A DNA stretch of 64,000 bases, taken from positions 1-64,000 of the forward strand of contig NCSJ02000086.1 in NCBI GenBank assembly GCA_002812745.2, read 5' to 3'. This DNA comes from Scytalidium lignicola (Eukaryota; Ascomycota; Leotiomycetes). This document shows positions 1-64,000 of this stretch, in pieces. The notes beneath the pieces are model-generated. The model saw only the letters and a list, made by a program, of their open reading frames with translations, had not been told where the DNA came from and ran no database searches. How positions within the stretch are numbered: position 1 is the first letter of the stretch; each line of letters starts with the position of its first letter. Made by a program: the position numbers and the translations under genes.

Positions 1-1899
1 TGTGCATTTACGGGGTATGCGATGGAATAGTGTAGAAAGCCTTGTACTATATAAATCGAGGATTTAAGTCGTTCTTGTATTGTTTTCGCTGAAATAACAG
101 GATAGGTAGGNTNACCTGCTCACTATCATCTTCGTAATGAAACAAAATTCCTTTGCATTGATCTGTTCTAGAATCGTAAAAAAATACGTGCACATGTTAC
201 TGTAGTCAGTGGAGCTGTGGACAGGTATACGACCCCATTGTTTAAGGGACACTGTTGTGGTTCAGGAAACCCGAAAAGTACCCTGCGTCGATTTGATTGC
301 AAGGGACAGTACACCACTACTGTTGATATTGCCATTCCATCCTCAGGATCCGCATATACTAAAGTCATTTCTGGCCTGTCCCCTAGTGTTGCATATTCCC
401 TTGGTGTCGTGTCCCAATACCCTAAAATATATGGACCGTTGAGTGTCGTCTCTACCTGCAAGATTATGAGCTAAATCAACATAGCGTAAGATGGAATATT
501 CAACTACCAGAACATTAAACATTACAGCTGGTCCCCGACTAATGACTCGAATTCCGAGGCCCTCGATTCTGTCATCTCCTGAGAGAGGTAAGTAAACCCA
601 GTTTGCATATAATTGCGTCTGATCAGAGAGTCTTTGAAAGGCGCGTAAGGCAGACGGCTAATTTTGGGGTATGAGCATGTATTGCAAAAAGTGCTCCGCC
701 TGAGAAAAATAGAGTTAATCCTGATATTGTGCTTAAGTCTACTGTACGAAATCTTTGCCAAACCGTCGGTTCGATCGGAGAAAATCGGCNAAATGTTTAG
801 ATCTGGTGAACAAGGTACATCCCATATTTGTATACCTTGACTCCAGCTGGAAGTTTCAAGCGTAAGAGCCCATTCTAAACAAGAATAAGTCTCAACGATT
901 AAGTGAAAGATTGTTGGGGGGCTGAAGAACCTTGAATTGCGCAACAACCCCTCCCAGTTCCTTTTCTTCCTAACAATAAAGGCCTGGTCACCCTTTAAGG
1001 AACAGTTAGTCTTATCTGGCCTATAATGCAGTCGTTCCACCTGTTTAATTCCGTTTGAGTCAAGAGCTAGCCTAAACCACGGGGGCAATTTAGTTAAAGT
1101 ATTCTCCGAACATTCATCTCCACGTTTCCAGGAAGATATGTTGACCAAAGGTTCTTCTACTAAACAGGTAGATTTAGTTGTTAAAAATCGAGAAACTAAG
1201 CTCAAGACTGAGATGTATCTCCAAAATATAGCATCATCTAATAAACTTTTAATTATTTGAAGTAATTCAGTGGGAAGGTTAGCAAGCTGTGGTAATTGTA
1301 CCTTTGAGATACCTCCAAGAGCGCAGTGCCTTTAATACCAGCATGACCTGTCACAGAGAGCCAAGTTAAAAGATGTGCCATCCTCCATGGGTTCTTCCAC
1401 GATTCCATTGTCCAAAGGCGTTGCAGCGCTCCACCGTTAGAGGAATACGCCTTAGTATACAGATCTAAACAATCACGGTGAACTACAATAGCCTCTGGTG
1501 ATTGTGCACACATTCCACAGCTAGGATAACGACAAGGCAAGTATCCATCAACTTTCTTAATGTTATGACCTCTTGGGGGAAAAGCAAAGGCGCGAGTGTG
1601 CGGATTGAAAGCAGTTGAGCTCTCATTACCAAGCACTAAAGTTAGATCAGTCAGCGCCGACAGAAACCAGTCTACAGGGTCCTACAGTACACACGCAATG
1701 TCTGACTCAGATGGAATGACTGCCGCCTGACATGCAACACATGTTGGCCGTGTCCTAGCATCTTTAAGACTGGAAGCTATTAAAAAGGAGTGTGATTTCC
1801 TTCAGGCTGTTGTGCTCTGTCTAGATCTAACCGGCCAGACAATTCCTTATCCAACCCTGCCCTAATCCGCCTTCTCACCAAGCAGTTCATCCTCAACAT
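1..1899 (-). pseudogene. Relic of a fungal hypothetical protein gene with many frame breaks
   Basis: No frame is open throughout, but a continuous protein-like reading can be followed by switching frames. A plausible N-terminus starts at ATG 1899 (MLRMNCLVRRRIRAGLDKEL). The frame breaks near 1780. A Cys-rich stretch (TCVACQAAVIPSES) is cut by TAG at 1684-1682. The next block (1636-1320) holds CRYPSCGMC. Another frame change lies near 1310, ahead of LPTELLQIIKSLLDDAIFWR, an F-box-like pattern. At N790 one surplus base breaks the frame; skipping it gives GLTLFFSGGALFAIHAHTPK. Another break lies near 640, then LYANWVYLPLSGDDRIEGLG, a TGA near 340, and KGILFHYEDDSEQV near 115. The layout resembles large uncharacterised families of Leotiomycetes. 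It runs off the left edge. At least four lesions lie away from any N, so decay is more likely than sequencing error alone. Family assignment is an inference. Confidence 0.6.
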
Positions 1900-2808
1900 T
1901 TGCTTTTGAGAGCTGTGTTCGTGTTTAGGTCTGTGCCATCGTTTGCAAATGCCCCATATATGTACGTTCCAGTCGCAGCCTTAGGCAATGAGTGAGTTTT
2001 TTGCTCTTAACTTGCATTATTTATGCACTTGGAACATTATTACCAATGGGAACGCTGCAATCATCAATTAAGGATATGACGGAGAACTAGCGGCTGCTTG
2101 AAGCGCTTTCTGTCTCCGCTACCAACCGTGGTTGAGTGAGGAGTTAAGGCACTCGCTACGGGGTTAGGAATTCGAAGCTCTAAACAGCCGCTCGCACAGA
2201 CCACCGTGCATGTGCCTTGAGACAACACAACTATCGGTGATAATAAACACCTTCGGTGGTAATAAACGCACCCTGCAGTTTGCTTTTGGCACACACCTGT
2301 TTCTTTGAAATAGCGCCCAAAACGGTGTACTTTTATCAATGGCACGGGCGTTGTTGAAACACCAGATCATGACTTCACTCCCTTCCGAGGCTCATACCCA
2401 CGGAAATACCCCCATTGTCGTCGATGTCACTCCACAGTTTGCTGGAAACCATCCCCTCATGAGCAATAAGATCTCTTCTAAATCTCTTACAGATCGGGTT
2501 AGGCTGACCCAACAGCTGATGCCTTTGTGTGCAAAACGTGCAATGGTTACTTCTCTAGTGGAGGAGGCTGTTCTACTAACTTATTGTCTTGGTGCTAAAG
2601 CTCCATGTTGGCAAATGGCTGCGTAATGGCAACTGTGAGGGGTGACACGGCAGGATGATTCCGGTTTATAAGTAGGTCTGGATTCTCCCTCTGCTCTTTC
2701 ATTCTCTTTGTTCTCTTCTTCCTTTTCCATTCTTCATACCTCATCCTTAAACACCTCACCTTGCAAAACAAATTCGGCCTTTCTACCTTCTACATCACTC
2801 TATCCATA
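1900..2808. other. Intergenic, no supported gene
   Basis: Short open frames exist on both strands, including a plus-strand one at 2339-2626, but none has a recognisable domain or splice structure. The last 100 bases form the likely promoter of the downstream reductase. Confidence 0.5.
2664..2800 (+). promoter_or_regulatory. Putative promoter of the aldo/keto reductase
   Basis: A TATA-like TTTATAAGT near 2665 is followed by a long pyrimidine-rich tract (about 2690-2755), the arrangement often seen just upstream of transcription starts in filamentous fungi. The start codon follows at 2809. No experimental start is known. Confidence 0.35.
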
Positions 2809-4185
2809 ATGGCTTTCCCCCCTCCACCAGAACCAAAGTCTGCCTTGGGCTACTACCGCATGCTCGCACCTACTGCCTCAGTGCGAGTCAGTCCACTATG
2901 CCTTGGAGCAATGAATTTCGGAGATGCCTGGTATGTGTGCTGTCTCGTGACTTACTTTTGTCCTCGCCCTCTGTTGAAAGAAGCTAATTGGGGTATAGGA
3001 AGGAATTTATGGGCGAATGTAACCAAGAAACTGTGGAATCCATCCTCGATTACTACTACGAAATGGGTGGAAACTTCATTGATACAGCAAACAATTACCA
3101 GGTAGGCCTACTGCTGCCTCCTTTAGATCAATTGTAGTAGCACCTTGCTGATATGTGTCTTAAAAAAGTCCGAAGAATCTGAGAAATGGATTGGCGAATG
3201 GGTGAAGAAACGGGGAATTAGAGATCAGTTGGTTATCGCGACCAAGTTCTCATCATGCTACCGTCGTGACCACATAGATAAAGAGATTACCGTGAATTAT
3301 GGTGGAAACGGAGCAAAGTCTCTTCATATGTCGTTGGCGGCAAGCTTGAAAAAGCTACAGACCGATTACATTGACCTGGTACTTTTTTCCCCATGACATC
3401 TAACGTTTGCATCGAGACTTTTCTAATTTATAATATAGCTCTACGTCCACTGGTGGGACTTCACTTGCTCTATCGAAGAACTCATGCAATCTCTCAACCA
3501 CATGATTGTGGCTGGTAAAGTACTCTATCTAGGTATCTCGGATACTCCCGCATGGGTTGTCTCCAGAGCGAACGAATATGCGAGACAGAATGGTTTACGT
3601 CAATTCTCTGTATATCAAGGCCGATGGTCCGCTGAACACCGTGATTTTGAGCGAGACATCATCCCTATGTGTCGCGCTGAGGGTATGGGGCTGGCACCTT
3701 GGGGAGCGCTTGGTGGAGGGTATTTCAAGACAGAGGAGCAGAGGAAAAATGATTCAGCTAGAAAAATTGGCGAGTTTACTGAAGCCTCCATCAAAATCAG
3801 CAAGGTCCTGGAAAAGATTGCAAACAAGAATAATACTGGCTTAACAAGTGTTGCTCTAGCTTATGTTATGCAGAAGACACCCTACGTCTTTCCAATTATC
3901 GGAGGACGGAAAGTGGATCACCTCAAAGGTAATATTGAGGCCTTGACACTTCAATTGACCGATGAAGATATCAAGGACATTGAAGCTGCTCATCCATTTG
4001 ATATTGGCTTCCCAATGAACTTCTTAGGTGGTCCGAACGGAGTTGAAGGGCCTCAGAGCGTTTGGTTAATGAATATGGCTGGGCAGCAACGACATGTGCA
4101 GTGGCCAAAGGTATGCTAAAGCAGTGAAATTCCGTTTTCAATTATGCTGATTGGTTTTTAGCCTATCCCTGCCCTGAAGAAGTGA
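2809..4185 (+). CDS. Aldo/keto reductase (aryl-alcohol dehydrogenase / norsolorinic reductase type)
   Basis: Five exons fit GT-AG rules and keep frame: 2809-2930, 2999-3101, 3169-3378, 3439-4110 and 4162-4185, about 369 residues. The AKR tetrad is recognisable: Asp and Tyr in FIDTANNYQ, Lys in LVIATKF, His in LYVHWWDF. The C-terminal half has the cofactor-loop sequence [14 protein letters not shown]. Proteins of this clade reduce aldehydes or ketones with NADPH; members occur in aromatic metabolism and in aflatoxin-type clusters. No secondary-metabolite genes are adjacent here, so a general redox role is likelier. The short fifth exon ends PIPALKK. If it is not used, exon 4 runs to a stop at 4119 giving a PKVC tail. 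Confidence 0.9.
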
Positions 4186-4798
4186 TTTTTTGATGGTCAA
4201 CTACTATGATCATCACCATTGGAGAGTTATAGTTAAGGTTACATGGAGATTTACGAAGCCAGATTATTCAATAATGTTCATATTACTGTAGAAGTCGTAG
4301 AAATTGATGTTAGAAACTAAAGATGTTTCGCCAAAGATGAGTCCGTGCTCCTGAATGCGGGGTATTTGACACCAGAAGCTGTAGATGTGAATCTCCGCCA
4401 ACGCACCTTGAGAGAACAATCATACACTACATATGTAACAGTAAGAGTATCTGATAGCAATTGCATACAACTACCAATATATAGGTAAAAACAACTAGCC
4501 ACGCTAGCTTAGGCATCGGGAAAGCTTCGGTTCAGGCCTCGGTAAGTAATCAGGTCCGTAGAGGCTCTTCAACCGCTGCTTGCCGAGGCAGAATATCACA
4601 TGGGCAGTGGTAATCTGCGGTATGGGGAGTAAGCTCCGGTCAAAACATAAAGCCTGGAGGCCGAAAGCGCAAAGCAACCTCGGGCCATTCTCTCCTTCAA
4701 ATACACCTGCGTATCTACATCTCTGACTGTCGTGTCCAAGTTCCTGGCTCGACCAACTCCAGAAGACTTGGACCCCAATTGCCAAGATAGCATCGGAA
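4186..4798. other. Intergenic, no supported gene
   Basis: This is the 3' flank of the reductase and the 5' flank of the acyl-CoA dehydrogenase. Minus-strand open frames at 4317-4502 and 4504-4785 have no recognisable features. Confidence 0.5.
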
Positions 4799-6228
4799 AT
4801 GGCTTCAATAGTTAAAGCGTTGCGGCCAGCCGCCCAGAGGATATCTTCACAAAGCCGACCAGCGGTGAGAGCTGCGAGGCCCAGCAGGATATACCAACAG
4901 TATGTGTGTGTGTGATATCAAGATTCTTATTGTAATACGCTGACAGCTGCGAAAGTGCTCGACCATTATCTTCAACTGCGTCACGTCGCAGTGATACTGT
5001 CGACATTAGCGAGATCCCACCGACACCAATTACCCACCTCTCTGAAATAGAAGAAGCCATGAAAGACTCTGTATCCAAATTTGCCAATGATGTCATTCTC
5101 CCCAAGGTCCGAGAAATGGACGAAAACGAATCTATGGACCCAACGGTAGTAGAACAACTCTTTGAGCAAGGTCTAATGGGCGTTGAGATTCCAGAGGAGT
5201 ACGGTGGAGCAGGAATGAACTTCACCTCTGCTATTGTGGGAATTGAGGAGTTAGCAAAGATTGATCCAAGTGTTAGCGTCATGGTGGATGTTCACAACAC
5301 TTTGGTCAACACGGCAGTTCTGAAGTATGGGAGCCCGGAACTGAAGAAGAAGTGGCTTCCTAGATTAGCTACGGATACTGTTGGTTCTTTCTGTCTCTCC
5401 GAACCAATCTCCGGATCAGATGCTTTTGCTATGGCTACAAAGGCTAAGAAGACTGATTCTGGCTACATTATCTCCGGAAACAAGATGTGGATTACCAACT
5501 CGATGGAGGCCGGTTTCTTTATTGTTTTCGCAAATCTGGATCATAGCAAAGGGTATAAAGGCATTACTGCCTTCATTGTTGAGAAGGGAACGAAAGGCTT
5601 CTCTATAGCGAAGAAGGAGAAGAAGCTCGGTATCAGGGCTAGCAGCACGTGCGTACTCAACTTTGATGATGTTGAGATTCCCAAGGAGAATTTGCTTGGG
5701 AAGGAAGGAGATGGATACAAGTATGCCATGTCACTTCTAAATGAAGGAAGAATCGGTATCGCTGCGCAAATGACTGGACTTGCCCTTGGGGCTTTTGAAT
5801 ACGCAGTGAAGTAAGTTTTATCACTATTATTGACATAAACTGCTAGTAACATCCTTGTTAGATACGTATGGAATGACCGCAAGCAATTTGGACAGCTTAT
5901 TGGCGATTTCCAGGGAATGCAACACCAAATCGCACAGTCGTATACCGAGATTGCTGCAGCGCGGGCTCTGCTCTATAACGCCGCCCGGAAGAAGGAGGCT
6001 GGCCAGGAATTCGTGCAGGATGCTGCCATGGCAAAGCTTTATGCGTCCCAAGTTGCAGGTAGAGTCAGTGGTCTGGCTATTGAGTGGGGTGGTGGCATGC
6101 ATTTCACAAGGGATGGACTGGCCGAGAAATTTTTCCGGGATGCTATGATTGGAAAGATTTATGAGGGCACGAGTAATATTCAGCTGAATACTATTGCTAA
6201 GCTGCTGAAGAAGCAGTATACGGCTTAA
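4799..6228 (+). CDS. Short/branched-chain acyl-CoA dehydrogenase, mitochondrial
   Basis: Exons 4799-4899, 4947-5810 and 5862-6228 give 443 residues. The start was chosen because the first exon encodes an Arg/Ala/Ser-rich leader without acids (MASIVKALRPAAQRISSQSR), a typical mitochondrial presequence. Family marks include SEPISGSDAFAM (FAD/substrate loop), WITNSMEAGFF, YVWNDRKQFGQLIGDFQG and the C-terminal IYEGTSNIQL, whose Glu is the catalytic base in this family (near residue 421). The enzyme oxidises short or 2-methyl-branched acyl-CoAs and passes electrons to ETF, fitting isoleucine/valine or short-chain fatty-acid catabolism in the mitochondrial matrix. The first intron's 5' splice site lies in a TG microsatellite. 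Confidence 0.93.
4903..4914 (+). repeat. (TG)6 microsatellite at a 5' splice site
   Basis: A run of six TG units directly follows the GTATG donor of the acyl-CoA dehydrogenase's first intron. Confidence 0.7.
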
Positions 6229-7178
6229 AATGATGTATATATAGTATAAAATTGAGGGAGTTGGTTAGAGAAGCTTTCTGTCGTTCATGACGTTTCGCTA
6301 ATCCTCTAATATCTTACCTCTTGAGCTTCACCACGGTATCAGCATTGAAAAGGGCAAATAAGAATGAGTAGAACCAGCTGCTGGTCCGTTCCCTGTTAAA
6401 AGTGATCTGCAAATGTTTCCGATCGTTACGATTTAAGAAATAAGTCCACCACCTTGCATGATAACTAAGTCTTCCTTGGTTTTTTTAACAGCAGTCAGCG
6501 TAATTAGATAATTATTAATGATGCTGCTTTTGGCTCTCAGCGTACCATTGACTGGACTTTCGCCGGAAAACCAGGGGTCATCTCTTGCACAAACCGGTCG
6601 GGAAATGGTGACGATATAATAGCGTTAGTGTTGAAAGAAGTTACCGGAGGAGCATGTGGAATCACAGATATTCTCCAGTAAGGAAGTCAGCTTTGGAATA
6701 TTTCTCACTTAAGAAGATGACAAAACCTTAAGGGATACGAAAAAGGAAATACGCTTGCACCCGTTGGCTTCGATAGCAACCATTGTGCTAATTACCAATC
6801 GTTTCTGGTTAGCAGGCTGGCTGTGGCTGCGCAGCAGAGGTTCAGGCAAAAGAGGCAGAGAGCACATCTACCTCGCGTGCGCACTCCTTCAATTCTGGAC
6901 AAGTAGAGTGATATTCTGGAGGCAACTGCTTCAGAGTCACAACAGAGCTTGCTATCTATCCGGCAGTGCCACGACATTTCAATATTCAATTCCTCTATCA
7001 TCTTCCTTTGTTTCCGTGAAGTTCAATACAGTCAGTCCCTTGGCGGGCCAACAGCACTTCCCCGGGCGCCCAGCCGATAAACCCCACCTGGCGCATTACA
7101 AGCATCAGGAACGTTCCCTCATCTTCCCACAACAACCTCATTCTCCGCGCGTAGGAATCGCGCCCACAGATTGCTAAG
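6229..7178. other. Long intergenic region / PKC1 promoter and leader
   Basis: About 950 bases with no convincing gene. The long interval before PKC1 probably contains its promoter and an extended 5' UTR. A 140-codon open frame at 6755-7177 has low-complexity composition and no conserved motif. Confidence 0.5.
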
Positions 7179-10998
<3,820 letters not shown>

Positions 10999-11648
10999 GC
11001 GGCAAATGAACAGGTTTCAGCACAGGACAGCTCTACACTTATCTAGGAAATTCATGTTCAATGATAGCATGAAAGCACCATCACGTCGTATCACATCGAG
11101 GAGCTCTTGTGTCTCCATGTTTAACGAGTTCCGCACCTCTATGGAGGGGAGGGACGGAAATTGATGGAACTCAAAATAGGGAGGGGGAGAAGTCGAATAC
11201 ACGATATAACTTGGGCTCTTCTCTGGAGAAGTGCTAGACAAAATTGAGTGTCTGAGCGGTAGATGTCTTTCTAATGTCTACGTAATAAATGCCGTCCTGG
11301 CATCTTTTAATATACCATCGAATACCACTGTTTTTGCCTTAATTCTTTGATGAGTAACCCAAGTATAACTTAAAGGAATTATTTGGAGAATAGGGTGATT
11401 TAGCTCAACAGTGGTGTAATTATACTTTACGAGTTACAGGTGCTAAAGTTTAAGTGTATGTAGGGAGTGATACAATAGAAATAGCCTTTGATGAATGTCA
11501 TAGTAGCGGCCTGAAATATGAGCATCCAACGCGCGGCTGGCAATCGTGTGGAGGGAAAGCTAGCCGCGTCCCACTAATTTTCTCGCGACAAGGTCACAGA
11601 AATATTAGGAATGCAATAGACCAAAACAGATACCGCAGCATCGTCAAT
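10999..11648. other. Intergenic, no supported gene
   Basis: This is the 3' flank of PKC1 and the promoter of CCT1. The small open frames at 10967-11164 and 11454-11747 overlap exons or introns of the neighbours and have no features of their own. Confidence 0.5.
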
Positions 11649-13517
11649 ATGGGATCTCTTTTTGAGCAGCCGCGAAATGCGGGAACTCTGTGTAAGTTAT
11701 CTTGGTTATCAAAGCCTAACTTTAAAACATCGACTAACTTTCTATAGTTCTTGGTGGCCAGAAAATCAGCGGCGCAGACATTAGGGATCAGAATGGTATG
11801 ACGGCAGTGTATACAAGAGAAATAGAGCTTAAAGCTAATATAATATGCAGTTCTTGCTACACAAGCTATTTCCAATGTCGTGAAAAGTTCGTTTGGTCCT
11901 AGTGGCCTAGACAAGATGATGGTGGATGATATAGGTGTAAGTCTTTGCCCACCCCTCAGCTTTCTACAACCCAGCTTACCTTCGCGGTAGGATGTCACAG
12001 TAACAAATGATGGCGCTACTATTCTCAGTCTGCTCGACGTCGAACACCCAGCAGGCAAAATCCTGGTTGATCTAGCGCAGCAACAGGATAAGGAAGTTGG
12101 TGATGGAACAACATCTGTTGTTTTAATTGCGGCAGAGCTTCTCCGGAGAGGCAATGAGCTTATGAAAAACCGAATACATCCTACTACGATCATTACAGGT
12201 TACCGTCTTGCCCTTCGAGAAGCCGTGAGGTATATGAATGAGAATATTAGTGTTAAGGTTGATCACCTGGGACGTGAATCCTTAATACAGATTGCGAAAA
12301 CCTCGATGTCCAGTAAGATTATTGGAGGAGACTCGGAATTTTTCTCAAACATGGTTGTCGATGCTATACAAGCCGTTAAGTCAACTAACAACCGTAACGA
12401 GGTCAAGTACCCGGTAAAGGCGGTTAACATTCTCAAAGCTCATGGGAAAGGAGCTTTGGAGTCAATATTAGTCAAGGGCTATGCACTAAACTGCACAGTT
12501 GCATCACAAGCTATGAAGACTAGGATTGTCGACGCTAAAATCGCCGTCCTAGACATGAACTTACAGAAAGAAAGGATGAAGCTCGGAGTACAGATCACAA
12601 TCGATGATCCACAGCAGTTGGAGCAAATCCGTGCACGTGAGTCTGGAATGGTGGTGGATCGAGTTGAGATGATCCTTAAAGCCGGTGCAAATGTTATTAT
12701 GACCACGAAAGGTATCGACGACTTGATACTAAAGCTGTTTATCGAGAAGGGTGCAATGGGGGTAAGGAGGTGTAAGAAAGAAGATCTGCGGAGAATAGCC
12801 AAGGCGACTGGGGCCACATTGATCAGCTCGTTGTCTGATCTTAATGGCGATGAGAAATTCGAAGCCTCTTCTCTAGGTTTTGCGGAGGAAGTTGTCCAGG
12901 AGAGAATATCAGATGATGAATGCATATTGGTGAAAGGCACCAAGGCACATAGCTCAGCGTCCATCATCCTCCGAGGGTCGAATGACTTCCAGCTCGACGA
13001 GATGGAGAGATCCGTCCATGACTCACTGTGTGCGGTCAAGAGGACTCTCGAGAGTGGTAGCATTGTACCTGGTGGCGGAGCTGTAGAAACCGCCCTTCAC
13101 ATCTATCTTGAAGAATTTGCAGGAACAGTTGGATCTAGGGAGCAACTTGCAATCGGCGAATTCGCGCAATCCCTTCTCGTGATCCCCAAGACACTTGCTG
13201 TTAACGCAGCTAAAGACTCTTCCGAGCTCGTTGCTCAACTTCGTTCAAGACATGCCCTTTCCCAACGGATTCAAGAAGGCGATGCAAATGAAGATGAAAA
13301 AACTATTGCAAAGAAGAAGAATTATAAGAATTACGGGTTGGATTTGAGCAAGGGAAAGGTCGTGGATGAGATCAAGGCTGGTGTTCTGGAGCCAAGCATG
13401 AGCAAGATCCGGCAGTTAAAGTCAGCTGTTGAGGCCTGCATCGCTATTATGCGGATTGATACTTTGATTAAGTTAGATCCAGAACAGAGAGCAGAGGATG
13501 ATGGTCATGATCATTGA
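11649..13517 (+). CDS. cct1: T-complex protein 1 subunit alpha (CCT/TRiC chaperonin)
   Basis: Exons 11649-11691, 11748-11795, 11851-11937 and 11992-13517 give 567 residues, the usual CCT1 length. It is one of eight paralogous subunits of the cytosolic double-ring chaperonin that folds actin, tubulin and WD40 proteins with ATP. Group II chaperonin signatures are visible: NDGATI after the third intron, GDGTTSVV (about residues 93-100, ATP hydrolysis), and VPGGGAVE in the C-terminal equatorial domain. The small 5' exons were joined because they restore the conserved N-terminal sequence ([14 protein letters not shown], then [15 protein letters not shown]). Clustered introns at the 5' end are common for fungal housekeeping genes. 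Confidence 0.96.
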
Positions 13518-13899
13518 TGAGAGAGCTGTAATACTAGATACAAGATAGTAAAAAGCCTTGTTAAAGATCGTATAAAACAAATTCAGATGTGAAATTCGTC
13601 GTATCGGTAGATATTTTTCATGATACTATAGACAAGATTGGAGGGGTTCAAGGTCAAATCCGTATGCTACACATGAAAGCACAACGATCATCACGAGTAT
13701 CATGCTGCAGCTGAAATATATGTGTCTTAAATCGCTGTCTTTTGCAAAACGTGCTATGATATTTTGTACAACGGCAGCACCTACGCCTTCTACAAAGCTG
13801 TACACAGATCCACTACCGCGTCTACCGTATCGCCACCATAACAAAAAGAAAAACGGATCTTGACTAGACCATCACTCTATACAGAAACAGTTTAACCAT
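13518..13899. other. Convergent 3' intergenic region
   Basis: This stretch lies between the convergent ends of CCT1 and the Rieske gene and presumably contains both 3' UTRs. Nothing else is seen. Confidence 0.5.
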
Positions 13900-14888
13900 C
13901 TAACCAATGATCAAGGCACCGTCCTCAGGGAAATCATATTCTGGGATCTCGAGGTTCAATGGAGCAGGACCCTTTCTTATACGTCCAGAGATATCGTAGT
14001 GAGAACCGTGGCAAGGGCAGAACCATCCACCGAAATCACCAGCTTCGCCAATGGGGACACATCCCAAGTGGGTGCAGACACCTATATTCCCTTAGCAAAT
14101 GATATTCTTTTCAGAGCACGCGAATCCTATGCGAGAGAACCGCAAAAAATATACATACCAACCATGACAAGCCATTCTGGCTTCTTAACACGATCCTCAT
14201 CCTTCTGAGGATCTCTCAGTTTTGAAACATCCACACGCTCAGCTTCCTCAATCTCGTCTGCGGTACGGTGGCGGATGAAGACGGGCTTGCCTCTCCATTT
14301 GATGATAACCTAGACACAAATAAGCACCCATTTGCTATATAAATCCTGATCTGAGATTCTCATACGTTCTTTCCTTCTGGGATGGCGTTAAGGTCAACCT
14401 CGACCTTGGCCATAGCCAAAACATCCGCTGAAGCCGACATGTTGACCAAGAAATCTAGAAGGCAAGACACGTTAGCAATTGGCTCTCAAGTATCTACCTA
14501 ACTCATATTGACCACCAACACAGCTTGCTTTGGCACTCTTTCCTAGCCACAGGCAATTGTGGTGTCCTAAACTCTACGTACCTTGAACAGTCGCCTTAGC
14601 ACCCGCTGCAGTCAACGCACCCATTGTACCGACCATGAAGTACGAAAACATCTGATTGCGGTTGCCGGATGAGCTTGATCGATAGTGACTGAAATCGGGG
14701 ATCTTGTTCGTCTGCGTCTCGCTGCCTAGTCCACGGAAGGGACTGTCGAAAGAACTTGTGGTCTCAGTAGAGCTTGCCTGAGACTTGCTGTTGGATGTGC
14801 TGATAGCGCGCACTGGGACGGATGCCAGTCGTTGGCAACGAGGCAGTGTACGGAGCATCGCACGGGATGTATGTGTTACGGATGCCAT
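13900..14888 (-). CDS. rip1: Rieske iron-sulfur subunit of cytochrome bc1 complex
   Basis: Four exons on the minus strand (14888-14582, 14454-14366, 14309-14159, 14081-13900) give 242 residues. The N-terminus is a mitochondrial presequence ([20 protein letters not shown]). A transmembrane tether follows (about 78-100, [19 protein letters not shown]). The C-terminal Rieske domain has both [2Fe-2S] ligand boxes, CTHLGC and CPCHGS, then [10 protein letters not shown]. The subunit takes electrons from ubiquinol and passes them to cytochrome c1 in respiratory complex III. Start ATG 14888 is preferred over the longer open frame upstream because it gives the targeting sequence. One intron falls just before the first ligand box. 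Confidence 0.96.
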
Positions 14889-15519
14889 TGTGAGCGTGGT
14901 GATCAATTGAGGCGTGCCAGTGATGGAATGATGTCGCTGGATCTTTTGATAGTTTTGACTTGGGGGAGGTCTGATTTCGGGTTCGGTAAAGGGCCGCGTC
15001 TGATTGGCTGAATTGAGTAGCTCGGAATCTTGGGTGGTCGAGAAAAGAAAACGGAAGAGAAGCCAACATCGAAACATGGCGCCGAGTCAACCAGCAACAT
15101 TATTACCAATGAGAAAATGAAAGCTGTCAAACTCTCACGGCTGCTTCCTTATACGCATAAGAATAAATATTCACATACGATATGTTGATTCCGCCTCTCA
15201 ATTGAATCCGTTATTATCCCACAGCTCACTAGCAAACCCTGATTGGGTGCTGCAGACTTCATGATTTCTCGTTCATAATAGACCGTGTCACTTATTAAAA
15301 AATATTCTTCTTTCCCTAAAGCAATGACCTATCGGTACTCTCTAAATTTCTAACACCCAGGTTTCCGTCTAAAATCTATACCAGATCATGCGATGCTGTG
15401 CCTTTAACCCAAGCCGATATCCTACGGCAAATGACTATACGAATAGATGAATAACATTGTATAATTACTCTTTAGATCAGCAGCTCCAGGGGGATCTAGC
15501 GCATAATATCTTTAATCTC
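14889..15519. other. Intergenic region
   Basis: This is the promoter side of the Rieske gene and the 3' flank of the HAD phosphatase gene. No gene is supported. Confidence 0.45.
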
Positions 15520-16460
15520 TTAATTCTGAGCTGCTGCCGCTCCAGCTGCAGATACCTCTTGCACCGTCGTCTTGCCAGAGGCAATGTCCCTGGTAGTCGA
15601 CAAGATGGTAGACCAGTCTTCGAATTCTGTAAACGGCACATTTTCTCGTATGCAATATTGGACCAAATCTATGCTAGTGTTAGAGAATGAGCTTCACATA
15701 AATCCGTCGTATGAACCATACCATGTCCTTTCTTTGCGAACAATAAATCAGTCTCCTTTGCAGCGGAGAGGTCGGATACACCATCACCGGCGTACAACAA
15801 GATAGGACGCTGGTCATCCGGAAGACTGGAATATTTCCTAATTTCGATTGACTTATCATGGCCAAAATGCCTATGAATTGGATTAGCATGGCTCATTAGA
15901 TCGATTGAAACGGCCCAGAGAGGTAGGAGCTATTCACTAGAGGAGATCCTGATATCTCGGGCATGGGCAACTTACGAATGATCATGGAACGTTATCTGCC
16001 ATCCACCATGGTCATTGATGCTCTTTCCTTCCCTTGGCTCGACATCGTTACTGACAATCTCGATCTCATCTGCAATATCACCGAGGTAGTGGACGAGCAG
16101 CGCCCTGATAACTGGCGCCATCCCGCTACTCAATACGACTACCGGGATATTCTCGCTCTTAGCCCACTGGTAGAACTCCTTGAAATATGGATCTAGTTTT
16201 ATATTGGCTTTTAGAAGCTTAATGCACTCATCATAAGGAGTCTTGATGCTGTCCATCATTTCCTTGAACGAGTCTCGAAAACTCTGTCTGTCGTGGAGGA
16301 CATCTGCATTTCCTTGCTTGCGTAGCTCGACTCCGAATCCTATGTTGTCCGTCATATAGTCGTTGCTATCACTCATTGTTACTGTGCCATCGAAATCCGT
16401 GAAGAAGATGACCTTAGGTGATGTCCGCATGGCGGGAAGATTGGCATGTTGAACAGTCAT
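15520..16460 (-). CDS. HAD-superfamily phosphatase, Pyp1 (YNL010W)-like
   Basis: Exons 16460-15976, 15870-15722 and 15668-15520 give 260 residues. HAD motif I is FFTDFDGTVT (nucleophile Asp and Asp+2), motif II is VVVLSSGM, the GHDKS lysine matches motif III, and motif IV is YAGDGVSDLSAAKE. The order and wording closely resemble yeast YNL010W (Pyp1), described as a polyol-phosphate phosphatase, and more distantly phosphoserine phosphatase and MtnX. It is probably a cytosolic enzyme that hydrolyses small phosphorylated metabolites; the substrate cannot be read from sequence. The first in-frame ATG was used; the open frame upstream begins with TTG. The C-terminus is Ala-rich (AAGAAAAQN). Confidence 0.9.
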
Positions 16461-16998
16461 TGGGGGCAAGTCTAATGGCTAGATTAAATCAGTCTGAATA
16501 ATTTATGTAGAAACCTATTGGATGTTCATGAATTGATTTATATAGGGGCGCTTGACAAGGTGTTATGCATTGTTCGGGGAATCATTTGTGGCTGACAATT
16601 TTTGGGAGGATAGCAAAGATACGGGTAGATAAAAAGACAATATCTTACTGTGTGTGTATATCTGTCAAAATGCAACAAAATATACAATAATTTATACCTC
16701 TATACCCAGTGAGAAGCAAGCAAAGGTTAATATCTATAAAACTACCAAGGAACAAGAGATTGGCGGTGGAAAGAAGAAAACAAAAGTTATAGGAGGGGTT
16801 CTCATCCACCAGAAGCAGGGCTGGTAGGGGTACCCCACATAGTTAGCAGTTGTGGAGTAGTTGACTAAAGCCTCCCTGTCGTCATTGCCTGTCGCTTCCG
16901 AATTTCCTACTAAAGCCTTCGCCGCAAGCGCCTAAAAGACAACTGACCCGACGTCGAACCTCAAACCAGCAGACGACCAGCTCCCAGAGGAGAGGGTT
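16461..16998. other. Divergent intergenic region
   Basis: This interval separates the divergently transcribed phosphatase and She9 genes and probably holds both promoters. No gene is seen. Confidence 0.5.
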
Positions 16999-18354
16999 AT
17001 GACGATGCAGCCGTTGGCCAAATTAGGGCCACGGCTTCTCTTCGACTCAATTGCTTCATCGACAGCTCCACGATCGTTCCAGACCTTCAATCGGGTATCC
17101 CATCGGTCCCTGATTCGCCCGTCAATTTGCTTCCAGTGTAAGAAGCAGCTCCAATACCGGTCCTTCGCAGACAACTCAAAGCCCTCCAACGCCTCGGCAT
17201 CTTCAACTTCCTCTGCACAATCCACACCATCAGCACACTCAGAATCCATAGAATCTTCCAATGAGACGAATAACTCCACCAGCGACCAAGATGCCGACCT
17301 ACCATCGGCCCAGGAAGGCCGCCGCACTGCCCTCACCAAGCGTGTCTCGCATCTCATGGACAACCTCCAGGGCAACATCTTCATAGCTTCCCAACGACTC
17401 AACGATCTCACAGGTTACTCGGGCATCGAAGCCCTTAAGGCACGTATTACTACAATAGAAAAGCATGTCCAAGAATGTCAAGAAGCCGTGCGAGCCGCCA
17501 GAGCCAGATATAAAGCCACCGTATCAGAGCGTGCTTCGAGTCAGCGGGAAGTTACGGCGCTGTTAGCAAGAAAGGACACCTGGTCTCCTGTGGATCTGGA
17601 GAGATTTACGAGTCTGTACAGGAGTGATCACGGCAATGAGCAAGCAGTGCAGGAATCTGCACAAAAGTTGGCGGATGCAGAAAGGGAAGCCGAGCATTCT
17701 GCCGCTCAACTTTCTAGTACCATTCTAAGTCGGTACCACGAGGAACAGATATGGAGCGATAAAATCCGGAGGATGAGTACTTGGGGAACTTGGGGGCTTA
17801 TGGGAATTAATGTTTTGTTATTTTTGGTGTTCCAGCTGGGGTTTGAGCCCTGGAGGAGGAGACGACTTGTTCGTGGGTTTGAGGATAAGGTTAGGGAGGC
17901 TCTAGAGCAGGAGAAACTTGCACAGCTAGAAGCAAGTGCAAATGTCGCTGCCGCTGCCGCTGCCGCTGCCGCTGCCGCTGCCGCTGTGAGCAAAACTATG
18001 GAGCAAGAGCCGCTAGAGAAAGAAGTTGCAGCTGGTGTCCAGGAGTCGGAAGAAAAGTTGCTGGAGGATATGACAAGTCCAGTTCCTGCTGCTGATGCTG
18101 TTGTTGCCGGCGTAGAAAGTCTTGCAAATGAACTGAATGCTGTCACTTCCCCGGATATACCAAGACAGCCCGAAGTCTCTATCTGGACGCAATTTGGGAC
18201 GCCAAAAGCATGGCAAGCTGCCGTTGAAGACCTATTTAGTGAGAGGGTTATATCATTGAAGAAGCAGGACATAACAATTATTGCCTTAGAAAGTGCTGCA
18301 ACTGGTGCTGCTATAGTTGGCGTTATTGCAACAGCACTGCTTCGCCGGTCATAA
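16999..18354 (+). CDS. She9/Mdm33-family mitochondrial inner-membrane protein
   Basis: A single exon of 451 residues. It has an N-terminal presequence with basic and hydroxylated residues, a Ser/Thr-rich linker, a conserved long coiled coil (about 115-245, from SHLMDNLQGNIFIASQRLND through YHEEQIWSDKIRR), a transmembrane segment (about 262-282, GLMGINVLLFLVFQLGF) followed by a WRRRR anchor, a poly-alanine tract from a GCTGCC repeat, and a second hydrophobic segment near the C-terminus. In yeast, She9/Mdm33 shapes the mitochondrial inner membrane and affects fission. Start 16999 fits; a second Met lies two codons later. Confidence 0.92.
   Translation: MTMQPLAKLGPRLLFDSIASSTAPRSFQTFNRVSHRSLIRPSICFQCKKQLQYRSFADNSKPSNASASSTSSAQSTPSAHSESIESSNETNNSTSDQDADLPSAQEGRRTALTKRVSHLMDNLQGNIFIASQRLNDLTGYSGIEALKARITTIEKHVQECQEAVRAARARYKATVSERASSQREVTALLARKDTWSPVDLERFTSLYRSDHGNEQAVQESAQKLADAEREAEHSAAQLSSTILSRYHEEQIWSDKIRRMSTWGTWGLMGINVLLFLVFQLGFEPWRRRRLVRGFEDKVREALEQEKLAQLEASANVAAAAAAAAAAAAAVSKTMEQEPLEKEVAAGVQESEEKLLEDMTSPVPAADAVVAGVESLANELNAVTSPDIPRQPEVSIWTQFGTPKAWQAAVEDLFSERVISLKKQDITIIALESAATGAAIVGVIATALLRRS
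17947..17985 (+). repeat. (GCTGCC)n hexanucleotide repeat coding for poly-Ala
   Basis: About 6.5 perfect GCTGCC copies inside the She9 reading frame encode an uninterrupted alanine run between the transmembrane segment and an acidic region. The lack of codon drift suggests replication slippage and likely length polymorphism. Confidence 0.9.
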
Positions 18355-18448
18355 GCAGTGTTGGAGTTGGAATGTAGAATATTCTCTAGAAAGCTCTTCT
18401 CTATTCTAGACGTGTACTGTACGATAGAATTACATAGACAATTTAATG

Positions 18449-20194
18449 TCACGATTCTTCTTGAAGACATTCTGAGTTGTCCTCATCTATTTTTACGAAG
18501 GCAGTGGCAATCATAGCAATCAAATATAGTGCCTGAATTTATCTTAGTCCCTAAGCTACGGAAGAAACAAAGGATCTGTAAACTTACCGCAGCGACAAAG
18601 AACGGTAAAGCATGCCAGAAAGGTGTTGCTCGGAGAGTAGCTGCGAAGATCTGCTGCATCGCAGGGTCACCAAGCATATGTCCAATATTTTCAAGAACGG
18701 CTATGGCTGTATAGAAGGTAGCTTTAAAATCTTTAGCTATCCAATGAGTCGCGAGCGCGAGCGCGTGGACCCTGCTTCCAAATCCCCCTGAGAAGACGAA
18801 GACACCTATAAAAGAGTTAGTATAAGTTAAGCATCTAAATGAGGAAAGCTTCACCTAGAGGTAGAAGACGGCCCGATGGAGCCAACCCGATGAGCAGAGA
18901 TCCAATACAAAGTAGGCAAACGCTTATTCTAACATAATTCAGATCGATATTTTGAGATTTAATTTTATATCTACTTTGAATGTAGGCATTTAGTCGAGGC
19001 ATAACTAGTAAAAATAACACCAGATTGATCACGGCCGACTCGGTATAAAAGGTGGCTCCCGCAGATATTTTGAAGCCGAATCGTATAGAAGCATATTGTA
19101 TTAAAATATTAAGAGTCGTATACCTCAAAGTAACTACGAGAAACGTTGGAAGCGTAAGAAGAATATTTCTGTGGAAGAGAATACTCTTAAAACTGTCTAT
19201 TAGGGCAGTTTTAGCTGGTAAACCACTCGTATTAGCTGTATCATTAGCATCGTTACCAGGCTCCGCCTGTGACTCCAAATAATGGCCCGATGACCTTGAA
19301 TCTGGCATAATCCAAAGGAGCAGAAGACATAATAAGAGGGAGACAAGAGCCAAGCCGCACGGAATCCAAGACGAAATATCGGTAGTTGTAGCTGCAACAA
19401 ACGATGCCACAAGCTCGGCAACATAAAATGCAGAAAACACATAATAAAATGCACGACGTCTCCATTCCAATGGTATAGACTCAGATACCATGGCCCACAT
19501 AAATGATACAGCTGAGGGCAGGCCACCTCCGCATAAAATGAAGACGGAGGAGAGCCATACTAACCTCAGAGGCAGCACCTTAGGGAAAGCACCTATATAG
19601 GTATTTTAGTCTTTCAGCCCTAATATGACAGTAAAGAGAGATGGAGATACCTACAAACGACGAAGATCGTAGATAAGGAGAATATGACACCGACGACAGC
19701 TACCGCTAGAGTTTTCCTCAGGCCATATCGATCGCCTAGCTTACCAAAAGGAATTCCAACAAGAATTACTAGTACACGGTGTCAGCAATCCTCCTCCTTG
19801 CAGATCCCAAAGTGACCAAGATAGAGGAAAACAGGAGAATGTAGAGGAGGTAAATCGCACCTGCCAAGGTATCAAAAGTCGATTTCCACCCTCTAATCGT
19901 AGCCAATGGAGCTTGAATCTCCGGAATCTTGCAAAGAGCATCATCTATCTTTCCGCTTGGAAAAGAGTAGTATGTACGGCAGAGAGATTGCTCAAATAGG
20001 TTGATAAAAGGAGCAACGATGACCATCTCGCAGAAACCTAGAAGGAAATGCAGAAGCATGAAATAGATTATGAAGACATGTACAGGTCTGGACCTGTTTT
20101 TACCTGCGGTATCATCATGCTCATCGTCATCTTTTGGATGGGGGTGGATTCCGCCGTTTAGAAGTGGAGTTATGTCATTTTCAGTAACGTCCAT
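18449..20194 (-). CDS. Major facilitator superfamily transporter
   Basis: Five exons (20194-19861, 19768-19655, 19592-18855, 18805-18588, 18532-18449) give 495 residues with about 12 hydrophobic segments. The N-terminal cytosolic tail is acidic and His/Asp-rich. The MFS loop 2-3 signature is recognisable across the second exon (GIPFGKLGDRYGLRKTLAV). Proline- and glycine-rich helices and a mid-protein hydrophilic loop (about residues 230-270) fit the two six-helix bundles. Substrate is unknown; the layout resembles uncharacterised fungal MFS proteins annotated as drug or tetracycline-resistance-like. The gene is convergent with She9, with only 94 bases between stops. An in-frame stop excludes the alternative donor for exon 2. 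Confidence 0.88.
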
Positions 20195-20551
20195 GGTGAT
20201 AATAACCAATAGAGCAGAGACTCAGTGACTCCTCATTCTTTTCATATGCGTTGAGTTTGTGTGTAGATAATAAGACATCAAAACACACCCTCGATAGGCG
20301 GTGGAGAGCGGCATAACTACGTGGGATGTTCGAGGTTACTCTCGGCTACAGATACCCAGGCGTGCTAGCAGACAGCTCGGTCTTGGTCTCCTGAAATATA
20401 CTATCTAGTTCCGGCTAGAGGAGCGTAACATCTCGAATGGGAATTACAGCATTTAAATTTGTCACGTGTAAATTGATACATAAAATTGAATGAACAATTA
20501 CTTTCATAACATCATTTTAAATACAATGTATCCTCGACCATCCAGGTAACT
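20195..20551. other. Intergenic region between MFS gene and secreted-protein gene
   Basis: This is the promoter side of the MFS transporter gene. No gene is supported. Confidence 0.5.
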
Positions 20552-21585
20552 TTATGCCGCAGCGTTACACTGGTCCTCTTGAGCGTTGCAATCTGCAACA
20601 CTCGTGCCCGCAAGCTGGCCTGAGTTGACGGCGTTAGAGCAAGCATTGTTCTGAACAGCACAAGATCTTTGGAGGGCAGCGGCCTCATTAACAAAGGTAG
20701 CCCCGTCAACCGCGAATGGGCGGTCACCAGACGATTGGATAACAGGGGGAGCGGCACCACCCAAATTTCCAGTGAAGGTCTGGACGTTGCTGCCAGATGC
20801 TGCTGCAGCCACGGCAGTTGAGCGAACTGCGACGGCCGTACCCGCTGTAATACCAGCAACGGCTGCGTTGATTTCATCAGCGGTAGCATCCTCAACGAGT
20901 AAATTTTGAGAGAAGATGCAGCCTTCTTCGTCATCGGCAACGTCACAAGTGTTACCCGCGCCAGTAGGATCATTAACCTGTAGGATGTGAGCTTTTTGAT
21001 TATGACACTCAAGGAAGGCCGACTTACGTCACCAGGAGCAAAAGTACCGGACTTAAGGGCGTCCAGAGGATTTGCACCAATGGATGCTAGCTGCTTGGCC
21101 AGCTCTAGAACAATGGCTTTGTTGATTGCCGCAGCATTTGCTGATGCTGGATCTTGATGCTGAGAAATGGCCGCAATCTCAGGGTTCACAGCCGTGATGG
21201 ATGTGCAAGCAACACTGGCAAGACCAACTGACCCAGTATTCCGCTCCAAAGCTCTGTAGATTAATGCATCAGACATACCGGTGATATTTCCGGCAGCCTT
21301 AGCATTTGAGAAGGCCTGATCAGCGGTTGCTTGCTGCAAGCAATCGGTGTCGGTGATATCACCTTGGCCAGCAGCAGCAGCAGCATTACCAAGGAGACCG
21401 AAGACAGAATCCTGGATGTTGTCGGGATTGTTGAGGTTCAAGTTCGCACGGACGCCGTCCAAGAAAATGTTATGCGAGTGTTCTTGGGGCACTTCACGAA
21501 CTCGAAGCTTGGTCTTGGTTACTGGCAGTGGCGATGCAGCAACCAGACCCAAGGTCATCAGAAGGGCAAAAGATTCACACTTCAT
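20552..21585 (-). CDS. Secreted fungal protein of unknown function
   Basis: Two exons, 21585-21028 and 20977-20552, give 327 residues; the intron is defined by GTAAGT and CAG and restores an open Cys-containing second half. The N-terminus is a signal peptide (MKCESFALLMTLGLVAASPL) followed by a dibasic-rich region. The mature protein is rich in Ala, Asn, Gln and Asp. It ends with paired cysteines (RSCAVQNNACSNAVNSG, then DCNAQEDQC) that probably form disulfides. I recognise the C-terminal pattern from conserved secreted proteins of Pezizomycotina, sometimes mislabelled ribosomal protein s17, but know no function. Reading straight through the intron gives a longer artefactual frame to 20512. 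Confidence 0.8.
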
Positions 21586-23223
21586 GGCGTCTGACTAGTA
21601 GAGACTGGCTTGATGAGATTAATGCAAGAAAACAGGATTATAAAATAAAAAGGACCGGCCTCGATATAGGTAAAATTTGCTGCGGTAGCAATAAAGAGTG
21701 AAGAGAAAGTAAACAGTTCACAGAACTGATAGTAAAAGGAATGAAAACAGAGGGATCGTAAGTAGACACAGGATGAATGGATAAGGAAAAGCAAAAGGGA
21801 CAGAAACTATGCCAAGCTAGAGAGAAGATTGTCTTATATAGCAAAGGCTGTGAAATCCACTTACCTTCTACTTACTAAGTTCGGATCAGACGGAGGAGGG
21901 CCATAACACAGGTTCTGGATCATCTGGCCCAGGGCATCTCTAGTAATCATCTCATCTTACAGTACCAGTCTCAGATGATCAAACACGACGAACATGCTGT
22001 TACCAGAAGGATGTGAATGTAACGCAGCGATGGCAGCTTCATCCACGCGTGCCATCAACCGCCGAGCAAGTTGAGATGCCGACGAGCCCTAACATGGCCC
22101 CTTGACAGAGCGGGAACCCCACAGAATGGCAGTCGGTGACGACACCGACTGGATGTACAGTATGGGTGTACGTAAGGTCATTTGTGCGCATTGCCGCCAG
22201 CTTAGACATCAGATGATGGTTGATGGTTGATGGGTCTGGCCTGTATCAGAGACGTCGGACGAGGCGATCATGGCACAAAATGTGAGGCGTTAGAGGATCG
22301 ATGTACCTTCGTACCTTTGTGCTTGGCTCGCTTAGATCCGGTGCTGCGTCGTCTGTCTCAGGGGTGCAGCCGAGCATCAATGCTCTGCTGGGCTGAAGCT
22401 CGTGAGGCCGCATTAGGAAGTGCTGTCACAGCTGGAGGTGCTGGAATGGGTTCATGAACACATCAGACTGCTTAACGTCGTCTCATCACTACAATATCTG
22501 CATAATACTCCCTTATGCTGCTAGTCTTTCGATACGTGTTGGGATTGAGGCATCACCCGCCCCCGGGCGCGCTGGGAGCCACATGGCCATGGCCGTTACA
22601 TAAGGGTCTGAAGCGTTGACGTCGTGCAGTTTAATTCATCAGTGCAAAGATGCACCCGTGGGCAATATGGTAATAATATAATATTAACGTCGTGGCCTCC
22701 ATGACTGGCTAACGGCTAACCGCTCAGTTTTGCATACATCTCGGAGTTGAAAAGAAAAGAAGAAAAACAATAATTCAGTTCTCATTCATTTGCATCTAAA
22801 TACCGTCCATCATATATCCCTTACACACCAAGTGCGCATCGAGATACCCTATAATGCATAAAGATATGGTCCCCCTCAACCAGAAGCAGTTCCTGCCTTG
22901 TACACCCCAGTATAGTGGAATCCCCATAACAAAACCATAATGATATTTGTAACCCATTGTAACCACTGTAGCCCTTCTAAGCAGTGAGATCAGTGGTCAC
23001 AGATCAACTGATTGGCGACCCAGGTCATGATTTTTTGCTCAATATACATGGACCCAACAGATTGCTATGCTGCACAAGCAGACATGAGCGGACAGCCTTA
23101 AAATATACTGCCCTTTTTGAAGCTGCCCTTAATGCGTCTCTATTCTATACAGACTAATAATTGAGCGTGTCCAATGTTTGGCCGTTAGATTTGAAAACCA
23201 GATCGGATACCAAAGACAATCAA
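21586..23223. other. Long intergenic region, no supported gene
   Basis: About 1.6 kb between the secreted-protein promoter and the 3' end of Pat1. It holds short direct repeats such as GATGGTTGATGGTTGATGG near 22213 but no coding signal that I can support. Confidence 0.5.
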
Positions 23224-25767
23224 TTAGGCAAGCAACTCGACATCCAATCCGATAGAGCGCATGAAGAGGTTGACGTTTCCCAACCGTTGACTGGACATTG
23301 CTGGCGGGAGGGTTTTCGCTAAGGTTACCGTCTCCATCACTCGGTCTTTGACTGCCATAACGAGCCTTTGCTGTTGCTCAGGACTTGCGCCAATGCCAAT
23401 GGCCGCAAGGAATTGCCAGACATACACATCTTCACCGGTATTAACTGTGCCCGGGAATATGGTTGGGAGGGTGGGCTCTAGAGCATCAAACAGCCCGTTA
23501 TAGGTAGTAACCCTGAAAATTTGTTAGTTGTGTACGAGTCATGATAGAATTTGCTCTTACCATTGCTCCCATTCCTGCTCGTTGATATTGCCAGCCTGCT
23601 TGATGAGCTCGGCACGACTAAGAATCATCGTCAACATGCTGACCCCAATTCTTGTACGAGCAATAACATCAACATTAATTCCGAGTATCAAACCCAAAAC
23701 GCCGGTAACAATGTCCAACTCGGCTTCACTCAAATATGCGAAAAGGCTTGGCATAACTGCCAAAGAAAAAAGTTCTACATTCTCCCGGATTTGAGCATTT
23801 AATTGCGTTTCTCCAGAGAGAAGCTGTGCCTGCCGAACCACATCAAGCTGGTCAAGATGGACTACAATCATAGTCAAGATGGTAGTCCGTTGCTCATGAG
23901 TGATATGTCTGAACACACGCGGTATAGCCTTCTTGCCCTTACTGAAGGAAAGGAAGGCAATGAAAGGGTGGGTTGCTGTTGCGCCAATAGGTTCATGGAC
24001 TTTGAGTTGATGCCATAACTTTTGATTCAACTTTTGAGCCATTTCGCGCCAGTCCATGTGTCTACCAACCAACTCCGGATCGATATCGTCGTGCAATGGC
24101 GGAGGCATATGACGATCGTGGTCTTCCATCTCCATCAAGGTGGTGTACACATTCTCAATATCGCGCAGTACTGATTTTCTATCACTTCCGCTTACGGGGT
24201 GTCGAGTGGCATTTCCAGATCGGTGAGAATCAGAGCCTTCGTTTCTCTTGATATTGAGTAGTGGTTTCGGCGTTTTTGCATTACTAAACGATATCTTTCC
24301 TAGACTTCCCTCAATTACCAACTGTTTATTCTTTGGCTTGTTCTTAGCAGCTTCTACAGCACGCTGGACTTGTTGTTCCATACGTTGAACATGGTTGTCG
24401 CCGCCTCGAGCCTGTCGTCGCATTCCACCATGCCGACCACCAGTTTGGAAAAGGTAGGTTTGAGCAAAATTGCTCAGCGGCTGATTGGGGTGCTGGCGAG
24501 GCCCTCCACGAATCTGGTTGTGGACCTGGTAGTAGAAATCTTCTGAAAGGCCGGAGTCCGTTCCAAGCTCATTCGGATTCCCAGTGGCAGTCACTAGCTG
24601 TTGCAATTGTATACGAGTGATGAAATTCTTGTCCTGGGGTGTCATGAGGCCATTGTCTTTGGAAAGTAAAAATATCTTATGGTTCCGTTTTGCTCGTTTA
24701 GCGTCTTCTGCCNAAAAATGTTGCTCTCTCTTCTTCAGACAGATGTGCAAGCTGTTGCGGATGAGTAATAATGTGACGTGATCCTGAGGGGCGTGATTGA
24801 TGACCAGGTTGAGAAGGAATGCGACGCTGCTGATCAGGAGGGAATCGGTTGGGATTTTGAAGAATCTGGGTTGGCTGGGAAGGTCTAGCTTGGGCTGCTG
24901 GTTGTTGCGGAAATTGCTCTGGTCGTTGTAGAAGGTGGATTGCTGATGGCTCTGTGTGGCTGGAACTTGATGCATTTCTTGGAAGGGAATATTAGAACCT
25001 GAACTGGCTTGTTGCGGGGGGCCTTGATACTGCACTGCAGGTTGCTGCGGGTATGTCTCGAGTGGCGGCTGTGAGGAGGTAGGATACTGCTGTTGGTTTT
25101 GGAGAGGTGGCTGTGTCGGCTTTTTGGCTTGGGCTCGCATAGCAGCTTCAACCTCTTCCAAGCTCATCATCTTTCTACCTCCCGGGACAGTAGATGATAC
25201 CTTTTGGGTTTCAGTGACTGGTGTTTGCCGCTTCGGCGGAACACCCCATAAGCTTGCATCGGCCTGCAGCTCAGGAACTTGTTCAGATTCTTCCTTATAA
25301 CGTTCATATCCAGTTTTCGCAGGTTTTGACAAAGTCTGAGAGGAGTAAGAAGGGGCCGTAGTAACTTTTGATATGGGTTGTTGTCGACTGAAGCGAAGCT
25401 GCTCCTCAGTAATTGCATCTGCAACTTTGGCTGTTTGACCAAAGAAATCGAAGTCCTTCCCAACCGTTTTCTGAGCTGGACCTGAAGGATTTGAATCGCC
25501 AAATGTATCCTCATTAAAGACGTCATCAGTCTCGTCCAACTGGTCACCTAAGCCATCATAAGTATCCTCAAAGTCAAGCCTGAGGAACCGCCAGTGTTAG
25601 CTTCATACTGCAGGCAAAATCTCTTCTATCACGTACGCTTCGCCATCATTATCATCGTTAGCACGCGAAAAGCCAGCAAATGGGTCTGCAACTTGGGAAA
25701 ACCCCGGCGCAGTAGGGTTATGGCCACGATCTCGTGGTAGGGTGGAATCAAAGCCGAAAAAAGACAT
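23224..25767 (-). CDS. pat1: Pat1-family mRNA decapping activator
   Basis: Exons 25767-25637, 25579-23561 and 23512-23224 give about 812 residues. It has the N-terminal SFFGFDSTLP motif, an acidic region, a long Pro/Gln-rich disordered stretch, and a C-terminal conserved region containing FYYQVHNQIRGG, LEIKRN-like segments and MEMEDHDR. In yeast, Pat1 binds Lsm1-7 and Dhh1 and promotes decapping and P-body formation. Two compensating frame problems occur. The N at 24713 is one surplus base in a T/A homopolymer. One base appears lost between about 24900 and 24990. Between them the better reading is the Q/P-rich frame with HIITHPQQLAHLSEEERA, not the continuous one. These look like sequence errors, not decay. 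Confidence 0.88.
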
Positions 25768-26543
25768 TGTCAAGAGGCTGTGGAGTATCTGCGGTAAACT
25801 ACTTGAACCAGTGCAATAGCCATTCAAACGTGAGATGGCGAGATCAAATAGATCACTCTTCAACAATCTATTATATCAAGTCAGATCAGAGGGTAGATAG
25901 AACAGAATCGCACAACAGCGGTGCAGCAAGACAATTAGGCGCATGGAATTTAAGGAAAGGTACATGCCTCTGATGGTACAATTTATGCAGGAAGTGAAGC
26001 TTTGTTAGGGCTGTCGAGCGCGCGCAGAATCAACCCTGTGTGAAGAGCTTCATCATCAGAAAGGTCTCTATTCAATAGTGATGGTCAAGATTTAGCGAGT
26101 TGACGTTTTGGCGAAGTGGTGGGGGAGCGCCCTCAGAGGCACGTGGTCTAACCTTCTCTGTATTAGTGTATGCACTTGGCTTAGTCGAGGTAAGTGCGTT
26201 GCTGTTTACCACCAAAATCCCTGCCAAAAGTCAGAAGTTTGGGAATACGAATGTGCTGTACGTATTCGATTCCCGGGAAACATTCTTGTGCCCGCGGACG
26301 CCCTCCTTTATCCAACTTCCTCCCTTTATTGCGCATCGTTCTCTACGCGCATTTAAAGAGGGCTTCTCCCAGTTGTCATCCATACACTGTTTACAGTGCT
26401 AAACAGTGCCCATCTCCATTGATTTCTTCTCTCGTCTGTTCCTGGAGCTCGTGGGTAGGACTGCCGAGCCCCTTTCTCCTGTCGCATGACGACAATTGAA
26501 CTATATTATTTAATCTGACGACAAACCCTCTACTTTCGTTATC
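25768..26543. other. Divergent intergenic region
   Basis: This lies between divergently transcribed Pat1 and the mannosyltransferase. Overlapping plus-strand open frames at 26100-26500 carry no conserved motif. The region probably holds two promoters and 5' UTRs. Confidence 0.5.
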
Positions 26544-27955
26544 ATGGCATCCGGCACAACTAGATACTTGAGATATCTTCTCTTCGCTTTCTTTGTGAGT
26601 TATCACTCACTCATTATGCCTGTGAAATCCTTAATTAACGTATCGCTTCTTAGGGACTCGTTGTAGTCTATGTTATCTCTTCTTCTTCGTCTCAAGGGTT
26701 TCCAAGTGCTACCAACCTTCTCAATGGCGGCATTACCTCAAACAGCGGCAATCCAAAGGAAGCAACCGCGACCGATGCTGCCAAACCTGATACTCATTCA
26801 AATGCAGAACCTGTTCCAGAGAAGACAACACCAAACCCCGTTCCCTCACTTGCACCAGCTATCGCTCCCGGTGAAAGAATGAACGCGACATTTGTGACGT
26901 TGGCGCGTAATGGGGATGTTTGGGATATTGCTCGATCAATACGGCAAGTCGAGGATCGGTTTAATAATAAATATCACTATGACTGGATTTTCCTGAACGA
27001 CAAGCCTTTTGACGCCACCTTTAAGAAAGTCACGAAGGCGCTCGTGTCTGGAACTACCTTCTATGGAGAGATCCCCAAGGAACATTGGTCATTCCCAGAA
27101 CACATCGACCAAGAGAAGGCCCGTAAGGTGAGGGAGGACATGGCTCAGAGAAAGATTATTTACGGAGATTCGGTCAGCTACCGCCACATGTGTCGATTTG
27201 AGTCCGGTTTCTTCTTCCAACAACCCCTGATGCTGAATTACGAATGGTACTGGCGAGTGGAGCCAAGCGTGGAATTTTTCTGCGATGTCGACTACGACCC
27301 TTTCAAGTTCATGGCAGAAAACAACAAGAAGTACAGCTTCGTATTGAGTCTGTATGAGTATGAGGAGACAATCCCAACGCTATGGCAAAGCACAAAGAAA
27401 TTCATAAAGGAACACCCAGAGCATATTGTGGACGGAAACTCAATGGACTTTCTCTCTGATGATGGAGGAGATACCTACAACAAATGCCATTTCGTAAGTT
27501 GACCTCGTTTTACATACAGATATACGTACTAAATGCATTGAATAGTGGTCCAACTTTGAAATCGGCAACCTGAATTGGTTGAGATCGAAACCTTATATGG
27601 ATTATTTCAACGCCCTCGACCAAGACGGCGGATTCTTTTATGAGCGTTGGGGTGATGCGCCAGTCCATTCCATCGCAGCAGCTCTGTTCCTCAAGAAAGA
27701 AGAGATCCATTTCTTTAACGATATAGCATATTACCATGTGCCTTTCACTCACTGCCCTACTGGCGAGCAGACAAGGCTGAATTTGAAGTGCCACTGCAAT
27801 CCAAAAGATAACTTCGATTGGAAGGGCTATTCATGTATGATTCCAAGAAACATTTTTTATGTGGTGATTATTACTGACAGTAAACAGGTACATCTAGGTT
27901 TTTTGAAATCAACGGAATGGACAAGCCAGAGGGCTATGAAGGTCAACAGGATTAA
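26544..27955 (+). CDS. KTR/KRE2-family alpha-1,2-mannosyltransferase (GT15)
   Basis: Exons 26544-26594, 26654-27493, 27546-27834 and 27888-27955 give 415 residues. It is a type II membrane protein: a short basic N-terminus, one signal anchor (about 8-28), then a Ser/Pro/Ala-rich stem. The GT15 catalytic domain shows [81 protein letters not shown] and [14 protein letters not shown]. The E in WRVEP and the following D residues match the catalytic and Mn-binding positions in Kre2. It adds alpha-1,2-mannose to N- and O-linked glycans in the Golgi. The short first exon ends after the anchor's first residues; the tiny last exon was placed by a Cys codon split across the junction. Confidence 0.94.
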
Positions 27956-28373
27956 TAAAGAAGCTTAAAAGTATAGTGTACGGCCTAGGGATCGCCTATC
28001 TGGTATGGTAGGGTGGCGTTTGTGTGTTTAACCGAGCAATTAGCATCGAGGATGTAAAATGTATTATATAGCTCCTTGGATCATATGATATGATTAAGCT
28101 TGGTTTTTACATGTCTGTATAGAAATATGATGAGACAATAGATGGGCATGATATATTCCCCAGCACCACATGCGTAGTCTAACGCTATACCATCTTTAAT
28201 ATACAATAGGCCGCTAAATCCTAATATACAACACATAAATATGATACAGTACAATTGAAAGCACGGATCGGCGATAATCTCCCAACGCCATGATCCTTTT
28301 TCAATTCGCTCCACCTCAACTAATTCAGGCACTTCTTGACAATGCGATCAGTCCCAAATGCTACATGTTTATC
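27956..28373. other. Convergent 3' intergenic region
   Basis: This is AT-rich DNA between the mannosyltransferase and the mitochondrial uS12 gene ends. No gene is supported. Confidence 0.5.
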
Positions 28374-29056
28374 TCAAGCAGCCGCTTTCTTAGGCTTTTT
28401 TGTGCCATACTTCGATCGACTCGTTGCTCGGTTTCCAACGCCGCCCTAGATTCAAAGTTCACGTTAGATAAGGTCTATCGCCATATGACTATCTCTCGAC
28501 ACAATTTAGCTGCCGCCAGAGCAACCATATTAAACTCACCAAATCCATTGCCCCTCTAACCAAATGATATCTCACACCAGGACAATCCTGACTTCTTCCT
28601 CCTCTAACCAGAACCACACTGTGCTGCTGTACATTATGTCCCTCGCCAGGAATATATGCGGTCACAACCCTTCCAGTCGATAATCTAACTCTTGCCGTCT
28701 TCCGTTCTGCCGAATTGGGTTTCTTAGGTTTCGTTATGCCGACTTTTACACACACACCTTTGAGAGATGGGGCGTGGACATCACGGAGTGCTGGAGAAAC
28801 AGCCTTTCGTGCCCTCTGTGCTTTGCGGCAACCCTATAATACAAGAAGGTTAGCTCTGTCCTACTTTGTTTGGGTTGAGAACGGAACTATGGCAGGACGA
28901 ACAAACCTTCGCGACTTGGTTGAAGGTTGCAAATGGAGTTGGTGTCGTTGAGAAGTTGCAGCGGAATTGAGGAAGACTGCGGGAAGTAGGTACCGCTCTG
29001 GGGAATGGCATCCTTACGGATGGCATCAGAAATGACCGAAGAATTGAGACGGCCAT
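28374..29056 (-). CDS. Mitochondrial small-subunit ribosomal protein uS12m
   Basis: Exons 29056-28907, 28833-28540 and 28445-28374 give 171 residues. The first exon is a mitochondrial leader ([18 protein letters not shown]). The rest is bacterial-type S12: [43 protein letters not shown] and [15 protein letters not shown], ending in the basic [12 protein letters not shown]. uS12 sits at the decoding centre and influences accuracy. The PNSAxRK loop, where streptomycin-resistance mutations map in bacteria, is intact. The third exon was found by its conserved tail; without it, the second exon reads into intron sequence. Confidence 0.95.
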
Positions 29057-29567
29057 CTTGGTCGTTGGTCGCCGTCAATGATTGTCTGGCCAGACTTCTA
29101 CTTCAAGGCTTGAAGTTGGGGATATTTTGATTTAGCGACGGGGTTGATTCCGCATCACGTGATTTACAATACCTATTTATCGACGAGTTTCCCTTTGTTG
29201 GACAGGTTACATATGCCGATCGTAATAGGTTCCCATAGAATATATTGTATAAATTAACTACTTAATAACTACTGTACAGTGAGCAAGTATAGATACAAGG
29301 GCCGGTAAGCCCTTATAAACCGGCCATATTATGTGCCGTATTACAGCTCTACAGTGGCTGCCTGTAGGCAACGGTAGGCTACCATCCAACGCCATTAAAC
29401 TCTTTTTCTTTCCCAGTAATCATAAAATTATCAGAGTAAAACTTAAAGTTATCTGCTTGCGAGTCTCTATATAGTCAATATGTGTGTTTCCAGGTGTGCT
29501 CTCGTGCATTTCTCAACTCAGATGCTATATGCTTCAACCCTCACGTCTGCTCATTACACAAACAGTG
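29057..29567. other. Divergent intergenic region
   Basis: This lies between the divergently oriented uS12m and the next gene, with no coding signal. An alternative upstream start for the next gene exists at 29529. Confidence 0.45.
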
Positions 29568-30466
29568 ATGGCTCAGATTGAAGCATACAACGAAGACACA
29601 ATAGTCGCTCTCTGGACAGAAATCCTCGATACTCAACAGGCTCTAGGTTATTATCCTGTGCCAGATGCTATCGTTAAAGCTCCTCCAGGAGGCCACGTTA
29701 TAAATGAAGAACTATGCGCAAAGTTAAAGCTATCCCCGGCAGTCATCTCATTGATGAAGCGCTTAGCATATCTACGAGACTATGATATTGCTCGTGATTT
29801 CCCTATATTCGACGGCTCTGTCGCTATCCCTTACATTTGTGACGACCAAATACTCCCAGCAAGAGACCCTCACAACCGTTTTGCGAGTGACGATGAAATT
29901 AATGTAGATTTTATGTTGCCTACTGAAATTGCATTGGTTGTAAGCCTTGGAAAAGGCCTTCATTTGATTTTAGATACAGCTGCAAGTAAGTAGTATTATG
30001 AACTATAATTATATTTGCTAAAGAGATGCTTTAGATACTATTAGACTTTATGATTATATGGATGGACCACCTTCCCCGGAAGGGGATAAAGATACCAGAG
30101 AACGGCCCGATGATCCTGATCATTACCGTAACTATCCTCCGGTATCGGCACCAGTAGCTTTAAAAGACATCATTGCCAAATTCAAAAGCCTGACCTGGAT
30201 TCCAAAAAGGTATAGTGATAGCTGGGGTAATAGCGGGGGGGTGGTTATGGAATGTCAATCTAATGCGGTAAGTATTATTGTATCAGGCAATGATATTTGT
30301 ATAACTTACTAACAAATAATAAAAGTCTTCTTTTGTTAAAGATGCACTAATAAAGAATTATGGTTGGCCTGAAAACTTCAGGCGTGAGCAATGGATTGAA
30401 GATCAAGAGAGGATCTGGTGGGAGAGCGAAAATCAATACAACCCTGATCGTGAGGATATCCCATGA
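29568..30466 (+). CDS. Lineage-restricted fungal hypothetical protein
   Basis: Three exons, 29568-29985, 30035-30267 and 30326-30466, give 263 residues with clean GTAAGT donors. The product is acidic and soluble, with no signal peptide or membrane segment. Recognisable blocks are LWTEILDTQQALGYY, a PPGGHVINEELC block, SPAVISLMKRLAYL, and a C-terminus with Trp-rich WPENFRREQWIEDQERIWWE. I associate this pattern with families seen repeatedly in Helotiales genomes, with no known function. ATG 29568 was chosen because homologous-looking proteins start near the D/E-rich helix; ATG 29529 would add 13 residues. Confidence 0.75.
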
Positions 30467-30858
30467 TGAATGAGCTAATTTGAAGAATCGCACACAAAAA
30501 TGCCTTACAATGTTGCTCATATAACTCTCTTCTAATTTCTGTAATTCATGACTTATCCGAATCCATTTCAAGTTAAGTTTGACTATGCCTAAAAATATTG
30601 CAGTTCAAAATTTTATATTTAAGAAACCAAAACTGAACTTATTTTTTAAAATTACAAATGCCCAAAGCTCCAAGCTCTATAGGTCCATCACAAAACTCTA
30701 ACATCACTTTGCTTTCTTTGAGAAAATGCTTTTTTATCTTTATATATACTCCGCTGTGACAGTGACAGTATTGTATCTATTTCCTATATAAAGCAGTACA
30801 TATTTTGTATTAGTGCTGTTAGTATGTAGCTTCCACCGCACCAGAAATGTTGTAATAC

Positions 30859-31218
30859 TTATTCCTGTTTGCACAAGTTATTATCGTGTGTTCTAAGTGT
30901 TTTTTTGGTCACATGTCTTAAGTCAGCCTCAAGGGTCACAAAGTCTTGTCCTTGCGCTGCTTGATGAACAAGAGCTATGGTGCTGTATTTATCATACTTG
31001 ACAATTATACTGGCGGATTTAAGCTTCTCGTTCTTGATCGCATAGCTTTGGTTGAATGCGGTTTGCTTTGGCTTGGACTTTAGTATTAGGTCGCCCTTTT
31101 TAATGAACTAGCTCATGCAAAAGATGCGGTAGGATTTGTTTTTTTTCGGCCTAGTATCCAGAGTTTAACTGATGAACATGATACTTCAAGCGAAGGCTGT
31201 CTAGATCTTCAACTGCTC
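30859..31218 (-). pseudogene. Coding relic of unknown gene
   Basis: On the minus strand, a 75-codon stretch without a start (KKGDLILKSKPKQTAFNQSY through QGQDFVTLEADLRHVTKK) ends at TAA 30861-30859. Going upstream, one in-frame TAG near 31110 and a frame change near 31160 separate it from RPKKNKSYRIFCMS and from DLDSLRLKYHVHQLN. Composition is Lys-rich and protein-like. The pattern of short related segments in alternating frames suggests a degraded gene. I do not recognise the family; exons of an intact gene are a less likely alternative. Confidence 0.35.
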
Positions 31219-31750
31219 ATAAGTTGAACTGCAATTGTTCTTTACATAATAGATTGTAAGAATAGTTAAGACTCGGAGCAGCAAGCACCGAAAGAGCCAA
31301 GGCTGTTCCCAGCAATGATGTGTGATAGGCGCGCAAGTTTTATGCGGTTCGTCTGGGATTTCTCTCTTCCACTAATTGAAGGCTGCACACTCTCATATAT
31401 ATTCCGGCAATTATGACAGACCCAATTCACCAACAAGCTTTAGTGGCTAAGAATCGGAGCTTTTTCCCGCGAAAAGGCGCCTGGGGAAGTCCGGAATGGC
31501 GCTGTTACAGGTTCAGTACCTTTTCCTCTGCCCCGCACGGCTGTAGTGCTAGATAATTTGATTCTTGTTTCCTGTGCCTGATATTGGAAAACACCTGCCT
31601 GTCAAGGTCAAGGCCCTCTATTAAACGTCATTTACGAGCCGGAAGATCTCATGGATCGCAATGACTCCTCACTCCCACCCGTTACTCGAGAGTAGTGGAG
31701 CTAAGTGATTTCGCCAATGGCTTTACTGTGCCTCTGTAATACTCTTCAAG

Positions 31751-31760
31751 GTATATAATA
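31751..31760 (+). promoter_or_regulatory. Putative TATA box of the beta-galactosidase gene
   Basis: The sequence GTATATAATA lies 65-75 bases upstream of the start codon. Candidate CreA-type SYGGRG sites occur further up (CTGGGG at about 31481; CCCCGC at 31531), which would fit carbon catabolite repression. Such short sites occur often by chance. Confidence 0.35.
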
Positions 31761-31824
31761 GAAGGTAAAGTATGTGTTTCAGTTCCGGGATGTCTTGCCC
31801 TATCTTTTCTTCAGAACTGCTAGT

Positions 31825-34800
31825 ATGAAGTTCCTGTCTCTCCTTCTGATTTCAGCTCTACTTGGGCAAGCTGCAGCGCTTGCTGTAGGTGGTCAGAGAA
31901 TGGTTATTGAAAGAGAAAGTGATGGACTCCAGAGCATAGTAAGTTTCTGAGTGAGCCGATTGCTAATACTAGCAGCCAAATTGTCCTGCCTTAGTAGGTG
32001 AAGTCGACTGAATTGAGAGCAGGTCACCTATGATGAGCACTCTTTGATGGTATATGGTGAGCGTATCTTCGTCTTCAGTGGTGAATTCCACCCGTACCGG
32101 CTTCCTGTGCCAGACCTATGGCTCGACATTTTTCAAAAGGTGAAAGCTTTAGGGTTCAATGCTGTTTCTTTCTATGTACACTGGGCTTTGCTTGAAGGGC
32201 AACCAGGTGTCTACAATGCAAGCGGGGTTTTTGCTTTTGAACCATTCTTTGCTGCAGCACAACAGGCTGGGATTTATCTCATTGCTCGCCCTGGACCTGT
32301 ACGTCTAACTAAGCTGCTATATATGCCCCTATTAACTAGATTAGTATATAAATGCAGAATCAAGTGGTGGTGGGTTTCCTGGATGGCTCCAACGCACCAA
32401 GGGACAGCTCAGAACTCGAGCTCCAGATTACCTGACAGCTACGGATAACTACATTGCTCATATTGGAGCGGCTATTTCCAAAGCACAAATTACAAATGGG
32501 GGTCCAGTTATTCTTGTTCAACCTGAAAATGAATATACACAGGCTGTTTCTGATGTTACAGGAGGCTTCCCTGATCCTGTGTACTTTGCTTATGTGAAGA
32601 AGCAACTGAGAGATACTGGTATCACAGTGCCTTTCATCAGTAACGATGCATGTAAGTTTAAATATGTCATCATTGTACAAGCACCACATTTCTTACCACC
32701 TAATAGCACCCCATGGATACTTCGCTCCGGGATACGTCGTTGATGGTACAACTGAAGGCGACGTTAATATATGTGTGTTCATAGACTCTCGACGACTTCT
32801 CAATGTCATATCTGACAACTAGCTTTAGATGGTCATGATTCATACCCACAGGGTTTCGATTGTGCAAATCCATATACATGGAACCCTGGGTCAATTCCGA
32901 CAACGTTTCATGCTTCGCACGAAGAACAAAGCCCTTCTACTTTCTACTCCATTGATGAATTCCAAGGGGGCTCTTTCGATCCTTGGGGAGGTCCCGTAGG
33001 TTCAAACTAGCGCACAGGCATTATTACTCTGGTGAACGTTATCACTAATTTCAAATAGGGGTTTGAAAATTGTGCTGTTCTCACTAATATGGAGTTCGAG
33101 CGTGTTTTCTATAAGAACGATTTTGCTTCTGGCGTCGCTCTGTTGAATATTTACATGATATGTGAGCTACATTTTTGCATCTGTGTAACTGAATTGTATG
33201 ACTAACATTGATATATCAGATGGGGGAACTAATTGGGGTAATCTTGGACATCCAGGTGACTATACAAGCTACGACTATGGATCATGTATCACTGAAAATC
33301 GAGAGATATATCGAGAGAAGTATAGTGAGCTGAAACTGGAGGCAAATTTCTTAAAAGTTTCGCCAGCCTACCTTACTACTTCCGTAGGTGCTACGGTCAA
33401 CGGAACCTATACGAATACCAATGCAATCACTACTACTCCACTTTGGGGAAATGATAGTGTTACCAATTTCTATGTTATCAGACACTCTGATTACCAGCAA
33501 ACAACGCCAACTTCTTACACTCTAAGTTTAAATACAACAAAAGGCCATATCACCATTCCACAGCTGGGTGGCTCTTTGACGCTGAGTGGTAGAGATTCGA
33601 AGTGGCATGTTACTGACTACGACCTTGGTGGAATCAATATTCTCTATTCCACTGCTGAAATATTCACTTGGAAGAAATTTGATGACAAGACAGTCTTACT
33701 TGTCTATGGTGGTCCTGGAGAACTGCACGAATTAGCAGTTGTTGCTGACAATTCAGCAACAACGGTTGAAGGTAGTGACATCACAATCTCAAGCAAGAAT
33801 GGTGCTGCAGTGCTAAACTGGAAGACGTCCGCTAAACGACGGATTGTCCTAGTTGGAGATCTCTTTGTGTATATTCTAGATCGAAACACTGCATATAACT
33901 ATTGGGTCCCAGACTTCGCCCGCACTGATGAATGGGCCTACTAGTAGGTAATCTGATGGTCTCAGAGTATTTAGATATTGACTTCATATAGTGCTTCTAA
34001 TGTAGAAAATACAACGTCGGTGATTGTCCAAGCGGGCTATCTGGTAAGGTCAGTGTACATCCAAGGCACTGCTCTACATATCACCGGGGATCTTAACGCA
34101 ACCGTCCCTATCAAGGTCATTGGAGCACCATCTAATGCGAAGGATCTTCATTTTAACGGCAATAAGCTACAATTTACCGTAGACAGAATAACTGGGGAAT
34201 GGACATCTAAAATTGAGTACAATGCGCCGCAGTTTTCCTTACCTGATCTCTCAACCCTTGACTGGAAATACATTGATGATCTCCCTGAAATTCAATCATC
34301 TTACGACGATTCCTCGTGGACGATCGCCGATCATAACTCATCAAACAATCCAATAGCTCTACTGACGCCAACATCATTATACGGCTCAGACTATGGCTAC
34401 AACACTGGCGTGCTTATATACAGAGGTCATTTCATAGCAACGGGTGATGAGTCAACTTTTTCCATCACGACACAAGGTGGATCAGCCTACGGATCGAGTG
34501 TTTGGCTCAATAACACATACATAGGGTCATGGCCCGGGATTGATGCCGCCTCCAGTCATAGTGACACTTATACACTCCCAAATCTCAAAGCAGGCTCATC
34601 ATATATTCTTACCGTTGTCATTGACAACAACGGTCTAGATGAAGATTTCACCGTAGGTTCAGACCAGATGAAGAACCCCCGTGGTATCCTCAACTACACA
34701 CTCTCCGGCAGACCTCAATCAGCCATAATCTGGAAGCTTACCGGCAATCTCGGAGGTGAGAACTACATCGACAAAGTCCGAGGACCGCTGAACGAGGGCG

Positions 34801-35417
34801 GCCTCTATGGCGAGCGTCAAGGATTCACGCAACCATATCCGCCAAATCACAATTGGGCTGCGGGTTCTCCCTTTCATGGCATCAGTGCTGCAGGCATAGG
34901 GTTCTTCCAAGCATCCTTTAACCTGGATATGCCTCGCGATTATGATATTCCTCTCACGTTTAACTTTGGGAATACTACAATCAACGGCGCTAGGGCGGAT
35001 TATCGAGCCCAGCTGTGGGTTAATGGATATCAATTTGGGAAATACGTCAATAACATCGGTAAGGCTCATGATGAGACATAATTTAAGTTCAAAAAATGAC
35101 AAAGAGGGTTGTATTGACTTAAGATTAAACAGGTCCTCAATCTAGTTTTCCGGTGCCTCAAGGTATGTGAAAAATAACAAACACTGCACATTGCATCATA
35201 CAAGGTATGTGGGGTTATACAGTACTAACGCCGACCCTCGGTAGGTATTCTTGATTACTGTCATATTCCAATTCAGCCTGTTTTTTCGCGAAAAAGAGCC
35301 CCGTGCACCACTTTTTGGTGCGCGTACCATAGAAAAGTAATGCGTGGGACAGAATCAATCAATTGCTTACCATACAACGCGTTTCTACACTTGTTTTTCG
35401 TGCCATTTTACCGTTAG
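31825..35417 (+). CDS. Secreted beta-galactosidase (GH35), 3' end replaced by transposon
   Basis: Exons 31825-31938, 32023-32298, 32345-32651, 32707-32772, 32829-32995, 33059-33161, 33220-33943, 33992-35058, 35133-35162 and 35245 onward hold frame for 955 codons up to the TA at 35257. The N-terminus is a signal peptide ([20 protein letters not shown]). The GH35 barrel contains [31 protein letters not shown] (acid/base Glu, about 193) and [13 protein letters not shown] (nucleophile Glu, about 298), then [13 protein letters not shown] and the beta domains. It hydrolyses terminal beta-galactosides of plant-wall polysaccharides and lactose. The last exon begins as expected (QGILDY) but runs into the mariner TIR, which adds 53 codons to TAG 35415-35417. 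The normal C-terminal segment is not found beyond the element. Activity of the product is uncertain. Confidence 0.85.
35258..35408 (+). repeat. Left terminal inverted repeat (151 bp)
   Basis: Identical to the reverse complement of 38051-38201. It contains a CGCG-centred palindrome and a GTGC hairpin near the outer end. The accessory ORF's ATG lies 24 bases beyond its inner edge, so the repeat probably includes that gene's promoter. Confidence 0.95.
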
Positions 35418-35431
35418 ATATCGAATGCAAT

Positions 35432-36979
35432 ATGCCACGTCCAAAATCCAAAAAAACGACCAAAAAAGCGCCTTCCAAGAAGTCGAAACAGCTCCCAAAC
35501 CCCTCAACCCCTATTCAACGACCTAGAATTCGACTTATATCTCGAACTCCTGCTCCAACAGAACAATTACCGTCTTCTGTAGTTGTTACATCTCCAGAGG
35601 CTCTAGCTGAACGTTCATCAAGTGTTTTGCCGTCCTTTTCGCACCCCAATTCGCCCTCCGATTCGACTAATACACAACGACCGGCTAGAACATCTTTACC
35701 TTCAGCACCTTTACCTGAACGCAATATAGAGTTCCAAATAAAGGTATATTTCGAAGGAAAGATCACCACATCTTACGCATATATGGTCAATCTGAACGAC
35801 CCTCACCGTCTTCAATATGAATCGATTGTTGCAGAAGGAAGGGAGTTTGTAGTTGACTATACAATGCGTAGACATATACAAGGGGTTCTAAGAGGTGGAG
35901 ATACGTTAGTATGCAGTTATGGTGCTGAGAGGAAACCTATCGTATCTGAAATACACCATAATGATCGATGGCAACATCTTGAAAAGATATTCAAGAACAA
36001 AGCCGCCAAAAAGGGGGAGATTCTTCGAATTGACATCAAATATGCCATCAATTTCGACCCATATGACGAATTACCTCCTGAAATAACACACAAGCCTGCT
36101 CCGAAACGTGTATTTTCAGCTCCAATAGACGAAAATGCACCTGAACAAGAAGATATCGAACAAGAACCAATACCTAAAAAACGGCGGTCAGCGACAAATA
36201 TTCAACTTGATGAACTACAACAAAAGATACGGAAGAACCTAGAATATGGTACAGGGCTTACTTTATTCGATTTTCATCGATGTGACGATTTTTCTTGTCA
36301 TAATTTCGAAAAACTATGCTATAACACGATCGATAAAGATTACAATACTCTCCATCTTGCTGTCGACGGCAAAATAGCTAAAGAATGGGCGGCTGAAATC
36401 CACAAAGGCAGAGCAACTCTCGAAAGACCTTCTGCGAAGGTAATTGCTATGATAACGGCTTATAACAAGCAATATAAGCAAAGGAAGGATGTCAAAAAGG
36501 GGTTGAATTCAGAGGTTTCGTCAATTATAGCAGCAACTCCGGGTAATCACATTATATACAATTTCAGTAATAATGGCATGCCTTATAACATTCCAGTGAT
36601 AGAATCACGATATACAATACCTACATTCTCGAATCAATCAACAGCCCAAAATCAAAATAGGCCATCTAGCAAGGAATCCGCTCGCCCATCAAGTCCACTT
36701 CAACCAACTGTCAGCAACGAAAAATTAATCTTATCTTTCCAAACATACGTACATGCTGAAATGCCACAATATATGCAAGATACAAAGCTTGGGAAGGTGT
36801 TTGAGATCTTATTAGCTCAAGATATTTCTCCTATGCGGTTGAATGAGTTGGAAGACGATAAAATCAAGTTGTTTTCACTACCATGGGGAAAGGTTATGGA
36901 TATGAAACCATATATTTCAAGATGGAAAAAAGCATATAAACAAGAAATTTCAATTGATTTTGTAGATATTAGTGATTAA
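35432..36979 (+). CDS. Transposon accessory protein of unknown function
   Basis: One uninterrupted frame of 515 residues. ATG 35432 was chosen because the frame upstream is TIR sequence without ATG. The N-terminus is strongly basic (MPRPKSKKTTKKAPSKKSKQ), a likely nuclear-localisation or DNA-contacting tail, followed by a Pro/Ser/Thr-rich disordered segment to about residue 110. A folded region (about 115-220) contains IEFQIKVYFEGKITTSYAYM and RIDIKYAINFDP, suggestive of beta strands. Near 280-300 is a Cys/His segment (HRCDDFSCHNFEKLCY, then a His) that might bind zinc. The C-terminus (about 430-507) is helical and looks SAM-like (LGKVFEILLAQDISPMRLNE). It has no DDE or integrase motif. Its intactness inside a TIR-bounded element suggests a role in transposition or regulation; this is inference. 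Confidence 0.85.
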   Translation: MPRPKSKKTTKKAPSKKSKQLPNPSTPIQRPRIRLISRTPAPTEQLPSSVVVTSPEALAERSSSVLPSFSHPNSPSDSTNTQRPARTSLPSAPLPERNIEFQIKVYFEGKITTSYAYMVNLNDPHRLQYESIVAEGREFVVDYTMRRHIQGVLRGGDTLVCSYGAERKPIVSEIHHNDRWQHLEKIFKNKAAKKGEILRIDIKYAINFDPYDELPPEITHKPAPKRVFSAPIDENAPEQEDIEQEPIPKKRRSATNIQLDELQQKIRKNLEYGTGLTLFDFHRCDDFSCHNFEKLCYNTIDKDYNTLHLAVDGKIAKEWAAEIHKGRATLERPSAKVIAMITAYNKQYKQRKDVKKGLNSEVSSIIAATPGNHIIYNFSNNGMPYNIPVIESRYTIPTFSNQSTAQNQNRPSSKESARPSSPLQPTVSNEKLILSFQTYVHAEMPQYMQDTKLGKVFEILLAQDISPMRLNELEDDKIKLFSLPWGKVMDMKPYISRWKKAYKQEISIDFVDISD

Positions 36980-36993
36980 CCAATAATATTATA

Positions 36994-37992
36994 TTATTCT
37001 TCTTCAGCTCCTTGATAGCCAGCATGGCGAAAGTGGCTATGAGCGTTCTTAACAGCCCTTGGACTGTTATATCTCCCAACTTCGTCAATACCCATATGTA
37101 ACATATCCTCGAATTCTGCAATGGTAGAACGATGGGAATTACAGTGTCGATGAAGCCATTTCTTCAGATCACTAAAACTCTCTTCGATTGGGTTTAAAAA
37201 GGGGCAATATGGTGGTAAAAATCTAAGTAAAACTCCCTTTTCATCACACATAGCTTGGAGTTGTTGTTTTCGATGAATTCTACAATTATCCATGATTAAT
37301 ACTGACTTTTCGTATGGCCAGGGATTACACAGTGGTAATACATCTGTAGCAATCCAATTTTCGAATACCTCCGCTGTTATGCTCCCTTGTAAAGTGATGG
37401 CGGAAATATACCCCTTTACTGTATATGCTGGCAATATCGACCACTTCTCCGACCGTTTCAACCACTTCTTCTTCTTTGCTGGTATTCCTATGGGCGCCCA
37501 TCCATATTTCCGGTCTCCTGTACGTTCGTTGCTTGCAGATTCATCTACAAATATAAGTTGATCAGCCGTAAAGTTCGCAGATTCAATATACCAGTTATCG
37601 ATGAGAAGTTGATTTCGTTGAGCGGCAACATATTCAAGCTTTTTATGGGTAATATTCAGCTTCTTTAAAAGCTTCGAAATCGCTGATTGGCTAAGCTTTA
37701 TGTCGAATTCGTCGTATATAAAGTCTGCAACTTCATCTTGATATAAATCATTTGACGTATATATAACCTCTTTCACCGCTTGTTCGATATCTGGTGTTAT
37801 TACTGAAGAACGACCAGCTTTTCCTCTCAAATTTACCCCAATTGTTCTGTCGGTTTTTAGCTTTCGAGCAATATATCGAACAGTTTCGTAGGAGACGTCA
37901 AAAGCGGTAGCAATTGCGTATTTATCGTCGTCGGTATTCAGGAGAGCACATTCGATGGCTTTCACGGTCTCTGGAACAAGCCTAGGCGCCAT
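36994..37992 (-). CDS. Tc1/mariner DD34E transposase
   Basis: ATG 37992 gives 332 residues; the frame stays open upstream into the TIR but only with non-ATG codons. The N-terminal third holds two helix-turn-helix units (KYAIATAFDVSYETVRYIAR and LSQSAISKLLKKLNI) that in this superfamily bind the TIR. The DDE_3 catalytic domain has Asp in FVDESASNE (about 147), Asp in IMDNCRIH (about 233) and Glu in NPIEESFSDLK (about 269), with 34 residues between the last two. The enzyme performs cut-and-paste transposition into TA. All catalytic residues are present and there are no stops, so it could be active. The stop faces that of the accessory gene 14 bases away. Confidence 0.95.
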   Translation of the reverse strand: MAPRLVPETVKAIECALLNTDDDKYAIATAFDVSYETVRYIARKLKTDRTIGVNLRGKAGRSSVITPDIEQAVKEVIYTSNDLYQDEVADFIYDEFDIKLSQSAISKLLKKLNITHKKLEYVAAQRNQLLIDNWYIESANFTADQLIFVDESASNERTGDRKYGWAPIGIPAKKKKWLKRSEKWSILPAYTVKGYISAITLQGSITAEVFENWIATDVLPLCNPWPYEKSVLIMDNCRIHRKQQLQAMCDEKGVLLRFLPPYCPFLNPIEESFSDLKKWLHRHCNSHRSTIAEFEDMLHMGIDEVGRYNSPRAVKNAHSHFRHAGYQGAEEE

Positions 37993-38050
37993 AAAAGAGT
38001 TGTATATGCTGAAAAAGTTGATATTATGATGGGAATTGTAACATATGAGC

Positions 38051-38201
38051 AAATGGCACGAAAAACAAGTGTAGAAACGCGTTGTATGGTAAGCAATTGA
38101 TTGATTCTGTCCCACGCATTACTTTTCTATGGTACGCGCACCAAAAAGTGGTGCACGGGGCTCTTTTTCGCGAAAAAACAGGCTGAATTGGAATATGACA
38201 G
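38051..38201 (-). repeat. Right terminal inverted repeat (151 bp)
   Basis: Mirror of the left repeat with no mismatch seen. The transposase ATG lies 58 bases inside its inner edge. Its outer end is 185 bases upstream of the ribosomal S18 start codon. Confidence 0.95.
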
Positions 38202-38386
38202 TAACAGGCTTAATAGATAACTTAGGTTAGGACAGTACGTAAGTAAATTGGCGATATGTCAGACGTTATGTAATAAGCGAGATTTTACCCTAGTGCAGCG
38301 CGCACACTTGCAATTCTTCGAAACGACCGATTACTTCTTCGAAAGTTCAACGACAAGAAAGCGACAACACATCAACGTCGCCCATC

Positions 38387-39020
38387 ATGTCTCTCGTCAG
38401 GTAGGTTAATCAAAATTCAAAGTAGTCATAAGTTGATTGCTAACATCTACTTCAGTGGGGAAAAGTCGAATTTCCAATACGTATGAGTCTCGAAAATCTG
38501 CAAACGTATGTGATCAGATAATTAACAATTCGTAGATCCTTCGACTTCTCAATACCAATGTCGAGGGAAAGCAAAAGGTCATGTACGCCTTGACCAAGAT
38601 AAAGGGTGTCGGACGCCGATACTCCAACTTGGTTTGCAAAAAGGCAGATGTTGATCTCAACAAGCGGTATGCGGAGATCGATTTGGATGTGAAGAGGGGT
38701 CTAGACTAACTTATGCCAGTGCTGGTGAGCTCACATCCGAAGAACTCGAGCGAATTGTCACCATTATCCAAAACCCAACCCAGTACAAGATCCCAACCTG
38801 GTTCCTCAATCGTCAACGCGATATTGTCGATGGCAAGGACTCGCAAATTCTCGCCAACGGTGTTGACTCCAAGCTTCGTGATGATTTGGAGCGCCTAAAG
38901 AAGATCCGTGCTCACCGTGGTCTTCGTCATTACTGGGGACTTCGTGTTCGTGGACAGCACTCAAAGACAACTGGACGAAGAGGTCGGACTGTTGGTGTCT
39001 CCAAGAAGAAGGGTGGTTAA
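38387..39020 (+). CDS. rps18: 40S ribosomal protein S18 (uS13)
   Basis: Exons 38387-38400, 38456-38480, 38536-38666 and 38720-39020 give 156 residues. The tiny first exon (MSLVS) and introns packed at the 5' end are characteristic of fungal ribosomal protein genes. Conserved S13 blocks are [77 protein letters not shown] and the basic C-terminus [12 protein letters not shown]. uS13 sits in the head of the 40S subunit and contacts tRNA. The transposon end leaves only about 185 bases of ordinary upstream DNA. The gene is convergent with SDO1, itself a ribosome maturation factor. Confidence 0.96.
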
Positions 39021-39295
39021 ATATGTGCGGAAATGGGTATTACGGCTGGTTGGAGTGCGGCTTCTACGATGGTTTTCTGCGTTACATTTGGCTTTATTGC
39101 GCTTAAGCATAAAGTAGGGCATACGGTGTATTCTACTACATCTGAACCATTGAAAAGAAATATCAAAATTCTGGCATACGTGTGTGAATCAAGGCTCTTT
39201 TCCTCGCGGATTTCGGTCATGTCTCGTTGGTAATCATAACTGACAAAGTCTTTATTTTCATTAAATAATCATCATAAATTACCCAAAGGCTCGCA

Positions 39296-40213
39296 TCAAT
39301 CCTCATGTGTGACTGCCATATCTAAGACCTCAACTCTTCCTTGTCCTTTAGTCTCGCCGCCAATAAAGTCACCGAGTCCTTTAAAAGCACCTGGCTCAAC
39401 GAAGCCTACGACTTCCCATTCTGAACCCGTAACATCTTGAGTCTCCACTTGTTCTATGTAGCTCAAAATACGGTCCTTAACTGACATTTTGATCTTTTCT
39501 TCTCCTTCACCCTCTACGCCGCCCACCTTTGGTCCGGCAGCCTTGGTGGACTGCTTCAGAATCGAAGTCGGACAGGTAATACGTAATCTCATCCTGGCTC
39601 TTGCAACTGGAATAGGTTGATGAGCGATCAATGCTTTCATGGCTTCTAGAGCTTGGCTTTTTGCACTCTTCGTTGTTGTCACGCCTGTCCAAATATGTTC
39701 CTTCACTTTAGGCTTTGCTTCGCCTTCTTCTCCTACTTCTGGTGCTCCATTTGCGGTACTGGAGACAGTCTTCTCGTGTGCCTGGGAACTGAGCATATCT
39801 AAGGCCTTCTCGATCATCCCCGTCGTATACACCCGCTTTGTCTTAGGATCAACTAACTTGCTAGCCACGAAGCTGACAACTTCATTGTGAACTCTTTCCA
39901 ACTGTGCGGCCCGCTCTTTCTCACCGACTTGTATCTCCCCTTTGTTCAGGATCTCCAGGATAATATCGTTAACTGATGCTTTGGGCCCGAAGCATTTTGC
40001 TAAATCGGACGAAGGAGCAGTCTGACCTTTTGAGACGTTGAGGAAGACATTAGGGATTTGCAGGACGTTGTCCAAGTCCGTCTCGATCCCGTTGCGCCAC
40101 TCAAGGACTTTGTTCTTGTAGCAGGCGATCTCAAATCGTTTCTTAGCCTTCTTCAGTCGGACGAGGGAGACGTTTGTGAGCTTTATTTGATTTGATGGCT
40201 GATTAATAGGCAT
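39296..40213 (-). CDS. sdo1: Ribosome maturation protein SDO1 (SBDS homologue)
   Basis: A single exon of 305 residues. The N-terminal SBDS domain is clear: QIKLTNVSLVRLKKAKKRFE, ACYKNKVLEWRNG, LDNVLQIPNVFLNVSKGQ, then DDIILEILNKGEIQVGEKER-like sequence. The middle helical domain contains RRVYTTGMIEKAL-like sequence and IAHQPIPVARARMRLRI, followed by the C-terminal ferredoxin-like domain. SDO1 with the GTPase Efl1 releases eIF6/Tif6 from 60S subunits. The protein exceeds yeast Sdo1 (about 250 residues) because of two Glu/Gly/Lys-rich linkers (about 150-175 and 230-245). ATG 40213 begins the conserved MPINQPSNQIKLTNVS. Confidence 0.95.
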   Translation of the reverse strand: MPINQPSNQIKLTNVSLVRLKKAKKRFEIACYKNKVLEWRNGIETDLDNVLQIPNVFLNVSKGQTAPSSDLAKCFGPKASVNDIILEILNKGEIQVGEKERAAQLERVHNEVVSFVASKLVDPKTKRVYTTGMIEKALDMLSSQAHEKTVSSTANGAPEVGEEGEAKPKVKEHIWTGVTTTKSAKSQALEAMKALIAHQPIPVARARMRLRITCPTSILKQSTKAAGPKVGGVEGEGEEKIKMSVKDRILSYIEQVETQDVTGSEWEVVGFVEPGAFKGLGDFIGGETKGQGRVEVLDMAVTHED

Positions 40214-40761
40214 TGTTGGTACCTTAAAGTTAGAATAAAGCCTTTTTATTCAAGTTTTTTTGCATTTATTTTGTGATAATTAGTGGTGATCAAAGTGCGA
40301 GAACTGGAATTTTTGTTATATTCGCTAGGCGCTAATTAACATATCTGTTTCGATTCCTAAACTGAAGGTACCTCCAAGTGGTCAGGCGATCACCAAGCCC
40401 ACATTATATGAGTGGTACAAGCAATGTAGAGTTTCATCAAACTGTCTTACTCCCCTAAACTCCCCATTACGAATCCATTTGCCTTCTCTGAAGAGGATTA
40501 TAGGATTCTATAACTGAGTGGTGAAGGTCTTCCCGAATGAAACATGCATGTGGGGTTGTCAAATCGATACTCGCCTCGCTGATAAGGCACCGGCTTACCG
40601 CTATCGCAAGCACTACGTAACCGCAGCCCATAGGCAGCTAGCTGCTCGGCCAACCATCCTGCAGTCCGCCTTGAAACCCGTTCCTGACCGTCTCACCTCC
40701 ATCTTCCATCCTCATCACCATAATTACAAGATTCATCCCCAATTAAGGTGTCAGTTCCATC
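40214..40761. other. Divergent intergenic region
   Basis: This lies between the divergent SDO1 and carboxypeptidase Y genes. The 5' UTR of the latter probably starts after about 40650. No gene is supported. Confidence 0.5.
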
Positions 40762-42548
<1,787 letters not shown>

Positions 42549-42977
42549 ATTGTTCTTGGACTGGCAGGGTCCAGCCCAGGCGTATGACTTAACGCGTAGA
42601 TATCTTTACTCGCGGGTTTAAAGTATCCAGATTGATATTATGGCAATGGTTTGGTATGGTAGAGCTTTTTGCAGTCAATGAGATATGTTTATTGAAATTA
42701 TGTTTTGGTTGTTTGGCGCTCTAGTTACTCGGTCTACAGTTTGGAAATGAAGAGGTCTTGTTCCTATAGATTATCTATATATTTTCTTAGTGCTGTCATA
42801 TATAACTATGCTTCCTACTACAGAAATATTCCCTCTTAAGAGAATGATTTTTACGATTTTAAGTCACGGTGAATGAACTAATAAATAAGTATTGCAATTA
42901 AGCTTATATTCTAATATTCATCAATTAGGTACGTCATATATTCCTGTAAAGTCATAAAAAATTATCTTCCCTTAAGA
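42549..42977. other. Convergent 3' intergenic region
   Basis: AT-rich DNA between the convergent ends of two S10 carboxypeptidase genes; it presumably holds both 3' UTRs. Confidence 0.5.
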
Positions 42978-44880
42978 TTATTGCCGACGGCTCGGTTGAA
43001 ATCTCGTGCTCGCAGTTCTCTTAGAAGTTCTCTTCGTGCGATTCAACGTCGCCCTCTTCCCACTCGACGGGATTGGATTCGGTGCATTAAGAGTAGTATT
43101 ATATATAGCGTCACTAGGCAGAACTTCAAATTGTATCGTTGAATTTCCCTGCCTGTACAGACTCTGCTTGGTTCCTTCGGTTACAAAGGTCCTGCTTGGC
43201 GTGAACGAGCCCGTGGCGATATCCTTGCTGGCCAGAATCCTTTCTAGCATCTCCAGCGCGACGACAGGCTGATAGAAGGGGACTTCGTGGCCTGATTCGT
43301 AGATACGGACGTAGGCGAAGTGGCTGGCCTGCTTGACCTGGCCGTGCACTACGCCGTCTGAAGTGGTGATGTTTATGAAGCCGGCGGTCTCGTAGTGAGG
43401 GGCAGCGATTTCGTCTGCGACTGCTTGCGTGCCGAGCCAATTGCAGCTTTGAGAGTAGTTAGTTTTTGTTTTATTTATTTTTGCTTGTGTATGAAAGTCA
43501 AGGAGCTGACAAAGGAGCGAGAGAGAACAGACAAAAAATCTTTCGTACTTACTTGTAGTCTGCATCAGCGGTATACATGGTAACATAGACGCCTTGCCTG
43601 ATCAACTCCTGCACAGCTGCTACGGTCCCATCTTCTCTAGCATCATCACCAGTAGAACCGAAAGCATTGCCAACAGCAGTCGATCCCTCAGTGTAGTTCT
43701 GGAACGCACCAATTGCAGCCAGAACTTCCGGTGTATTGAGATAATCGACATAGAACTCATAAGGGAAAGGATCAGGGGTAAGTTCTCTCATGTCATACTC
43801 ATCACGACCCGCAAACTGGTCATAGATGAACTCGACGTGCTCAAAACAGAAGTTGTCCGCGGCTGAGCAAATCTCGTTGATGCCGCGAGCCTTGCAGTCT
43901 AGGAGCTGGTCATAGCAGTTTCCTGGTCCGTAGAGATTATTGTACATCTGGGACTCGACGCTGGCATTGAAGGGGCTATAGTCGTATGTGTTGCCTGGGA
44001 AGACAGTGAAGTTGTAGTAGGCTTGGTACTGGATCACGGGATCGAACCAGCCATTGCCAATCGTCACGGACTTGAGGTTGATTCTTCGGGTTCCAGGAAT
44101 GCTTAGATCGTTTTGCTGCTCGATATATTCGCCGAAGATGGGACCGTAGTGACCGCCGTACGATTCAGTGGTGAAGTGGACTCCATTGTGAGTGTACTTG
44201 TCAAAGACACCCATGAATCCCTGGAGAGTCTTGTAGAAGTTTGGAGCCGCACCAATGGTGGTGTTTGCAGTCAGAGTCAAGTTGGGGTAGGAATATGTAC
44301 CACAGCTAAAGTCTTGCGCATAATCTGGGCAGGTATTGTTTGGCAGCTCAATGATATCGCTAGTGTCAGGATCTAAATACCCAGGAACTGGAATGCTGTA
44401 AGAGAAACCCGTCTGAGTTGGCTGATCGATATACAGCATATTGGTGACATTGCTCCAGGAGTAAGGATTGTCGACGACGTTTCCGTTGATGTCAATGCCA
44501 CACGGTCCGTTCTCCTGGAAGAGTCCAATCATGGAGGAAGATCCCGGTCCACCATTGATCCAGATAGTCAACGGGGCCTCGGTTGGATCTCCATTGCGAG
44601 CCTCGAAGAACCACCAAAAGATATGCTCGTTTTCCCTATCAGAATTCAAGTCAATGCATGAACATGGGACCAACAGGGGAGAATATTTCACTCACGAGAC
44701 ATCTGCGTATCCAGAATAACTCTTCACGTTGGGATCCAGCTCACAGATACCTGCAGGCACTTCCTTATACCGGATCGGGACGCCATTGCCAACCGCGGAT
44801 TTCAGGTCGGTTGGAGGTGGAACGAACTGCGCAAAGGTAGTCGAAGCAGCCAGGGAGAGCAAGAAAGCAACAGCAGCCAT
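42978..44880 (-). CDS. Secreted serine carboxypeptidase (S10)
   Basis: Exons 44880-44696, 44635-43553 and 43446-42978 give 578 residues. A signal peptide ([18 protein letters not shown]) leads into [11 protein letters not shown] and the S10 core: [18 protein letters not shown] (catalytic Ser; Thr replaces the usual Gly before Glu), TADADYNCNW (Asp) and [11 protein letters not shown] (His). Several N-glycosylation sequons are present, as expected for a secreted enzyme. The C-terminus is unusually basic ([18 protein letters not shown]). It probably trims peptides outside the cell and differs clearly from the neighbouring vacuolar enzyme, so it is not a recent tandem copy. Confidence 0.93.
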
Positions 44881-46437
44881 GATTGTGAGGAGAACTAGGT
44901 CGAGCTGATCCCAATTGGCAACACAGAAAAGGCAGGACAGTACTGGAGAAAAGGAAGAACCCCAGAATAATAATAAAAATGGCTACCTACGCTTTTTATT
45001 CATTCTCCTCTTATTATGCACCGGCCACTGCGCGGGGTTCATCGTCCTGTCTCTTGCTCCCCTTGTCCTGATCTGCATGTCAACGAAAGACTTACTTACT
45101 GTACAGTACCTACCTTCCCTGCCGATCCGGGTTCTCTCCATCGGCCAACCGTACCAGCGGTGTCAGCATCGCCATCATCATGGTATGCTATTGTACTCTA
45201 ATGTGTACTAATGATGGATAGCTGCCATGCAAAGTCGTCGTATAAGCCCGTGGGGAGCATCAGCAGCATCAGCAGTTGATAGGCATCTCGACCACGATTT
45301 GCTAGGGAAGAGGTCCAAGGGTGGGCATCCTGCGTGCTGCCCCTGTCCAACGCCGCAAAGTGCAGCCGCAGGCAGCGAGACTTGTGCTGAAAGAGGCATG
45401 TGCGAGGAAAACAAGCACCTGGGCCCTGGTCCCTATGCATCAATATCGTCACTATCGTCATTCTCCTCTTGCCTTGCACAACAACAACACACGACAACGA
45501 CTCGGCCACGGTTGATAAGGACAAAGGACCAAGGAGCTAGAAGCTTGGAGCTTAGAGTCTTAAGAACTTTGCACTTTAGAAGATCCAGAGACCAGGCACA
45601 AACATATGCGAACAGACAAATACGATCGGCACGGGAAAAAAGAAGAAGAAAATATTTGTGTTCTCACCACGGCACTGCTGGCAAGACAATACAGTACAAT
45701 AACAGTCCAGGATGTTTTTGAATTTCCTTGAACAGTAAGTAACTTGGTTCCTTACCAGAAGATCGCCATAATACAGTACAGTAGCTCTCGTGCCTTTGCG
45801 AGTTACGACAAGCCATGTGGCGCGCCCGGAGAGACCGACCACATCATCCTACAGCGAGCCACGAGAGCCTCGGCGTGTGCCGCCCTCGACTGTTCAGCAT
45901 CAAGAAAAAAAGTGCGGAGAAGCTTCGTGCCCAGGAACCAGCCAGCCAGCCAGCCAATCAACTTACCGGACGTCTAAACCAACCGTAACCAGCAATGGCA
46001 GCTCACTCGACAATCCCGCGTTCCTGAGGCAGAACAACCCCGGGTGTACCTGAAATCATCGAATCTGTTAGTGTTATCTATCTACAGAGTACAGTACAGT
46101 AGGGCAATTACCGCAATCTAAATTAATGGAGCCTTCATGGAGCTAAGTTCTGCTAAATGCACCTTTTTTTTGTTTTGTTTTTTTCCCTTTCTCTTTCTTT
46201 TTAGGATTCCTTGATCTTCACTAGTTATCAATTTCCAATTATGTCATGCTATCAAGTAAGATGCATTGACCTGCCCTGACCTGCAATTTCAATGCTGCGT
46301 AAGATGTAAGATTGTATCTTCTACCGCTATTCAAATGGGTATCGTGCTGTATATCCAAGCATAAATACATACTACGTGATACAATGCACGATCCGGATCG
46401 CCAATTCCTAAGCACAAGCCGTTAACGGGCTTACTAT
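44881..46437. other. Long intergenic region, no supported gene
   Basis: About 1.55 kb. It includes a polypyrimidine stretch near 46168-46202 and several open frames of under 170 codons without recognisable motifs or splicing. Confidence 0.5.
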
Positions 46438-49141
46438 TCACAACCCGTAAGTCACGTTGAGCACCCATAGGACCACCACCATTAACATTAATCTCCGTCC
46501 CAAACTGCTCCCAACCTTGGTTAATATCCCTGACAGTAGCCCTTTTCTTCCTCTATCTCTCGAAGGTCTCCAAGATGATGATGAGGAGCCAAATTCTTCA
46601 CCAATCCAGCCTTGGAGAGAAGGGCTTTTTGCCTCTGTCTGTGCTCCGGATGGAGCTTGTCCATCGCCATACACAATCCAACCGGTGAGTAGCTGAGTAG
46701 CACCTGCTATCCTCCAGCAGATCCACAAGAAAATCGGAGTCAGGACTGCTGTTTCCACCCAAGGTCCCCAGATTCCTAGTCTTAGCAGACCTCGCCCATC
46801 CCCGGCAAGCCAGATGTGATTCTGTAGAACATACATTTCCAAGGAGATCCGTCCAAACCATGCGAAAGTCTTGGAATAATAACTCCTAAACAGGCGATTG
46901 CTGTTTCGTAAAACAACGAAAGACAGGATCGGAATGAATGTGATATAAGGTTGCCACCAGTTGTAGTCGTCTTTATCAGGAGAGCGTCGAGTAACGGCCC
47001 AGTATCCAGGAAGAAGAATCAAGGCGAGGATAGTGAGGGTAGCGTTGAAAAGACGTGAATTTCTGATAGTGATGAAGTAGAGGAGTCGATCGAGGAGAGC
47101 GACAGGATTAATGCTGCCAGACTTAAGATGTGTTACGCGGTGAGAGAAGATTCCGAGCATCATTCCTATGAAGGCGATGTACATATCTAGACTGAACTGA
47201 GCTCTGAATGCCGGAATATTGACTGTAACTCGAGATGTATATTTCAACAAAACTGCAATAAATTCTAAGATGCCGGGTATCCTTATAAATGCTACCGTGA
47301 GGATAATTGAAAAGGAGACTTTTNCTGAGCAGAAAATTGAGGTTATGATTTTTGTAACTGCCGATCCTGAGAGTCATATAGATGATGAGGAACCAGATAC
47401 TGGTTGCCAGAGCAAAGTAGTAAAATGTGTAATCATTTCGCATCATATAAGCTAGCAGCAAGCAGAGGAAATTCCTGCGGATCAAAACCGTGGCAACTCG
47501 ACCAAAAGAGTAATCTTCCTTTCTCAGGAAGTAGAGTGTATGAGCGAAGCCGGTCATGAACAAGTAGGACGCCACAAATAGTCGAACAATTTCGTATATC
47601 CATAACTTCGTCTCGCCGCCTGTGTAGTTATATACCAAAATGAGTAGTTGCATCCAGCCTTTCCACTCATCTGTCTGGTTCCGTGAGAGGAAAGCCTGAT
47701 CCTGGAAGTCGGATAGTGGCTTTGCATTATTGGGTATAGATGTCAATATTTTTCGAATAGATGCCATCCCGACTATAGCAATAATGATACATCCGCTCCA
47801 GAACTCCTTTTCTTGGAAATAGGTCTGTGCCTTCTCGAAGACTTGACTGCGATCTGCGTAGAAGCAGTAACACAAAACCAAACCAATGGTAACTAAAGCA
47901 CTCATATTCTTCGATGCAGGCAGTAATCGATCAACTGGTACACCATACTTTCGACGCAGGAACACAAGTCCGGGAAAAGCAATGAGCCCAGCCAGGATCA
48001 GCAGTGACTGTGTCCCAACAACCGGTTGGTAATTGGTACAACAAGTTCGATCAAATGAAGAACCCCTGGCAACAGCAGCAACATTACATCTCAAATTTAG
48101 TAGAACATCTGCCTTCTGTCGTGCTACTTCATCAATAATGTGCAATCCACTCTCTTCATAAGCAGCACGGCCAGCCCAGGTCATCAAACTGTAACTCCAG
48201 ACCACATCCGCTTCAGAGTGTGCAGATGTCTGCTGGAGATAATCATTCATCAGATCGATCTTCTCGGGAGTGATAGTTGCCTCTCGGGAAGGAGAGAGTG
48301 CATCATATATAGGCACCTGGACAGGCGCTAGTAGGAGGAGGTTTGGTGAGCTCAGTCTAGAAGTGAACCGTCCGGGAGTTGACAGGAGACCTTTCTCTGG
48401 TGCGTGAGGGTGATCCATATATGGTATGACATGATCTATTGCATCCTTAAAATCTTTCATGTAGTTCTTTCCTCCATGGCGTGCATTCCAAATCCCGGGA
48501 GCTCCGAGCAGTATCAAGCCCGCGCTCTTCTCGGCCTCTTCTCCTGTGCTATCACTTGTTGGTAAATCCGGTCGAAATTTCTCTAGTTCATGATCCAATC
48601 CCGTGGAATTTAACCAAGGATCCCATATAAACCGTAACGTAACATTATCTGATACGAACTGAAGATTTCTCTGCCATCCATCTAGCTCGAGATCCAACAT
48701 GACCAGAAATTCCTCCTCGGCCCGCTTCTGGTCCAGCTTCTTCGCAACAGCCCAGAACACTTGCCGTGTCGTTGAATCACCCACGAACATTATGCTTCTC
48801 TTGTGAAGGCAGTCTTTGATATCATTTCTGTCGTACTCGTGCATCATGCAGCCCGGAGGCTGCCAATTCTGGAAGGGTCGTTGCGAGCGCCATCGCGGGC
48901 CTTGATCAAGCCATTGACCTTTATTTAGGAGGGCGCTGCACTTGAATGGGTCATAATAGTCTACAGAAAGCCTTTCAGAACCACTTTTTGAGTAGCAAGT
49001 GCTAGGGGGAAATAACTAACCTTGCCAGCAATACCTATATATAACCCCAGCGAAGACGACAACAAGCAACACTTGAATAGCACGCTCAATGGCAACTACT
49101 GTAGGTGATGAGGTTGGAGATGTCTTGTGGAGGCGCGACAT
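46438..49141 (-). CDS. Cas1p-domain polysaccharide O-acetyltransferase
   Basis: Exons 49141-49021 and 48960-46438 give 880 residues after ignoring a surplus base at N47324. The first exon encodes a short cytosolic tail and a signal anchor (AIQVLLVVVFAGVIYRYCW). A lumenal PC-esterase/GDSL-like domain follows (about 40-290) with FKCSALLNKGQWLD, a PPGCMMHEYD segment and the Ser motif IMFVGDSTTRQVFW. The second half is the multi-pass Cas1_AcylT domain with about 10-12 helices, including NYTGGETKLWIYEIVRLFVA and LQNHIWLAGDGRG. Homologues acetylate cell-wall or capsule polysaccharides in the Golgi (CAS1 in Cryptococcus; CASD1 acetylates sialic acid). Removing the N rejoins the two halves in frame. 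Confidence 0.92.
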
Positions 49142-52100
49142 AGCTCTTCTTCATATCCCTTATGAGGAGTGGTGCCAACCTCGTCTGGTCAGGGAGCTCC
49201 CGCAGTTCCTGGGTGCTGATATGGACCAAACTAGTCTGTTCACCTCGAAACTTTGGGCGCAGATTGAAAGTCGAAGGCTGCGAAGGTAAATAATGTAGGG
49301 AGGAGAGCCATCCAGAGTTCCATACTCCATACCAAAAGTAAGAGAATGCTAGGAGACCCGGAGACAGCAGGCTACTACACAGAGGCATGGTGGCCTCCTG
49401 GGGTAAGCGTTTCTAGTGGGAAGGGAGAGCACGCGGAGTGTGTCTTGGCAAAAGTCTTTGGAAGGCTGTTCTGGCTTTTGGTGATGGGACTTGCATTACT
49501 ATCGAATGGACCGAACGCGTAAGGTACTCCAGGGTATTCCGGGTATAGTCATCACGTAATCAGCTATTTAACCATTCTCATGTCGGCTGTTCCTTGTCAC
49601 TCCATTCTTTAACCTAGAGGAGAGTACTTTCCGAAGTTTTCAATGTCTACTTGAGTACGCTTATTTTGAGTTTTAGATGGTAATTTAGACCTAGAATATC
49701 TTCTCATGGTGTCTTTAAATGGTGCAATATATAGATCCTCTTGAATTCAGCAGAATACAACTCATACCATTGCATGTCGATCTTATCAGCTCTTCTGCAG
49801 CACAGACAGAGTTTAGTATCTTTTTCCGGGAACGGGCACGCGACACCTTGCCTAAAGCAATAGGACGGCGTGAAAGTCTTGGCAATGCATCCTGCAAATG
49901 AGATAGGTCTACTGCAATGCTGCAATCGATCAGATAAGAAATGATTAGTTACTGTAGTAGGATTTCCAAGTGCGCCCGGAATCTGCCTTACAATGATCCC
50001 TCCAGAGAATTAAAGGAAAATACGCACTCACTTTCTTATGTAGTCATGACTTCTCTCACACTTTCCTAGTTTTTTTGCTCTATTTATCTTAATTTGCATC
50101 TCATTGCAGTGCAAAATCCAAAACCCACCTAGCCTAACTTATCATCCGAAAACAAGCACGTCACTACGTATTGCTGTACGGAGATACCGTATATACTCAC
50201 GGCTTCCGGTATGGAGCTAAAAGTAAAAGTAACGCTAACTTATACAGTGCAAATTGCCAGCACTAAAACGCAAATCATTCGCTAAATATACCATATAGCG
50301 GAAAACAGGGGCCTTAGCTCCATACCGGAAATCGTGAGTATACACAGTATACGGAGATATTATGACCGTGTTTCTTCATCTCCGCCTTAATTACGGAGCA
50401 CTCAGACCTCCCGCCTTCTAGGGGTCAAGGGCTGAGCTTGGCAGCGCCAGTCTGTGATTTCTCGGCACCGCATCCGAGAGTCTGAATTGGGACGCAAAAG
50501 CGAGGAGATCCACAAAGGGGATAGCTCAGTATCCTAGTGCACCTTCGTTTATTATGATTTTTTCTTTCTATTTTCTTTCCAATCTCCTACTACATTAAAC
50601 ATCATTACCTACTCTCTGTTTTCTGCAGCGTGTTTCGTAATTCATGACTGTCCTGGCCAATCATGGATTGTACTAACCCATCAGCTTCATCAAGTCGATA
50701 AATCAAAGCTGTGTGGTATGAGATTGCATCAGTAGCACTTTGCAGTGGGTTGAAACTACAAATTTCTCTCGAAACCAACAACCAGCAATGGAAGCCGCAA
50801 GCTTTCATCCATCTCCTATATTATCTCTCTCTCTCTTGCGAAATGCACCTGCTCCGTCTTCTACCTCGCTCGACCAGCTGCTCCTCCCCTACTCCTGGTC
50901 TTGAGCTGGATGCACACCGTTTATTTGGTCGTGCACTAGACTAGAGAGAATTAAGAAACGACCTTTGAGTGCGGAGCCTTCAATTTTCACGATGGAGGAC
51001 CTTCGCAATTTGTCTGTTGCTACAAAAGCTTTTCATACAGGGAGGAGAGGCGGGAGGGTCGCAGTCTAAGTTTTCTATTTTCTTTTTTCGATGTCACCAT
51101 CCCATGCTGAATCTTTCACACTGGGGTTACAAGATGGACATGATCTGAATATCTGTCCTCAATTGAAAAGATGACCCAAATACAAGCCAGTAGGTAAACA
51201 TATACGACCAGGTTCAATTTCACATGCACTTGCCAAACACTCTGGCCCTTACTCAGAACCCAATTACATTGGGTTCAGACCCTCCGTGGTATAGGCCTAT
51301 TTTTGGAGCAAGAAGATTACGTTCTTCAGTCCGATTACTCACCGCGGTATTCTCTTTCCGCTCTGCGGGTTGGCGTGGATACGGTGGTCCATATCTTTTG
51401 GACGACATAGCAAATTATGTCTATATACTCTTGATGGTGTACAATACATAGACAAATCATGAAATTAAATAGAAATTATTAGCAAATCTCTGTTTCAGAT
51501 CACTTTGCTTGAATCTATTGATCTTGTGATTGTACGATATTAATTATCTTGAAAATGCAAAGTAAATGCTGTATTACCATGATCTAAACTAGCTTAAAAG
51601 AATGTTGGTCTACACGCCAATGTACTGTACCAGCAAAAACTATCAGCAACGGCCCTTTAAACCTCATCCTCATAGACGCAGTCTCAGTTCATTCATTGCA
51701 CATCTAAAGTTTCGTAACCAGCGCTAAATCCTAAATCACTCGGCATGCTTTAAAGCCTTCCATTGTTCTTTTCCTTTTCAATATGTCTGCAATTGTTGCA
51801 TGTCAGTTCAAAAAACCATCACTATATCTCCCGGCGCATCTTGACTGTGTTTGTACAAACATGATAATAGTTCGTTGCGTGTCTAACTTCTTCAAATCAT
51901 CACTAGCATCTCGGCACACAGACTATGATGTCGTAGACTAAGACGGAGTCACCCATATACACTTTACAAGACCAATTTTAGATATCAATTTTCTCATCTA
52001 TTCCATAGCTATCAACTAACAATTGCTCTATCGAAGTATACGAGGACGTAGCATTGCGTAGAAAACAACACTAGAAGTGAACTAACAATATAAATCAAAG

Positions 52101-52328
52101 CTGGAGTTTCATTTCTTTTACCCTCCCGCTTTTAAACGCCATTAAAAATGCAAATGCCCAAAGTACACCACGCTGTGGAGCCACCCAAGACCCCGAAATC
52201 ACCCAAGCCATCTCTAAACCAATACAGAATGCTGTCGAGCCACCGAAGGGCTCAATTCTATGCATGAAGAAATCATCTACCTCTTTTCCCCTCCTAGTCA
52301 AAATTTCCTCTTCGTCTAACGTCTATTC
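49142..52328. other. Gene-poor 3.2-kb region
   Basis: I find no supported gene. It contains an imperfect inverted repeat (50177-50358), scattered AT-rich stretches, and unremarkable short open frames on both strands. The final part is the 3' flank of the elongase gene. Confidence 0.5.
50177..50358. repeat. MITE-like imperfect inverted repeat
   Basis: A left arm (50177-50220, ending CCGGTATGGAGCTAA) matches the reverse complement of a right arm (starting TTAGCTCCATACCGG at 50314) over about 42 bases with a few mismatches. The arms enclose about 93 AT-rich bases. No ORF lies within. Size and structure fit a small non-autonomous DNA element; target duplications are not clear. Confidence 0.65.
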
Positions 52329-53795
52329 TTAACGCCTCTTGGTGTTCTTCTCATTCAAGTTTCCCTTGGGGAGCATCTCCCTCTGCAATCCCTTCAATGC
52401 GTCCTCCGCCGCATTCTCTACCACATCAAGTCTCATGCCTTGCACCCCCTGGCTAAGCTTCTTCGGTCCCGCCCGTCTCATATAACTCCGGATGAAGAAT
52501 CTTACAAACAGCCACGTCAACGGAGTGAGGTAAAGCACATTCAGCCAGACAGCAAATGTCTGGCCACTAGTATCAACGCAGGGAATAGTCTGATACTCAG
52601 TATGGTATGTCTGTCCACGAATACTGAGCTGTGCTGCATAACGGTTAGCAGAGCTGCGGTTCACATTCTCAGCGAGACCTTCTTCCCCAGCAGCGCGGAA
52701 GAGGAATTTCTTCAGAGCAGACGCAACGCCAGTAGATGTAGCAGCTGTTGAAACGGCCGAGGAAATGACTGTTGACGCCGCTGAGGCCGCACTGGAGAGC
52801 GTAGGCTCGAGTACAGAGACTTGGACAGGGATTGTGTAGTAAACGAAGGAGTGGATTGCAGCGTAGGATGCCCCAACAACGAATTGTAAGATTTGCATGG
52901 TGGTGAGGCTGCGCTTGAGAGATTGAGGAATGTAGACGGAGAATGCAGTTAACGTGTAGTAGGTATACTATTAAATCATTAGCAATGTTAAATAAATCCC
53001 ATAAAAAGAGCGATGGCGATTAGTACATACCATGAGGGCATGGATCGCCGAGTTCACAAAGCAGAATACCCAGATTGGAGCAGACATGTACCGAATACCA
53101 GTCCACATGCACATCATAGCACCAGCATGGTGGTAAGTCTGTAGCGTCGAGCTCTTCTTTCCTTTAGCCAGGATAATAGCTGTATCTAGAACTTCGTAAA
53201 ACTTGCTTAGATAGAAAATCCATCCGTAAAAAGCAAGACCCTCATTCCACAATCTTCCCAGGTCCATGGGATCTGGCGTTCCAGCGCTTGTCAAGCGAAC
53301 GGATGGATTCTGCGGGACCCATTTGGAAGTATGCGGATCGTAGACGACTGCATTTCCAACATCAGGAATCCCGTGGACCTTGCACAGACTATCTACAGTT
53401 CCAGCAAGACCGCTGGGACCTGACCATCTCGCCGTTGTTATCTGGAGAGTGCGAAGCATTCCAATGAATGTCCAGGCCGAGTAGACAGCCAGGAAGATGT
53501 TATGTGCCACCACAAACCAGAAGAAAGGTCTAGTCTTGCTGATTGCCCACGGCTTGAATCCTCTCGACTTGTTGTAACGGTTCAATAACACGACTGTGAC
53601 TGCGTAGACAACCGCAATGGTGATTGGGACTCGGACATCGAGAGCTGCAGTGAAGATATTGGCTGGGATAGTAAATGGAGGGGCAGCAGGCGACGACCCT
53701 GCAGCTGGAGGTGGTAGAGGAAACGGGTCATTTCTAGGAGGAAATCTAAAAAGCTCGCGGCGAGGGAGAGCGAATTGGACTTCACCGAATGCCAT
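52329..53795 (-). CDS. ELO-family fatty acid elongase
   Basis: Exons 53795-53031 and 52967-52329 give 467 residues. About seven hydrophobic helices are visible. ELO signatures include KFYEVLDTAIILAKGK (the KxxExxDT box) and STLQTYHHAGAMMCMW (His box). The next helices span the intron: NSAIHALM|YTYYTL. The N-terminus has a Pro-rich cytosolic or lumenal segment. A long Ser/Ala/Thr-rich insertion (about 300-350) separates the last helices, making it longer than typical ELO proteins (about 300-350 residues). The enzyme condenses malonyl-CoA with acyl-CoA in the ER during very-long-chain fatty acid synthesis. The first His of HxxHH is Gln here. Confidence 0.88.
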
Positions 53796-54202
53796 GTTGC
53801 CTTAATTCTGGAGAGAATCGAGAATTGAGAATATGGATTCAAGACCAAGCGAAAGGTAGCAATTGGGCGGTGGAAACAGTATATGTGCCGGGAGCAGAAT
53901 GCAAGCACACGAGTGAATGATTCGAAGTATGACGAAAGTCGTAGGAGAGCGACCTATCTAAACGGAGGTGAGGTGATGTGATGTAATCCGATCTGCGATA
54001 CAATGCAATGGCAGTGTTCAACTTTCTACGGGCCAATTGTTTAGACGAAGATCAGAATTGACCGAACCAGCCGTCAATGCAGAGACAGAGGAAGATTAGA
54101 CTCCGACGTGAGGAGGAGTGAGGGTGGTGAGTGATGATATGAGTGATATGGGTGATATAGATGATATGATATTCAAGGATAAAAAGAAGGGAGGAAGGGA
54201 GC

Positions 54203-54228
54203 GAGGGAAGAGAGGGAAGAGAGGGAAG
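54203..54228 (+). repeat. GAGGGAAGA minisatellite
   Basis: About three tandem copies of GAGGGAAGA within a longer purine-rich tract on the plus strand, in the elongase upstream region. Confidence 0.7.
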
Positions 54229-55002
54229 AAAAGAAAAAGTAGATAGCTCAAGGGGAGCAGCCGCAAGCTTCCAAGAGAAGCAGCTAGGGCAGAGTGGCCC
54301 AGATCGTTCCTACCTTTCATTTTCTCAATTCTGCTGGGACGGGATCAGCCCTTTCCCTTCGCCATTCCGCTCTTTTCGCCTTCTCCATCTTCCTGCTTAG
54401 CGCAAGATGAACATTGGCAAAGATGCCGAGGTACACCACAACCCACCTGCTACATATGGAGGTGCTCGGTATCATGTTGCAAAGGATCTCTCGCTCTCTG
54501 TTGAGCACGAGAGCATTGGCACGATTAGGGAACGTTGGAACACTGGACTGAACGGACGCGGAGGACTTGCCGGATGAGCGCGTCCCAGGACAAGCGACGT
54601 TCCTAGTCGGCCAGTAATTGGTGACGTCTTAGACCGCAGCCAGCCCTACTTGGGTGCACTGATTTTGTTGAGAAGCCGTCGTGGCCGTCAAGCGTCATGT
54701 TGCAGATCCGGCGTGTTACATTATTTTCCCCCGGCAGTCTGGGGGGGATCCAACTGCAAAAGCTCCAGAAGACCCAGAAGACAGCAGGACGGACGGTGAC
54801 GAAGTTCGTGTATTCTGCTCTGCTGTGGTCACGTGCTGATAATGGGCCAGGACGTCAGAACGGGTGATGGAAAGCCCGATAAGAGCCGCCGCATCCTTGC
54901 ACTTCCAGCCTCCAGCATCATCAACAATCTGACAAAATACACCGCGCCACATCAGGAGTACTCCCGTACTGTACCTGTGTTACTTGATGTGCTTCTCATC
55001 TC

Positions 55003-55024
55003 CATCTGCATCTGCATCTGCATC
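55003..55024 (+). repeat. (CATCTG)n hexanucleotide repeat
   Basis: About 3.7 perfect units, ending CATC. No gene context is seen. Confidence 0.75.
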
Positions 55025-55272
55025 AAGAGACAAGACAAGCACACAAGAAAGCGGGGGAAAAGTTGGAAAGGGAGCCAGCCCGGCCAACCGAAACTGCATC
55101 TGTCTACATCCTTCTGCCCAGCCGCCGTAGTGGGGTTCCCCCATCCCCAACAAAAAGCCAAATGAAAAAATTCCACGACGGAGGCGGACACGCAACGGAA
55201 ACCTGCTCCCTCGGCGAAAAACACTATCCTCGTGCCTTTTCTCAATTGTTGTTTTGTCAAATTTTATCATTA

Positions 55273-55294
55273 TCTCTCTCTCTCTTTCTCTCTC
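55273..55294 (+). repeat. CT-rich microsatellite
   Basis: A TCTCTCTC tract with a single interruption by TTT; simple-sequence polypyrimidine DNA. Confidence 0.75.
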
Positions 55295-55797
55295 GGTCTT
55301 GTCTTGCCCCAACAGGTTATTAATTACCGAACCATGTAAACATGAGTCGCAAGAAAAGGGGAGAGGATTTGGAAATCCCCTTGTCGGGCAATCCGATTGC
55401 CGCGTAACCTCCGTGTACCATGCAAAGCATAACCAGACCTCACCATGAATAATTTATTTTCTAAATAGTCGGTGGGTGCGCTCAGTTGTGCAACCACCTA
55501 GTGGCATACCTAGAAAGCACTTGGTACCTCTAAAGTTGCAGGTATTAGGGTGAAGGTCTCCCGTGGAGATCTGGTCAATCGTCACAGCATAAGTTCGGTT
55601 TAGATACAAGACATAGGTAGTACAAAAGAAATATAAAAGGTGCAAGAATGAAGAAGTTTCCGCACCATTGGTTTCACGTGATCACATAATCTGGTTATGA
55701 AAATCTATACACAAAAACATATTTGTTACCAAGGAAATATGCAATTTCGTTGACGTTCTATTACTCCTCTTTCTTGCAGGCATGTAATCGACCTCAG

Positions 55798-56987
55798 ATG
55801 TTAGATTGCATCGTCGAAGATCGCGTTCACAATGATCGCGATCGATTCATCGAATCTATCAAAGAAAATGACATCTGCAGCCTAGCATCCTCATACCACC
55901 ATAATGACCCATGCAGCTTTTTCAAGCCTCCTGCTCGGGGAAGCTACAATATCTGCTTCTTTGTTCGATTTCACGCGCGTAACTCTGAGCAGAGAATCAG
56001 TTGCGATGGAGAGAAACGTGAGGAAGGAGATTCTTGGGTAGTTCGCGTGCCTCTCTCGCCATGTTTGGCTTTCGGGGCCCACGAAAAGCTAGAGAGTGAA
56101 ATTGCTGCAATTGAGTAGGTCATCTCAGATGGGACCTGTGTGCATTACGCTGATGAACTCCCTTCCACTTTCCAAGGCGAATCGCTGAAAAGACGACCAT
56201 TCCGATCCCCCGAATCCATGCATATTCCGTCCAAAGTGAAAAAGGCCCTTATAATATAGCCTCTTTCGTAATCCTTGACTATATCGAAGGACAAAAGCTA
56301 TCCGACTTCAAGTTAAGGACCTTGTCAGATGACCAGCGAAACAATCTTTACAAACAGCTGGCCAACATATATATTCAGCTTAGGCGGCTTGAATTCACAT
56401 CCATTGGTACCCTTTCTCGCGGATCCAAAGGAGTCGATATTGATGTCCGGAAAATGCCCATCTCCATTAGTATAAATGAACAGGAATTGGAAAGTTTACA
56501 GCCCTCGCAAATTCTGAAGGAACATGGTGATTGTGAAAGCGTTCTCACTTCATCGAATGACTATGTCTCGATGCTGCTACGTCTTACGCAAAATGCATTT
56601 GAAAAAGGTAGAAAGAGTGTTTACAATGAAGAGGACGGCAACGAAACTCTTTATTACCTCCACCAGTTCTTTCAGTTCGTGGAAGAAAAGTGGCTAGATT
56701 CTACACTCGACAAAGGTCCTTTCCTGTTGGTGCATGGCGACTTGAACCCGTACAATTTAATAGTCAATGAGAATTTCGACATCATGGCCCTTCTTGATTG
56801 GGAGTGGAGTCATGTCGTTCCCGTACAGTTTTTTATGCCCCCCACATGGCTTACCGGTCGTGGAAATCATATATTGGCTTGGCCTGTTCAATATCGAGAG
56901 TACATTAAGGAGCTGGATAAATTTCGAAGAATTGTAAGAGACCAAGAGATGAAAATATATAATGAGGAGTTGTTGTCAAACGAATGA
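55798..56987 (+). CDS. APH-family kinase-like protein, C-terminus cut by stop codons
   Basis: Exons 55798-56114 and 56177-56987 give about 375 residues. The aminoglycoside/choline-kinase fold is visible: SYNICFFVRF (nucleotide loop), WVVRVPLSP with an acidic helix (EKLESEIAAIE), TTIPIPRIHAYS, the hinge FVILDYIEGQKL, the catalytic VHGDLNPYNLIV (HGDxxxxN) and the metal-binding ALLDWEWSHV. Substrate is unknown; such fungal proteins phosphorylate small molecules or proteins. After TGA 56985-56987 the same frame continues for 96 codons to 57278, broken once more by TAG near 57048. Both stops stand where Trp (TGG) would be expected (SNE-W-ARVDENGG and ALEN-W-TEIEYF), so the normal C-terminus has probably been lost. 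Confidence 0.75.
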
Positions 56988-57278
56988 GCAAGAGTAGATG
57001 AAAATGGAGGCATATTAATTCAAGCGGCACTAGAGAACTAGACTGAGATAGAATATTTTGCAGCACGGTTCCTCGATAAGATCCTCTATAATCGTAAAGA
57101 TCTCGAAGGTCGAATAAAGGAGTTCATGATCGAAGACCCAACTCTCCATACGCTTGTGGCAAGAAAGATTCTCGATCATATAGCTTATCGAGAAGAGCGG
57201 AAACGTCTTGAAATCGAGGATTTGGCTAACGACGAGATAGGAGACGAGATAAAGAGACAGGGAAAACGGCACCTGTGA
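56988..57278 (+). pseudogene. Decoupled C-terminal region of the APH-like gene
   Basis: This stretch is in frame with the gene above and reads as a charged helical protein segment (IEYFAARFLDKILYNRKDLE, IKEFMIEDPTLHTLVARKIL) ending at TGA 57276-57278. It is separated from the main frame by TGA and from itself by TAG. This pattern matches the C-terminal helices of fungal APH proteins. Confidence 0.6.
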
Positions 57279-58195
57279 CTGCAAGTAATAGTCTTAATTC
57301 CATTATACATTTCCATGGTGACTGAGAAAGCTAGAGATGCCTTAACAAATAGTACAAACTCTCTCACTTTGCTATGGGAAGTAGCACAATTATGATCCTG
57401 GATATATATTATCCGATACCCCGTCTCCCGCTATATTTGTGGTGCTTATTCAAATAACTTCTGGAGGTCCTCTATCTCTTGAGATGGAAGATTCTTTCAA
57501 TGACGGCTAAGTATGATTTGCCTGCTGATTTGATCCTCGATTTGAACTATTTCTCCCCTTGCTAACATATACAGTAAGCCATCATGAGGCCTCCTCTCTG
57601 TGTGTGCCGCGTTAAAATTAATAGTAGTGAGATTCAACCTTCTTCCGGCCATTGCAAGGACTACCTGTAAGTTTCTTACGTCTTCCTAAGTCTGGTTGTG
57701 TGGGCGCTTCAAAGACTTCTTAGCTCCCCTGTCTTAAAATCTCCTATCACAATGTGCTATCAAAGTTGGTGTACTTGAGGTCTAGTTTTCTATCATAGTA
57801 TCCGTACTTGAAGAGGCGCTAAAAGTCATTTGTTAAGGCCACCACGTCAAAGGATGCCATTTGTCTAGAGTAGTCATGAGTTCTGTCCTCCTCATCCCGT
57901 ACAGCCACAATGCTCAATTAATCTCACCCCCACCCATGCTTCCCACCCAAACGCATTTCAGCACCTCGTCTGGACTCGTTTCGTTCTTCAACAACTCTCT
58001 CAACTAATGTTGCTTATTCAAACCATCCTTGCAAATAATCCTCAACCTTTCTATACCTACGCTATTGACTACAATTCCCGCTCCTTGTGCAAGAAATGAT
58101 AGTGCCAATACCATAAGCACTCTAGTCACCACCTTCTTGTGGCGGAGCTCTACAAGACTCTTGTGTTGAAAGTCTAAAAATTGCAAATGGAATTC
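57279..58195. other. Intergenic region, no supported gene
   Basis: Convergent flank between two APH-like genes. Nothing is recognised beyond pyrimidine-rich stretches. Confidence 0.5.
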
Positions 58196-59125
58196 TTATG
58201 ACCAGAGTTCGTTGCGGAGCATCTGCATCCACACGTACTCGTTTAAAAATAACTCTAAACTCTTGCCGACCCATACATGCCAATCATCACTCCAACGGCC
58301 ACATGCATATATTGCTATAGCGGATTCCCAATAATCTGGGTACCATCCAGCATTTTCCCAATCAATGATGACTACATCAAAAGTGTCATCCTTGGAATAC
58401 GAGTGTTGAGCTTCAGTTGAAGTAGTAACAGAAGTTGCTGGAGGTATCCTTTTAATTATAATATTATTGCGTTGAATATCTCCATGCGTGAAAACAGGTG
58501 TATGACCATGTAAAACAACAGGAAATGCTCGTCGATAAAATTCCGCTTTCGCCAGCGGTAAATTATTGTATACGTACTTATTGAGCATAGCCTCGTTAAG
58601 TGCGTGCTCTGTGTCAAAGGGGCCATCTAAAGGTGCAGATGCATCATGGCCAGTCCAAAATATGCAGTCCAGCAGCCCACGTTTTCCTATACTACCATAA
58701 TACCCCGGAGAAGGAATAGAACGTAGCTGATTCATATATTCTCGAAGTTGAGTAGATATGTTCTCCTTCTGTTGTGTACTTAATAATCCCCATTCAAAAC
58801 CCAAAGTACTGCCTTCGAGATATTCCATCACAATGTAAGCGGACTCTTCTTTGGTCTTGGTGTAAATAGATATCTCTGTAGTAGTGTAAATGGCATACAC
58901 TCGGGGTACTGGTACTGTTGTTTTGTGATTGACAAATAGCATATTCTCTCCTTCGATAACGTTAACGCCAGTGCCATACTTGATCATGTAAGGTCCAACT
59001 CGAACGAGTCTACGGCCACCATTCTCCATATATTGCTCTGTTGAACTATGTATTTCTTGGTTGGTTGGAAGTGGTTGTGGAAGTTCTGACGTTGGTACGA
59101 AGTAAGGCAGCTTAATTGCCGCCAT
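58196..59125 (-). CDS. Aminoglycoside phosphotransferase-family protein
   Basis: A single intact exon of 309 residues. Kinase-like motifs are RRLVRVGPYMIKYGTG (Lys), NMLFVNHKTTVPVPRVYAIY, SAYIVMEYLEGSTLG (hinge), THGDIQRNNIIIK (catalytic Asp and Asn) and VVIIDWENAGWYPDYWE (metal-binding Asp), then the usual WE-rich C-terminal helix. It belongs to the large fungal APH/choline-kinase-like family, mostly uncharacterised. The first ATG at 59125 is used. It is unrelated in detail to the APH gene 1 kb away, so they are not recent duplicates. Confidence 0.88.
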   Translation of the reverse strand: MAAIKLPYFVPTSELPQPLPTNQEIHSSTEQYMENGGRRLVRVGPYMIKYGTGVNVIEGENMLFVNHKTTVPVPRVYAIYTTTEISIYTKTKEESAYIVMEYLEGSTLGFEWGLLSTQQKENISTQLREYMNQLRSIPSPGYYGSIGKRGLLDCIFWTGHDASAPLDGPFDTEHALNEAMLNKYVYNNLPLAKAEFYRRAFPVVLHGHTPVFTHGDIQRNNIIIKRIPPATSVTTSTEAQHSYSKDDTFDVVIIDWENAGWYPDYWESAIAIYACGRWSDDWHVWVGKSLELFLNEYVWMQMLRNELWS

Positions 59126-59859
59126 CACATGAAGATTTGGTCAAGCCCGTACTTGTGGAGAAGTCAGAATACGAACGGCCTTTAGTCAAAGGACAAGTCT
59201 GTTGCCCAATGATGTGAGATCGAGTTAGTTTAGGATCGCGTAGGGTAGTCATATGTAAGGGGAGTTATTGGTGAGACAAGAAACAGTCCTGACATATTAT
59301 TGTGATCCTATTTCCTGATACGGCTTAGTTGGCGGCGGGTAGAGCCGGAGCTTTTGCGCTAAGCTGAAGTTCCTGGTGATCAAACCAGACTTTGCGATAT
59401 CATTGGCTAATTGAATGGTTAGACATCACTATGAAAAGCTTCTTTTAAAGAAGTCAAAATCTCTAATCAGACACGAGATTGATGATCGCCCTCCCCCCCN
59501 ATATCTTATGAGTATTTTGCTATTTATATAAATTTAATTTCTTAGTTTGCTTTTGTCTTATAAAATCGCATTTAAAACCTTCACATTCCTTACTCTCTAA
59601 TGAGACATGACCAACTAGATATTTCTTGAGTAGTCAGAGCATGAGCTGTGGACACTGAGTTTTTAAATCTGGGATAGTACAGTCTAGCAATGTTCCAGTC
59701 ACCTTTTCGCCGGCATCTACGTTTATAAAGTGTTCACCCAAGGTCGTCGACCACATCTCGCCATTTCGGGATCTCAGACCCGAGTGGGACTGCACTCCTT
59801 CCGGCACAACATGTCAGTTGCTCTTCGTGCTATGAGAGAAGATGGTTCTGGTATGCAAT
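59126..59859. other. Intergenic region
   Basis: Upstream of the intact APH gene; AT-rich, with an ambiguous base in a C homopolymer at 59500. A possible degraded first exon of the next relic lies near 59690-59860. Confidence 0.4.
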
Positions 59860-60427
59860 AGTTCAATCTGTTGTTATATTCTTTGCTGATTCCACAGTGG
59901 AGGACATTCTGGAGGCAGATCTCTACAGATATACTAGGCATCGCTGGACGTACGCGTTCGGCAACCCCGTGCTTCTGTAGGTGTTTTCTCAATTCCGACT
60001 CCAAATATCGATTCCCTCTAACTGAAACTGTTATAGCTGCGTGGAGTCCTAGATATTCCAACCCCTCGCATAATTGCTTGGTCTGCTCGGAAAAACAATC
60101 CGGTAGGGGCAAAGTATATACTGGAAGAGAAGGCTCCAGGCCAAGCTTTATGGACACTTTGGCAAGACTGGGACAGAGTACCAATAATAGCTCGTTTTGG
60201 TATCATATGGCAAGTTGTCGAGATGGAACGCAAGCTTACAGACACAAAATTCAAGTATTGCGGTTCCATCTATTTCAAGGAGGATATGCCTCATGGCTAC
60301 CGCCTGGTAATAACAAGTACGGTATCACCTTCGATTCTGGAACAATTCACGATAGGTCCTTTGGTGCATATGGATCATTGGCGGAAAGTAAAGGCTAGTA
60401 TGGACTTGAATAGGGGACCTTGTAAGT
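59860..60427 (+). pseudogene. Remnant of an AIM9/APH-type phosphotransferase gene
   Basis: A first block (59890-59979) reads VEDILEADLYRYTRHRWTYA, then stops. A second block (about 60032-60421) reads VLDIPTPRIIAWSARKNNPV, AKYILEEKAPGQAL, ERKLTDTKFKYCGSIYFKED, then MDLNRGP just before a GTAAGT. These match the start and middle of fungal AIM9-like phosphotransferases, where roughly 60 residues including the nucleotide-binding loop normally lie between the blocks. Here only about 50 non-coding bases separate them. The catalytic HGD half is not found downstream. It is therefore an internally deleted, 3'-truncated relic. Confidence 0.65.
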
Positions 60428-61382
60428 AAACCTCCTCAACGCCGAATGGTTTTGTCTGAAGATAATTACTCCCGCTATTAGGCCTAGTTCGGGAAGAAAA
60501 AAANGCTATAGCTAGGGAACTTAAAATGGGAGTGCAGCCGGGGCAAGCGGGCGAGGTAAATGATGTGAATAAGATACATAGCTGGAATACCCACAGTAGA
60601 AAATAGAGAGGACATGGTTGGAGCTTAATTAAATTAAAATTAAAATCTGTAAACTTAATGTCGTAGCATAAAATCATTCATTGTTTATACCCCGTGCATA
60701 ACTTAAATAAATCACCATATCAGTGCTAACGTTGACATCTATAGTAGCCCCGGAGGGTTTGGCGACTCTCGTCATGATCATTACTTGTCCTTGTCTTTAT
60801 AGGATGTAGAGAACATGCTACTGTACTAAACTGGGCCATAACTATTAATTAATGGTGTAGGGCTGAATTACTTTCCTAGAAGGCAATCAGGGTCACGATT
60901 TATTATGGAGAACGATATTCCAGAATACTTTTGCAAAGTTTTAGATCAAACACTTTTGATTCCTATTTGTGGTTGAGGTATTTGAATCCATTTATCTATT
61001 TATTTTAAGTAGTATTGACTATAATGAAAAANGTGATAGTGAGAGACCCGACCAATCCATATCTTAACCCGACAGGATCCTTTCCATTCGCTTACATGCC
61101 ATGCATATATGATAATGCAACTTTCCATCCGATATCCGATGCAGCCAATCTATTTCCCAAAAAGCCAAGGGCACAGTTATCCAAAACCCCAAATATCAAA
61201 ATTCTATCCCAAATCCCACCCCACAAATTTCCGAAACGCCCTGCTAATAAAAAAAAANGGAAATCGCTGTTTTAGTGAATGATCCCAATGCTTTCCCTGA
61301 CCAGATCCCTGAGTATACATGTTCCCAATATTATTACATCGCACGTCCTTCGTGCAAGCTTCTGCTACCCCCATATCTCTCA
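60428..61382. other. AT-rich intergenic region with ambiguous bases
   Basis: Holds three Ns in A homopolymers (60504, 61032, 61258). A possible short continuation of the relic (ARELKMGVQPGQ near 60500-60560) is too brief to support. No other gene is seen. Confidence 0.45.
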
Positions 61383-63046
61383 TTATTTCCCCGCAATCAT
61401 TTCCCCGAGATATCCCATCTCGTTGAGCAAGTCGTGCAATGGGCTAGAGCTACCTTGACCATCCTCCTCGGTCGGATGATCTATTACTCCACCAAAGGTT
61501 GCCCGACTCTTTTGCACGAGAGGTTCCTTACAAAGTGTCTGCTCTGAAGAATGGTCTACTTCAGGTAGACTATACCCGGTGAACAATCTTCCACTCGCAT
61601 CCTTCGAAAGCGGCCGAAAAACAAACTCGTCATCGTCGTCGTCGTCGGTTGCTGTGTCTAGATCGACGGCTAATTCCTCATCGTCCGATACTAATCCTAA
61701 GTAGCTGTCTCTCGACGACATGGATGTGGAGATAGTCGATATAGAGAAGCGTGAGCTCGGTAATTCTTCCTCAGATTGCCGAAATCTTAATGGCAGAGGG
61801 ATCTGCTCTTCGACGGATTCCGTTGGTACTTGAGGAAGCGGTTTCGATGTATCAGTTGACGACGTTGATGATGATGATGATGATAGAGTTGATACGTGTC
61901 TTGCTGTCAAGGGTCGCACGTGATAGGATGGTGGTGGTGAGAGAGGGGTAAAAACATATCTATCACTTAGAGATATGCGATTGTTAACTGGAGACGCGAA
62001 ATTGGCGTCATCCTCAAGGTCCTCAGTAATACCATCGGGAATCATGAGGCTTGCTATATGGGTCTTTTTACTGAGTTCTAGGTTAATCGATCGTGATAGA
62101 GGGGATAGCTCTGGCGAGTGTGATCTGGAGGATTGTAGTGAGGAGGTGCGTGTTGGAGGCGCTGATTCTGATGACATCGCGCTCTCTGATCGACTTTCCC
62201 GTGGTGACTTAGACTTTGTTTTCTTGGTAACTGAAGTTGACCTTCTACTCTTCTTGGACTCAGGGGATCGTATTCCAAAGAACATTCTCGGCGACCATGG
62301 CGATTTCTCAGATTTTGGAGACTGGGGACAGCTGGAAGGTTTTGGCGTAGGCTCTGAAGGTGATGTACTTAATCGTACTATGACAGGAGGCCGTGGTGGC
62401 GGACGAGGAGTAACGAACTTGTCTGCGGGGTTCATCGTCATAATATCTCCATTCGACATAGCACTCATGGAAACGCTGCGGCGACGTAGTCTCCGTACCT
62501 CTACCGGAACCGAGAGGAGGTTGACGGGCTGACCTGGAAGATATGGACAAGACGAAGTGTGTGGTAGCCTGCTGTCATGAACCTCAACCCCGCCGTCTAG
62601 CTCATACTATATACTCCAATTAGTCTTGGTGTTTCATATCTCCACTTAAGAACACATACATAATAATAATAGGTTGACCCCATCTTCAAACCACCCTTCC
62701 GAGGCGCTGTGCTATCATCTCCGTCACATATGATATGATCAAATGCATAGCAACCCCGCCACTGGCCAGGAGATCGTCTGATATCTCGCTCCATTGAGTG
62801 GCGTTTGGTAAAATTATCCCAGGATCCAACTAAATGAACGAACTGTACTGATGGTTCGGTTTGACTGGATGTGACCGTTAGCCTGGTGTAAATGAGATGC
62901 AGGGGCCCGACATTGACTTGTTAGATGGAGGGCAAGTAAGAAATAAAGTTGCGGCAGGTTTCATCCATAGTTCTTGTATCAATTGACGCCGAGACCTTAT
63001 CTGCAACCAACAACACCAAAGCAAGCTAAAGTTCCGGTGTTGACAT
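61383..63046 (-). pseudogene. CBM48 (AMPK1-type) domain protein gene with two in-frame stops
   Basis: Exons 63046-62660 and 61383-62606 form one frame of 537 codons including the final stop. The frame starts MSTPEL, hits TAG at codon 7 (63028-63026) and TAA at codon 42 (62923-62921), then continues as coherent protein. The CBM48-like N-terminal domain reads PSVQFVHLVGSWDNFTKRHS, RRSPGQWRGCYAF, GGLKMGSTYYYY|YELDGGVEVHD and CPYLPGQPVNLLSVPVE. A long Ser/Pro-rich disordered region follows with poly-Asp (DDDDDDEF). The domain is related to glycogen-binding modules of AMPK beta subunits. Both stops look like CAG/CAA changed to TAG/TAA. An internal start at 62794 would give an N-truncated 452-residue product starting inside the domain, so a partially functional gene is possible. 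Confidence 0.7.
61868..61885 (+). repeat. Trinucleotide GAT repeat
   Basis: Tandem GATGATGATGATGATGAT on the plus strand, encoding a serine run (SSSSSS) on the minus strand within the CBM48 gene. A shorter CGTCGTCGT run near 61630 encodes the poly-Asp. Confidence 0.6.
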
Positions 63047-64000
63047 AAACACAACAGAATCCTTTACAATAGCCGAAACCCATTCGGGCACATCTCAACT
63101 CTCACCGATGCCTTGATCGATGATTGATGGTCTTCGGGGTTGGACTTGTTTGAGAAACACAAAGCCTCGGATAGAGTAGTAGATGTTTCATACCAATATT
63201 GCTTCTAGACTTTTCTTGCGATTTGCAACAAAGTCAATGGTCCAAGTCCAAGGTCGTGCAACGCCAAAAAAAAAAGTCTCGGAATTGGTTGTGCAACGGA
63301 AATTTATTTTTGATTGATTGATTGGTTGGTAGGTTGATGAAGTTAGAAAAATAGGACTCACAACAAGAAAGTATATAAAGTGGTATTGTCCATAGGAACA
63401 AGAGCGAGTCTCAGGGCCAGCCTGGGGATAAATAAGAGTCGGCCACGGCCCACAATAGATAAAAATACACGGATTAGACGCTGTCAATGCCACGCGGCAG
63501 GTTGCATCCCCAGATTAGGAGATCCTGGGTGAGATAATCCGACGAAGAAAGGTACAGAACGGGAGTTGTCCCACTAAGCAAAACCGTTGCTGACGTTTGA
63601 GCGAAGTCCGAAGCCTGCAAGCGAGGGGTGAGATTCAGCCTTTCAATGCCTCTACGATAGCAACAGCAGTGGCAGCCAATGATGCAATGATGGTGGCGAT
63701 AGTCGATCTCGAAGCGCCGGGGATGGGTTGTCGAGCAACACGGGAAGCCAGACAACTCTCGAGTCTCGCTGTTGATGGCGCTTACTCACACAGCAGTCAG
63801 ATCTGAGGAGATACGGCAGCGCGCGTCGTGATTAATGCGTCCAGGGACCGCGAGCAATTGTATGGTGGAAGAGATTGTCTGGATGCTGCAGCGTCGGGGG
63901 TTCGTCACAGGTGCGATTGCTATGTTCCGAATGGATGTGTGTTTCAGAAGTGATCTCGCAATGCAGATGCTTGCGGAATTATTATATGGAGTATTAAAAA
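63047..64000. other. Right-edge region, no supported gene
   Basis: Open frames of up to about 100 codons are present on both strands but none shows a domain, splice pattern or targeting signal that I can support. Confidence 0.45.

What the first reader, a model, noticed from the sequence alone, without database searches (positions are those of the whole stretch)
35258..38201. Tc1/mariner-type element with a second, conserved-looking gene convergent to its transposase
Most Tc1/mariner elements carry only a transposase gene. Here a TA-flanked element with perfect 151-bp TIRs also has an intact 515-codon ORF on the opposite strand. It is not transposase-like and is larger than the transposase. 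The genes converge with 14 bases between stops, and each starts within 60 bases of a TIR. This implies selection on both products and suggests a two-component transposition system or a co-transposing regulator.
Basis: partly seen in the sequence, partly recalled or inferred. Interest (0 to 1): 0.9.

Follow-up and report, generated by a model that had tools for sequence, protein, structure and literature searches.

The report
Two-gene IS630/mariner transposon family
This jumping DNA element carries, besides the usual cutting enzyme, a second conserved gene of unknown kind, and every complete relative of it that was read in this genome carries the same pair, which suggests that the second gene is a working part of the element.

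Summary
A 2,944-bp element (35258-38201) has identical 151-bp TIRs flanked by TA, an intact IS630/DDE_3 (DD34E) transposase and a convergent intact 515-codon ORF (ACC), with 14 bases between the stops. The host genome holds at least three subfamilies (A, B, C). All 15 complete TIR-to-TIR copies that I read (5 A, 9 B, 1 C) carry both genes, convergent. At 19 of 19 B places that keep the transposase's 3' edge, the ACC side adjoins it. Between subfamilies ACC keeps 36-39% amino-acid identity (neutral control 16-23%), less than the transposase (55-63%). Within A, 3,166 of 3,226 differences are RIP-type C>T/G>A, so dN/dS there is uninformative; the window copy is the only one found with both frames open. 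Outside the family only two unread open frames on contig C255 resemble ACC, over its last ~100 residues. A one-off passenger is unlikely; ACC looks like an inherited component. What it does (TIR-binding cofactor, regulator, anti-silencing factor) is inferred. Ciliates have multi-gene Tc1/mariner elements (TBE, Tec); my paper searches found no fungal case.

The parts
35256..35257 (.). left TA target-site duplication
35258..35408 (+). left terminal inverted repeat, 151 bp, identical to the right one; presumably holds the ACC promoter
   Evidence: 100% complementary; promoter role is inference from position
35296..35332 (+). inner TIR block GAGCCCCGTGCACCACTTTTTGGTGCGCGTACCATAG, largely kept in subfamilies A, B and C; candidate protein-binding site
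   Evidence: alignment of six ends, one element per subfamily; binding is inference
35432..36979 (+). ACC: accessory ORF, 515 aa, basic N-terminus, no known domain
   Evidence: no significant family match
36707..36952 (+). ACC C-terminal part (residues 426-507), predicted all-helical; resembles SAM domains only weakly
   Evidence: not significant; related open frames on C255
36980..36993 (.). 14 bases between the two stop codons of the convergent genes
36994..37992 (-). transposase, 332 aa, IS630/DDE_3, DD34E, with HTH_33
38051..38201 (-). right terminal inverted repeat, 151 bp; presumably holds the transposase promoter
   Evidence: promoter role is inference
38127..38163 (-). inner TIR block, right copy
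   Evidence: mirror of 35296-35332
38202..38203 (.). right TA target-site duplication

Best explanation
The element is the only copy found with both frames open of a two-gene family of the IS630-Tc1-mariner group, in what is probably a fungus with RIP. The 332-aa DD34E transposase would cut and paste the element at TA. The second gene (ACC) is an inherited component that has travelled with the transposase since before subfamilies A, B and C split. Most likely mechanism: ACC is a nuclear, DNA- or protein-binding cofactor of the transposase. It would assemble on the long TIRs, plausibly on the conserved inner block at 39-75 bases from each end, with a C-terminal helical domain that helps to pair the two ends or raise transposase activity. 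Identical TIRs would give both genes the same promoter. Shown: anatomy, family, constant pairing in the copies read, protein-level constraint. Inferred: nuclear location, DNA binding, end pairing, shared promoter, activity. I put about 0.85 on 'conserved working component of the element' and the figure below on the cofactor mechanism.
For: Both genes in 15 of 15 complete elements read, convergent; the first ACC match begins at base 174-176 in 11 of the 15 (window, 9 B, 1 C) and at 193-224 in the other four A copies, whose first residues do not match. Junction kept at 19 of 19 B places with the transposase 3' edge. ACC identity A-B 0.386, A-C 0.372, B-C 0.363, against 0.157-0.230 in 25 neutral realigned simulations. 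Transversions at codon position 2 over position 3: 0.72, 0.66, 0.68 against 0.78-0.99 in the same simulations. The A, B and C transposases form one clade, support 1.0, in a tree of 86 sequences, so with homologous ACC in all three a single origin before their split is the simplest account. The inner TIR block differs from A by 1 to 5 of 37 bases in the other ends aligned. A conserved basic N-terminus fits a nuclear DNA-binding protein.
Against: No DNA-binding domain was recognised in ACC; the weak Pfam rows were DUF6319 (E 0.98) and, in one of three members, PIN_12 (E 0.034). The folds were poor (pLDDT 34.7 for the whole; 64.2 for the C-terminal piece). ACC is less constrained than the transposase (position-2/3 ratio 0.66-0.72 against 0.40-0.52); the bootstrap intervals of its ratio (0.54-0.88 over three pairs) overlap the lower end of the neutral range, and in the best-aligned blocks the A-B ratio is 0.75. 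Fourfold-site transversions are higher in ACC (28/69, 23/69, 25/55) than in the transposase (18/74, 17/70, 24/64), so equal age of the two genes is not neatly shown, though in the best-aligned blocks the difference is no longer consistent. The inner TIR block may be the transposase's own site or a promoter. Nothing was tested at the bench.
Confidence: 0.5

Rival explanations
1. ACC is a regulator or anti-silencing factor of the element: it controls transposase expression or copy number, or counters host silencing (RIP, heterochromatin, small RNA from the convergent overlap), without taking part in DNA cutting and joining.
For: ACC evolves faster than its transposase partner, as expected of a factor facing the host. 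Copies are heavily damaged by C>T/G>A changes, so pressure to evade is real. Very closely spaced convergent genes could produce antisense overlap (inference).
Against: All 14 other A-like copies aligned carry RIP-type changes, so it does not protect copies durably. No domain of a chromatin or RNA factor was found at a significant level.
Confidence: 0.3
2. ACC is a passenger: a gene caught once by the ancestor of A, B and C and carried along, neutral for transposition or useful to the host.
For: Two open frames on C255 resemble the ACC C-terminal ~100 residues outside any detected element, so a cellular source for part of it is possible. DDE_3 transposases without a detected ACC exist in the same genome (for example C646), so ACC is not needed by all relatives.
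Against: A neutral passenger should be lost or deleted in some lineages: none of the 15 complete elements read lacks it, and no short TIR-to-TIR derivative appeared in the loci scanned (arms 250-5,000 bases apart, two best pairs per locus). The reading frame stayed constrained between subfamilies.
Confidence: 0.15
3. Not a functional second gene: a chance or decaying ORF in an otherwise ordinary element.
For: Of 53 places matched by ACC, 50 hold stops; the open ones are the window and the two C255 pieces.
Against: The transposase copies decay in the same way (66 of 72 places with stops) and by RIP-type changes. The frame, its start and its identity are kept in three diverged subfamilies.
Confidence: 0.03

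Closest known systems
IS630-Tc1-mariner group, IS630/DDE_3 branch (relatives in fungi, e.g. a Sclerotinia borealis transposase, P0019, 39% identity)
   Same: TA duplication, TIRs, DD34E catalytic core, DDE_3 and helix-turn-helix domains; P0019 itself has spacing 36
   Different: usual members carry one ORF (stated for Tc1-Mariner in PMC4188875, passage seen); this family carries a second, larger, convergent gene in all complete copies read
TBE elements of Oxytricha (Tc1/mariner, three ORFs; PMC4724952, passages seen)
   Same: Tc1/mariner-type DDE transposase plus extra ORFs under purifying selection, one of them reverse to the others
   Different: two extra ORFs (22 kD unknown; 57 kD zinc finger/kinase), ciliate germline, telomere-like repeats in the TIRs; ACC was not compared with those proteins by sequence
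Tec elements of Euplotes (PMC7325037, passages seen)
   Same: long TIRs, several ORFs, one on the opposite strand
   Different: about 700-bp TIRs, a site-specific recombinase as second ORF; ACC matches no recombinase family
PIF/Harbinger two-gene elements (transposase plus Myb-like protein; recalled, not read here)
   Same: works-like model: a DNA-binding partner encoded beside a DDE transposase
   Different: TA duplication and IS630/DDE_3 transposase here; no Myb-like match found in ACC
Kolobok lineages with accessory proteins such as KolX (PMC9587614, passages seen)
   Same: DDE transposon lineages marked by distinct accessory proteins
   Different: another superfamily; the accessory proteins named there are nucleases, RecQ helicase or KolX; ACC was not compared with KolX

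Membership tests
IS630-Tc1-mariner group | TA target-site duplication | tested here: met
   script found TA at both ends in 14 of 15; in C643 the right-end pattern failed through a G>A change, and its printed end still reads TA
IS630-Tc1-mariner group | terminal inverted repeats | tested here: met
   (151 bp identical)
IS630-Tc1-mariner group | DDE transposase with 34 residues between second D and E | tested here: met
   spacing 34 in the window protein; in the B and C copies the motif did not match the pattern and the printed frames read K at that place, as RIP would give
IS630-Tc1-mariner group | family-level match of the transposase | tested here: met
   NF033545 IS630 141.9 bits, cut-off 100; DDE_3 98.4 bits, cut-off 28.6
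canonical single-gene Tc1/mariner element | transposase is the only gene | tested here: not met
   second gene in 15 of 15 complete elements read
TBE/Tec multi-ORF Tc1/mariner elements | homologous accessory ORFs | not tested
   their protein sequences were not fetched; ACC has no recombinase, zinc-finger or kinase match at Pfam
PIF/Harbinger | 3-bp TWA duplication and Harbinger-type transposase (features recalled) | tested here: not met
   TA duplication; Pfam hits of the transposase are DDE_3, HTH_33, DDE_1 and weak rows, none of Harbinger type
PIF/Harbinger | Myb/SANT-like second protein (recalled) | tested here: inconclusive
   no such match at Pfam up to E 10; no usable fold
SAM-domain proteins (ACC C-terminal part) | significant SAM match | tested here: inconclusive

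The most novel reading that the evidence does not exclude
A fungal branch of the IS630-Tc1-mariner group has become an obligate two-protein transposition system: the second protein, a family with no known relative, binds the conserved inner TIR block and is required with the transposase for end pairing or targeting, in a group long taken to need one protein only.
Probability: 0.35. Interest if true: 0.8.

Novelty: new variant of a known kind. Interest (0 to 1): 0.62.

Why it matters
Tc1/mariner-type transposons are the textbook case of a self-sufficient one-protein mobile element and are used as genetic tools for that reason (general knowledge). A branch that has kept a second protein through the divergence of three subfamilies would give a direct way to ask what a partner adds to an IS630/mariner transposase (end pairing, control, host evasion), and the open window copy makes that testable in laboratory yeast.

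Tried and rejected
Within-family dN/dS was given up: 14 A-like copies differ from the window at 3,226 aligned sites in all, of which 3,166 are C>T or G>A. Not put into that alignment, as too short or too diverged: C221, C154, C429, C129, C107. ACC homologue searches in about 5.8 billion proteins returned only itself, with the single protein and with a three-row alignment (where only the 7,992 candidates sharing most words were scored). These searches need shared 5-residue words, and the low-complexity N-terminus may have fed useless candidates, so distant fungal relatives may have been missed. Viral contigs, bacterial and archaeal genomes, plasmids and PDB sequences gave no ACC relative; viral contigs gave no transposase relative (close relatives only).

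Structure: whole ACC folded alone is unusable (pLDDT 34.7); the C-terminal piece (64.2) gives only non-significant SAM-like rows, with an unrelated enzyme on top. By eye residues 97-210 look like a beta-grasp domain; no call supports this and I make no claim on it.

Transposase places without an ACC protein match (C183, C663, and C399) turned out to be B elements keeping a remnant or a broken ACC. C646 (36% identity, 1 TAG) shows no ACC match and may be an ACC-free relative; it was not read.

Paper searches for a fungal Tc1/mariner element with a second gene: (and 44 for Ant1/Vader). None gave such a case in the listings or in the passages seen; no paper was read whole. The library holds open-licence papers only, so this is not proof of absence.
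Full report
Observation. The element is present as described. Between TA duplications at 35256-35257 and 38202-38203 lies a 2,944-bp element whose 151-bp TIRs are identical. The plus-strand ORF (ACC) runs 35432-36979 (515 aa) and the minus-strand ORF 37992-36994 (332 aa); 14 bases part their stops. The starts are 23 and 58 bases inside the TIRs.

The transposase. Pfam gives DDE_3 (98.4 bits, cut-off 28.6) and HTH_33 (32.4, cut-off 25); NCBIfam gives the IS630 family (141.9 bits, cut-off 100). The spacing of the second D and the E is 34. It is thus a member of the IS630-Tc1-mariner group, nearer to the IS630/DDE_3 models than the word mariner suggests. In about 5.8 billion proteins 550 matched at E up to 0.001; of the 120 rows listed, nine name an organism and all nine are fungi.

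The family in this genome. The genome (46.85 Mb, 664 contigs) gave 40 scored matches to the left end, a lower bound. Searches with a B end and a C end support three subfamilies: A (window), B (for example C271, C320, C458) and C (C137). I fetched 33 regions and further loci. Fifteen elements could be read from TIR to TIR: five A (window, C651, C655, C189, C242), nine B (C643, C320, C287, C271, C47, C310, C130, C458, C206) and one C (C137). All 15 carry both genes, convergent; the first ACC match begins at base 174-176 in 11 of 15 and at 193-224 in the other four, all A copies whose first residues do not match. Lengths are 2,922-3,134 bp. The other fetched elements look truncated, interrupted or cut by contig ends. 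Within B, the transposase 3' edge (query base 10 or lower) was matched at 19 places, the C137 place being left out as subfamily C; at all 19 the ACC-side query, which runs 47 bases past the last ACC match of its source, adjoins it within 4 bases. The adjoining stretch is short in C663 (about 106 bases) and C183 (about 223).

State of the copies. Of 53 places matched by ACC, 50 hold stops; the three without are the window and two pieces on C255. Of 72 transposase places 66 hold stops; the others are the window and five fragments of at most 100 residues. Against the window, 14 A-like copies show 61 to 405 differences each, 3,226 in all, of which 3,166 are C>T or G>A and 60 are not. The rate per C is 0.36 before A, 0.40 before G and about 0.20 before C or T. 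This is what repeat-induced point mutation (RIP) would leave, with CpG decay perhaps added. Subfamily A therefore looks like one recent burst, and the window copy the one that escaped mutation. Its intact frames alone do not prove selection, and dN/dS inside A says nothing.

Selection on ACC. I used one little-damaged B copy (C271, five stops in ACC) and the C copy (C137, four stops) against the window. ACC identity is 0.386 (A-B), 0.372 (A-C) and 0.363 (B-C); transposase identity is 0.628, 0.604 and 0.547. RIP makes transitions only, so I counted transversions: position 2 over position 3 is 0.72, 0.66 and 0.68 for ACC (bootstrap 0.54-0.88 over the three pairs) and 0.40-0.52 for the transposase. 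Neutral evolution of the window ACC to a divergence of 0.58, realigned in the same way, gave identity 0.157-0.230, ratio 0.78-0.99 and 22.9 stops on average in 25 runs; divergence and transversion share of that control were set by me. The bootstrap intervals overlap the low end of that neutral range, so identity is the stronger of the two measures. In well-aligned blocks the ACC ratios are 0.75, 0.56 and 0.60, so the A-B block value taken alone is not decisive. Fourfold-site transversions are 28/69, 23/69 and 25/55 in ACC and 18/74, 17/70 and 24/64 in the transposase; in blocks 10/24, 7/29, 9/27 and 18/71, 16/63, 23/61. ACC thus looks somewhat more diverged even at silent sites, which the sample is too small to settle. 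Overall ACC has been constrained as a protein, less tightly than the transposase. The three transposases form one clade with support 1.0 in a tree of 86 sequences (83 of the database hits, those of 300-360 residues, and the three), so the pairing is most simply older than the split of A, B and C.

What ACC is. Conserved parts are a basic N-terminus, a block around residues 98-228, a middle block with conserved His, Arg and Cys, and a C-terminal block. No significant family in Pfam or NCBIfam (weak rows only: DUF6319 E 0.98, and PIN_12 E 0.034 in one of three members), no solved structure and no other protein matched. The C-terminal 82 residues are predicted all-helical, and SAM domains appear among the weak structural rows, none significant. 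Two open frames on C255 resemble this C-terminal part (best E 3.4e-8, 0.004, 1.8e-8), with no middle-block match there, no DDE_3 match on that contig and no TIR match on it among the scored places. They may be cellular genes that share a domain, and they are the main loose end.

The ends. Aligned, six ends (one element per subfamily) share an outer TACTGTCATAT-like stretch and an inner block, GAGCCCCGTGCACCACTTTTTGGTGCGCGTACCATAG in A, from which the other ends differ by 1 to 5 of 37 bases; the remaining TIR differs more. From the TA, the two ends are identical for 153 bases in A; in the B element exact identity ends at 71 and in C at 23, where an N is read. Two conserved blocks per end allow two binding sites, for one protein or for two.

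Reading. The best account is a transposon whose second gene is an inherited component. I favour a transposase cofactor acting on the TIRs, with regulator or anti-silencing factor as the main rival and passenger as a weaker one. The host being a fungus is inferred from the RIP-type pattern and from fungal relatives of the transposase; its class was not tested.

Known kinds. Multi-ORF Tc1/mariner elements are known in ciliates: TBE, with purifying selection on all three ORFs (PMC4724952, passages), and Tec (PMC7325037, passages). Accessory proteins mark lineages of Kolobok (PMC9587614, passages). For fungi my paper searches found no such Tc1/mariner element, in open-licence papers only. Hence: new variant of a known kind.

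Noticed in passing
G000 C255:18358-18765 and 20023-20313 (minus strand): two open frames without stops (165 and 308 codons) resembling the last ~100 residues of ACC, on a contig without a DDE_3 or scored TIR match; could be cellular relatives or another element
   Followed up: partly
G000 C646:14966-15820: nearly intact DDE_3 transposase, 36% identical to the window's, one TAG, with no ACC match on the contig; possible ACC-free sister element
   Followed up: no
G000 C399:55254-59790: B element whose ACC appears split by about 1.9 kb of other DNA, probably a nested insertion
   Followed up: no
window 33198-35081: beta-galactosidase-type gene (GH35 and BetaGal domains over two ORFs); the transposon lies about 176 bases beyond its last ORF
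   Followed up: partly
window 39296-40213 and 40762-41244: an SBDS ribosome-maturation gene (minus strand) and an ORF with a carboxypeptidase Y propeptide domain follow the element
   Followed up: partly
A-like copies: C>T changes are frequent before both A and G (0.36 and 0.40 per C) and about half as frequent before C or T: RIP-like damage not limited to CpA
   Followed up: partly
fetched loci L009-L041 and L055: no short internally deleted (MITE-like) derivative with the A or B TIR at both ends was seen (arms 250-5,000 bases apart, two best pairs per locus), perhaps unusual for a Tc1/mariner family
   Followed up: partly
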